A stretch of 41,929 bases of DNA from Pseudomonadota bacterium. GTDB lineage: Bacteria > Pseudomonadota > Alphaproteobacteria > Rhodobacterales > Rhodobacteraceae. Where the stretch lies: NCBI GenBank assembly GCA_021813365.1, contig JAKALB010000009.1:1-41929 (forward strand). Reading direction: 5' to 3'. Position 1 is the first letter of the stretch. Each line of letters opens with the position of its first letter. This document shows, one piece after another, positions 1 to 41,929 of the stretch. Under the pieces are notes generated by a model, which had not been told where the DNA came from, searched no databases, and saw only the letters and a list, made by a program, of their open reading frames with translations. A program made the position numbers and the translations under genes.

Positions 1-1
1 G

Positions 2-1540
2 ATTTCGAAGAAATCGCACTGGGCCTTTCTTAACTTCAATGACGCTCCACCGAAGCTTGAAAACTCACGGAGTTGGGTGTGCGAGGAATTTGTTAGGTCA
101 ATAATACAAGAGGGTGCTCCTATTGACTTGGATGATGCTCATGATCAAGAGCGAATATTTTCATCCAATATTAAGAACCGCCAGGCTTACTACGACCGAA
201 TGAACAAGATCGGGGATCGTCGCGGGGATTTAGAGTTTGCTAGAGATATAGAGCAATGGCGGTATGACCCGGAAATTTCAACCATCGCGATATCTCGATA
301 TCTGCACGGGGATCGTGGCGAGAACCTAGTAGTCGTATTCGACAACGTTGACCGTCGAAGCGCTTCGGAACAACTTGAGTGCTTTCAGTTGGCTCTGTGG
401 TTTATGGCGAAGACTCGCGCCCTGGTGATTCTGGCGATGCGAGATGTTACCTATGAATTGCATCGGAACGAGCCGCCGCTTGACACCTACAAGTCAGGAA
501 CGGTATTCCATATTAGTCCACCGCGCTTTATTGATGTTGTGAGGCGCCGCCTTGAGTTAAGCCTTGAGGCAATGGAGAAGGAAGCCCCCGCGCAGGTCAG
601 CTATTCAATCGCTTCTGGCGCGCAAATCCGGTATGATGGTAAGCAGGCGTCCCAATTTCTTCGAACTGTCTATAGTGAAATCTTTGAGCGCCCTCGGAAT
701 ATTGCTCGGGTCATTGAAGCGCTTGCAGCACGTAATGTGCGGCAGTCACTTGACATGTTCATGAGCATACTGACTTCTGGTCACATGCCCGAAGATGTTT
801 TGACCAAGATTGCACTTGGCCACGAGTTCGCTGGCCTGAATGAGTTTACCCTCATCAAAATACTCATGCGAGGTGATGGACGGTTTTTCACTGATACCAG
901 TGGCTTCATTGCAAACATCTTCTACTGTGACAGTACATGGAAGAGGCCGTCTAATTTTATTTGTGTGGAGATTCTCTTCTGGCTTATTGGAATGCGGAAG
1001 GTCAAGGGCGATAATGGACACATGGGATACTTTTCGGTGTCTAGAATTTGCAACGAGCTTGAGAAGCTCGGCTTTGTCGCAGATGATGTCTATAGCGCAT
1101 GTCGTTTCTTGGTTAGCAAATCCCTTATTGAACCTGATACCTTGTCGCAGGCCGATCTGGATCGCGCGGATTGTATAAAAGTAACTGCGTCTGGTTTTAT
1201 TCATATGCGGGTACTAAGCGAGAGACTTGAGTACCTTTCTTCGATTCTTCCTACAACTGCGATTAACTCGACTCCATTTGCTTCACAGATTTTCGACAGC
1301 ATGACGACAGAGAATCGCACCGGGTTCTTGACCGTTGCGCGGAGAGTGACACTTGTCACAGAGTTGGCCTCTTATCTTTCGGAGCAGCGGGCGGTTCTGA
1401 TGCGGCATGATGGTTACGCTGCTCTGGATAAATCAGGTGCAAGTTATATCATCGGCCACATAGCTTCAGCAATAGACAGCGCGACCCAAGCGAGTAAAGT
1501 GAGCCGCCCTGTGCAACTTGATTTTCTCGACACGATTTAG
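2..1540 (+). CDS. P-loop ATPase-like protein with C-terminal winged helix, 5' truncated by window edge
   Basis: The reading frame is open from base 2, so the start and any Walker A motif lie outside the window; the GTG at 77 is an internal codon rather than a convincing start. Numbering from that GTG, a Walker B-like segment LVVVFDNVD (residues 84-92) is followed by a sensor-1-like strand VILAMRD (117-123) and by RPRNIARVIEAL (205-216), which resembles a lid or sensor-2 helix. Residues about 315-365 look like a winged helix. This order fits STAND/AAA-type ATPases, a class common in defence islands and mobile elements. Base composition is AT-richer than the core genome to the right. No specific family is recognised, and function is not assigned beyond a probable NTP-driven switch or helicase-loader-like ATPase. 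Confidence 0.7.
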   Translation: MSKKSHWAFLNFNDAPPKLENSRSWVCEEFVRSIIQEGAPIDLDDAHDQERIFSSNIKNRQAYYDRMNKIGDRRGDLEFARDIEQWRYDPEISTIAISRYLHGDRGENLVVVFDNVDRRSASEQLECFQLALWFMAKTRALVILAMRDVTYELHRNEPPLDTYKSGTVFHISPPRFIDVVRRRLELSLEAMEKEAPAQVSYSIASGAQIRYDGKQASQFLRTVYSEIFERPRNIARVIEALAARNVRQSLDMFMSILTSGHMPEDVLTKIALGHEFAGLNEFTLIKILMRGDGRFFTDTSGFIANIFYCDSTWKRPSNFICVEILFWLIGMRKVKGDNGHMGYFSVSRICNELEKLGFVADDVYSACRFLVSKSLIEPDTLSQADLDRADCIKVTASGFIHMRVLSERLEYLSSILPTTAINSTPFASQIFDSMTTENRTGFLTVARRVTLVTELASYLSEQRAVLMRHDGYAALDKSGASYIIGHIASAIDSATQASKVSRPVQLDFLDTI

Positions 1541-1758
1541 CTATTGGCTGCCTAACCTGAGGCGTGACGTGGACGGTGTATAAAATTTCTGAAAGAAATT
1601 TCGTGCGACCATTTATAGTAAATCCTGCGCTCGCCTTCCCCCATAGAGGGGTCTGCTGGGGTTGCCGCCATTTTTTGTTTGCTTGGTCCTTCGGCGTCAC
1701 CACAGTCGTCTCCTCAATAGGGCAAGGTTGTGTGAGTCGTCTCAATGCGCGCGGATTT

Positions 1759-1827
1759 TGTCTCACACAAATCTGTCTTGACTTATGAGACAGTGTCTCG
1801 CCATAGGTCTTGGAACTCAATGAGACA
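1759..1827. other. Putative recombinase resolution/operator site: two abutting 34-bp dyads
   Basis: Two 34-bp units, 1759-1792 and 1794-1827, each begin with TGTCTC and end with TGAGACA, so each is an inverted repeat of a 7-bp end motif. One base separates them, and the abutting ends form the perfect palindrome GAGACAGTGTCTC (1787-1799). A further half-motif CGTCTCA lies at 1738-1744. The second unit ends 13 bp before the ATG of the serine recombinase. Small serine resolvases bind 28-34-bp subsites with TGTC-type half-sites just upstream of their own gene and often repress it; a -35-like TTGACT (1778-1783) falls inside the first unit. The res role is inferred. The rest of the gap from 1541 shows no gene. 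Confidence 0.55.
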
Positions 1828-1840
1828 AAGGTGAGTGACT

Positions 1841-2404
1841 ATGATCATAGGATACGCACGTACTTCCACGCTTGAACAGACGGCAGGGCTTGAGGCGCAA
1901 GAGCGTGACCTCAAAGCGGCAGGGTGTGAACGGCTGTACATCGAACAGGTGTCATCGGTTGATGTGGTCGCCCGTGAGAAGCTGGCGGAGGCGTTGGACT
2001 TCATTCGCGAGGGCGATGTCTTGGTCGTAACCAAGCTCGACCGTTTGGCCCGATCTGTGCAGCACCTCTTGGAGGTACTGGCCCACCTGACAAAGAAGGG
2101 TGCGAGCCTGCGCATCGTTGGCCTGGGGATCGACACAGCAACACCAACTGGAAAGCTGATGTTGACGATCCTGGGGAGCATTGCAGAGTTTGAACGTGGC
2201 ATCATGCTAGAACGGCAAAGGGAGGGCATTGCAAAGGCTCAAGCTGCGGGGCGCTACAAGGGACGCAAGCCGACAGCGAAGGGGAAGGCGCAAGAAGTGA
2301 TGGCCCTACAGGGCGAAGGAGTGCGTCCAACTGACATCGCTGCACGCCTTGGCATCAGCCGCGCCTCGGTCCACCGGATTCTCTCCACCGATACCCGGCC
2401 ATAA
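1841..2404 (+). CDS. Small serine recombinase (resolvase/invertase family)
   Basis: This is a 187-residue site-specific recombinase that would cut and rejoin DNA through a serine-DNA intermediate. The N-terminal catalytic domain (1-120) starts IIGYARTST with the nucleophile at Ser9, and carries the LDRLARS motif (66-72) and the AEFERGIMLERQREG helix E region (115-129). After GRYKGRK comes a Hin-type helix-turn-helix (about 162-182, GISRASVHRIL). The ATG at 1841 is chosen because AAAGGTGAG lies just upstream; a GTG at 1835 in the same frame would add two residues and obscure that site. Length matches Tn3/Hin-type enzymes, not large serine integrases. Two 34-bp dyads directly upstream are its likely binding site. 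It may resolve the element or switch a DNA segment; the substrate is unknown. Confidence 0.93.
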   Translation: MIIGYARTSTLEQTAGLEAQERDLKAAGCERLYIEQVSSVDVVAREKLAEALDFIREGDVLVVTKLDRLARSVQHLLEVLAHLTKKGASLRIVGLGIDTATPTGKLMLTILGSIAEFERGIMLERQREGIAKAQAAGRYKGRKPTAKGKAQEVMALQGEGVRPTDIAARLGISRASVHRILSTDTRP

Positions 2405-2611
2405 CGCAAAATCGGTCCCCTTGGTGGCTGCAGGGCAAGGAGCAGAAACGATGTTCCAGTATAGGAGAGGCTAACCGTTCTGACCTGGTCTTCCTCAATC
2501 GCCCCGACACAAACAAGCGTCCGGTCTTAAGTGTTCCGGGTAAGGGAGAAGGTTTGGCTTTTCCATCCGGGATGGGTCAAGAAAGGGTCGCCCAAGGGAA
2601 GCCAAGCAGCA

Positions 2612-4015
2612 TCAGTCCCGACCGGGCCATTTGAGCTCCCTTTCAGACATACCGTCAAGTATATCTTCAATGTCATAATCTGCATTCTCTGGAGATTCAG
2701 CGCCTAAGGACTCGACTGGGTCCTTCCTTTTTGAATAACTCATTACTCCAGTGATTTTCCTGACTACATCTTGCATCAAATCAGGCAGTTCATCATCTAG
2801 CGTTTTGAAAGTTATGAAGCTGTCATGTATTGGCAAGCAGGGATAACCCATGTCAGCAAACCTCAAGAGCACCGCCTCGGCGATGTCTGAATCTCTCCGC
2901 TGAAGTCGTCCTCCTGCACCAGAGAGGAAATGGCTAGCGATTGGTTCGTGTTCCTTGAGTATCCCATCTATGAAGCGGTCCCAGGATATGCCAGCCGTGC
3001 GCTGATCAAATTCCTCAACCATGCCCAGAACCGGCCTACGTCGCGCATTCAGCATTACGTTGAATGCCTCTTTCGTGGCCCCTCTTAGTGCCTCTCCATG
3101 CGGTGCCGTATATGGGTCGTAGTCTGGAGGCAACTCTATCCCAATTTCAGCGTACAATAACATAGCGTGTATGTGCGAGAAATCATGTTCGCAGGTTTCT
3201 TTGTGATCAATGGTTATGTATTTCCGAAACTCTTTCTTGAAGTTGATCCACCAAGCCCCATAAAATCGTCCTCCTGTGCTGAAGTCGATGCTGTTGAATA
3301 CTCGGTGAAGGCGAGTTGCATCTAGATCAGTCTTCAATCTTTCATGTTTCGCGTCAGCAAGTGTTAAGAACGATTCCTTCCTCTTGTCGAATTCGACTTG
3401 GAAATTGCTGAAGTCTATATCAAAGAAGTATTTGGAGTTGTTACTATTTATTCTCTCTAGATTTTCTCGCCACTGTCTGGTTTGCTCCGTTTCGATGAAT
3501 GCTACTCTGCGCTTTTCCTTCTTTCCCTCCTGGTCAAGCATTACTCGTATCGGATCATTGGTGTCAAAGATGCTTGTCCGGTGCCCTCTCAGGACATCCA
3601 TCTTCCTGTGCAACTTCGCTGTCGCCCTAACCCGTGAAGTCTGACCGCTTGCTTCAGACCCCAGGGACACCGACTCAACGTATCCACAACGGACTAAACC
3701 TTCCAATGCCTGTAGGAAGGATCGCGCGGTCACGAACGGGGGATAGTTCGGGTTCCCGGTAAGTGCGGTGTTCCCTCGGTGAACGCCGATTACTTGCGAA
3801 GGGTCGAACTCGTAGGCATGGAAGAGATCAAGGCAGATGGCACGGAGGCACTGTCTGAAGCGCAAGCCTTCGCTGGGAGACCTCGCCCTTCGTCCCTCTA
3901 CGCGCTCAACATCCTCTTGGATTTCGTCCAGCCTATCAATAACCTTTGGCGCAAGCCTTCCTCTTGGCTCCCGCCACATATTGATGTGCCTGCTGGGCAA
4001 GTTCACCCAAGTCAA
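2612..4015 (-). CDS. Polymerase-like protein: probable winged helix plus family A/T7-like polymerase palm motifs
   Basis: Unknown 467-residue protein. Residues about 52-140 look like a winged helix. The C-terminal half carries motifs in the order of single-subunit polymerases: motif A EHDFSHIHAMLLY with Asp278 (compare DYSQIE in Pol I); motif B RGATKEAFNVMLNA (311-324), with the R-x3-K spacing of Pol I R754/K758 and T7 RNA polymerase R627/K631 (RSVTKRSVMTLAYG); then LQRRDSDIAEAV (371-382), like the Pol I segment before motif C; and motif C PIHDSF with Asp398, near-identical to T7 IHDSF. A GGRFYGAWW motif (248-256) precedes motif A. Motifs A and C are only 120 residues apart, so the fingers would be very small. 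It begins at TTG 4015, overlapping the integrase stop by 4 bp (TTGA), with GGTAGGG upstream; ATG at residue 13 is an alternative. Polymerase activity is inferred. Confidence 0.75.
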   Translation of the reverse strand: MTWVNLPSRHINMWREPRGRLAPKVIDRLDEIQEDVERVEGRRARSPSEGLRFRQCLRAICLDLFHAYEFDPSQVIGVHRGNTALTGNPNYPPFVTARSFLQALEGLVRCGYVESVSLGSEASGQTSRVRATAKLHRKMDVLRGHRTSIFDTNDPIRVMLDQEGKKEKRRVAFIETEQTRQWRENLERINSNNSKYFFDIDFSNFQVEFDKRKESFLTLADAKHERLKTDLDATRLHRVFNSIDFSTGGRFYGAWWINFKKEFRKYITIDHKETCEHDFSHIHAMLLYAEIGIELPPDYDPYTAPHGEALRGATKEAFNVMLNARRRPVLGMVEEFDQRTAGISWDRFIDGILKEHEPIASHFLSGAGGRLQRRDSDIAEAVLLRFADMGYPCLPIHDSFITFKTLDDELPDLMQDVVRKITGVMSYSKRKDPVESLGAESPENADYDIEDILDGMSERELKWPGRD

Positions 4016-5742
4016 TTGGCCGACCCTACCTTTGTTGCCTTAGGTCGCTCCACTGTGGCGACGTCCTCCAATGCGACATTGAACTTTTCGATTGCTTCTT
4101 GGAGTTGGGCGACCTTGTAGCTTTCACTGAAGTAGTTCTTCATTGTGACGCCTTCCCGCTCATGGCCAACAAGCGTTTGAACAAGCGGCAGTTGAACACC
4201 AGCCTGATGCAACCGCGTCACCATCGTATGGCGAAGTTCATGGAAGACGGCATGTTTGTCCTTCAGGCCCAACGCAGGAAGAAAGGTCACGTTGAACCAG
4301 CGACTTTGATTCTTTGTGTACCCGTGTTTGGTGCTGTAGGTAAAGTCTGGGAACAAGCGCACATTCCCGGTGAACGATGCCCGCTCCTTGAAGTACTCCA
4401 AGAACCCAAGTTTGATCAGCGCAGAATGAACTGGGATCAAGCGCCTTGCTGCAGCAGTTTTCAGGCTCTTGCGTCCATCTGGGTCGATGTCGTTGATGCT
4501 GAAGCACCAGATACCGTCATGTTGCTGAACATCTGCAACAAGCAGGGAACAAATCTCACTCAGCCGCGCTCCGGTGAAAATGCCTATCAGGCTTGCCCAT
4601 TTGTTGCCTGCCTTTCTGACGACCTTGCTATCCGGCCTTGTCAACTCTCGGACCATTGCCGCAATCGCTTCCGGTGAGAATGCCGTGCGCACTTGGTCTG
4701 GCACTGAGGCCCCGCGACCGGCATTCACATTCATGCCTTCAAAGAGGACCTCCTTCGCGAAGCCGTTCTTTGCTGCCCATGCTGTAAAGGTATGGAAGGT
4801 GCCCAAGTAGTCATTCAGCGTCCTGGCGCTCAGGGTGGGCAGGCCTTTCAATTTCGCTGCTTCCCGCAACGATAGGTCGCGCACCGCTGGGTGCTTGTTT
4901 TTGTTAGCAGGCAGGTCGAACAGGACGGATTTTACTTCCTGTGCATCTTTCTTTGTAATCGCGTACATTGGCGTGGTGGCACCCAAGAGTTCCGTCAGCA
5001 CCGCAAGCATCGCCTCCCGCTTTGCATGTGTTCCGCCGACCCATGCACCGACCCTGACTTGCTCCCTGATGTAGAGATCGACAACGTCTGAAAGCGCCTC
5101 GCCCGGCTTGTCTTCCTGGATCGGCCCAAGGAGGCCCGGAGCGGCCTCAGGAGACGCCTTGGGCGTTTCCGGCTGTCCGAGTAAGTCAAAGCGATTGAGG
5201 GCGTCGTAGCGGCCTTCCACGGCCTTCAGAACGGCAGCCGTCCCGATGTGCAGCAGCTTCAGAATTTCGGCCCGGTGCGCCTCCACCTCGGCAAGTGCAA
5301 CGCCAGAACTTTCCGCGAACCTGGCAAGTTGGGCGTCGGCTGCATTCTTGCCCAGGCGCGTCCATAGTGCATCGGACCCTTCTTCAAGGATCGTGTGAAC
5401 TTCTGCAAACTTTTCAGGCGTGTTCGATGGTGGCGGGCCGCTAGCGTTCATCCGCTCGATACGGCGCGCAAGGTCTTCCCGCAGAAGCTTCTGTACGTGA
5501 GAGTGGATTTCTTCGTAACGCATGGACCCTTCAGGCAGTTGCAACCGGAGACTTTCACCCAACGATGCAAGGTGCCGTGCCAAAACACCAGCTTGTTTGG
5601 GGCATCGCGTTCCTAGGGAAAGGCGGACCCAACTGCGGCGCTTCACGTCGCGATGGAGGGGCCAACGAAAGTAGAAGATTCCGTGACGCGACGGATAGAC
5701 GTAAGAGGCAAGCCGCATTTCTGTGTCACACCCTTGTGTCAC
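4012..5742 (-). CDS. Tyrosine recombinase / phage-type integrase
   Basis: Site-specific recombinase expected to integrate and excise the element at the adjacent tRNA gene. From the GTG at 5742 it is 576 residues. The N-terminus (YVYPSRHGIFYFRWPLHRDV) resembles the small domain found at the start of many proteobacterial integrases; a SAM-like core-binding domain lies around 215-330; the catalytic domain carries Arg393 (TGARLSEI), Lys428 as candidate, H501-x2-R504 (HELRH), His527 (LVGHE) and the nucleophile Tyr537 (NYF), a complete set. ATG at 5718 is an equally plausible start, since the conserved domain begins there and two short palindromes lie between the candidates. It is read away from the tRNA and overlaps the next gene, the polymerase-like protein, by 4 bp, so the two are probably co-translated. 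Confidence 0.95.
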   Translation of the reverse strand: MTQGCDTEMRLASYVYPSRHGIFYFRWPLHRDVKRRSWVRLSLGTRCPKQAGVLARHLASLGESLRLQLPEGSMRYEEIHSHVQKLLREDLARRIERMNASGPPPSNTPEKFAEVHTILEEGSDALWTRLGKNAADAQLARFAESSGVALAEVEAHRAEILKLLHIGTAAVLKAVEGRYDALNRFDLLGQPETPKASPEAAPGLLGPIQEDKPGEALSDVVDLYIREQVRVGAWVGGTHAKREAMLAVLTELLGATTPMYAITKKDAQEVKSVLFDLPANKNKHPAVRDLSLREAAKLKGLPTLSARTLNDYLGTFHTFTAWAAKNGFAKEVLFEGMNVNAGRGASVPDQVRTAFSPEAIAAMVRELTRPDSKVVRKAGNKWASLIGIFTGARLSEICSLLVADVQQHDGIWCFSINDIDPDGRKSLKTAAARRLIPVHSALIKLGFLEYFKERASFTGNVRLFPDFTYSTKHGYTKNQSRWFNVTFLPALGLKDKHAVFHELRHTMVTRLHQAGVQLPLVQTLVGHEREGVTMKNYFSESYKVAQLQEAIEKFNVALEDVATVERPKATKVGSAN

Positions 5743-5744
5743 AC
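5722..5744. repeat. Two tandem TGTGTCACAC repeats at the integrase 5' end
   Basis: TGTGTCACAC occurs at 5722-5731 and again at 5735-5744, a 13-bp period. Each copy holds the odd palindrome GTGTCACAC. They sit between the two candidate integrase starts (5718 and 5742) and about 40 bp from the tRNA 3' end, where arm-type integrase sites or an excisionase/repressor operator would be expected. The role is inferred from position only. Confidence 0.5.
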
Positions 5745-5785
5745 CTGCTTTTGGTTTGCTCTAAGGCCTTGATTTATTTGTAAAG

Positions 5786-5812
5786 TGGTGGCGAGGGGGG
5801 GACTCGAACCCC
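5786..5812. other. Predicted element attachment-site side (tRNA 3' end)
   Basis: The T-loop to CCA segment of tRNA-Met directly borders the integrase gene. Tyrosine recombinases of islands typically recombine inside the tRNA 3' half and rebuild it with their own copy. No second copy of this segment is seen in the window, so the partner repeat should lie left of base 1. The exact core cannot be defined from one end. Confidence 0.5.
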
Positions 5813-5862
5813 CGACCCTGCGATTATGAGTCGCATGCTCTAACCAACTGAGCTACCTAGCC
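5786..5862 (-). tRNA. tRNA-Met (anticodon CAT), CCA encoded
   Basis: On the minus strand a full cloverleaf can be drawn: acceptor GGCTAGG/CCTCGCC, D arm GCTC...GAGC, anticodon arm TGCGA-CTCATAA-TCGCA with anticodon CAT, T arm GGGGG-TTCGAGT-CCCCC, discriminator A (5789) and encoded CCA (5786-5788). The D-arm and 5' sequence are close to the E. coli elongator tRNA-Met pattern, so elongator Met is more likely than initiator (which would lack the A-U first-pair features and have the three G-C anticodon-stem pairs). The fourth acceptor pair is a T-C mismatch. The 3' end faces the integrase 43 bp away, making this the likely attachment gene of the element to its left. Confidence 0.93.
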
Positions 5863-5947
5863 ACTGGACGCGCGTTTAAGCGACCCCTCCTGGGGCGTCA
5901 AGGCCATTCTGCCCCGCGGCCGCCGCCGGATGCCCGGCCACTCGGCA

Positions 5948-7960
5948 TCACTCGGCGGCATGCGCCACCCTGGGCCGGCCCGAAGCGGTGACCGTCACCG
6001 TCGCCTCGATGAACATCTTCTGTCCCTCCACCTCGGCCTCGCGGACATCGCGCACCACGCTGACCGTCAGGTCCTGCGCCCCGGCGCCCTGCGCCCGGGC
6101 CGCGGCCTCGGTGCGCAGATGCGCCTCCATCACCGCCAGCGCCTGCTCGCGGTCGGTAAAGGTCTGCAAGCCCTCCGGCAGATGCGCCGTGAAGCGTCCC
6201 TCTCCGGGCGAGGACACCAGCCCCGAGACCCGCTGGCTGATCTGGCCCACCACGGCGCCGATCGCATTGGCCACCCCGGCATGTTCCGGCAGAATCGTTT
6301 CGCAGCCCAGCACCCGCCCCACCGCGCCGTAATAGCTGGGGGCCGAGGCGCCGAGGCCGATCACCGGCACGGCCAGCCGCAGCGACAGATCCACGATCCC
6401 CGCCTTCCGCCGCAGCCCCACTGCCGTCATCCGGCTGCGGGTCAGGCCTGCGGGATCCTCGCCCTCGAAGGCCGCATCCTCGGCAAAGGCCGCTTCCAGC
6501 AGGCAGTCCACCGTCTGGGCCGTCAGCTGATCCACGATGGCCTGCGCCAGACTCGCCGCATCCGGCGCAAAGCGCTCCCCCGCCCCGGTCCTCCGTCGAG
6601 CCAGAAGCCGCAGCGCCTTGTCCGAGGCAGTGCCATCCCAGGCCGCGAGCCGTCCCAGAACATGGCTGGCATCCGAGGGCGTGACCCCCGAAATCATCAC
6701 CAGCCCCCGCGCCACCAGCCGCTCCAGCGCGGCGACTTCCAGACGGCTGGCCAGCGCCTTCTGCATCGGCATGGGCCGGGTGATCCGCCCCAGAACCGCT
6801 GCCTCGCGCGGGGTCAGGCCGCTGGCTTCGAATTCCATCGGCACGACGAATCGCCCATCGAACTCACCCACCGCCTCGGCGGCGAGTGCCTGGTCCAGCA
6901 CGGCATGCACCATCGGTCCATGCTCCACCGCCAGCAGCGAGACCGGAATCAGCCGCCGCGGCCCCAGCCGCAGGCCGCCGTCCAGCCCCTGCGTCAGCAC
7001 ATGCACCTCACTGTCGCCGCCCAGACCCCAGGTCCGCATCGCCACCGCCTCGACCATGGTGCGGAACCCGCCGACACGCGCGCCCATCGGATCGATCTCG
7101 GGCAGACCATCCTTCAACAGCGCAACATCGGTCGTCGTGCCGCCTATGTCGCTGACCAGGGCATCCTTCGCCCCAGTCAACCAGCGAGCCCCGACGATAC
7201 TGGCTGCCGGGCCTGACAGGATCGTCTCGATCGGTCGTTCCCGCACCTGCGCCGCGCTGATCAGGGCGCCGTCGCCCCGCACCACCATCAGCGGCGCAGC
7301 GATCCCCGCCGCCGCCAGATGCCGCTCGCAGGCCTTGACCAGTCGGTCGATCATGCCGATCAACCGGGCATTCAGCACCGCCGTCAGCGCCCGCTTCGGC
7401 CCGTTCAATTGCGCCGACAATTCATGCGAACAGGTCACGGGCCGGCCAGTCAGCCGCCGGATCAGGGCCCGCGCCGCCACCTCATGCGCCGGGTTGCGTG
7501 TGGCAAATCGGGCAGCCACCGCGTAACCCATCACGCCCGGGCCCAGAGCACAGACTTCGGTCTCCAGCCGCGCCAGGTCCAGCGGCGCCGCCTCGCTGCC
7601 GGAATGGCTGTGCCCACCCGCCAGCAGAATGACCGGATCGCCCTTCAGCGCCTCCACCAGCCCCGCCCGCTCCAGATCAGCGGCATCAAAGCCGATGAAA
7701 ACCAGAGCGACGCGCCCGCCCTGCCCCTCGACCAGCGCGTTGGTGGCCAGTGTCGTCGAAAGGCTGACCAGCGAAACCTGGGCAGCCGCAATTCCGGCCG
7801 CCTCCAGCGCCGCATCGACGGCCTGTCCGATCCCCAGCGCCAGATCGGCCCGCGTGGTCAGACGTTTCGCCTGGCCGATGACCCTTTGCGCCGCGTCATC
7901 CAGAATGACCGCGTCCGTATAGGTCCCGCCCGTGTCCACCCCCAGAAGAAAGCCCATCAT
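5948..7960 (-). CDS. Hydantoinase/oxoprolinase family protein, HyuA-type
   Basis: A 670-residue cytoplasmic ATP-dependent amidohydrolase-type protein of the HyuA family (N-methylhydantoinase A, 5-oxoprolinase, acetone carboxylase beta relatives), which hydrolyse cyclic amides or activate small carbonyl compounds. The N-terminal actin-like domain opens GVDTGGTYTDAV (about 8-19), and the second nucleotide-binding segment is VSDIGGTTTDVALL (about 270-283), both typical. Length matches HyuA subunits. The usual partner HyuB gene is not adjacent: upstream is a flavoprotein-SelD fusion on the other strand, and downstream is the tRNA-Met. The start is ATG 7960 or the ATG right after it; CTGGAG lies upstream. 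Substrate cannot be inferred. Confidence 0.88.
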   Translation of the reverse strand: MMGFLLGVDTGGTYTDAVILDDAAQRVIGQAKRLTTRADLALGIGQAVDAALEAAGIAAAQVSLVSLSTTLATNALVEGQGGRVALVFIGFDAADLERAGLVEALKGDPVILLAGGHSHSGSEAAPLDLARLETEVCALGPGVMGYAVAARFATRNPAHEVAARALIRRLTGRPVTCSHELSAQLNGPKRALTAVLNARLIGMIDRLVKACERHLAAAGIAAPLMVVRGDGALISAAQVRERPIETILSGPAASIVGARWLTGAKDALVSDIGGTTTDVALLKDGLPEIDPMGARVGGFRTMVEAVAMRTWGLGGDSEVHVLTQGLDGGLRLGPRRLIPVSLLAVEHGPMVHAVLDQALAAEAVGEFDGRFVVPMEFEASGLTPREAAVLGRITRPMPMQKALASRLEVAALERLVARGLVMISGVTPSDASHVLGRLAAWDGTASDKALRLLARRRTGAGERFAPDAASLAQAIVDQLTAQTVDCLLEAAFAEDAAFEGEDPAGLTRSRMTAVGLRRKAGIVDLSLRLAVPVIGLGASAPSYYGAVGRVLGCETILPEHAGVANAIGAVVGQISQRVSGLVSSPGEGRFTAHLPEGLQTFTDREQALAVMEAHLRTEAAARAQGAGAQDLTVSVVRDVREAEVEGQKMFIEATVTVTASGRPRVAHAAE

Positions 7961-8071
7961 CCGCTCCAGTTGCTGCTGCCCCGCTTAAGCCGCCACACGA
8001 CAAAGGTCACGCCCGGATGCGACATTCCCGCCCCCCTGCGCCGACGCCTGCGACCGCAATCCCCCTTCCCC

Positions 8072-8120
8072 TTTCATCTTGCTGCAAATATCCCGGGGGT
8101 CCGGGGGCTGGCCCCCGGCC
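8072..8120 (-). repeat. Dispersed intergenic hairpin element, copy A
   Basis: Read on the minus strand, a GC hairpin (GGGGGCCAGCCCCC-like) is followed by CCCCGGGATATTTGCAGCAAGATGAAA. Two related copies occur at 10501-10552 and 18712-18757. This copy lies in the gap between the hydantoinase gene and selD, ending about 57 bp before the selD start. No function is known to me; the hairpin could act as a terminator. Confidence 0.7.
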
Positions 8121-8177
8121 TCCCTCTCCGGCGCTACCCCCGGCGACATCCCGGCATCCCTGACCCCTGGCCCATCC

Positions 8178-10379
8178 ATGCAAACTCTCGCCTATCCCCC
8201 CGTTTCCGACCTGGTGCTGATCGGCGGCGGCCACACCCATGCGCTGGTCCTGCGGATGCTGGCGATGCAACCTCTGCCCGGCCTGCGGCTGACCGTCATC
8301 AACCCCGAACCCGCCGCGCCCTATTCCGGCATGCTTCCCGGCCATGTCGCGGGCCATTATGCGCGGGAAGATCTGATGATCGATCTACTGCGCCTGGGCC
8401 GGGCCGCCGGGGCGCGGGTGATCCTCGACCGCGTGACCGGCATCGACCGCCAGGCGCAGCAGATCCATCTCGCCTCGGGGCGCGCGCCGCTCGGCTATGA
8501 TCTGGCCAGCATCGACATCGGGATCACCTCGGAACTGCCCGACCTGCCCGGCTTTGCCCGGCACACCATCGCGGCCAAACCGCTGGGCCCCTATCTTGCC
8601 GCCTGGAATGCGCTACTCGCCCGCGACCTGCCCAATCCCCGGATCGCCGTTCTGGGCGCCGGTGTCGGCGGAGTGGAACTGGCCTTTGCCTCGGCCCACC
8701 GCCTGCGCGCGCTGGGGCGCGATCCGCGGGTCACCGTGATCTGCCGCGCGGGCGAGGCTCTGCCCGGCGTTTCGCCCGCCGCCCGCCGCAGCCTTCTGGC
8801 CGAGGCCGCGGCGCAGGGCATTGACCTGCGCTGCGGCGCGGGCGCGGTGGCGGCCGAACCCGGCGCCTTCCTTCTGGCCGACGGCGCGCGGGTCGAGGCC
8901 GATTTCCTGCTGGTCGTGGCCGGGGCCCGTCCGCAAGCCTGGCTGGCCGATACCGGCCTCACCCTGCACGAAGGCTTCATCGCCGTCTCGCCCAGCCTGC
9001 AAAGCTCGGATCCGCTGATCTTCGCGGTGGGCGATTGCGCGCATCTGACAGAAACGCCGCGCCCCAAGGCGGGTGTCTTTGCCGTGCGCGAGGCACCGAT
9101 CCTGCTGGCCAACCTGCGCGCCAGGCTGTCCGGCCGGGGCAGGCTGACCGAATACCGCCCGCAAAAGGATTACCTGAAGCTGATCTCTCTGGGGGCCAGA
9201 CGCGCCCTGGCTGATCGAACCGGTCTGGCAACCGGCGGCGCCTGGATCTGGCGCTGGAAGGACCGGATCGACCGTGGCTTCATGGCGATGTTCCATGACC
9301 TCGCCATGCCCGAGATGAAACCGCCCATCCCCGAAATCGCGGTCTTGGGCCTGGACGCGCTGCTCTCGGGTCGCCCGCTCTGCGGTGGCTGCGGGGCCAA
9401 GGTGGGCCCGGGCGGGCTGACGGCCCTGGCGCAGAGCCTGCCAGAGCCGCGCCGCGCCGACGTTCTGGCCGGGCGCGGCGACGATGCCGCGCAACTGGCA
9501 GCCGGAGCGGGACTGGTTCAGGTGATTTCGACCGATCACCTGCGGCAACTTTGCCTGGACGAAGGCCAGATGGCCACGATCGCCGCTGTCCACGCCCTGG
9601 GCGACATCTGGGCGATGGGTGCGACACCGCAGGTTGCGCTGGCGCAGATCGTGTTGCCGCAAATGGGCGAGCGCCTGCAGCGCCGTTCGCTGCACGCGAT
9701 CATGGCCGCGGCCCAGGCGGTCTTTGCCGCCGCCGGGGCCGATATTGTCGGCGGGCACACCACGATGGGGGCCGAGCTGATCATCGGCTTCACCGTCACC
9801 GGACTGACCGCGCGCCCGCTGACCAAATCCGGTGCCCGGCCAGGTGATGCGCTGATCCTGACCAAGCCGCTGGGCACAGGCACGATCCTTGCCGCCGAAA
9901 TGCTCGGCGCGCGCCTGCCGGGGTTCGTTCTGGGCGAGGCCGTGGCTGCGGCCCTGCGCTCGATGGCCCGCCCACTGGCACAGGACTCAGCCATTCTGGC
10001 CCCCCTGGCCCATGCGATGACCGATGTCACCGGCTTTGGTCTGGTCGGGCACCTGCTGGAGATGCTGGAAGCTTCTGACCTGGCCGCCGACCTGGAGCTT
10101 GCGGCCCTGCCTCTGTTGCCGGGCGCGGCGGCGCTTGCTGCCCTTGGTCACGGCTCCAGCCTGGCGTCGGCCAACCGCGCCGCCGCCCTGGGCCGGCTGC
10201 ACGCACCGCAAGGCGCTGTGACCGACTTGCTGTTCGATCCGCAGACCGGCGGCGGCCTGCTGGCCGCACTGCCTGCCGACCGGGCGAAGGACGCCGTGGC
10301 CGCCTTGGCCGAGGCAGGCATACCCGGCGCGATCATCGGCCGTCTGCGGCCCGGCAGCCCCGAAGTGGTGGCCCGCTGA
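8178..10379 (+). CDS. selD: Fusion of FAD-dependent NAD(P)H dehydrogenase-like domain and selenide, water dikinase
   Basis: A 733-residue fusion. Residues 1-385 are an NDH-2-like pyridine nucleotide-disulfide oxidoreductase domain: FAD-binding LVLIGGGHTHAL (13-24), a second dinucleotide fold IAVLGAGVGGVELA (156-169) and the FAD motif IFAVGDCAHL (281-290). Residues about 395-733 are SelD, which makes selenophosphate from selenide and ATP: C402-GGC405-GAK408 gives the active-site Cys and Lys, followed by GRGDDAA, TDVTGFGLVGHL and the PQTGGGLL motif. The ATG at 8178 is chosen because the dinucleotide fold starts right after it; the frame is open further upstream but crosses an intergenic hairpin element. 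The flavin domain may supply reduced selenium or couple redox state to SelD. mnmH lies convergently downstream and would use the product. Confidence 0.96.
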   Translation: MQTLAYPPVSDLVLIGGGHTHALVLRMLAMQPLPGLRLTVINPEPAAPYSGMLPGHVAGHYAREDLMIDLLRLGRAAGARVILDRVTGIDRQAQQIHLASGRAPLGYDLASIDIGITSELPDLPGFARHTIAAKPLGPYLAAWNALLARDLPNPRIAVLGAGVGGVELAFASAHRLRALGRDPRVTVICRAGEALPGVSPAARRSLLAEAAAQGIDLRCGAGAVAAEPGAFLLADGARVEADFLLVVAGARPQAWLADTGLTLHEGFIAVSPSLQSSDPLIFAVGDCAHLTETPRPKAGVFAVREAPILLANLRARLSGRGRLTEYRPQKDYLKLISLGARRALADRTGLATGGAWIWRWKDRIDRGFMAMFHDLAMPEMKPPIPEIAVLGLDALLSGRPLCGGCGAKVGPGGLTALAQSLPEPRRADVLAGRGDDAAQLAAGAGLVQVISTDHLRQLCLDEGQMATIAAVHALGDIWAMGATPQVALAQIVLPQMGERLQRRSLHAIMAAAQAVFAAAGADIVGGHTTMGAELIIGFTVTGLTARPLTKSGARPGDALILTKPLGTGTILAAEMLGARLPGFVLGEAVAAALRSMARPLAQDSAILAPLAHAMTDVTGFGLVGHLLEMLEASDLAADLELAALPLLPGAAALAALGHGSSLASANRAAALGRLHAPQGAVTDLLFDPQTGGGLLAALPADRAKDAVAALAEAGIPGAIIGRLRPGSPEVVAR

Positions 10380-10426
10380 GCGCGTCGAGGTGGTCGGGCC
10401 GCCAGTCGGCTGCCAGTCGGGCCGCC

Positions 10427-10490
10427 GTGCGTGGCGCAGCCGGTGCGTGGCGCAGCCGGTGCGTGGCGCAGCCGGTGCGTGGCGCAGCCG
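10427..10490. repeat. Four tandem copies of a 16-bp unit
   Basis: The unit GTGCGTGGCGCAGCCG is repeated four times without change (10427-10442, 10443-10458, 10459-10474, 10475-10490), directly after the selD stop. No spacers separate the copies, so this is a simple tandem array. Copy number probably varies between strains. Confidence 0.95.
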
Positions 10491-10500
10491 GTGCGGGCAA

Positions 10501-10552
10501 TGGGGGGCCAGCCCCCCAGACCCCCCGGGATATTTGCAGCAAGGTGAATGAA
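10501..10552 (+). repeat. Dispersed intergenic hairpin element, copy B
   Basis: A hairpin TGGGGGG-CCAG-CCCCCCA (10501-10518) is followed by the shared tail CCCCGGGATATTTGCAGCAAGGTGAA. It lies between convergent selD and mnmH, where a terminator is expected. Confidence 0.7.
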
Positions 10553-10608
10553 GGCAGCGGCCATTCCCGAGCGCGATGCCAGCGGCACAAGCCGACTGCG
10601 GCCGCCGC

Positions 10609-11679
10609 TCAGCTCTGCATTGCGGGCTTTGTCAGCAGATCCGGCAGTTCCTGCTCGATCCGATCCGTCAGGGTCTCGAGCCCGGCGCCGTCGAGGGCCC
10701 GGCCTGCGATCTCGACATGCGGCACCGCCATCCGGGCGCGGTGCCTGGCATAACGGGGGTCGTAGTGGTGCTGCATCAGGCTGTCGGCCAGCTCGCGCCA
10801 GGCGCCTGCGCCGATCATGGCCTGCCATTCTGCGATCCGTTCCGCCGGATGCTGCGGGCGCAACTGGTCGACGACGGCGCGGGTGCGGGTGGGGTCGGCA
10901 ATCAGATCGGCATAGGCCCGCGTCAGGTAATCGGCCCGCGCCGGGCGGGGTATGTCCAGCACCAGGCGTGGCGCCCTGGTCATCGCGACCCAGAGTTTCG
11001 GCGGAACGCGCAGGTCGCCCACCTTGGAGCTTTCCGCCTCGACCAGGACCGGACGGCCCGGATCCAGCCGGGACAGCGCCATGGCCAGGCTGGTTTCGAA
11101 GGCCTTCTGCGACGGCTGATCGCCCCGCGATCCGAACAGCGAGCCCCGGTGATTGGCCAGGCCCTCGAGATCGATCACCTGATGGCCGCGAGCAGCCAGC
11201 CGTTGCAGAATATCAGTTTTTGCCGAGCCGGTGTTGCCGTCCAGCACGATCACCGGCGCCGCGACGGGCACCTCATACAGCGCCTTGACCACCAGGGCGC
11301 GAAAGGTCTTGTAGCCGCCTGCCAAGGTTTCGGCCCGCCAGCCAATCTGCTGGAGGATGGTTGCGAAGGAACCGGACCGCGTGCCGCCCCGCCAGCAGTA
11401 GACCAGAGGCCGCCAGCCGCCTTCGCGGGAAGCCAGGCTTTGCTCGAGATGCCGCGCCGAATTGCGTGCCACCAGCGCCGCGCCGATCTTCTTGGCGGCG
11501 AAAGGCGAGACCTGCTTGTAGATCGTGCCGACCCGGGCGCGTTCTTCGTCATCCAGAACGGGCAGATTGATTGCGCCGGGCAGGTGGTCCTCGGCAAATT
11601 CCGAGGGCGAGCGCACGTCGATGATGTCATCAAACCCCAGGTCGGCCAGCCGGGCCAGGTTGGTCAGCGTGATCGCCAC
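10609..11679 (-). CDS. mnmH: tRNA 2-selenouridine(34) synthase
   Basis: MnmH (SelU/YbbB) replaces the sulfur of 2-thiouridine at the wobble base of Lys, Glu and Gln tRNAs with selenium, through a geranylated intermediate. The N-terminal rhodanese domain has DVRSPSEF (21-28) and the active-site Cys95 in YCWRGGTRSG; a P-loop domain follows with GNTGSAKT (148-155), where Ala replaces the usual second Gly of the Walker A motif. The 356-residue length is normal. The start is GTG 11679, 3 bp after the argE stop, so argE and mnmH form an operon. It converges on selD, whose product selenophosphate is its selenium donor. No selA, selB or selC is seen in the window. Confidence 0.95.
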   Translation of the reverse strand: MAITLTNLARLADLGFDDIIDVRSPSEFAEDHLPGAINLPVLDDEERARVGTIYKQVSPFAAKKIGAALVARNSARHLEQSLASREGGWRPLVYCWRGGTRSGSFATILQQIGWRAETLAGGYKTFRALVVKALYEVPVAAPVIVLDGNTGSAKTDILQRLAARGHQVIDLEGLANHRGSLFGSRGDQPSQKAFETSLAMALSRLDPGRPVLVEAESSKVGDLRVPPKLWVAMTRAPRLVLDIPRPARADYLTRAYADLIADPTRTRAVVDQLRPQHPAERIAEWQAMIGAGAWRELADSLMQHHYDPRYARHRARMAVPHVEIAGRALDGAGLETLTDRIEQELPDLLTKPAMQS

Positions 11680-11682
11680 CGT

Positions 11683-12837
11683 CTAGATCCCCGCTTCCAG
11701 CCGGGCGACCAGCGCCGCCAGCATGGCGTCGCAGCGTGCCAGCTGATCCCGACTGACATATTCGTCCGGCTTGTGGCCCTGCGCCATCGACCCCGGCCCG
11801 CAAATCACGGTGGGCACGCCCAGCCGGGCATCGAACAATCCGCCTTCGGTGCCGAAGGCCACCTTCATCGTGCTGTTGGCTCCGGTCAAACCCTTGACGA
11901 ACCTGACCACTTCGGCATCCGTTCCTGTGCCCAGGCCGGGGTAATCCCAAAGCCGTTCGATGCGGATCTCGGCCTCGGGGAATTCGCTCCGCAGCGGCGC
12001 CACCACGGCCTGACAGCCGGCCTCGACCCGGTCGATCAGATCCTGCATGTTGTCTTCGGCCAGACCACGGATTTCCCAGTCCACCACCGCCCGGTTCGGC
12101 ACGATGTTCACCTGCACGCCACCCGACATCTTGCCCGCATGCAGCGTGGAATAGGCCACGTCGTAATCGCCGTCGCGCGCGCCGGATGTCGCCACTTCGG
12201 CCTGCACGCGGCGCAGCACGGCGATGAAGTCCGCCGCCAGATGCAGCGCGTTCAGCGCCAGCGGCGCCAGCGCCGAGTGTCCTTCACGCCCGATGCAGGT
12301 GGCGCGCAGCGCAACCTTGCCCTTGTGGCCGGTGGCGACCTGCATCCCCGTGGGTTCGCCCACGATGCAGAACCGCGGCCGAAACGGGGCGGCGGCCAGA
12401 AGGTCGATCAGGCTGCGCACCCCGATGCAGCCGACCTCTTCATCATGGCTCAGCGCCAGATGCAGGGGCGCCTTCAGCGGTTTGCGGGCCGCCTGCATCA
12501 TCGCGGCGATGGCGGCGGCGCAGAAGCCCTTCATGTCTGCCGTGCCGCGGCCGTAAAGCCTCCCGTCAGCTTCGGTCAGCCGGAACGGCGGATGCGACCA
12601 GGCCTGACCTTCGACCGGAACCACATCGGTGTGGCCAGACAGCATGACCCCGCCCGAACCTTCAGGCCCCACGGTGGCAAACAGATTGGCCTTGCCGCCG
12701 GTCGCATCGGGCACCAGCAGCACCCGTGCCCCGGCGTCCTGCAGCCAGGCCCGCACTTGCTCGATCAGGGCCATGTTGGGACGGTGGCTGACCGTGTCAT
12801 GGGCGATCAGGCGGTCCAGGATGTCCAGTGTCTGCAT
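11683..12837 (-). CDS. argE: Acetylornithine deacetylase (M20 family)
   Basis: Metal-dependent deacetylase that converts N-acetylornithine to ornithine in arginine synthesis. M20-family landmarks are present: metal ligand His69 and catalytic Asp71 in SGHTDVVP, Asp101 in GRGTADMKG, the Glu pair at 133-134 in SHDEEVG, Glu in VGEPTG, and a late His in MAQGHKPDEY. The dimerisation domain sits around 170-280. At 384 residues it has full length. ATG 12837 has AAGGAGA upstream. Related M20 enzymes with succinyl substrates exist, but the overall sequence reads as the ArgE group found in alphaproteobacteria. It is the first gene of an argE-mnmH operon. Confidence 0.9.
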   Translation of the reverse strand: MQTLDILDRLIAHDTVSHRPNMALIEQVRAWLQDAGARVLLVPDATGGKANLFATVGPEGSGGVMLSGHTDVVPVEGQAWSHPPFRLTEADGRLYGRGTADMKGFCAAAIAAMMQAARKPLKAPLHLALSHDEEVGCIGVRSLIDLLAAAPFRPRFCIVGEPTGMQVATGHKGKVALRATCIGREGHSALAPLALNALHLAADFIAVLRRVQAEVATSGARDGDYDVAYSTLHAGKMSGGVQVNIVPNRAVVDWEIRGLAEDNMQDLIDRVEAGCQAVVAPLRSEFPEAEIRIERLWDYPGLGTGTDAEVVRFVKGLTGANSTMKVAFGTEGGLFDARLGVPTVICGPGSMAQGHKPDEYVSRDQLARCDAMLAALVARLEAGI

Positions 12838-12943
12838 GGGGATCTCCTTGCCGCCAGACCTAGCGTGAAAGACGGGCCGGGAAAAGGCGTGCCCGCCAAC
12901 GGGGGCTTTTCATCCCGCGGGCTTCGGGGCAAGGTCGCAGGTC

Positions 12944-13615
12944 ATGAGACGCGCGCTTCTGATCCTGGCCCTGATGGCGGCCCCGGCGGCGGCCGAAACC
13001 CGCAAGGTCGCCAATCTGGACGCCACCGTCCTGTCGCGGCCCGGCCCGGTGGCCCGGCTGTTCCTGGCGCAGGAACTGTATTTTCAGGGCCTGGCCGCGC
13101 AGGATGCGCTGGCCCTGATCCAGTCGGCGCGCATGATGCAGCGGGTTGGCGTGGTGCCGGCCCCAGACCGCGTTCCCGAAGACCGGGGCAAGATGCTGGT
13201 CGGCGATGCGCCCTCCCCCATCCCCTTTCCGCTTGCCGACGCAACCCTGTTGACCGCCGAGACCCTGGCCATGGGCGATGATCTGGCGCAGGGACTGATC
13301 GATGCCGCCCGCAGCCCAGAGCCCGTGCCGCGCGGTGCTGTGCGTCAATCCACCGCGGCTGTGGCCCCGGGGGGCATCCATGTCTGGACCCTGGCCTTCT
13401 TTGGCGCCACCACCGCCGAGATCGCCGTTCTGGGCAATGGCCAATCCACCCTGTCGATCACCATCGCGGACGAGACCGGACAGGCCCCCTGCGCCACCGT
13501 CGCCAGCGCGGACCGACTGTACTGCCGCTTCACGCCAAAGGACAACGGCCCCTTCACCGTCACCGTGGCCAATCCCGGCAAGGCGGTGGATGCCTATCGT
13601 CTGATCACGAACTAG
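12944..13615 (+). CDS. Secreted protein of unknown function
   Basis: A 223-residue protein with a clear signal peptide (RRALLILALMAAPAAA, cleavage probably after Ala17), so it should act in the periplasm or outside. The middle is helical and Ala/Leu-rich; the C-terminal third (about 140-223) is rich in beta-forming stretches (VWTLAFFGATTAEIAVLG, TLSITIADETG, PFTVTVANPG) with two cysteines (about 186 and 195) that could pair, much like a small beta-sandwich pre-peptidase domain. I do not recognise the family. It is a single gene, divergent from argE and convergent with iolG across a hairpin. Confidence 0.8.
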   Translation: MRRALLILALMAAPAAAETRKVANLDATVLSRPGPVARLFLAQELYFQGLAAQDALALIQSARMMQRVGVVPAPDRVPEDRGKMLVGDAPSPIPFPLADATLLTAETLAMGDDLAQGLIDAARSPEPVPRGAVRQSTAAVAPGGIHVWTLAFFGATTAEIAVLGNGQSTLSITIADETGQAPCATVASADRLYCRFTPKDNGPFTVTVANPGKAVDAYRLITN

Positions 13616-13641
13616 CACCCCCTGCCTGCCCTGCAACGCAA

Positions 13642-13669
13642 ATGGCGCGGGCTTTCGTGCCCGCGCCAT
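13642..13669. terminator. Bidirectional hairpin between the secreted-protein gene and iolG
   Basis: A perfect 11-bp inverted repeat (ATGGCGCGGGC, loop TTTCGT, GCCCGCGCCAT) sits between the two convergent stop codons, 26 bp from one and 23 bp from the other. There is no long U-tract on either side, so termination efficiency is uncertain. Confidence 0.75.
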
Positions 13670-13692
13670 GCGTCTGTTGCCTTGGGCACGGG

Positions 13693-14694
13693 TCAGGCGA
13701 ATTCGGTCATCTTGACCGTGCGGCCTTCCTTGACCGACCTGAGCGCGGCTTCGGCGAGCGCCAGAGCCAGCAGGCCGTCCTCGCCCGACGGATGCGCCGG
13801 GGTCTTGGTGTTCACCGCCTTGATGAAGGCCGCGATTTCGGCGGCATAGGCATCGGTGTAGCGCGTCATGAAGAAATCGTGCAGCGGCGGGCGGGTGTAG
13901 CCCAGGCTGGACGCGATCTCGATCGACACCGGGCGCAGGTTTTCCGCCGACACGAGCCCGTTGGAGCCGTGCACTTCGATGCGCTGGTCATAGCCATAGG
14001 TCGCCCGGCGCGAATTCGAGATGACGGCCATCTTGCCGGTGGCGGTCTTTAGCATGACCTGGACCGAGTCGCTGTCGCCGGCTTCGCCGATCGCCTTGTC
14101 CACCAGCACGGCGGCCATCGCCGAGACTTCCGACACTTCCTCGCCCAGCAGGAAGCGAGCCATGTCAAAGTCATGGATCGTCATGTCGCGGAAAATGCCG
14201 CCCGAACGCCTGATGTAGTCCAGCGGCGGCGCGCCCGGATCGCGTGAGGTGATGGTGATCATTTCCACCTTGCCGATCGCGCCCTTGTCGATCTCGGCGC
14301 GGACCGCGGCAAAATGCGGGTCGAACCGACGGTTGAAGCCGACCATCAGCGTGCCCTTGTTGGCCCGCACGACGTTCAGGCAGGCTTTCACTCGGTCCAG
14401 CGACAGGTCGATCGGCTTTTCGCAGAACACCGCCTTGCCGGCGTTGGTGAAGGCCTCGATCAGGTCGGCATGGGTGTCGGTGGGCGTGCAGATCACCACG
14501 GCATCAATGTCTTTGGCGGCCAGGATCGTCTCGATCGAACGGACTTCGCAGCCGTATTGCCCGGCAATCGCCTCGGCTGCCGGGGCCAGCGCGTCGGCCA
14601 CCGCCACCAGTTTCGCATCCGGGTGGCCGGACACCGCCCTGGCGTGAACCTTGCCGATGCGCCCCGCACCCAGAAGCCCGAATCTCAATGTCAT
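13693..14694 (-). CDS. iolG: Inositol 2-dehydrogenase (Gfo/Idh/MocA family)
   Basis: NAD-dependent enzyme that oxidises myo-inositol to scyllo-inosose, the first step of inositol breakdown. The Rossmann motif FGLLGAGRIGKVHA (5-18) is followed by VAVADA, the family motif CEKPIDL, and the substrate lysine/His region around DMTIHDFDMARF. Length is 333 residues from ATG 14694, chosen because GGAGGATGAG precedes it. No other iol genes are in the window. Two GGAA-N6-TTCC palindromes lie upstream and suggest control by an IolR-type (RpiR-family) repressor. Other Gfo/Idh/MocA substrates are possible, but the operators support inositol. Confidence 0.9.
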   Translation of the reverse strand: MTLRFGLLGAGRIGKVHARAVSGHPDAKLVAVADALAPAAEAIAGQYGCEVRSIETILAAKDIDAVVICTPTDTHADLIEAFTNAGKAVFCEKPIDLSLDRVKACLNVVRANKGTLMVGFNRRFDPHFAAVRAEIDKGAIGKVEMITITSRDPGAPPLDYIRRSGGIFRDMTIHDFDMARFLLGEEVSEVSAMAAVLVDKAIGEAGDSDSVQVMLKTATGKMAVISNSRRATYGYDQRIEVHGSNGLVSAENLRPVSIEIASSLGYTRPPLHDFFMTRYTDAYAAEIAAFIKAVNTKTPAHPSGEDGLLALALAEAALRSVKEGRTVKMTEFA

Positions 14695-14761
14695 CTCATC
14701 CTCCACGATGCCCGGCTCGCCGGTGATGTTCCGTGCCCCCGGACCATTCCGGGATGTTCGA

Positions 14762-14777
14762 TGGAACTCATATTCCA
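14762..14777. promoter_or_regulatory. Putative IolR operator 1
   Basis: TGGAACTCATATTCCA, an inverted repeat of the form TGGAA-N6-TTCCA, lies 68 bp upstream of the iolG start. GGAA-N6-TTCC is the reported core of the IolR site in Sinorhizobium. Confidence 0.7.
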
Positions 14778-14812
14778 CCCTCTGCCGATTTCAACCCAAT
14801 TCAGCCCGAAAT

Positions 14813-14828
14813 TGGAATTTTCATTCCA
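14813..14828. promoter_or_regulatory. Putative IolR operator 2
   Basis: TGGAATTTTCATTCCA, the same TGGAA-N6-TTCCA form, centred 51 bp from operator 1, which is close to five helical turns and so would place both on one face of the DNA. It ends 7 bp from the stop of the neighbouring permease gene. Confidence 0.7.
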
Positions 14829-14834
14829 TATTCT

Positions 14835-17345
14835 TCACTCGACCGAACGCAGAACCGCGGCTGGCCGCGCCGAAAGCGGACGGATGGCATAGGCCAGCCC
14901 CGCTGCAAGCGTCGCGACCATCCCGCCGCCCACGATCGTCATGGCGCTGACGGGTTCAAAGGCATAGGGCACTTCCATCACGAAACGGCAGATCGCCCAG
15001 CCGGCCGCCGCCCCGACCAGCAACGCCACCAATCCGGCCAGAACCCCGGTCAGGGCCGCCCGCAGGGCAAAGCTGGCCAGTATCCGCCGGCGCGAGGCGC
15101 CCAGCACCCGCAGCACTGCCGCTTCGTATTCCCGCGCGCGCTCGCCCGCCGCCGCCGCACCGACCAGCACGGCCAGCCCGGTGATCAGCACCGCCGCCGC
15201 CGCCCAGCGGGTGGCCTGGCCAATGGCCGAAAGCGCATCGGCCGCTCGCGAGATCGCTTCCTTCACCGGCACGGCGGTGATGTTCGGGAACTGTTCGGAC
15301 AGCGCCCTCAGGATGCCCGCCTCTGCCGCCGGTTCGGCATAGATCGTGGCAATCGACGAATGGGGGGCGCCCTTCACGGCAGCGGGATTGATCGTGGTCA
15401 CGAAGCCCATGCCGGCCCCGGAAAAATCCACCTTCCTCAACGAGGTGATCGTGGCCTCGATGTCCCGGCCGAGGATGTTCAGGGTGATCCGGTCTCCAAG
15501 GTGCAATCCCATCTCGCGCGCCTCGTCGGCGGCAAAGCTGATCTGCGCCGGGCCCGCATAATGCGCCGGCCACCATTCTCCTGCCGTGATCCTTGTTCCC
15601 CTGGGGGGCACATCGGAAAACGTGATTCCCCGATCTCCCATGACGACCCAGTGATCGTCCACGACCTCGCGCGCGGGGCGGTCGTTGATCCGGGTGATGA
15701 TGCCGCGCAGCATCGGGGCGCTCTCAACCTTGCTGACGGCAGGATTGCCGGCCAGCAGCGCCCGGAAGGCCGGCAACTGGTCATCCTGGATGTCCAGAAC
15801 GAAGAAACTGGGCGCGCGTTCCGGTAGATCCCGGATGATGGCCGCGCGAAAGTTGGAATCGATCTGCCCCACCGTCGCCAGAACCGAAAGGCCCAGACCC
15901 AGCGACAGGACGGCCGCCACGGTTTCGCCCCGGGGCGCCCCCAGCGCCGCGATGGCCGCACGCAGCACCAGATGCCCGCGCAGGAGCGGCGCCCGCCCCA
16001 GTCGACGCGCCAGCGCACGCAGGCCCAGTGCCGTCACGCCCAGAGCCGCCAGCGCGCCGGCCACGCCGCCCAGAGTGCCCAGCGCCAGTTTCCAGGTGCC
16101 CGAAAGCCAGACCGCCGCCCCGATCAGCGCCGCTGCCACCAGCACCATCATCAGCACCCGCGATGCCCCGGGCCAGCCGCCGGTCCCGCCCCGATACAGC
16201 GCCGCCGCCCTGAGCCGCTCGGCCCGGGCCAGAGGCCACAGCGTGAACAGCAGCGCCGACAGCGCGCCATAGAGCGCCGCCTCGGCCAGGGGGCGCGGGC
16301 TCGGCCCGAACTCCACCGGAAACGGCAGGGCTGCCGCAATCAGCGGTGCGGCCGCCAGCACGCCCGCCGCAGCCAAGATCAGCCCGCCGATCAGCCCCAG
16401 CCCCGCCAGCACGCCGATCTGGATCAGATAGACGCGGAAGATCAGCCCGCCTTCCGCCCCGAGCACACGCAGCGTGGCCAGGGTTGCGGTCTTTCCCTCC
16501 AGATAGGCCCGCACCGCCGAGGCAACGCCCACGCCCCCCACCGCCAGCCCCGCCAGCCCCACCAGGATCAGGAAAGCCCCCATCCGGTCGACAAAACGCT
16601 CCACCCCCGGCGAGGCATGGCGACGGTCGGCCCAGGCCATGCCCGTCGCGCCAAAGGCCGCCTGCGCCTGGCGTTTCAGGGTTTCCAGATCGGTGCCGGC
16701 GGCCAGTTTCAGCCGGTAATGTGCCTGATACAGCGTGCCCTGCGCCAGCAGGCCCGAGTTCGCCAGATCCTCTGTCCTGACAACGGTGCGCGGCCCCAGG
16801 GCAAAGCCTGCCGTCGCCGTATCGGGCTCTCGCGTCAGGATGGCGCCCAGGTGGAACTCTTGCGTGCCCAGGCGAAACCTGGCCCCCAGGGTCAAACCCA
16901 GCCGATCGGCCAGCACCTGTTCCATCACGGCGCCGGGCGTGCCCGCCTGCACCGCAAGGGCCTGTGCCAGCGTGCCCTGGGACAGACCCACCTGGCCCAC
17001 CAGCGGCCAGTTGTCATCCACCGCCTTCACCTGGGTCAGTGCGCGTTCCTCACCCGCCACGGCCAGAGACCGGAAGTCGATCATCTCGCTGACTGCGGCC
17101 GCATGTGCCGTCATCCAGGCCTGTTCCTGCCCTGATGCCCTGCGGTAGGTGAACTGCATCTCCGCATCGCCGCCCAGCAGCACCGCGCCCTGTTCCGACA
17201 GGCCGCGCCGAATGCCGTCGCGCACCAGCCCCACCGCGGCAATTGCGGCCACGCCCAGGGCCAGGCAAAGCAGAAAGACACGAAAGCCTGCCAGCCCACC
17301 ACGCAGTTCGCGGAGGGCGAGGCGCATCGACAGGGGCCAGTTCAT
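14835..17345 (-). CDS. ABC exporter permease, YbbP/FtsX-like
   Basis: Large 836-residue membrane protein of the MacB/FtsX-type permease group. A transmembrane segment near the start (FRVFLLCLALGVAAIAAVGLV, about 21-41) is followed by a periplasmic domain of roughly 200 residues, then a membrane cluster (about 255-430), a second membrane/periplasmic repeat, and a final FtsX-like block of three helices near the C-terminus (WAAAAVLITGLAVLVG onward). This duplicated layout is typical of YbbP-type proteins. It overlaps its ATPase gene by 4 bp (ATGA), so the two are translationally coupled. With the TesA-like esterase divergent beside it, the arrangement matches the E. coli tesA-ybbA-ybbP locus. 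The substrate is unknown; lipid or lysophospholipid handling is a common guess. Confidence 0.9.
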   Translation of the reverse strand: MNWPLSMRLALRELRGGLAGFRVFLLCLALGVAAIAAVGLVRDGIRRGLSEQGAVLLGGDAEMQFTYRRASGQEQAWMTAHAAAVSEMIDFRSLAVAGEERALTQVKAVDDNWPLVGQVGLSQGTLAQALAVQAGTPGAVMEQVLADRLGLTLGARFRLGTQEFHLGAILTREPDTATAGFALGPRTVVRTEDLANSGLLAQGTLYQAHYRLKLAAGTDLETLKRQAQAAFGATGMAWADRRHASPGVERFVDRMGAFLILVGLAGLAVGGVGVASAVRAYLEGKTATLATLRVLGAEGGLIFRVYLIQIGVLAGLGLIGGLILAAAGVLAAAPLIAAALPFPVEFGPSPRPLAEAALYGALSALLFTLWPLARAERLRAAALYRGGTGGWPGASRVLMMVLVAAALIGAAVWLSGTWKLALGTLGGVAGALAALGVTALGLRALARRLGRAPLLRGHLVLRAAIAALGAPRGETVAAVLSLGLGLSVLATVGQIDSNFRAAIIRDLPERAPSFFVLDIQDDQLPAFRALLAGNPAVSKVESAPMLRGIITRINDRPAREVVDDHWVVMGDRGITFSDVPPRGTRITAGEWWPAHYAGPAQISFAADEAREMGLHLGDRITLNILGRDIEATITSLRKVDFSGAGMGFVTTINPAAVKGAPHSSIATIYAEPAAEAGILRALSEQFPNITAVPVKEAISRAADALSAIGQATRWAAAAVLITGLAVLVGAAAAGERAREYEAAVLRVLGASRRRILASFALRAALTGVLAGLVALLVGAAAGWAICRFVMEVPYAFEPVSAMTIVGGGMVATLAAGLAYAIRPLSARPAAVLRSVE

Positions 17346-18025
17346 GCCAAACCCTCGCCCACGATCCGCCCATCGCCCAGGCGCACCACCCGATCACAGC
17401 GCGCTGCCAGTTCCGGCGCGTGGGTCACCATCACCAGAGTGGCGCCGAACCGATCGCGCAGGCCGAACAGCAAATCCATCACCGCCGCCCCGTTCGCGGC
17501 GTCAAGGTTCCCGGTCGGCTCATCGGCCAGCAGGATCGCCGGCCGCGGTGCGGCGGCGCGGGCAAGCGCCACGCGCTGCTGTTCGCCCCCCGACAGTTGC
17601 GCCGGATAATGGTCAAGCCGGTGCCCAAGCCCCATGCCGCGCAGTTCCGCCTCGGCCCGGGCAAAGGCATCGCGCTCACCCGCTATTTCAAGGGGCACCG
17701 CCACGTTCTCCAGCGCGGTCATCGTGGGGATCAGATGGAAATTCTGAAACACCACCCCCAACTTGCCGCGCCGGAACCGCGCCAGCCCATCCTCGTCCAG
17801 TTGCCCCAGATCCTGCCCCAGGGCGACGACGCGCCCACCTGTCGCCCGCTCGAGTCCGCCCATCAGCATCAGCAGCGAGGATTTGCCGCTTCCGGAGGGA
17901 CCGACCAGGCCCACGGTCTGACCGGCCTTTACCTCGAGGTCGATCCCGCGCAGGATTTCCACCGGGCCTGCATGGGCCTTCAACACCAACCGCGCCGCTT
18001 CCAGCGCAAGAACTGACTGACCCAT
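17342..18025 (-). CDS. ABC transporter ATP-binding protein, YbbA-like
   Basis: A 227-residue ATPase partner of the downstream permease. Walker A GPSGSGKS (42-49), Q-loop VFQNFHL, signature LSGGEQQRVALARA and Walker B ILLADEPTGNLD are all intact and of the LolD/MacB subgroup. The ATG at 18025 is chosen because the protein then starts just before the first ABC strand; the frame runs on into the divergent tesA gene, which is the antisense shadow. The start codon shares the palindrome CATG with the tesA start, so its promoter and leader must lie inside tesA coding sequence. Confidence 0.93.
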   Translation of the reverse strand: MGQSVLALEAARLVLKAHAGPVEILRGIDLEVKAGQTVGLVGPSGSGKSSLLMLMGGLERATGGRVVALGQDLGQLDEDGLARFRRGKLGVVFQNFHLIPTMTALENVAVPLEIAGERDAFARAEAELRGMGLGHRLDHYPAQLSGGEQQRVALARAAAPRPAILLADEPTGNLDAANGAAVMDLLFGLRDRFGATLVMVTHAPELAARCDRVVRLGDGRIVGEGLA

Positions 18026-18701
18026 GATCCCTGCCTTCCTGTCCCGTCTCTCATATGGCTTGGCCGCCGCAGTCCGCAACCTCACGTTGCTGTGTTGTCT
18101 GGCCTTGCCGGCCCAGGCCGGGACCACGCTTGTGGCCCTTGGCGACAGCCTCACCGCGGGGTTCGGCCTGGCCCCCGAGGATGGCTTCGTGCCGCAGTTG
18201 CAGGCCTGGCTGGACGCGCAGGGTCAGGATGTGACCGTGGTCAATGCGGGTGTCTCGGGCGATACCACCGCCGGCGGGTTGGCACGGCTGGACTGGACCC
18301 TGACGCCGGATGTGAAGGCGATGATCGTCACGCTGGGCGGCAACGACCTCTTGCGCGGCATCGACCCCGCGGCCAGCCGCGCCAACCTGGACGGCATCCT
18401 GAAAGCTGCCACCGGCAGGGGGATCCGGGTGCTGCTGGTCGCCATGCCCGCGCCCGGCAACTATGGCTCCGACTACAAGTCTGCCTTCGATGCGATCTTT
18501 CCGGAACTGGCCGCGCAGTATCATGTCGATCTGTTTCCTGGCTTCTTCGCACCGCTGCTGGGCGAAGGTCCGGCCGATCCCGCCGCGCTGACGCCCTGGC
18601 TGCAGGCCGACGGGCTGCACCCGAACCCCGCGGGAGTGAAGAGGATCGTGGCCGGGATGGGCCCGGCGGTGATGAAGCTTCTGTCAGAAGTTGCGCCTTG
18701 A
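18024..18701 (+). CDS. tesA: TesA-like arylesterase / lysophospholipase (SGNH hydrolase)
   Basis: Periplasmic GDSL esterase of 225 residues. A hydrophobic leader ending ALPAQA (cleavage near residue 32) precedes the SGNH blocks: LVALGDSLTAGFG with nucleophile Ser42, block II Gly in NAGVSGDTT, GGND with Asn107, and DGLHP with Asp196 and His199. TesA enzymes hydrolyse thioesters, aryl esters and lysophospholipids. The ATG at 18024 overlaps the start codon of the divergent ABC ATPase gene; the n-region is then rather long, so a start at TTG 18060 cannot be excluded. A hairpin element follows the stop codon. Confidence 0.93.
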   Translation: MIPAFLSRLSYGLAAAVRNLTLLCCLALPAQAGTTLVALGDSLTAGFGLAPEDGFVPQLQAWLDAQGQDVTVVNAGVSGDTTAGGLARLDWTLTPDVKAMIVTLGGNDLLRGIDPAASRANLDGILKAATGRGIRVLLVAMPAPGNYGSDYKSAFDAIFPELAAQYHVDLFPGFFAPLLGEGPADPAALTPWLQADGLHPNPAGVKRIVAGMGPAVMKLLSEVAP

Positions 18702-18711
18702 ACCCGGGCCG

Positions 18712-18757
18712 CCGGGGCGCTGCCCCGGACCCCGGGATATTTGTGGCAAGATGAAAC
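18712..18757 (+). repeat. Dispersed intergenic hairpin element, copy C
   Basis: Hairpin CCGGGGC...GCCCCGG (18712-18728), then ACCCCGGGATATTTGTGGCAAGATGAAA. It begins 10 bp after the tesA stop and may terminate tesA. It shares the tail sequence with the copies at 8072-8120 and 10501-10552. Confidence 0.7.
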
Positions 18758-18815
18758 GGGAAGGCGGCATGCCGTCGGACACCAGGGATGATGGCGCAAG
18801 TGCACAGGAGGGACC

Positions 18816-20225
18816 ATGGCGCTGATCGAGGAACTTGAGGCGGCAGTGGGGTCAGGCCATGTCCTGACCGGCGAGGCCTTGCAGGCCTATCAATCCGACT
18901 GGACAAGGGTCTACCCATCGAACCCCGCGGTCGTGGTTCGTCCCGGTTCGACCGAGGAAGTGGCTGCCGTGCTGCGCATCGCCTCGGCCCATTCCGTGCC
19001 CGTCGTGCCCAGCGCGGGGCGCACCGGGATCACCGGGGCGCTGCAGACCCGGGGCGGCATCCAGCTGTCGGTCGAACGCATGAACCGTATCCGGCAGATC
19101 AAGAAGGAGGCGCGGATTGCCGTGGTCGAGGCCGGGGTGATCTTGCAGTCACTGCATGACGCGGCCGAGGCGCAGGGCCTGTATTTCCCCCTGTGGTTCG
19201 GCGCGCGCGGCTCGGCCATGATCGGCGGCGTTCTGTCCACCAACGCGGGCGGGTCCAATGTGCTGCGCTATGGCAGCACCCGCGCGCTGTGTCTGGGGCT
19301 GGAGGTCGTGCTGGCCGATGGAAGCGTGCTGGACCTGATGGGTCAGTTGCACAAGGACAACTCGGGTTATGACCTGAAACAGATGTTCATCGGCGCCGAA
19401 GGCACGCTGGGCGTGATCACCGCCGCCGTGATGAAACTGGTGCCAAGGCCGCGCGCCCATGCCACGGCCACGCTGGCCGCCCGCAGCCTGGAGGATGCGC
19501 TGGTCTTGCTGAACCGCTTGCAGCTTGCCACCGGCGGTGCGGTGGAAGCTTTTGAATACATGCCGGAGACCTATATGCGCCGCCTGGCCGAGGCGCGGCC
19601 CGACATCCGGCAGCCCTTTGCTCCGCGCCAGCAGGTGAACATCCTGGTCGAGGTCGGCGCCACCGCGCCTCGCGATGCGGTTCCCGATGCCGAGGGCAAC
19701 CTGCCGGTCGTGACCCTGTTGCAGGAGACCCTGGGCGAGATGCTGGCGGACGGTTCGGTCCTGGACGCCGAAATCGCCCGGACCGAGGCGCAGCGCCTGG
19801 CGATGTGGAAGCGGCGTGAACTGGCGGCCGAAGTGATGTTCGACCGCCAGCCCTCGATCGACACCGACATCGCGGTGCCGCTGGATGCCGTGCCGGAATT
19901 TTTCCGCCGGATCGACCAGCGCCTGCCCGCGCTGGACCCCGGGGCCGAGACGATCTGCGTCTCTCATCTGGGGGATGGCAACATCCATTTCACCGTCTAT
20001 CCGACCCGTGCCGACCATGACCTGCATGATGCCGTGGTTGAGGCGGTGGAGGATGTGGTGATGGAATTGGGCGGCAGTTTCAGCGCCGAACATGGCGTGG
20101 GGCTGATGAAGCTGAACTCGATGGCGCGACGGAAAAGCCCGGTGGCCCTGCAGGTCATGGCGGCCGTGAAACAGGCGCTGGACCCGCATGGCTTGATGAA
20201 TCCCGGGAAAGTGATTCCGCGATAG
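18816..20225 (+). CDS. FAD-binding oxidoreductase (D-2-hydroxyacid dehydrogenase type)
   Basis: A 469-residue flavoprotein of the GlcD / D-lactate / D-2-hydroxyglutarate dehydrogenase group. The PCMH-type FAD domain covers about 35-215, with VVPSAGRTGITGA (63-75) and IGGVLSTNAGGSNVLRYG (about 136-153) as flavin-binding segments; the C-terminal FAD-oxidase domain carries HLGDGNIHFTVYP and FSAEHGVG, whose His and Glu residues bind the metal or the substrate carboxylate in this family. AGGAGG precedes ATG 18816. No partner iron-sulfur subunit (GlcF) is adjacent, which favours a stand-alone dehydrogenase. The substrate is not determined by the sequence. Confidence 0.9.
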   Translation: MALIEELEAAVGSGHVLTGEALQAYQSDWTRVYPSNPAVVVRPGSTEEVAAVLRIASAHSVPVVPSAGRTGITGALQTRGGIQLSVERMNRIRQIKKEARIAVVEAGVILQSLHDAAEAQGLYFPLWFGARGSAMIGGVLSTNAGGSNVLRYGSTRALCLGLEVVLADGSVLDLMGQLHKDNSGYDLKQMFIGAEGTLGVITAAVMKLVPRPRAHATATLAARSLEDALVLLNRLQLATGGAVEAFEYMPETYMRRLAEARPDIRQPFAPRQQVNILVEVGATAPRDAVPDAEGNLPVVTLLQETLGEMLADGSVLDAEIARTEAQRLAMWKRRELAAEVMFDRQPSIDTDIAVPLDAVPEFFRRIDQRLPALDPGAETICVSHLGDGNIHFTVYPTRADHDLHDAVVEAVEDVVMELGGSFSAEHGVGLMKLNSMARRKSPVALQVMAAVKQALDPHGLMNPGKVIPR

Positions 20226-20321
20226 GTTTTTCCGGCCGTCCGGTCTGGACAGCGCATGGCCGCGCGATTAGCCATGAGCCACAACGCCGCAGGCTCGGCC
20301 ATGACGGCGCAGGATCGGTTC

Positions 20322-21548
20322 ATGTCCACCTTGAAACTTGTGCTGGGGCACCCCACGCTGCGGCTGATTGCCGTGGCGCTGCTGCTGCTGGGCGCGCACA
20401 ACGCCTCGGTCTATCCCTACCAGTCGCTGATCGCGATCGAAAAGGTGGGGCTGACCAAGGCCGGCTTTTCGCTGGTTCTGGTCCTGGCCTCGGGCGTGGC
20501 GGTGACGGCCTCGGTGCTGTTCGGCGTCCTGGGCGACCAGTATGGTCGGCGGCGGATGATCGCGCTGGCCACGGCGATTTCGTCAACCCTGGGCATTGCG
20601 CTGATGCTGCTGGCGCCCGGAGCGCTGGCAGTGGCGATCACCCATGGCGTCCTGCTGCCGCTGGCCTCCAGCCTCTACGGCCAGCTGTTCGCCCTACTGC
20701 GCATCGCCAACCCGGCAGAGGGGCACGAACGAGCGGTGATCCAGGCCAATATCCGGTCGGCCATGTCGGCCAGCTTTCTGATGATGCTGCTGTTCTGGAC
20801 CCTGGTCTTTGGCCTGGGGGTCGACGTGATGGCGGTCTATCTGTCGGCAGGAGCGGCCAGCCTGGGGATGAGCCTGCTGCTCTGGTTCAAATGGCCCCGG
20901 GATGGCGCCCCGCATCTGGATGACCAGCGATCCGGCCTGAACCTGGCCGAGGCCATGCGTGAAATCGCGCGGCCGCTGATCCTCAGCCGGGTGCTGATGA
21001 TGGGAGCCATCGCCTCGGCCGGCAATCTCTACATGGTCCTGGTGTCTCTGGTGTTCGAGGCGGCGCCGACGCGAGGCGCCGGGGATGTGGCCCTGTACGT
21101 GGGGCTGGTTGCCGGATGGGAGGTGCCGGCGATGCTGTGGCTTCCGCGTCTGGTGGCACATCTGCCGCGGTCGACCGTGCTGGCCGGAGGCACGGCGATC
21201 TATGCCTGCCATCTGGCCCTGATGCCGTGGCTGGCCGACACGCCGGCGCTCTGGGCCCTGACCCTGGCCGCCGGGGTCGGCGGCGCCGCCGTCATCACCC
21301 TTCCAATCGCCTATTATCAGGATCTGCTGCAGGGCCGGCCCGGCACCGCCGGGGCGATGCTGGCCGTCCAGAAGCTGGTTGCCGACGTCACATCGGCCGC
21401 GGCGTTCTACATCGGCACCCGCATCGGCGGCTATGAGGTCGCCGCCCTGATCGGGATGATCCTTTCGGTCTTTGGCGCGATCCTGCTGGTGACCGCCGAC
21501 CGCCGCAGCTGGCTGATGCCCGCCGCGCCAGCCGTGGAGGCACCGTGA
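20322..21548 (+). CDS. MFS transporter, first of a tandem pair
   Basis: Major facilitator protein of about 408 residues with roughly 12 hydrophobic segments. The loop after TM2 reads GDQYGRRRM, the MFS motif A. Near the middle lies a charged loop (KWPRDGAPHLDD). Start candidates in frame are ATG 20256, 20274, 20301 and 20322; the last is chosen because CAGGATCGG lies just upstream and the first membrane helix then starts near residue 14. The next gene is a paralogue with the same segment pattern (ALYVGLVAGWEVP against ALYAGLVAGAEVP) and overlaps by 4 bp (GTGA). The pair resembles sugar-efflux-type MFS proteins, but the substrate is not known. Confidence 0.85.
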   Translation: MSTLKLVLGHPTLRLIAVALLLLGAHNASVYPYQSLIAIEKVGLTKAGFSLVLVLASGVAVTASVLFGVLGDQYGRRRMIALATAISSTLGIALMLLAPGALAVAITHGVLLPLASSLYGQLFALLRIANPAEGHERAVIQANIRSAMSASFLMMLLFWTLVFGLGVDVMAVYLSAGAASLGMSLLLWFKWPRDGAPHLDDQRSGLNLAEAMREIARPLILSRVLMMGAIASAGNLYMVLVSLVFEAAPTRGAGDVALYVGLVAGWEVPAMLWLPRLVAHLPRSTVLAGGTAIYACHLALMPWLADTPALWALTLAAGVGGAAVITLPIAYYQDLLQGRPGTAGAMLAVQKLVADVTSAAAFYIGTRIGGYEVAALIGMILSVFGAILLVTADRRSWLMPAAPAVEAP

Positions 21549-22762
21549 CCGGCCGCGTCCCGCGTGGTTCCGTCTTCGGCACGATCCTGGCTGATTCCGG
21601 GCTGCGCAGTGCTGCGGTGTTGAGCTTGCTGCTGGGCGCTTCGGCCTGCACCTTCGGGCCCTATGTCGCGCAACTGGCCGTGCACAATTTCGGCCTGGGC
21701 GACCGGGGATATGCCGCACTTCTCGCGGCGACGACCTTCGTTTCCGTGACCGCGGCGCTGTTCGTGGGAATCCGCACCGACCAGACCGGGCGACGGCGGC
21801 TGATGGCGCTGGTCGCTGCGGGGCTGCTGGTTCTGGGCGGGGCACTGATGACCGTCCTGCCCTCGACCCCCAGCTTCGTTCTGGCGCATGGTCTGATCCT
21901 GCCTGCGTCCAGCCTGTTCGGGCAGATCTTCGCTCTGGGCCGTATCGCTGCCCAGGATGCACCCGATGACCTGAAAGCCGGCATCCAGGCGTTTCTGCGC
22001 GCCATGTTCGCCCTGCCCTATGTCGTGATCCTGCCGGCGTGGTCTCTGGCCTTTCGACAGGGCATTTCGGTGATGACGATCTATCCTGTGGGCCTTGGGC
22101 TGACGCTGGTCATGCTGATCCTGACCTGGGCCTGGTGGCCCAGCGACGCCGCGCTGGCCGCCCGCGCCACCCGATCCGGTCTCAGCCTGCGGGCCGCCTT
22201 GCGTGAACTGGCCCATCCGGCCATCACCCTGCGCCTGCTGGCCCTGGGGGCCATCGGCTCGACCGGCACGGTCTATTGGTCGGTGTTGAGTCTGATCCTC
22301 TCGCCCGACGTGGGCCGCGGCACATCAGACGTGGCGCTCTACGCCGGTCTGGTTGCCGGCGCCGAGGTGCCCTTCATGCTGGCCTTGCCGATCCTGTCAC
22401 GCGGCATGAGCCGCCCGATGGCCATGGCGCTGGGCACGGCGATCTACCTGGTTCACCTGACCGGTCTGCCGCTGCTTGCCGGATCGCCCTGGGTCTGGGC
22501 CCTGGTGCTGCCGGCGGCCTGGGGTGGGGCCTATATCCTGGCGCTGCCGATCGTCTATCTGCAAGACCTGCTCGCCTCGCGCCCCGGCACCGGCTCGGCA
22601 CTGATCGCGTTGCAGAAACTGCTTGGTGATCTGATGGCGGCAGGCTGTTTTGCCTTGGGGACCGCGATTTCGGGATACGGGATGGTCACGGTGCTGGGGG
22701 CGGGGGTGGCGTTGCTGGGGGCCGGGTCTCTGGTGCTGGCCGACCGGCGCAAGCCCGTCTAG
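21545..22762 (+). CDS. MFS transporter, second of a tandem pair
   Basis: A 405-residue major facilitator protein, starting at GTG 21545 inside the stop of the previous paralogue (GTGA). Motif A reads RTDQTGRRRL after TM2. Shared with the upstream protein are the LPIxYxQDLLxxRPGT segment and the following AxQKLxxD segment. The overlap implies coupled translation, so the two may form a heterodimer or handle related substrates. Its stop codon overlaps the stop of the convergent hemC gene within CTAG. Confidence 0.87.
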   Translation: MTGRVPRGSVFGTILADSGLRSAAVLSLLLGASACTFGPYVAQLAVHNFGLGDRGYAALLAATTFVSVTAALFVGIRTDQTGRRRLMALVAAGLLVLGGALMTVLPSTPSFVLAHGLILPASSLFGQIFALGRIAAQDAPDDLKAGIQAFLRAMFALPYVVILPAWSLAFRQGISVMTIYPVGLGLTLVMLILTWAWWPSDAALAARATRSGLSLRAALRELAHPAITLRLLALGAIGSTGTVYWSVLSLILSPDVGRGTSDVALYAGLVAGAEVPFMLALPILSRGMSRPMAMALGTAIYLVHLTGLPLLAGSPWVWALVLPAAWGGAYILALPIVYLQDLLASRPGTGSALIALQKLLGDLMAAGCFALGTAISGYGMVTVLGAGVALLGAGSLVLADRRKPV

Positions 22763-23703
22763 CGCCAGCTGAAGAACCCCGGGCCGGCGCGAGTCAGCAG
22801 CCGGTCCGCCAGGGTGCGACCGATCCGGTCTCCCTCGCTGGCCGGGCCGGACAGCTCGTCCGCAATCGAGATCGAACCGTCGGGCTTCAGGATTTCCCCG
22901 CGCAGCCGCAGGCTGCTGCCCTGCAACTCGGCCAGGCCCGCAATCGGTGTGGTGCAGGATCCGTCCAGTTGCGCCAGAAAGCCGCGTTCGGCGGCCAGAC
23001 GACGACCGGTAGGGGCATGGTGGATCGCGGCCAGCATCGCGGCGGCGCGGCCATCGTCCTCGCGGCGCTCAACGCCGATGCAACCCTGCGCCACGGCGGG
23101 CAGCATGTCGTCGGGGTCGATGGGGGTTCTGGGCACATCGGCCACGCCCAACCGGTTCAACCCGGCCATGGCCAGGAAGGTCGCGGCCGCCACGCCCTCG
23201 TTCAACTTGCGCATCCGCGTCTGCACATTGCCGCGAAACTCCACGATCTGCAGATCCGGCCGGCGCAGCGCCAGCTGAGCGCGCCGCCGCAGACTGGAGG
23301 TGCCGACCACCGCACCCCGCGGCAGATCGGCCAGGCGGCTGGCGATCGGCGAAACGAAGGCATCGCGCACGTCCTCACGCTCCAGATGGCAGTCGATCAC
23401 CAGACCCGAGGGCTGATCGACCGGCATGTCCTTCATCGAATGCACCGCAATGTCGATCTGGCCTGCCAGCAGCGCCTCTTCGATTTCGCGGGTGAACAGG
23501 CCCTTGCCGCCGATGTCTCGCAGCGCGCGGTCCTGCACCTGGTCGCCGGTGACCTTGATCACCACGATGGCAAAACAGGCCTGGTCCAGCCCGAAGGCCC
23601 GCGCCAGCCGGTCGCGGGTTTCATGCGCCTGAGCCAGGGCCAGAGGCGAGCCGCGGGTGCCGATGTGCATGGGCCGGCCGGGGGAGGGGAGCGATAGCGT
23701 CAT
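22759..23703 (-). CDS. hemC: Porphobilinogen deaminase (hydroxymethylbilane synthase)
   Basis: Cytoplasmic enzyme that joins four porphobilinogens into hydroxymethylbilane in tetrapyrrole synthesis. The 314-residue protein starts its core at IGTRGSPLALAQA (14-26) and keeps the KVTGDQVQDRAL segment, the catalytic Asp in HSMKDMP (88-94), GTSSLRRRAQL (134-144), and the dipyrromethane cofactor Cys250 in DGSCTTPIA. It may start at ATG 23703 or at Met12. It is divergent from hemE, with 100 bp between them. Its 3' end overlaps the MFS gene's stop codon, with no room for a terminator between the two genes. Confidence 0.96.
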   Translation of the reverse strand: MTLSLPSPGRPMHIGTRGSPLALAQAHETRDRLARAFGLDQACFAIVVIKVTGDQVQDRALRDIGGKGLFTREIEEALLAGQIDIAVHSMKDMPVDQPSGLVIDCHLEREDVRDAFVSPIASRLADLPRGAVVGTSSLRRRAQLALRRPDLQIVEFRGNVQTRMRKLNEGVAAATFLAMAGLNRLGVADVPRTPIDPDDMLPAVAQGCIGVERREDDGRAAAMLAAIHHAPTGRRLAAERGFLAQLDGSCTTPIAGLAELQGSSLRLRGEILKPDGSISIADELSGPASEGDRIGRTLADRLLTRAGPGFFSWR

Positions 23704-23803
23704 GCGGCAGGCTTATCCTGCGACCCGTTGCCCCGCAACCGGGCTTGCGCTTGACATCCTGTCGCGGCCGGTCAAGGCAAGGCGCCATACGACGAGGTGA
23801 GCC

Positions 23804-24865
23804 ATGACCGACAAGACCCTCTTGCGCGCCCTGCGGGGCGAAGTTCTGCCCACCCCGCCGATCTGGCTGATGCGGCAGGCCGGGCGTTACCTGCCGGAAT
23901 ACCGGGCCACGCGGGCCAGGGCCGGCGATTTCCTGTCGTTGTGTTATACCCCGGACCTGGCAGCCGAAGTGTCTTTGCAGCCGATCCGCCGCTATGGCTT
24001 TGACGCGGCGATCCTGTTTGCCGACATCCTGCTGCTGCCGCAGGCCCTGGGCCCGAAATTGTGGTTTGCCGAAGGCGAAGGCCCCCGTATGGAAGTGACA
24101 GCCTCCGCCGCCGCCGTGGCCGCGCTGAAGCCTGTCTCGGCCATTCACGAAACGCTGGCCCCGGTCTATGAAACCGTCCGCATTCTGGCCAGGGAATTGC
24201 CGCGCGAGACGACGCTGATCGGCTTTGCCGGCGCGCCCTGGACCGTGGTCAGCTATATGATCGCCGGGCGCGGCACGCCCGACCAGGCCCCCGCCCATGC
24301 CTTGAAAGCCGCCAATCGGGCGGTATTTCAGGCGCTGATCGACAAGATCACCGACGCGACGGTCGAGTATCTTTCGGCCCAGGTGCAGGCCGGAGTCGAG
24401 GTGGTGAAGTTGTTCGACAGCTGGGCCGGCAGCCTGAAAGGCGCCGATTTCACCGATTTCGCCCTGAAACCCACGGCCCGCATCATCGCCGCACTCAAGG
24501 CCCGCCACCCGGGCGTGCCCGTCATCGCCTTCCCGCGCGAAGCAGGCCCGGGTTATGTCGGCTTCGCCAGGGCGACCGGGGCAGATTGTGTGGCCATCGA
24601 CAATTCGGTCAGCGCGGAATGGGCGGCCGGGCATCTGCAGCCGGATGGCTGCGTGCAAGGCAACCTGGACCCGGCGCTGATGGTCGAAGGCGGTCCTCGG
24701 CTGATCTCGGAAACCCGGCGGATCGTGCAGGCTTTTTCCCGCGGCCCGCATATCTTCAACCTGGGCCATGGCATCACCCCGGACGCCGACCCCGACAATG
24801 TGACCCGCATGGTCGAGGCGATCCGGAGCGGTGCCGGGCCGGGCCCTGGGCCGGCGCCCCACTGA
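23804..24865 (+). CDS. hemE: Uroporphyrinogen decarboxylase
   Basis: Removes the four acetate carboxyls of uroporphyrinogen III to give coproporphyrinogen III. The 353-residue protein has the family signature [14 protein letters not shown] (21-34, with substrate Arg24 and Arg28), the catalytic Asp74 in [17 protein letters not shown], and the C-terminal NLGHGI motif. GAGGTGA precedes ATG 23804. It sits divergent to hemC, two steps earlier in the same pathway, and hemF, the next step, lies 1.8 kb downstream on the other strand. The 233 bp after the stop show no gene. Confidence 0.97.
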
Positions 24866-25098
24866 CCGGCGCGGCAGATCCGGCTGCACGATGCGGCCCG
24901 GTCGGGGCCGATCGCGCTGCAGGGGCATGATCGGCACCAGGCAGTTTCGCGTATCCGCGCGACCCGCTGCGCTTCGCGATCCGGTTCGCGATGCCCGCAT
25001 GCCGTGCAAGGCACCGGCCCGCGCCACCGGCCCGGGCGTGGCCGTCAAGATCCGGGGCGTCGCAAGCCTGCCGCTCTGGCCCCGCATCGGCCATGGCG

Positions 25099-25860
25099 TC
25101 ACAGGAAGGCCAGGCAGCCCAGCAGAAACCCGATCTCGCTGCATTGCTGGACGGCACCCAGGCAGTCACCGGTGTAGCCGCCCAGCCGCGCCTGGAACCG
25201 GCGCTGCATCGCCATCAGGCCCAGCACCAGCCCGCCCAGCCCCAGAATGAGCGCATGCAACGGCAGCACGAAGAGCAGCGGCACCAGCGCCAGCACCACG
25301 GTCAGCCCGGCCAGCCGCCGCCCCATCGCATCGATCGGCTGCGCCACCGCCGACCCGGCGCCACGGTCTCGCGCATAGGTCGAATGCTGCATCACCCACA
25401 GCATGGCTCCGCGGCTGGCCGCATGACCTGCCACCAGAACGAAGGGCACGGCGACGCCGGGCAGGGCCGCCAGCACCACCAGTCGCCCGACCAGCATCAA
25501 CACCAGGCCAATCGCACCATAGCTGCCGATCCGGCTATCTCGCATGATCTCGAGCGCGCGTTCCCTGGTGCGGCCGCCACCCAGGCCGTCGCAGGTATCG
25601 GCGAAACCGTCCTCGTGCAGCCCGCCCGTGATCAGCACCTGGGTCGCCAGCGCCAGAACCGCCGCCACCACAGGCGGCCAGATGGCGGCCGCCCCGGCAT
25701 AGACCAGCCCCGCAGCAGCACCCACCACCACACCCGCCCCCGGATACCACCGGGGCGAGGCCGCCATCCGCTCGGGCGTATAGCCGGTGACGGTGATTGG
25801 CAGCCGGGTCAGGAATTGCAGTGCCAGCAGGAAAACCGGCCCCTCCTCGCGCGGGTTCAT
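25099..25860 (-). CDS. cobS: Adenosylcobinamide-GDP ribazoletransferase (cobalamin synthase)
   Basis: Integral membrane enzyme that joins adenosylcobinamide-GDP and alpha-ribazole near the end of vitamin B12 synthesis. Features are LQFLTRLP near the N-terminus, the Asp-rich family motif GGLHEDGFADTCDGLGGG (about 80-97), MRDSRIGSYGAIGL, and about six hydrophobic segments. The ATG at 25860 is preferred over 25866 because it forms an ATGA overlap with the hemF stop, so hemF and cobS are translationally coupled. No cobU or cobT is visible in the window. Confidence 0.95.
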   Translation of the reverse strand: MNPREEGPVFLLALQFLTRLPITVTGYTPERMAASPRWYPGAGVVVGAAAGLVYAGAAAIWPPVVAAVLALATQVLITGGLHEDGFADTCDGLGGGRTRERALEIMRDSRIGSYGAIGLVLMLVGRLVVLAALPGVAVPFVLVAGHAASRGAMLWVMQHSTYARDRGAGSAVAQPIDAMGRRLAGLTVVLALVPLLFVLPLHALILGLGGLVLGLMAMQRRFQARLGGYTGDCLGAVQQCSEIGFLLGCLAFL

Positions 25861-26711
25861 GGCCATTTCGCGATGGGGGGCAGGCTCATCAGCACGGCAT
25901 CGGCATCATGTCCGGTTTCCAGACCGAACCTGGTGCCGCGATCATAGATCAGGTTGTATTCGGCATATAGCCCGCGATGCACCAGTTGCACCTCGCGGTC
26001 GGCTTCGGTGAAGGCCTGACCGATGTGCCTCTGCGTCACCGGCAGGAAGGCGGGCAGGAAATGCCGGCCCACATCACGGGTGAAGGCAAAATCCGCCTCC
26101 CAATTGCCCGAGTTCAGGTCATCATAGAAAATCCCGCCGACGCCACGCGCCCGGCCCCGGTGCGGGATGAAGAAATACTCGTCGGCCCAGGCCTTGAAGG
26201 TCGGGTAGTAGCCCGGATCGTGCAGATCGCAGGCCGCCTGCATCTGGGCGTGGAAATGGGCGGTGTCCTCGGCATATTCGATGCAGGGGTTCAGATCCGC
26301 CCCGCCGCCGAACCAGGCAAGTGTCGGTGTCCAGAACATCCGGGTGTTCATGTGCACCGCGGGGCAGTGCGGATTGGCCATATGCGCCACCAGGCTGATG
26401 CCGCTGGCCCAGAACCGCGGATCGGCTTCCATGTCTGGCAGACCGCGCGCCGCCATGGCCCGTTGCGCGCGCGGCGAAAGGACGCCATGCACTTCCGACC
26501 AGTTGACCCCGACCTTCTCGAAGACCGCCCCGCCGCGCAGGACCGACATGATCCCACCGCCACCTGCGGCCCGCGTTGTCGGAGTCACCGCGAACCGGAT
26601 GTCCGACCCGGCGCCTGCCTCCAGCCCCTCGAAGGCCGTCACGATCTGATCGCGCAGTTCCCTGAACCAGGCCGCCGCCCGCGCCTTCCGATCGCTGATG
26701 TCCTCGTCCAC
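25857..26711 (-). CDS. hemF: Oxygen-dependent coproporphyrinogen III oxidase
   Basis: Cytoplasmic enzyme that converts coproporphyrinogen III to protoporphyrinogen IX with oxygen. The fold is recognised by FAVTPTTRAAGGGG, EKVGVNWSEVHG, HMNTRMFW, the WFGGGADLNP motif, KAWADEYFFIPHRGRARGVGGIFYDD-like core and YAEYNLIYDRGT-like end. The start is GTG 26711, because GGGGAGG lies 5 bp upstream and alignment of the family starts there; GTG 26744 would add 11 residues without a good ribosome site. It leads a hemF-cobS unit. As the oxygen-dependent form, it complements the microaerobic theme only if a hemN exists elsewhere. Confidence 0.95.
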   Translation of the reverse strand: MDEDISDRKARAAAWFRELRDQIVTAFEGLEAGAGSDIRFAVTPTTRAAGGGGIMSVLRGGAVFEKVGVNWSEVHGVLSPRAQRAMAARGLPDMEADPRFWASGISLVAHMANPHCPAVHMNTRMFWTPTLAWFGGGADLNPCIEYAEDTAHFHAQMQAACDLHDPGYYPTFKAWADEYFFIPHRGRARGVGGIFYDDLNSGNWEADFAFTRDVGRHFLPAFLPVTQRHIGQAFTEADREVQLVHRGLYAEYNLIYDRGTRFGLETGHDADAVLMSLPPIAKWP

Positions 26712-26860
26712 GGCCACCTCCCCGCCTGATCCCAGCCTGATCACTTGCTAGCAGCCCCCGTCGCCCTCGCCAATGCCGGGACGCAGCGCCAAAGCGTGAT
26801 GCCCCCACCCTTCCCCTGCCTGCGATGCGGCGCTAGACTGAACGGATACCGGAGACCCCC

Positions 26861-27262
26861 ATGACCCGCCATTCCCTTTTCATCCTGCCACTTCTGGTCG
26901 GCCTGGCCGCATGCACCACGCCGCAGCAAGCCTGCATCAACGCCGCCACCAAAGACCTGCACACCATCGATCTGCTGATCCGCGAGGCGCAGGGCAACAT
27001 CGCGCGCGGCTATGGCTACACCAATGTGGTCAAGACCATTCCGCAATATGTTGACTGCACGCCGCGCCCGACCGACGAAAATCCCAAGCCCAAGCCCGAG
27101 ATGTGCCTGGTCGACACCGCCCAGACATTCCGACAGCCCGTGGCAATCGACCTGGACGCCGAACAGACCAAGCTGAATCAGCTTCTGGCCAAGCGCGAAG
27201 AGTTGTCGCGTGGCTCGGCCGCAGCGATTGCCAGCTGCCAGGCGCAATATCCCGAAGGCTGA
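26861..27262 (+). CDS. Small lipoprotein of unknown function
   Basis: A 133-residue exported lipoprotein: the signal sequence LFILPLLVGLAAC has a LAAC lipobox with the lipidated Cys18. The mature part has four cysteines beyond it (about 25, 65, 87 and 127), likely forming disulfides, and a proline-rich stretch PTDENPKPKPE; the C-terminal part (about 100-128) is helical and charged. I do not recognise the family. It is divergent from hemF, and its stop codon directly abuts the stop of the convergent rsmC (TGATCA). Confidence 0.85.
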   Translation: MTRHSLFILPLLVGLAACTTPQQACINAATKDLHTIDLLIREAQGNIARGYGYTNVVKTIPQYVDCTPRPTDENPKPKPEMCLVDTAQTFRQPVAIDLDAEQTKLNQLLAKREELSRGSAAAIASCQAQYPEG

Positions 27263-28258
27263 TCAGGGGGCCCGACCCGCCACGCGGATCGGGCCGGAGG
27301 CATGGATCACCTTGTGAACCGCGCCCTGCGCCAGGGTTTCGACCTTGCGGAACAGCGTTTTCAGCGCGGCTTCGTAGGGCAACTGGCGGTTGGCCACCAG
27401 CCACAACGCGCCGTCCGGGTTCAGCCCGGCATGGGCCGCCTTGACAAAGGCCAGGCCCAGGTCGGGTTCGGCCGCTCGACCAGTGTGGAACGGCGGGTTC
27501 ATCACCACCGCCCCCCACGGCGCCCTGGGCCGAAAGCCCCGGACATCCGCCCAGTGCCAGACCACCCGGGAATCGTCGATCGCCCGCCGCGCACAGTCCA
27601 GTGCCGCGGCCTCTGCCTCGACCGCATCGACCTCGGCCACGCCGGGCCGATCCAGGATCGCCCGCGTCAGGTAGCCCCAGCCCGCCCCCAGATCGGCCAC
27701 CCGCTTCGGCAAGGTCGCGGGCAGGTGCTGCGCCAGAAGGACTGAGCCCGGATCAGGCCCATCGGCGGAAAACACGCCGGGCGCCGTCCAGAACCCATCC
27801 GCGGTCGGCCTGGGCTCGCCTGTCCAGCCAGGGGGCGGCGGCCCGGCCCGCAGCACGACCAGCTTGCCATGCGCCTTGGACAGCGGCTCGCCCATGGCCA
27901 CGCCCGCCGCGCGCAATTCCTTCAGCAGGCTGTCGATCCCGTCGGTTTTCTGCCCATCCACCACGACCGGCCCGCCGGGCAGCACCTGCGCCATCGCCTG
28001 GGCCACCAGCGCATGGGCCAGCGCCTTGGCGCGCGGCAGGCAAACCACGCCAGCGGCATAGGGCGGGGTCGGCGTCACGGCATGGCCCAGCCCCGCAAAA
28101 TGGTCGTGGTCAGGCTTGAACCCGGTCAATACCGTGACCCGGCCGCGCCCCAATGCCGACAGGTCGTCGCCCACCACCGGGCGCCACACCGCCACGCTCC
28201 CTTTGGGCAGGACCAGCAATCCGCTGTCCAGCGCCTGTTGCAACCGGGCAGACCGCAT
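27263..28258 (-). CDS. rsmC: 16S rRNA guanine N2-methyltransferase, RsmC-like
   Basis: Class I SAM-dependent methyltransferase of 331 residues. The N-terminal half is the degenerate domain typical of RsmC; the C-terminal domain has motif I DLGAGWGYL (189-197) and the catalytic NPPF (254-257), which marks base-amino methyltransferases. RsmC methylates G1207 of 16S rRNA. The closely related RlmG acts on 23S rRNA, so the exact target is inferred from overall layout. It lies 9 bp after clpS, forming a clpS-rsmC unit. Confidence 0.85.
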   Translation of the reverse strand: MRSARLQQALDSGLLVLPKGSVAVWRPVVGDDLSALGRGRVTVLTGFKPDHDHFAGLGHAVTPTPPYAAGVVCLPRAKALAHALVAQAMAQVLPGGPVVVDGQKTDGIDSLLKELRAAGVAMGEPLSKAHGKLVVLRAGPPPPGWTGEPRPTADGFWTAPGVFSADGPDPGSVLLAQHLPATLPKRVADLGAGWGYLTRAILDRPGVAEVDAVEAEAAALDCARRAIDDSRVVWHWADVRGFRPRAPWGAVVMNPPFHTGRAAEPDLGLAFVKAAHAGLNPDGALWLVANRQLPYEAALKTLFRKVETLAQGAVHKVIHASGPIRVAGRAP

Positions 28259-28267
28259 GAAACCGGC

Positions 28268-28603
28268 CTATTCCTTTTCCATGGTGCATTGCAGCGGATG
28301 CTGGTGGCGACGACTGAAATCCATCACCTGCGCCACCTTCGTTTCCGCCACTTCATAGGAATAGACCCCCACCACGGCCAGACCCCGCTTGTGCACCGTC
28401 AGCATGATGTCGAAAGCCTGGGCATGGGTCAGACCGAAGAACCGCTCAAGGATGTGCACCACGAATTCCATCGGCGTGTAATCGTCGTTCAGCAGCAACA
28501 CCTTGTACATCGGCGGGCGCTGCGTCTTCGTCTTGGTCTTGGTCAGGACGGCACTGTCATGCCCCGGCCCCTTGGCAGGTCCGTCCGACATCATGTCAGG
28601 CAT
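28268..28603 (-). CDS. clpS: ATP-dependent Clp protease adaptor protein
   Basis: ClpS binds N-degron substrates and delivers them to ClpAP. The core [20 protein letters not shown] carries the N-end-rule pocket residues (NDDYT and the Met three residues later), followed by [17 protein letters not shown]. The N-terminal tail is flexible and charged (KTKTKT). ATG 28603 is a likely start; two adjacent ATGs at 28594 and 28591 are alternatives, none with a strong ribosome site. No clpA follows; rsmC does, 9 bp downstream. Confidence 0.95.
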
Positions 28604-28752
28604 GCGGCGCACATTCGTCTCCGGTCTGGTGGGATCACGCGCGAAATATAGCTGATTCGGGGTTACGGAAAAGGGTCTCGCATGAAACACATTTGTCGCA
28701 TCCGCTGCCGCAACCGCGGCAGTCCCTTCGCAGCACCGCCGCAGGACCAGCC

Positions 28753-29463
28753 ATGCCTCGCCTGACCACCATCGGTTTCGATGCCGACGACACGCTTTGG
28801 CAGAATGAGGCCTTCTTTCGCCTGACCGAAGCCCGTTTCGCCGAATTGCTCTCTCACGCCGCGCCGCAGGATCACCTGATGCAACGGCTGCTGGAGGCCG
28901 AGCGCCGCAACATCGGCCATTACGGCTTTGGCATCAAGGGTTTCCTGCTGTCGATGATCGAAACCGCGCTTGAGGTAACCGACCGGCGGGTATCGGGCGA
29001 GGTGATCGCCGAAATCCTGGCCGCCGGGCGCGAAATGCTGGGCCATCCCGTCGACCTGCTGCCTGGCGCGCGCGAAACGGTCATGGCCATGGCCGGAACC
29101 TACCGCGTGATCCTGGTCACCAAGGGCGACCTGATGGATCAGGAACGCAAGCTGGCGCAATCGGGCCTGGGCGACCTGTTCCATGGCGTCGAGATCGTGT
29201 CCGACAAGACTGCCGCCGCCTATGCCCGCATCTTTGCCCGGCACGGCACCGGCGCCGAACAGGGCATGATGGTGGGCAATTCGCTGAAATCCGATATCCT
29301 GCCCATGCTGGCCGCCGGTGGCTTTGGCGTCTATGTGCCGCATGGGCTGACCTGGGCGCTGGAGGCGGCGGAAATACCGAAGCACCACCCGCGTTTCGCC
29401 GAGATTTCCAGCCTGTCCGACCTGCCGGGAATGTTGCCCAAGCTGCTGGCCACACCACTATAG
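28753..29463 (+). CDS. HAD-family hydrolase
   Basis: A 236-residue cytoplasmic phosphatase-type protein. Motif I is FDADDTLW, with nucleophile Asp10 and Asp12; motif II is the Thr in ILVTKGD; motif III is the Lys in VSDKT; motif IV is VGNSLKSDI, with Asn where most members have Asp but with the second Asp kept. A helical cap lies between about 20 and 95. ATG 28753 is chosen because the HAD core starts directly after it. Substrate unknown; this type often dephosphorylates small metabolites such as nucleotides or phosphoglycolate. Confidence 0.88.
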
Positions 29464-29645
29464 ATGGTGGATCTGCGCCAGCCTTCCACCAGATTTGCAC
29501 CGCGGCAAGACCAGAATCAGGCGAGCTTTCCGCCAAAACCTATTGGAAACAAAGGGGTTTTCGGAACCTTTCGGTCGTGTTACCATCCCCGCCAAGAACA
29601 AGCATGCGCCCATGTTGCGCAGGCGGGACAGAAAGAGGCAGGCAA

Positions 29646-31265
29646 TTGGCGTTGAACCTGATCAGGCGGGTCCGCTTTCTCTTGGTGTTCTGGGCAGTGC
29701 TGGCCTTCGCCACGCTTCTGACCGGCGCCCAGGCGGGGCAGTTCGCGGCCTATGTCATGGATGCCCGCACCGGGCAGACCCTCTACGCGGAGAACGCGGA
29801 CACAAGGTTGAATCCGGCCTCGCTGACCAAGATGATGACGCTGTACATCACCTTCCAGGAAATCGAGGCTGGCCGCATCTCGCTGGACACGATGATCACC
29901 GTGTCCAAGAACGCCGCCAATCAGCCGCCTTCCCGGCTGGGCCTGAAGGCCGGGCAGAAGGTGGCGCTGCGCTATCTGATCCGCGCCGCCGCCGTGAAAT
30001 CGGCCAATGACGCCGCCGCCGCCATCGGGGATGCCCTGGCCGGCAGCCCCGAAAAGTGGGGCGCCAAGATGACCAGAACCGCGCGGCAACTGGGGATGAA
30101 GAACTCGACCTTCCGCAATGCCAACGGCCTGACCGCCAAGGGTCATCTTTCGACCGCCCGCGACATGACCATCCTGGGGCGGCATCTGTTTTATGATTTT
30201 CCTCAGTATTACAACATCTTCTCACGAAAGACGACCGATGCCGGCCTGGCAACCGTCGCCAACACCAATCACGGCTTTCTCAACAGCTACAAGGGCGCGG
30301 ACGGCATCAAGACAGGCTACACCGACGCCGCCGGCTTCAACCTGACCGCTTCGGCCGAACAGAATGGCGTGCGGCTGATCGGCACGATCTTCGGCGCCAG
30401 ATCGTCGGCGGAGCGCACACGTCTGATGTCGGCCATGTTCGACAAGGCCTTCAAGAAAGCGCCGAGGAACGCCGACGTGGCGCCCTCGCTGGTGGCTGCC
30501 GCCGATCCCGAAGCCACCGACAACCTCGTCGCGGCCGTGGTCACCGAAGAGGACGGCACCGTCGACACCGACCTGCCCGAAGTGCAGAATGGCGCGGGAA
30601 AGACGGTGCGTGTCGCCTTGGCCGTGGCCAGTTCGCCGCGCCCGCAGGGCCGCCCGGCCATGACCGTGGCCAGCGCCGCACCCGCCACGGGCGGCGCCGA
30701 GGCCAGCGCTGCCGAACAGAAGGTCGCAACCATGGCCGACAGCATTGCCGGCGCTCTGGCAGAGGCGACCGGCGCGCCCCTGCCGCCCGACACGCTGGAC
30801 GCCCAGGCGCAGAACCTGTCGGGCCGCATCGAGCCGCTGACCATCAAGGCATCGACCCCCATCCAGCCGGTCGAACTGGCCGCCATGGCCGCCCCCCCGC
30901 CAAAGCGCCAGGCGCCGATCTACGACGACAGCTCGGCTGACGTGACCCAGCTTGCCGAGGCCGGCATGGCCGCCACGGCCCCAGCCGAGCCGGCTGCCGA
31001 AATCGTTCGCATCTCGACCTCGGGCGGCGGCAACTGGGGCGTGACGCTCGGCACCTACAACACGAGGGCCGAGGCCGAGCGGCTCTTGCTGAAGGTGCAG
31101 TTGTCGGAAAACGCAACCTTGGGCGACAGCCTGCGCAAGGTCGTGCCGAACGGCGGCGGATACGAGGCCAACTTCTTCGGCCTGAACCGGGATCAGGCCG
31201 ATCTGGCCTGTCGCCGACTGCAGGCCCGCGGCCAGCAATGCTTCACGATCGGACCGGCCACATGA
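29646..31265 (+). CDS. D-alanyl-D-alanine carboxypeptidase with C-terminal SPOR domain
   Basis: Penicillin-binding protein of the DacC/DacF group that trims peptidoglycan pentapeptides in the periplasm. A membrane/signal segment (about 10-30, ending GAQA) precedes the catalytic triad motifs SLTK (Ser59, Lys62), SAN (119-121) and KTG (222-224). A long Ala/Pro-rich linker (about 290-450) leads to a SPOR domain (about 455-535, WGVTLGTYNTRAEAERLL), which binds denuded glycan at division sites. Start TTG 29646 is chosen for AAGAGG 7 bp upstream and because it places the signal segment at the N-terminus; TTG 29652 and ATG 29604 are alternatives. It overlaps the next gene by ATGA. Confidence 0.93.
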   Translation: MALNLIRRVRFLLVFWAVLAFATLLTGAQAGQFAAYVMDARTGQTLYAENADTRLNPASLTKMMTLYITFQEIEAGRISLDTMITVSKNAANQPPSRLGLKAGQKVALRYLIRAAAVKSANDAAAAIGDALAGSPEKWGAKMTRTARQLGMKNSTFRNANGLTAKGHLSTARDMTILGRHLFYDFPQYYNIFSRKTTDAGLATVANTNHGFLNSYKGADGIKTGYTDAAGFNLTASAEQNGVRLIGTIFGARSSAERTRLMSAMFDKAFKKAPRNADVAPSLVAAADPEATDNLVAAVVTEEDGTVDTDLPEVQNGAGKTVRVALAVASSPRPQGRPAMTVASAAPATGGAEASAAEQKVATMADSIAGALAEATGAPLPPDTLDAQAQNLSGRIEPLTIKASTPIQPVELAAMAAPPPKRQAPIYDDSSADVTQLAEAGMAATAPAEPAAEIVRISTSGGGNWGVTLGTYNTRAEAERLLLKVQLSENATLGDSLRKVVPNGGGYEANFFGLNRDQADLACRRLQARGQQCFTIGPAT

Positions 31266-31942
31266 CCACCTGGGCAATCCCGCCCGCCGACCCCGCCTGG
31301 GTGGCAGTGCACGACAGCCCGGCCCGCTTTGCCGTGCGGCGGATCTTCTGCGTCGGTCGCAACTATGCCGACCATGGCATCGAGATGGGTGGCGACCCCA
31401 GGACCGAACCGCCCTTCTATTTCACCAAGCCGGCCGATGCCGTCGTCGCGTCGGGCAGCACGATCCCCTATCCGCCGGGCACTTCGGACTTCCACCATGA
31501 GGGCGAACTGGTCGTGGCCATCGGCAAGGCCGGCCAAGATGTTTCGGTCGCGGATGCACCCGGGCTCGTCTTCGGCTTTGCCGCGGGAAACGATCTGACC
31601 CGCCGCGACCTGCAGGCCCAGGCCAAGGCCGCCCGCCGGCCCTGGGACATGTCCAAGGGCTTTGACAGGTCCGCCGTGGTGGGCGCGATCCGCCCCGGCC
31701 CGCTTGACCCTGCCGCCACCCTGCGGCTGACGGTGAACGGCACGGTCCGGCAGGATACGACGCTGAAGATGATGATCTGGTCGGTTCCCGAGATCGTCTC
31801 GAACCTGTCGCAGCTGGTGGCGCTGGCGCCGGGCGACCTGATCATGACCGGCACACCCGCCGGGGTAGGGCCCTTGGTCAGGGGCGACACCTGCGAAGTC
31901 ACGATCACGGGCCTGCCCCCCGCCCGCGTCACGATCGACTGA
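31262..31942 (+). CDS. Fumarylacetoacetate hydrolase family protein
   Basis: A 226-residue FAH-fold enzyme, the size of fumarylpyruvate or acylpyruvate hydrolases. Signature segments are CVGRNYADHGIEMG, FTKPADAV, the metal-binding Glu pair in FHHEGELVVAIG, GNDLTRRDLQ, KGFDRSAVVG and the end motif MTGTPAGVGPL. Metal-dependent C-C bond hydrolysis of a beta-diketone acid is the family reaction, while the in vivo substrate is unknown. ATG 31262 lies within the stop codon of the carboxypeptidase gene (ATGA), so it is co-translated with an unrelated cell-wall gene. Confidence 0.93.
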   Translation: MTTWAIPPADPAWVAVHDSPARFAVRRIFCVGRNYADHGIEMGGDPRTEPPFYFTKPADAVVASGSTIPYPPGTSDFHHEGELVVAIGKAGQDVSVADAPGLVFGFAAGNDLTRRDLQAQAKAARRPWDMSKGFDRSAVVGAIRPGPLDPAATLRLTVNGTVRQDTTLKMMIWSVPEIVSNLSQLVALAPGDLIMTGTPAGVGPLVRGDTCEVTITGLPPARVTID

Positions 31943-31955
31943 CCGAAACCGGCGC

Positions 31956-31997
31956 AAGGGATCAGGGCCAAAGGATCAGGGCCAAGGGATCAGGGCT
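31956..31997. repeat. Three tandem copies of a 14-bp unit spanning the ccoS stop
   Basis: AAGGGATCAGGGCC, AAAGGATCAGGGCC and AAGGGATCAGGGCT follow each other without gap. The third copy covers the ccoS stop codon and its last two codons, so expansion of the array could alter the CcoS tail or its 3' UTR only slightly. Confidence 0.9.
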
Positions 31998-32148
31998 TGG
32001 GATGGTCGTCCCAGTCCTTCGTCAGGATTCGGTTGGCGTCGCCTTCCGGATCATCGAATTGATGGGTCTTCATCGCCCAAAGGAAGGCACCCAGTCCGAT
32101 CCCGCCCAAGAGCAGCGAGGCCGGGATCAGATAGGTCAGGATTTCCAT
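31990..32148 (-). CDS. ccoS: Cbb3-type cytochrome oxidase assembly protein CcoS
   Basis: A 52-residue single-pass membrane protein needed for cofactor insertion into the cbb3 oxidase. Sequence: MEILTYLIPASLLLGGIGLG starts the membrane segment, continuing through LWAMK, followed by the family tail motif with FDDPEGDANRIL and a Lys-Asp-rich end. Its start is 5 bp after the ccoI stop, completing the ccoGHIS operon. It is too short for most gene finders, but the sequence is characteristic. Confidence 0.95.
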   Translation of the reverse strand: MEILTYLIPASLLLGGIGLGAFLWAMKTHQFDDPEGDANRILTKDWDDHPKP

Positions 32149-32153
32149 CGCAC

Positions 32154-34379
32154 TTACCTCAACCTCAGTGCATTCAGCGACACGGAAATCGACGACAGCG
32201 ACATTGCCAGCGCCGCCGCCAGCGGCGTCGCATGGCCGACCAGGGCCAGGGGCACCGCCACCACATTATAGATGCCAGAAATCGCAAAGTTCTCCTTCAT
32301 CCGGCGCACCGCCTGCCCCGCGATCCGCGTGGCATCGGCGATCGGCGCCAGATCATTGCCCAGCAGCACGATGTCCGAGGCCGCCCGCGCCGCATCCAGC
32401 GCCGTGGCGGGCGAGATCGAGACATGTGCGGCGGCCAGCGCCGCCGTGTCGTTCAGCCCGTCGCCCACCATCAGCACCCGATGGCCGCCCTCGCCTAGCC
32501 GCTGCAGATAGGCGGCCTTCTGGGCGGGCAGTGCGCCGGCGGCCCAGGCCTCGATCCCCAGACGATGCGCCATGCCAGCCACCACCGGCTCGGCGTCACC
32601 GGACAGCAGATGCACGCTCTTTCCCTGCGCCTTGAGCGCGGCAATCAACGCCTCTGCCCCCGGCCGGGGCCGGTCGACAAAGGCAAACGCCACGCTGCGG
32701 CCCGCCGCCTGCAAATAGGTCGCCGTCACGTCCAGGGGCTGCGCGCCGCACCAGCTCGCCCGCCCCAGCCGCACGATCTGGCCATTGAGCCGGCCTTCGA
32801 CCCCATGGCCGGGCATCTCGTGGCAGTCCTCCAGCGCCAGCGGCGTGACACCCCGCGCCGTCAGTGCCTGGTCCAGCGCGCGCGCCATCGGATGGCTCGA
32901 AGCCCGCGCCAGAGCCAAGGCCAGGGCCAGATCCTGGGCATCGTGCTCTTCCAGACCGACCGGTTCGGGCAGGCCCAGGGTCAGCGTTCCGGTCTTGTCG
33001 AAGACCACGGTGTCCACTTCGGTCAACCGTTCCAGCGCCGAGCCGGACTTGATCAGCAGCCCCTTCCGGAACAGCCGGCCCGAGGCTGCCGTGGCCACCG
33101 CCGGCACCGCCAGCCCCAGCGCGCAGGGGCAGGTGATGATCAGAACCGCGGCAGAAATGTTCACGGCAAACCGAACATCCCCGCCCGTGGCCCACATCCA
33201 GTAGCCGAAGGCCGAGAACGACAGGATATGAACCAGCGGCGAGTAGATCCGGCTGGCCCTGTCGGCGATCGAGGTGTAGTGCGACTTCGCCGCCTCGGCC
33301 ACCGCCACCAGATCGGCCATCTGGTGCAGACTGCTGGCGCGCCCCGCCGCCGTGACGCGCAGGGTCAGCGGACCGGTCAGGTTGACCTCGCCTGCCGAAA
33401 CCACCGTGCCCTCTCCCGCAAAGGCCGGCAGGCTTTCTCCGGTCAGCAGGCCCCGGTCCACTTCGGATGAACCGGCCACCACCACGCCATCCACCGGCAT
33501 CCGGCCGCCCGGCCGCACCAGCACAAGATCGCCCGCCTTCACTTCGGCAATCGGGCGCAGCACTTCGGCGCCATCCACCAGCACCAGGGCCTTGGGCACT
33601 TCCAGCGCCGCCAGTTCCTCGGCCGCCGAGCGCGCCAGCGCGCGTGTGCGCTGATCCAGATAGCGGCCCAAGAGCAGGAAGAACGCCAGCATCACCGCCG
33701 CATCGAAATAGGCATGCTGGCCGGAATAGGCGGTCTCAAACAGCGAAATCGCCGAGGCCAGGATCAGCGCCAGCGAAATCGGAACATCCATCCCCAATCG
33801 GCCTGCCCGCAGCGCCGCCCAGGCCGATTTGAAGAACGGCTGGCCGACGAAGATCACCGTGGGGATTGCGATCGTGGCCGAAATCCAGTGGAACATGTCG
33901 CGCGTCGCGGCCTCGGCCCCCGACCAGACCGCCACCGACAGCAGCATCACGTTCATCATGGCAAAGAACGCCACGCCCAGCCGCATCAGCAGATCGCGGC
34001 TGACCTTGTCGGTCTCGGTCGAACTGAGCAACTCCGAGTCGAGCTCGTGCGCCTCGTAGCCCACGCCTTCCAGGATCTTGATCAGCCCGTCCGGCGTCAC
34101 CCCGGCATCGGCATCGACACTGACCCGCTTCATGGTCAGGTTGACGCGGGCGGAACGAATGCCCGGAACATCGGCCAGGGCCTGCTCGACCGTGGATATG
34201 CAGGTTGCACAATGCGCGGTCGGCAACGACAGCAGGATGCGCGCGGAATCGGGCTTGCCCAATGCGGCCAGCCGTTCGGCAGCCGGAGCCGCCGCGCAGG
34301 CCGGACAGGCCGAAGCCGACGGCACACCTGACCCGTCATAAGCCTCGGGTTCGGCCGACGGTGAGGCCAGCGCGCTCAT
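32154..34379 (-). CDS. ccoI: Copper-translocating P1B-type ATPase CcoI (FixI)
   Basis: Inner-membrane ATPase that exports copper toward the cbb3 oxidase CuB site. From ATG 34379 it is 741 residues. An N-terminal CPAC (25-28) is followed by an HMA domain with CATC (57-60), the phosphatase motif TGES (313-316), the ion-binding CPC (417-419), the phosphorylated Asp461 in DKTGT, and a GDGLNDTAAL hinge. The CPC and HMA cysteines are those of copper ATPases, and the FixI subgroup is supported by the position between ccoH and ccoS. The upstream in-frame extension is discarded because it overlaps ccoH. Confidence 0.96.
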   Translation of the reverse strand: MSALASPSAEPEAYDGSGVPSASACPACAAAPAAERLAALGKPDSARILLSLPTAHCATCISTVEQALADVPGIRSARVNLTMKRVSVDADAGVTPDGLIKILEGVGYEAHELDSELLSSTETDKVSRDLLMRLGVAFFAMMNVMLLSVAVWSGAEAATRDMFHWISATIAIPTVIFVGQPFFKSAWAALRAGRLGMDVPISLALILASAISLFETAYSGQHAYFDAAVMLAFFLLLGRYLDQRTRALARSAAEELAALEVPKALVLVDGAEVLRPIAEVKAGDLVLVRPGGRMPVDGVVVAGSSEVDRGLLTGESLPAFAGEGTVVSAGEVNLTGPLTLRVTAAGRASSLHQMADLVAVAEAAKSHYTSIADRASRIYSPLVHILSFSAFGYWMWATGGDVRFAVNISAAVLIITCPCALGLAVPAVATAASGRLFRKGLLIKSGSALERLTEVDTVVFDKTGTLTLGLPEPVGLEEHDAQDLALALALARASSHPMARALDQALTARGVTPLALEDCHEMPGHGVEGRLNGQIVRLGRASWCGAQPLDVTATYLQAAGRSVAFAFVDRPRPGAEALIAALKAQGKSVHLLSGDAEPVVAGMAHRLGIEAWAAGALPAQKAAYLQRLGEGGHRVLMVGDGLNDTAALAAAHVSISPATALDAARAASDIVLLGNDLAPIADATRIAGQAVRRMKENFAISGIYNVVAVPLALVGHATPLAAALAMSLSSISVSLNALRLR

Positions 34380-34383
34380 GGCC

Positions 34384-34848
34384 TCAACCTTCCACCCTGA
34401 AGTCCAGCCGTTGCTGGAACAGCGTGCCATCGGCCGCATGAGCCACGACGCGCATCATCCATTTGCCGGGACGCAGATCCTCGCGGGCCTGATAGGCCCC
34501 GTCGGCGCCCTGCACGAAACTTGGAGATCTGTCGTCGCGCGCCTCGGTCGGGCGCCCGATCAGCACGCTCAGGTCACGCAGCGTCACGGGCTTGCCATCC
34601 GGGCCGACGAAATCCAGCCGCACGATGCCGGTTTCCTGATCATAGCTGGGCTTCAGCGTCCAACCCAGCGCCAGTTGCGCGGCCTTGTCGGCATCGAAAT
34701 CCTGACTGGCCAGATAGCTGCTGTCCACCTCCAGCCCCGGAAAGGTTGCAATCGCCTGCCAGGCCATCACCACATTCACCGCGATGATCACGGCAAAAGC
34801 CGAGACCGTCAGCACCAGCATGTGCCATCCCTTGAATTCGCGCGTCAT
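34384..34848 (-). CDS. ccoH: Cbb3 oxidase assembly protein CcoH (FixH)
   Basis: A 154-residue membrane-anchored protein that stabilises the cbb3 complex during assembly. MTREFKGWHML leads into one transmembrane helix (about 10-32), followed by a periplasmic beta-rich domain with the FixH features LGWTLKPSY and DFVGPDGKPV. It lies 27 bp after ccoG and 4 bp before ccoI. Confidence 0.95.
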   Translation of the reverse strand: MTREFKGWHMLVLTVSAFAVIIAVNVVMAWQAIATFPGLEVDSSYLASQDFDADKAAQLALGWTLKPSYDQETGIVRLDFVGPDGKPVTLRDLSVLIGRPTEARDDRSPSFVQGADGAYQAREDLRPGKWMMRVVAHAADGTLFQQRLDFRVEG

Positions 34849-34875
34849 CCTTTCGCTTCCTTTCCTGTCGCAAGC

Positions 34876-36312
34876 TCAGTCGGGCTTGCCGGTTCCGGCA
34901 AAGGTCGTATCCTTTGACACCCGGTCTGTCTTGGGTTGTTCGGCAGTCCCCTGATCCTCGATCCATAGCCGCACCGGGGTCCGTTCGGCCTTGGCGGCGG
35001 CGCTGTCCCTGGGGGCGATCAGAAACAGGCGCTGTTCCAGGGTCTCGTTGGCGGGAACCTTCACCTTCAGATCATTGGTGCCTTCCAGCTGCAAGACAAA
35101 GGTCGACTCGGGCGATGTGGCCGAGATCATGAACCACCGATCCTCGCTGTGCTTGTTGCGCAGCCGCAGATCATAGGCATCGCGAATCGAGCCGTCGGCC
35201 AATGTCACGTAAAGCGGGCTGCGGACCGGCGTCACGTTCATCTCGATATCCTTGCGGATGAACAGCGCCACGATCAGGGCAACGCCGATCCCGCTCCACA
35301 AGACGGTGTAGAGGATGGTGCGGGGACGCAGGATGTGCTGCCAGACCGGCTTGTCAGGCAGGCCCGCGCGCTCTCGCGCCTCGTCGGTCAGCGCCATATA
35401 GGCCACCAGACCGCGGGGTTTGCCGATCTTGTCCATCATGCTGTCGCATGCGTCGATGCAAAGGCCGCAGGTGATGCAGGCCATCTGCTGACCGTTGCGG
35501 ATGTCGATGCCCATCGGGCAGACGTTCACGCAGGCCATGCAGTCGATGCAGTCACCGTTGCCCTCTACATTCTGCTTGCCGCGCGGCTCGCCACGCCAGC
35601 TGCGATAGCCGATGGTGATCGTGTCCTCGTCCATCATCGCGGCCTGGATGCGCGGCCAGGGGCAGGCGTAGATGCAGATCTGCTCGCGCGCAAAACCACC
35701 GAAGAAGAACGTGGTGAAGGTCAGGATCGCCATGCTGATATATGCAACCGGATGGGCGGTGCCGTGGATCAGATTGTTCAGCAGCGTCGGCGCGTCGGTA
35801 AAATAGAACACCCAGGCCCCGCCGGTGGCCAGGCCGATCAGCAGCCAGATCGCCCACTTCAGCGCGCGCTTGCGGATCTTCTCGGCATTCCAGGCCTGCC
35901 GGTGCAGCCGGATGCGGGCGTTGCGGTCGCCTTCGACCCAGCGCTCTACCAGGATGAACAGGTCGGTCCACACGGTCTGCGGGCAGGCATAGCCACACCA
36001 GACCCGGCCGGCCGCGCTGGTGAACAGGAACAGGCCCAGACCCGCCATGATCAGCAGGCCCGCCACGAAGTAGAATTCGTGGGGCCATATCTCGATCATG
36101 AAGAAGAAGAAGCGCCGGTCGGCCAGGTCGACCAGAACCGCCTGGTCGGGCATCGAAGGGCCACGATCCCAGCGGATCCAGGGCGTGAGGTAATAGATAC
36201 CCAGCGTCACGGCCATGATCCACCACTTCAACGTGCGGAACTTGCCCTTGACTCGGCGGGGAAACACCGGCTCGCGCGCGGCATACAAGGATTGGTTCTG
36301 TGAATCGGACAT
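34876..36312 (-). CDS. ccoG: Cbb3 oxidase accessory iron-sulfur protein CcoG (RdxB/FixG)
   Basis: A 478-residue membrane ferredoxin-like protein thought to reduce Cu(II) for delivery to the oxidase, or to sense redox state. It has five or so transmembrane helices, a CGYACPQTVW motif (about 106-115), and two [4Fe-4S] clusters with CIDCMACVNVCP and CITCGLCIDAC; the last Cys is not followed by the usual Pro. A C-terminal Ig-like domain (about 355-470) ends the protein. It starts 54 bp downstream of an FNR-type box and heads ccoG-ccoH-ccoI-ccoS, the assembly operon. Confidence 0.97.
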   Translation of the reverse strand: MSDSQNQSLYAAREPVFPRRVKGKFRTLKWWIMAVTLGIYYLTPWIRWDRGPSMPDQAVLVDLADRRFFFFMIEIWPHEFYFVAGLLIMAGLGLFLFTSAAGRVWCGYACPQTVWTDLFILVERWVEGDRNARIRLHRQAWNAEKIRKRALKWAIWLLIGLATGGAWVFYFTDAPTLLNNLIHGTAHPVAYISMAILTFTTFFFGGFAREQICIYACPWPRIQAAMMDEDTITIGYRSWRGEPRGKQNVEGNGDCIDCMACVNVCPMGIDIRNGQQMACITCGLCIDACDSMMDKIGKPRGLVAYMALTDEARERAGLPDKPVWQHILRPRTILYTVLWSGIGVALIVALFIRKDIEMNVTPVRSPLYVTLADGSIRDAYDLRLRNKHSEDRWFMISATSPESTFVLQLEGTNDLKVKVPANETLEQRLFLIAPRDSAAAKAERTPVRLWIEDQGTAEQPKTDRVSKDTTFAGTGKPD

Positions 36313-36365
36313 TATGGACTTCCTGTTCGCCCTCCGGTTTCTGCACCGCGGCGGCGGGCCCGGCC

Positions 36366-36379
36366 TTGACTTAAATCAA
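36366..36379. promoter_or_regulatory. FNR-type box upstream of ccoG
   Basis: TTGACTTAAATCAA, one base from the perfect TTGAT-N4-ATCAA consensus, centred 60 bp upstream of the ccoG start codon. If it acts as a class II site centred at -41.5, transcription would start about 19 nt before the ATG. FnrL is encoded 5 kb to the right. Confidence 0.85.
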
Positions 36380-36486
36380 GGGGTTTCCAGTTTCCTCCGG
36401 CCCCGACGCGCCCGGCCCTGCATCCCGCGCCATTCCGCCTTGCCGGTCATGCGTGCGCAGGCTGAAACCTTGGGCTCACAATGAAA

Positions 36487-36512
36487 CCAGGGCCGGATTT
36501 CTCCGACCCTGG
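36487..36512 (-). terminator. Second terminator-like hairpin after ccoP
   Basis: An 11-bp stem with one mismatch (CCAGGGCCGGA, loop TTTC, TCCGACCCTGG). Read on the minus strand, the hairpin is followed by TTTCATTGTG, a modest U-rich tail as in intrinsic terminators. Confidence 0.65.
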
Positions 36513-36520
36513 CAAACTGA

Positions 36521-36567
36521 TCACCGGCGCCCGCAGGAAACGCGCGAACAGGAACGGGCGCCGGTGA
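36521..36567 (-). terminator. Hairpin directly after ccoP
   Basis: A perfect 13-bp inverted repeat (TCACCGGCGCCCG / CGGGCGCCGGTGA) with a 21-nt loop, 39 bp after the ccoP stop. No U-tract follows directly, so it may act in mRNA 3'-end protection rather than termination. It separates ccoNOQP from the FNR-controlled ccoG operon. Confidence 0.7.
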
Positions 36568-36605
36568 CTGGCCGCCGGAGCGCAGGGCTCCGGTGGCCAT
36601 TCCGC

Positions 36606-37523
36606 TTACTCGCCGCCACCCAGAGCGTGGACGTAGGTCGCGACCGAGCGGATGTCGCCCTCGCTCAGACGTCCGCTCCAGGCTGGCATGACGCCGCCGC
36701 GACCATTGGCGATCGTGGCCGTCAACTGTGCCTCCGATCCGCCATAGAGCCAGATCGCATCGGTCAGGTTCGGGGCACCCATGTCGCGGTTGCCCTGGCC
36801 CCCGTCACCATGGCAGGCAACGCAGTTGTCGGCAAAGAGCTGCATTCCGGCGGCGGCCTTCGCCTCGTCCGCCGACTGGCCCGAGATCTTCAGCACATAG
36901 TTCACCAGCTGGCCGATCTGATCCGCGGTCAGCTTGGCCGAGGCGGCATCCGCCATCGGACCGGGGGCGGCATTCTCGGCCCAGGCCGGCATGTAAAGGC
37001 CCACGTTGCGAGCATCTGCATCGGTGGTGTTGCGCACCCCATGGCTGACCGTGGCCACGATCGCATCCATGGTGCCGCCGAACAGCCAGTCGTTGTCGCT
37101 CAGCGTCGGGTAGCCCTTGGCCGGGTTGCCCTGGCCTTCGCGCATGTGGCACTGCACGCAATAGGTATTGAACACCGCCTTGCCCGCATTGGCGGCATAA
37201 TCCTTCAGCGTGGCGTCAGCCGGGATCGCGTTCACATCGGCCGCGACCAGCTTGGCCTTGACCTCGGCGTTCTTGGCGTCCCAGGCGGCGATATCGTCAT
37301 CAACAGCCTTGCGCTCGGACGGGCCATAGATCCCTTGCGTTGCATGGCTGATCAGCGGCCAGGCGGGGTAGAACACCGTATAGCCCAGGCCCCAGATCAC
37401 GGTCAGATAGAAGATCCAGACCCACCAGCGCGGCAGCGGGTTGTTCAGCTCTTCGATCCCGTCCCACTGATGGCCGGTCGTGCCGACGTCTTCGGATTTG
37501 GTGGTCACTTTCTTGGCACACAT
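36606..37523 (-). CDS. ccoP: Cbb3-type cytochrome oxidase subunit III (dihaem cytochrome c)
   Basis: A 305-residue dihaem cytochrome c anchored by one helix (about 33-52, WWVWIFYLTVIWGLGYTVFY) with its N-terminus in the cytoplasm. It passes electrons to CcoO and CcoN. Two haem sites are seen, CVQCH (122-126) and CVACH (234-238), with Met ligands likely in MPAW (178-181) and in the later MPAW. The ATG at 37523 follows GGAG...GAGG and lies 4 bp after the ccoQ stop; the open frame further upstream overlaps ccoQ and is not coding. Confidence 0.97.
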   Translation of the reverse strand: MCAKKVTTKSEDVGTTGHQWDGIEELNNPLPRWWVWIFYLTVIWGLGYTVFYPAWPLISHATQGIYGPSERKAVDDDIAAWDAKNAEVKAKLVAADVNAIPADATLKDYAANAGKAVFNTYCVQCHMREGQGNPAKGYPTLSDNDWLFGGTMDAIVATVSHGVRNTTDADARNVGLYMPAWAENAAPGPMADAASAKLTADQIGQLVNYVLKISGQSADEAKAAAGMQLFADNCVACHGDGGQGNRDMGAPNLTDAIWLYGGSEAQLTATIANGRGGVMPAWSGRLSEGDIRSVATYVHALGGGE

Positions 37524-37527
37524 GACC

Positions 37528-37764
37528 TCAGGCTCCTTTCGGGTCGCCCAGGGCCGCGCGCGCGGCCCGGGAATCTGACTTCTGTGCCGGATTGCCGGCC
37601 CCGGGATGGGTGTCGTGGCGGAAGATCGCGTTGGCCGCCTCTTCATGGGCCTGGCGACTGCCGGGACGGAACACCCACAGCACGGCCAGGACGAAGAAGA
37701 CCGCCATTCCCACAAGCGCCCAGCTCAGTGCGAACTGATTCAGGACGGTGAAGGTGTCTTGCAT
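37528..37764 (-). CDS. ccoQ: Cbb3-type cytochrome oxidase subunit CcoQ
   Basis: A 78-residue single-pass membrane subunit; its helix is LVGMAVFFVLAVLWVFRPG (about 17-36), followed by the family motif FRPGSRQAHEEAANAIFRHD. CcoQ stabilises the complex and, in Rhodobacter, was linked to oxygen signalling. It lies between ccoO (11 bp) and ccoP (4 bp). The polar tail beyond residue 50 is longer than in some relatives. Confidence 0.95.
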   Translation of the reverse strand: MQDTFTVLNQFALSWALVGMAVFFVLAVLWVFRPGSRQAHEEAANAIFRHDTHPGAGNPAQKSDSRAARAALGDPKGA

Positions 37765-37775
37765 GATCCCCTCCC

Positions 37776-38507
37776 TCAGCGCATCGGATCGGGCTTGAAG
37801 GTCGTGAAGTCGACCATCGTGCCCAGGACTTGCAGATAGGCGATCAGCGCGTCCATCTCGGTCACCTTGTCCGGTTGGCCGTCGAAATCGTCGACGACGA
37901 CCTTCTCGCCATACCGGCCGATCAGGCCGCTGCTATCCCCGGTCGGGGTCGCCTGGGCCACCAGATCGGCCTGGGCGTTGGCGATTTCCTCCTCGGAATA
38001 GGGAACCCCGACCATGGCATTGGCCGTCAGCAGCTCTGCGGCATATTTGCCGTCGATCTCGGTGCTGGCCAGAAAGCCGTATTTCGGCATCACCGATTCC
38101 GGCACCACCAGTTGCGGATCGATCAGGTGATCGACGTGCCAGGCATTGGAGTAGCGACCGCCCACGCGGGCCAGGTCAGGCCCGGTCCGCTTGGACCCCC
38201 ACTGGAACGGATGGTCGTACATCGACTCGGCCGCCAGCGAATAGTGGCCATAGCGCTCGACCTCGTCCCGCATCGGGCGGATCATCTGGCTGTGGCACAC
38301 ATAGCAGCCCTCGCGGACGTAGATCGCGCGCCCCTCCAGCTCCAGCGGCGTATAGGGCCGCATCCCGTCCACCTTCTCGATCGTGTTCTCCATGTAGAAC
38401 AGGGGAACGATCTCGACGATGCCACCGATGGTCACCACCAGCAGGCTGAGGATCAGAAGCAGCGTTGCGTTGGTCTCGATGACCTTGTGCTTGTCAAGAA
38501 AAGCCAT
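37776..38507 (-). CDS. ccoO: Cbb3-type cytochrome oxidase subunit II (monohaem cytochrome c)
   Basis: A 243-residue membrane-anchored cytochrome c that hands electrons to CcoN. One N-terminal helix (about 14-34) precedes the conserved [17 protein letters not shown] segment with haem site C68-x2-C71-H72; a Met ligand likely lies in the MPKYGFL loop. It is 15 bp after ccoN and 11 bp before ccoQ. Confidence 0.97.
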
Positions 38508-38522
38508 TCTGTCGCCCTCCGA

Positions 38523-40142
38523 TCATTCAGCCGGCACGACGTTGTTCGCGTTCAGGGCCGACCTGGCCGGCTGTCCGCGCACCGTCATGATAAGGTTGTA
38601 GGTCATGATCAGCGCCCCGGTCAGGTACATCGCCCCGCCCAGTCCGCGAACCACATACATCGGGAACTTGGCCGCCACCGTGTCGGCAAAGGCGTTCACC
38701 AGGAAACCGTTGGCGTCGACTTCACGCCACATCAGGCCTTCCATGATGCCTGTCACCCACATGGACGAGGCGTAAAGCACGATCCCGATCGTCGCCAGCC
38801 AGAAGTGCCAGTTGACCAGGCGCAGGCTGTACAACCCGCTCCGGTTCCACAGCCGCGGCGTCAGGAAATACAGCGCGCCAAAGGTGATCATGCCGTTCCA
38901 GCCCAGCGCGCCCGAATGCACGTGCCCGATGGTCCAGTCCGTATAGTGGGACAGCGAGTTCACCGCCTTGATCGACATCATCGGCCCTTCGAAGGTCGAC
39001 ATGCCGTAAAAGCCCAGGCTGATCACCATCATCCGGATGATCGGATCGGTGCGCAACTTGTCCCAGGCCCCCGACAGCGTCATCAGGCCGTTGATCATGC
39101 CACCCCAGGACGGCATCCACAGCATGACCGAGAACACCATGCCCAGGGTCGAGGCCCATTCCGGCAGTGCGGTATAGTGCAGGTGGTGCGGGCCGGCCCA
39201 GATATAGAGGAAGATCAGGGCCCAGAAGTGGATGATCGACAGTTTGTAGCTGAAGATCGGCCGTTCCGCCTGTTTCGGCACGAAGTAATACATCATGCCC
39301 AGGAAACCGGCGGTCAGGAAGAAGCCCACCGCGTTGTGGCCGTACCACCATTGCACCATCGCATCCTGCACGCCGCCGGTGACCTGCACCGAGGCCGAGC
39401 CGAGCAGCGAGACCGGGATCGCCAGGTTGTTCACGATATGCAGCATGGCGATCGTGATGATCATCGACAGGATGAACCAGTTCGCCACGTAGATGTGGGG
39501 TTCCTTGCGCTTGAACAGCGTGCCCATGAAGACCAGCAGGAAGGCCACCCAGACCACCACGATCCACAGATCGATGTGCCAGGCGGTCTCGGCATATTCC
39601 TTGCCCTCCGAGCCGCCCAGGACATAGGACGACGCGGCCAGCACGATCATCAGCTGCCAGCCCCAGAACACGAACCAGCCCAGATTGCCGCCCCACAGCC
39701 GCGTCGCGCAGGTGCGCTGCACGATGTAGAAGGCGCTCATGATCAGGGCGTTGCCGCCAAAGGCGAAGATGACCGCGCTGGTGTGCAGCGGCCGCAAGCG
39801 CCCGAAGTTCAGGATGCCTTCCAGCGACAGGCCGCCGATATGGCTGATGTTGAGGGCCGGAAAGGCCAATTGAAAGGCGATGACAACGCCGACCAGAAAG
39901 CCCACGACCCCCCAGAAGGTCGTGGCAATGACCCCTGCCCGGACGACACCGTCCATATATTCGTCTTGCGGATGAACCCGCGGCTCGCCAACCTGACGCA
40001 ACGAATAGATGAAGGCGATGGCCGCTGCCACCGCCACTTCGATCGCGTTCACTTGGTAGGCCAGGTCATGCGCGAAATTCGCCGCGTAGACGGCGACCAC
40101 CGCTACCAAGGCGAGAAGCGCCAATTTGACATAATCCCACAT
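38523..40142 (-). CDS. ccoN: Cbb3-type cytochrome oxidase catalytic subunit I
   Basis: The 12-helix catalytic subunit with low-spin haem b and the haem b3-CuB site; it reduces oxygen to water at high affinity and pumps protons. The 539-residue protein from ATG 40142 (AAGGGAC upstream) shows conserved His-bearing segments [51 protein letters not shown] and the helix XI stretch [12 protein letters not shown]. The gene order N-O-Q-P is the standard one. Two FNR-type boxes lie in the 210-bp gap to the divergent stress gene. Confidence 0.98.
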
Positions 40143-40250
40143 TCTCGTGTCCCTTCGTCCTGTGCCCCACCGGCGGTCGCAGACGACTCGCCCCCCTTGC
40201 CGATGAGGGTGCTGACATTCCGCTATTGCCGCCCCGCAGCATTGCCTGCC

Positions 40251-40264
40251 TTGATCCATGTCAA
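40251..40264. promoter_or_regulatory. FNR-type box, ccoN side
   Basis: TTGATCCATGTCAA, matching TTGAT-N4-ATCAA in nine of ten positions. It is centred 115 bp from the ccoN start codon, which would leave a leader of about 74 nt if it acts as a -41.5 activator site. Confidence 0.8.
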
Positions 40265-40282
40265 CACCGCGTGAACAGGGGG

Positions 40283-40296
40283 TTGATCAAGGTCAA
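40283..40296. promoter_or_regulatory. FNR-type box, universal stress gene side
   Basis: TTGATCAAGGTCAA, also nine of ten consensus positions. It is centred 63 bp upstream of the stress gene's ATG, the same geometry as the ccoG box to its gene. The two boxes in this gap are 32 bp centre to centre, about three helical turns. Confidence 0.8.
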
Positions 40297-40352
40297 TGCG
40301 CGGCGTCCAGTGGACGTGCAGTCTTGCCCCCATGATCCGCAAGGAGGACACC

Positions 40353-41204
40353 ATGAGCTACAAATCGATCCTGACCGTCGTCCTGTCACCCAAAGACGCC
40401 GAGGCGCAGATTCTGGCCGCTGCCAAAATTGCCGAGGCCAATGACGGGCATCTCGATATCCTGGCTCTGGGCGTGGACCACTCCCAGGCCGGGTATTCCT
40501 ATATCGGTGCCGGAGCCGTGTTGATGGCTGCCACGATCGACCGCGCCGAGCAGGATGCCCGCGCGGCCGAAACCGCCGCCCGCAAGGCGGTGGATGAACT
40601 CGGCTTCGATGTCCGCTGGTCCATCGAAACCGTCGCGGCCCAGGTGGGCTCGGTGGTGGATGTCGTGGCCAATGCCGCACGTTTCGCCGACCTTGTCGTG
40701 CTGCCCCTGCCCTACGGGCCCGGTCGCGGCATGGACAGCGAGGCTGTGATCGAGGCCGCGTTGTTCGAGGGCAGCGCCCCGGTCCTGGTGCTGCCTGATG
40801 GCGCCTCGATCGACCATCTGGTGGCGCCGCGCAGGGTGGTGCTGGCCTGGAACCAGTCGAACGAGGCACTGGCGGCGGCCCGCGCGGCCCTGCCCCTGCT
40901 GAAGGCGGCCGAACAGGTGAATGTCACGGTGATCGACCCGCCCACGCATGGGGCGGAACGGTCCGATCCTGGCGGCGTTCTCAGCCAGTGGCTGGTCAGG
41001 CATGGCGCAAAGGCCGAAGTCTCCGTCCTGGCGCTGAATCTGCCCAAGGTATCGGACGTGCTGAACCGTCATGCCCAGGACATCGACGCCGACATGATCG
41101 TGATGGGCGCCTATGGCCATTCCCGCATCCGCGAGGCGGTGCTGGGCGGGGCCACCCGGGCAATGCTGACCAAGGCCAGGGTGCCGGTCCTCATGGCGCA
41201 TTGA
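40353..41204 (+). CDS. Universal stress protein, two tandem Usp domains
   Basis: A 283-residue cytoplasmic protein with two Usp folds (about 1-145 and 150-283). The second ends GAYGHSRIREAVLGGATRAML, which fits the ATP-binding G-x2-G-x9-G(S/T) pattern; the first half is degenerate at this site. AAGGAGGACACC precedes ATG 40353. It is divergent from ccoN and shares the gap with two FNR-type boxes, so it is probably induced at low oxygen, as with the Usp genes found in the same place in other Rhodobacterales. Its exact role is not known. Confidence 0.92.
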   Translation: MSYKSILTVVLSPKDAEAQILAAAKIAEANDGHLDILALGVDHSQAGYSYIGAGAVLMAATIDRAEQDARAAETAARKAVDELGFDVRWSIETVAAQVGSVVDVVANAARFADLVVLPLPYGPGRGMDSEAVIEAALFEGSAPVLVLPDGASIDHLVAPRRVVLAWNQSNEALAAARAALPLLKAAEQVNVTVIDPPTHGAERSDPGGVLSQWLVRHGAKAEVSVLALNLPKVSDVLNRHAQDIDADMIVMGAYGHSRIREAVLGGATRAMLTKARVPVLMAH

Positions 41205-41266
41205 CCGCCACCGGGCCGGCTGGCTGCGTGCCGGCCTGCCCGCAGATCGCCCCCTGAAGACCGACG

Positions 41267-41297
41267 CCGGGGCTTGCCTGCGGGGGGCCAGCCCCGG
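41267..41297. terminator. Hairpin between the stress gene and fnrL
   Basis: CCGGGGCT (41267-41274) and AGCCCCGG (41290-41297) form a perfect 8-bp stem with a 15-nt loop between two convergent genes. No U-tract is seen. Confidence 0.5.
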
Positions 41298-41337
41298 GGG
41301 CGGCGTGGTTTCGCCCCTTTTCCGGGCGATCGGATGA

Positions 41338-41929
41338 TCAGACCAGGAACCCGCCGTCGCTGTCGTCGCCGGTCTCTTCGACCAGCTTCTCGAAATCGGG
41401 AATCAGCACCCGGCGCTTGCCTTCCAGGTCGATGACCTCGTCCCGTTTCAGCGCCGACATCTGCCGGCTGACGGTCTCCAGCGTCAGGCCCAGATAGTCG
41501 GCCATTTCCTCCCGGGTCAGCGGCAGATCGAAGATGATCGAGCCGCTCACCGGCTTCAGCTTCAGCGTGGCGTCGCGGCGCGCGATGATCGCCAACAGGC
41601 TGGCGATCTTTTCCCGCGCCGTCTTGCGGCCCAGCAGCAGCATCCATTCCCGCGCCGCATCCAGTTCGTCCAGCGTCATTTCCAGCAGGCGCTGCGCCAC
41701 ATGCGGGGTCTCGGTCATCATCTCTTCGAAGGGTTTCTTGCGGAAACAGCACATGACCAGATCGGTCGCCGCCGTGACGTCATAGGCCGCCGCCGATCGC
41801 CCCGGCCGCCCCACGAAATCCGACGGCAGCAACAGGCCCACCATCTGCCGCCGCCCGTCCTCCATCGTCTGGGTCAGGGTGGCTATGCCCGAAACGACGG
41901 ATGCCACGAAATCCATCCGGTCGCAGATC
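41338..41929 (-). CDS. fnrL: FnrL, oxygen-responsive Crp/Fnr regulator, 5' truncated by window edge
   Basis: The C-terminal 197 or so residues are present; the N-terminal cysteine cluster lies past the right edge, so the frame is open to base 41929. The visible part has the end of the cyclic-nucleotide-like beta barrel (MVGLLLPSDFVGRPG), a Cys pair in VMCCF where E. coli FNR has its cluster ligand Cys122, a long dimerisation helix and the helix-turn-helix LTREEMADYLGLTLETVSRQM. It is an [4Fe-4S] oxygen sensor that activates microaerobic genes, most likely the neighbouring cco operons via their TTGAT-N4-ATCAA boxes. Confidence 0.93.
   Translation of the reverse strand, partial: ICDRMDFVASVVSGIATLTQTMEDGRRQMVGLLLPSDFVGRPGRSAAAYDVTAATDLVMCCFRKKPFEEMMTETPHVAQRLLEMTLDELDAAREWMLLLGRKTAREKIASLLAIIARRDATLKLKPVSGSIIFDLPLTREEMADYLGLTLETVSRQMSALKRDEVIDLEGKRRVLIPDFEKLVEETGDDSDGGFLV

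Follow-up and report, generated by a model that had tools for sequence, protein, structure and literature searches.

A compact TV-Pol-type polymerase encoded beside the integrase of a small tRNA-Met element, with a putative role in priming or copying the free element

The window analyzed here, a 41,929-nucleotide stretch of DNA from a Rhodobacteraceae bacterium, encodes a minimal TV-Pol-type polymerase that we interpret as a core gene of an approximately 10.2-kb element inserted at a tRNA-Met gene, where it would prime or copy the element while the latter is free; we place the probability of this reading at about 0.6. That the protein is a polymerase of the TV-Pol type, within the Pol I/T7 RNA polymerase superfamily, appears almost certain, while its putative activity in priming or replicating the element is favored by a narrower measure. 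The computed evidence comprises the predicted fold, catalytic residues that do not vary, the pairing with a tyrosine integrase that targets tRNA genes, a convergent serine resolvase in the closest relatives, and att repeats. The TV-Pol kind is already known; what is added here is a delimited integrative island with its tRNA att repeats and the linkage between polymerase and integrase.

The polymerase gene (2612..4015, minus strand) is a 467-aa open reading frame with a TTG start, which shares the nucleotides TTGA with the stop of the integrase gene (a 4-nt overlap). A first-pass annotation, made from the sequence alone, had described its product as an unrecognized protein with a compact family A/T7-like palm; all the motif peptides it quoted occur in this frame in the order it gave, as does the spacing of 120 residues between D278 of motif A and D398 of motif C. 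'Unrecognized' holds with respect to domain collections: the best Pfam match has an E-value of 0.24, with nothing significant and no exonuclease or nuclease domain; NCBIfam returned no match at E ≤ 1; and PHROG 4756, which matches residues 147-424 (E = 2e-34), is labeled 'unknown function'. The Pfam RNA_pol model likewise gave no match to the window protein at E ≤ 1, and weakly matched 3 of 34 relatives (best E = 0.012), while a sequence search against solved structures found nothing credible (best E = 0.32). The epithet does not hold with respect to the literature, as TV-Pol was predicted in 2008 by Iyer, Abhiman and Aravind (PMC2579912).

The correspondence to Pol I emerges in a profile-profile alignment to the bacterial enzyme, for which the motifs were not supplied (E = 0.0018, HH probability 15, with a template profile of three sequences). 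This pairs D278 with the motif A Asp (DYSQIE), D398 with the Asp of VHDE, R311 and K315 with the R...K of the O-helix, and Q372 with the Gln of the Q-helix. It also reproduces the earlier placement of H283 on the steric-gate Glu. By this alignment and in Pol I numbering, the equivalents of E710 and F762 are H283 and N319, N323 occupies the O-helix Tyr position, and S399 that of the Glu in VHDE. Given His for the steric-gate Glu, Asn for the O-helix Tyr and HDS in motif C, the choice of sugar is not deducible from these residues. The polymerase profile matched the T7-like RNA polymerase of phage KASIA in motif C only (E = 0.028), and its comparison with a phage family A polymerase was not meaningful (E = 0.45).

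The first scans, with the single protein as query, returned no matches; a one-genome-per-species scan with a six-row alignment returned 298 stretches, of which 233 were confirmed as relatives and the best 80, from 79 loci, were kept. The closest four among these best 80 of 233 come from Ruegeria, Rhodobacter, another Rhodobacteraceae bacterium and Pelagivirga, at 43-47% identity. Counting the source genome, relatives occur in 9 of 101 related genomes and in 24 of 385 genomes of the class, so that this subset is not rare; the 15 other genomes of the same genus gave no polymerase match. Relatives were further found in 33 phage records, 3 plasmid records and 10 viral contigs.

Three alignments were drawn from this material. 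From 49 ORF hits, those of at least 330 aa, less L015 and duplicates, made a set of 42 distinct homologous ORFs, and a 34-row alignment (A1) was made from the same hits after removal of fragments, of duplicated and short ORFs and of some distant ones. The 81-row alignment (A3) holds the window protein, 79 of 89 loci and the second ORF of L163; it leaves out L114, L161 and L173 (cut by contig ends), L124, L133 and L145 (split ORFs), L166 and L167 (copies of L113 and L149), L175 (in which no ORF was found) and L121 (taken as like L115). As a separate point, L113 and L163 each carry two different polymerase gene copies a few kilobases apart. The motif residues are conserved beyond what chance would give. 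In the 42-ORF set D278 is present in 42/42, D398 in 41/41 (one gap), R311 in 41/42, K315 in 40/42 and H397 in 39/41, and the invariant columns of the 81-row alignment are G249, R250, R264, D278, Y302, K315, H397, D398 and M414, with R311 (80/81) and D300 (79/81) nearly so. Free variation of Asp278 and Asp398, the observation that the first-pass annotation had named as speaking against its reading, is thus the opposite of what is seen. In the H283 column, 67 rows have His, 7 Asn, 6 Gln and 1 Met, and none has Glu; Asn fills the N323 column in 76 of 81 rows and Ser the S399 column (the HDS of motif C) in 75.

The AlphaFold model built with the 81-row alignment has a pLDDT of 90.1 and a pTM of 0.89, and points to the right-hand palm that the annotation had proposed to look for. 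In a Foldseek search against the PDB, the best 50 of 393 matches (E ≤ 10) are all family A DNA polymerases or fragments thereof, led by the apicoplast DNA polymerase and Taq fragments (E = 1.7e-4, probability 1.00), and 38 of the matches reach E ≤ 0.001. Among the matches listed, TM-scores range from 0.23 to 0.35, low values in our view because the model lacks an exonuclease region and has a different N-terminal domain. Against the BFVD collection of viral models, the first 11 rows have E-values of 3.8e-20 to 1.6e-14, including a homologue from Aeromonas phage 4L372D, with virophage helicase/primase/polymerase proteins matching more weakly (Qinghai Lake, 1.5e-3; Zamilon, 1.0e-2). In the predicted structure, thumb helices at 177-193 and 202-215 and a beta-hairpin (strands 237-240 and 248-252) bearing G249-R250 would precede a palm with D278 and D398, with R311-x3-K315 in the fingers followed by the Q372 helix. 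A winged helix ahead of the palm, also anticipated by the annotation, is suggested by the helix-strand pattern at model residues 47-131 and by a profile match of the N-terminal region to the PadR-like regulator 1xma (E = 0.005, profile positions 67-171). Fold and invariant residues agree with a minimal family A/T7-like enzyme of predicted polymerase activity.

The published account of TV-Pol defines the family by four structural features in proteins of 400-600 aa without a nuclease domain (PMC2579912), and each feature has a counterpart here. The antiparallel two-helix thumb ahead of the palm would correspond to the two helices predicted in the model; the hairpin with an absolutely conserved Arg to that bearing R250 (81/81); the RRM-like palm with two conserved Asp residues to the family A fold match with D278 and D398 (81/81 each); and the fingers with a conserved Asp and an RxxxK motif to D300, R311 and K315, the last found in 81/81 rows. 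The setting agrees as well: the subset of TV-Pols with an N-terminal domain adjoins genes for lambda-type integrases, gamma-delta resolvases or transposases, and the species list includes many alphaproteobacteria, Loktanella, Paracoccus and Roseovarius among them (PMC2579912); the window polymerase too lies in a mobile element with an integrase and a resolvase and is free of a nuclease domain. The differences are that the N-terminal domain is described there as all-helical, whereas model and PadR-like profile point to a winged helix in the window protein, and that the present subset now has mapped tRNA att repeats and element ends. A D5-like helicase is linked to part of the TV-Pol family and was not found here among the 32 of 60 element ORFs scanned, though the integrase/resolvase subset is not defined by one.

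A direct sequence link between the window polymerase and a published TV-Pol is weak. Phage Ma-LMM01 is named as a TV-Pol host in PMC2579912, whose text leaves the gene unspecified. With the 42-row profile, MAP_030, which lies beside transposase genes, ranked first of the 181 Ma-LMM01 ORFs at a weak E-value of 0.0089, and hhalign aligned it at motif A, K315 and N323, again weakly (E = 0.0027, probability 11); the A1 profile, and the A3 profile in hmmsearch, missed it.

The genomic context delimits the element. The tyrosine integrase gene (4012..5742, minus strand; 576 aa; Pfam Phage_integrase, 8e-13; PHROG 1 integrase, 2e-32) starts 44 bp from the 3' end of a tRNA-Met gene (5786..5862, minus strand), its integration target. 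The 17 bp at the tRNA 3' end (5786..5802, minus strand) form one att copy, with an exact twin at 4437-4453 of contig C130 of the same genome, the sole other genomic place at ≤1 mismatch. Two GTGTCACA 8-mers 13 bp apart (5723..5743, plus strand) are probably integrase arm sites; TGTGACAC pairs with the 13-bp spacing occur at both element ends, that of C130 (at 4355 and 4368) lying on the opposite strand inside the far att end with identical spacing. Convergent with the polymerase is a gene for a small serine resolvase/invertase (1835..2404, plus strand; 189 aa; Pfam Resolvase, 9e-41; PHROG 125), around which a search for res sites found weak repeats only. The cargo includes a P-loop protein of PHROG 14719, whose C-terminal 512 aa lie at 1..1540 (plus strand, 5' end open) and whose N-terminal 311 aa lie, in frame with the window part, at C130:3-935 (L191, minus strand). 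From the exact 18-bp overlap between the starts of C130 and the window and from the reading frame, a gene of about 817 aa running across both, we infer that the two contigs join; the two parts of the protein match PHROG 14719 positions 26-321 and 328-784. It carries an HSDR_N match at its N-terminus (E = 1.6e-5) and, by eye, Walker A-like and FDNVD motifs; PADLOC gave no match to the window part, and an unnamed defense ATPase is a possible identity. Relatives of this protein also occur in polymerase loci L114 and L125.

The element of about 10.2 kb thus reads tRNA-Met/att, tyrosine integrase, polymerase, convergent serine resolvase, ATPase-like protein, a type ISP restriction-modification enzyme (PF18135, E = 1.5e-73), att. 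GC content is 0.45-0.61 inside the element versus 0.68-0.72 past the tRNA, and that of C130 is 0.48-0.63 before the far att copy versus 0.61-0.71 past it. Counting against the proposed element, the far att match is a single one of 17 nt: the 26-nt tRNA tail has no second genomic place with up to 3 mismatches. A search of genomes of the same genus found no demonstrable empty site; sequence resembling the tRNA and hyuA region is kept in several of them, but the flank past the far att end is not conserved.

Comparable elements recur in relatives. Across 88 polymerase loci, many on short contigs and with two duplicate records among them, an integrase relative is present in 36 and a resolvase relative in 22. 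The four closest relatives (L087-L090) keep the order tRNA, integrase, polymerase, with other ORFs intervening in L087, and in all four a resolvase relative follows the polymerase on the opposite strand; L088, L089 and L090 present the series tRNA, integrase, polymerase, convergent resolvase. Polymerase and integrase distances are also correlated (Mantel r = 0.746, with 0 of 2000 permutations as high) over 27 elements, host relatedness being uncontrolled, in a set restricted to loci with an integrase of more than 450 aa and a polymerase of more than 400 aa. Both observations bear out the coupling to an integrase that had been read from the window alone. Loci L087-L165 contain 34 integrase hits with E < 1e-20, of which 22 have a tRNA at -50 to 400 bp; the other 12 comprise 2 that overlap a tRNA further, 3 second pieces of split integrases and 7 with no tRNA in the available stretch. 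In all 27 integrase hits with a tRNA, the nearest one lies on the integrase strand, and the target types include Met, Ala, Tyr, Val, Cys, Ser, Phe and Leu.

All six loci that were extended contain an exact repeat of the tRNA end, 17-25 bp long and 6.1-19.7 kb distant. The integrase and polymerase are present in all six of these elements and a resolvase in five, in differing gene orders and strands, with polymerase and integrase convergent in G450. The cargo varies: the L089 element of about 10 kb couples integrase, polymerase and resolvase to a type I restriction system, while the cargo is not restriction-like in the Sneathiella locus and is unassigned in G450. Among 32 scanned of the 60 ORFs in the six elements, Pfam found no D5-type helicase; the helicases present are HsdR subunits and one UvrD-like protein from the outer region of the Sneathiella locus.

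Other relatives reside in plasmid-like and phage settings. A 21,261-bp contig (G165:C14; L210, L081) consists entirely of about 2.4 tandem copies of an approximately 8.9-kb unit, with long repeat pieces 99.2-99.9% identical, that encodes ParA, RepA_C, a D12-class methylase, a serine resolvase and a polymerase relative. It is probably an over-assembled circular plasmid, though possibly a tandem array, and it may be a free form of a related element. Its 108-bp tandem repeats, tried as iterons, sit within a Sel1-repeat gene, and that reading was dropped. Separately, in 9,096 of the 21,444 bp of an IMG/VR contig (L171) we observed head-to-tail repeats of 4,659 and 3,347 bp carrying a piece of a tyrosine recombinase and the polymerase, which has three copies in the record. 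The phage records with relatives are 89-146 kb long. All five phage relatives scanned match PHROG 4756 (E = 2e-56 or better) and hence belong to the same family as the window polymerase; but the five phage loci examined lack window-integrase relatives near the polymerase, and L045 has a weak resolvase match. A DNA_pol_A match lies elsewhere in each of these five records (E = 4.9e-19 to 1.2e-4; two over the curated cut-off and one confined to a 243-aa frame), so that the phage relative is probably an extra enzyme beside others. Shewanella phage KASIA (L046) combines a T7-like RNA polymerase, a below-cut-off DNA_pol_A match and a TV-Pol-type polymerase.

We propose that the integrase would excise the element as a circle, that the winged helix would recruit the polymerase to element DNA, that the polymerase would prime and/or copy the element while it is free, that the serine resolvase would split multimers, and that the integrase would then re-insert the element. 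For TV-Pol, both a combined primase and DNA polymerase activity and replicative transposition were proposed in PMC2579912, and a precedent is CcPol-MP of SCCmec, a primase-polymerase that primes and extends DNA (Bebel 2020, PMC7581432), which supports the replication role. CcPol-MP and the window polymerase are alike in placing a family A core on a recombinase-borne island as a proposed replication module. They differ in that CcPol is closer to Pol I, with a partial 3'-5' exonuclease region, whereas the window protein has no Pfam exonuclease match. CcPol also pairs with an OB-fold partner and a D5-type helicase, whereas the neighbors of the window polymerase are an integrase and a resolvase. 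Moreover, the retention by CcPol of the sugar-gate Glu and Phe (E710/F762 equivalents; PMC7581432), where the window polymerase has H283/N319, counts against the proposed role, as does the lack of a D5-type helicase among the 32 of 60 element ORFs scanned, other TV-Pol replication modules being paired with one. In the literature we found, the CcPols of staphylococcal SCC elements are the only assayed TV-Pols; Rice 2023 (PMC10061031) adds the OB-fold partner of these PolA-SSB primases, and PMC11348598 applies the name TV-Pol to a PolA of small viruses. The stronger notion that the polymerase is the sole replication protein of such replicons is weakened by the DNA_pol_A matches in 5/5 phage records and by the RepA on G165:C14, which by itself means that the polymerase there is not the sole replication protein.

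An unlikely alternative is that the polymerase uses NTPs and makes RNA. It would explain why H283 stands in place of the Pol I Glu in a column that is mostly His and never Glu, why motif C reads HDS with Ser in most rows, and why the few weak Pfam polymerase matches among the 34 relatives are to RNA_pol. T7-like RNA polymerases share the superfamily and HDS motif C with the window protein, and the fingers of T7 RNA polymerase carry an R...K motif as the window polymerase does. The core of the window protein is far shorter than that of T7-like RNA polymerases, with 120 residues from motif A to motif C, and its profile match to the one RNA polymerase compared is weak and confined to the motif C region. 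DNA polymerases also rank first in Foldseek, the profile aligns over a greater length to Pol I than to the KASIA enzyme, and residue swaps alone leave the sugar choice unfixed. Less likely still is gap repair at integration, whereby the polymerase fills gaps or extends ends arising from recombination or single-strand conjugative entry and no free circle is replicated; the TTGA overlap of the two genes, their correlated distances and the lack of a D5-type helicase in the 32 scanned ORFs would suit it, but tyrosine integrases join DNA without leaving gaps, the family extends to large phage records in which the loci examined have no window-integrase relative nearby, and one relative lies on the RepA/ParA contig. 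A catalytically idle structural or regulatory protein on a palm scaffold is very improbable: in a comparable setting, one or both Asp residues are missing from five RRM-only proteins (PMC10061031), but here both metal-binding Asp and K315 persist in 81/81 rows and R311 in 80. The terminal transferase and defense roles offered by the first-pass annotation found no support for the polymerase, the restriction genes being separate cargo. In the elements examined this cargo differs, being type I, type ISP or of another sort, whereas polymerase and integrase remain together, which makes defense not a first choice.

Returning to the priming or copying of the free element, a more specific version is a tentative one: a one-chain primase-polymerase in which the fused winged helix, instead of an OB-fold partner, would hold the template, and the His/Asn/HDS site would allow de novo starts and tolerate ribonucleotides, making it the replication or priming enzyme of widespread tRNA-inserted islands and an extant link between the DNA polymerases and RNA polymerases of the superfamily. 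If this is true, it would serve a class of islands of which several carry restriction systems and in which no D5-type helicase was found. With its much reduced family A core, its altered nucleotide gate and its location in small elements whose ends are defined, this subset allows a direct test both of whether such integrative islands replicate once excised and of whether the ancestral family A enzyme could begin strands unaided.

Two side observations complete the picture. In the Sneathiella locus (L180) the tRNA-Ser end recurs twice more, at 10.1 and 19.7 kb, and the outer part of the locus encodes its own DUF6538/integrase-like protein, the UvrD-like helicase and a radical SAM protein; the extra tRNA-Ser ends and the additional integrase-like protein suggest that perhaps two elements lie side by side. 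Elsewhere in the window, a 766-aa ORF at 8079-10379 resembles, by eye, a fusion of an FAD oxidoreductase with a selenophosphate synthetase.
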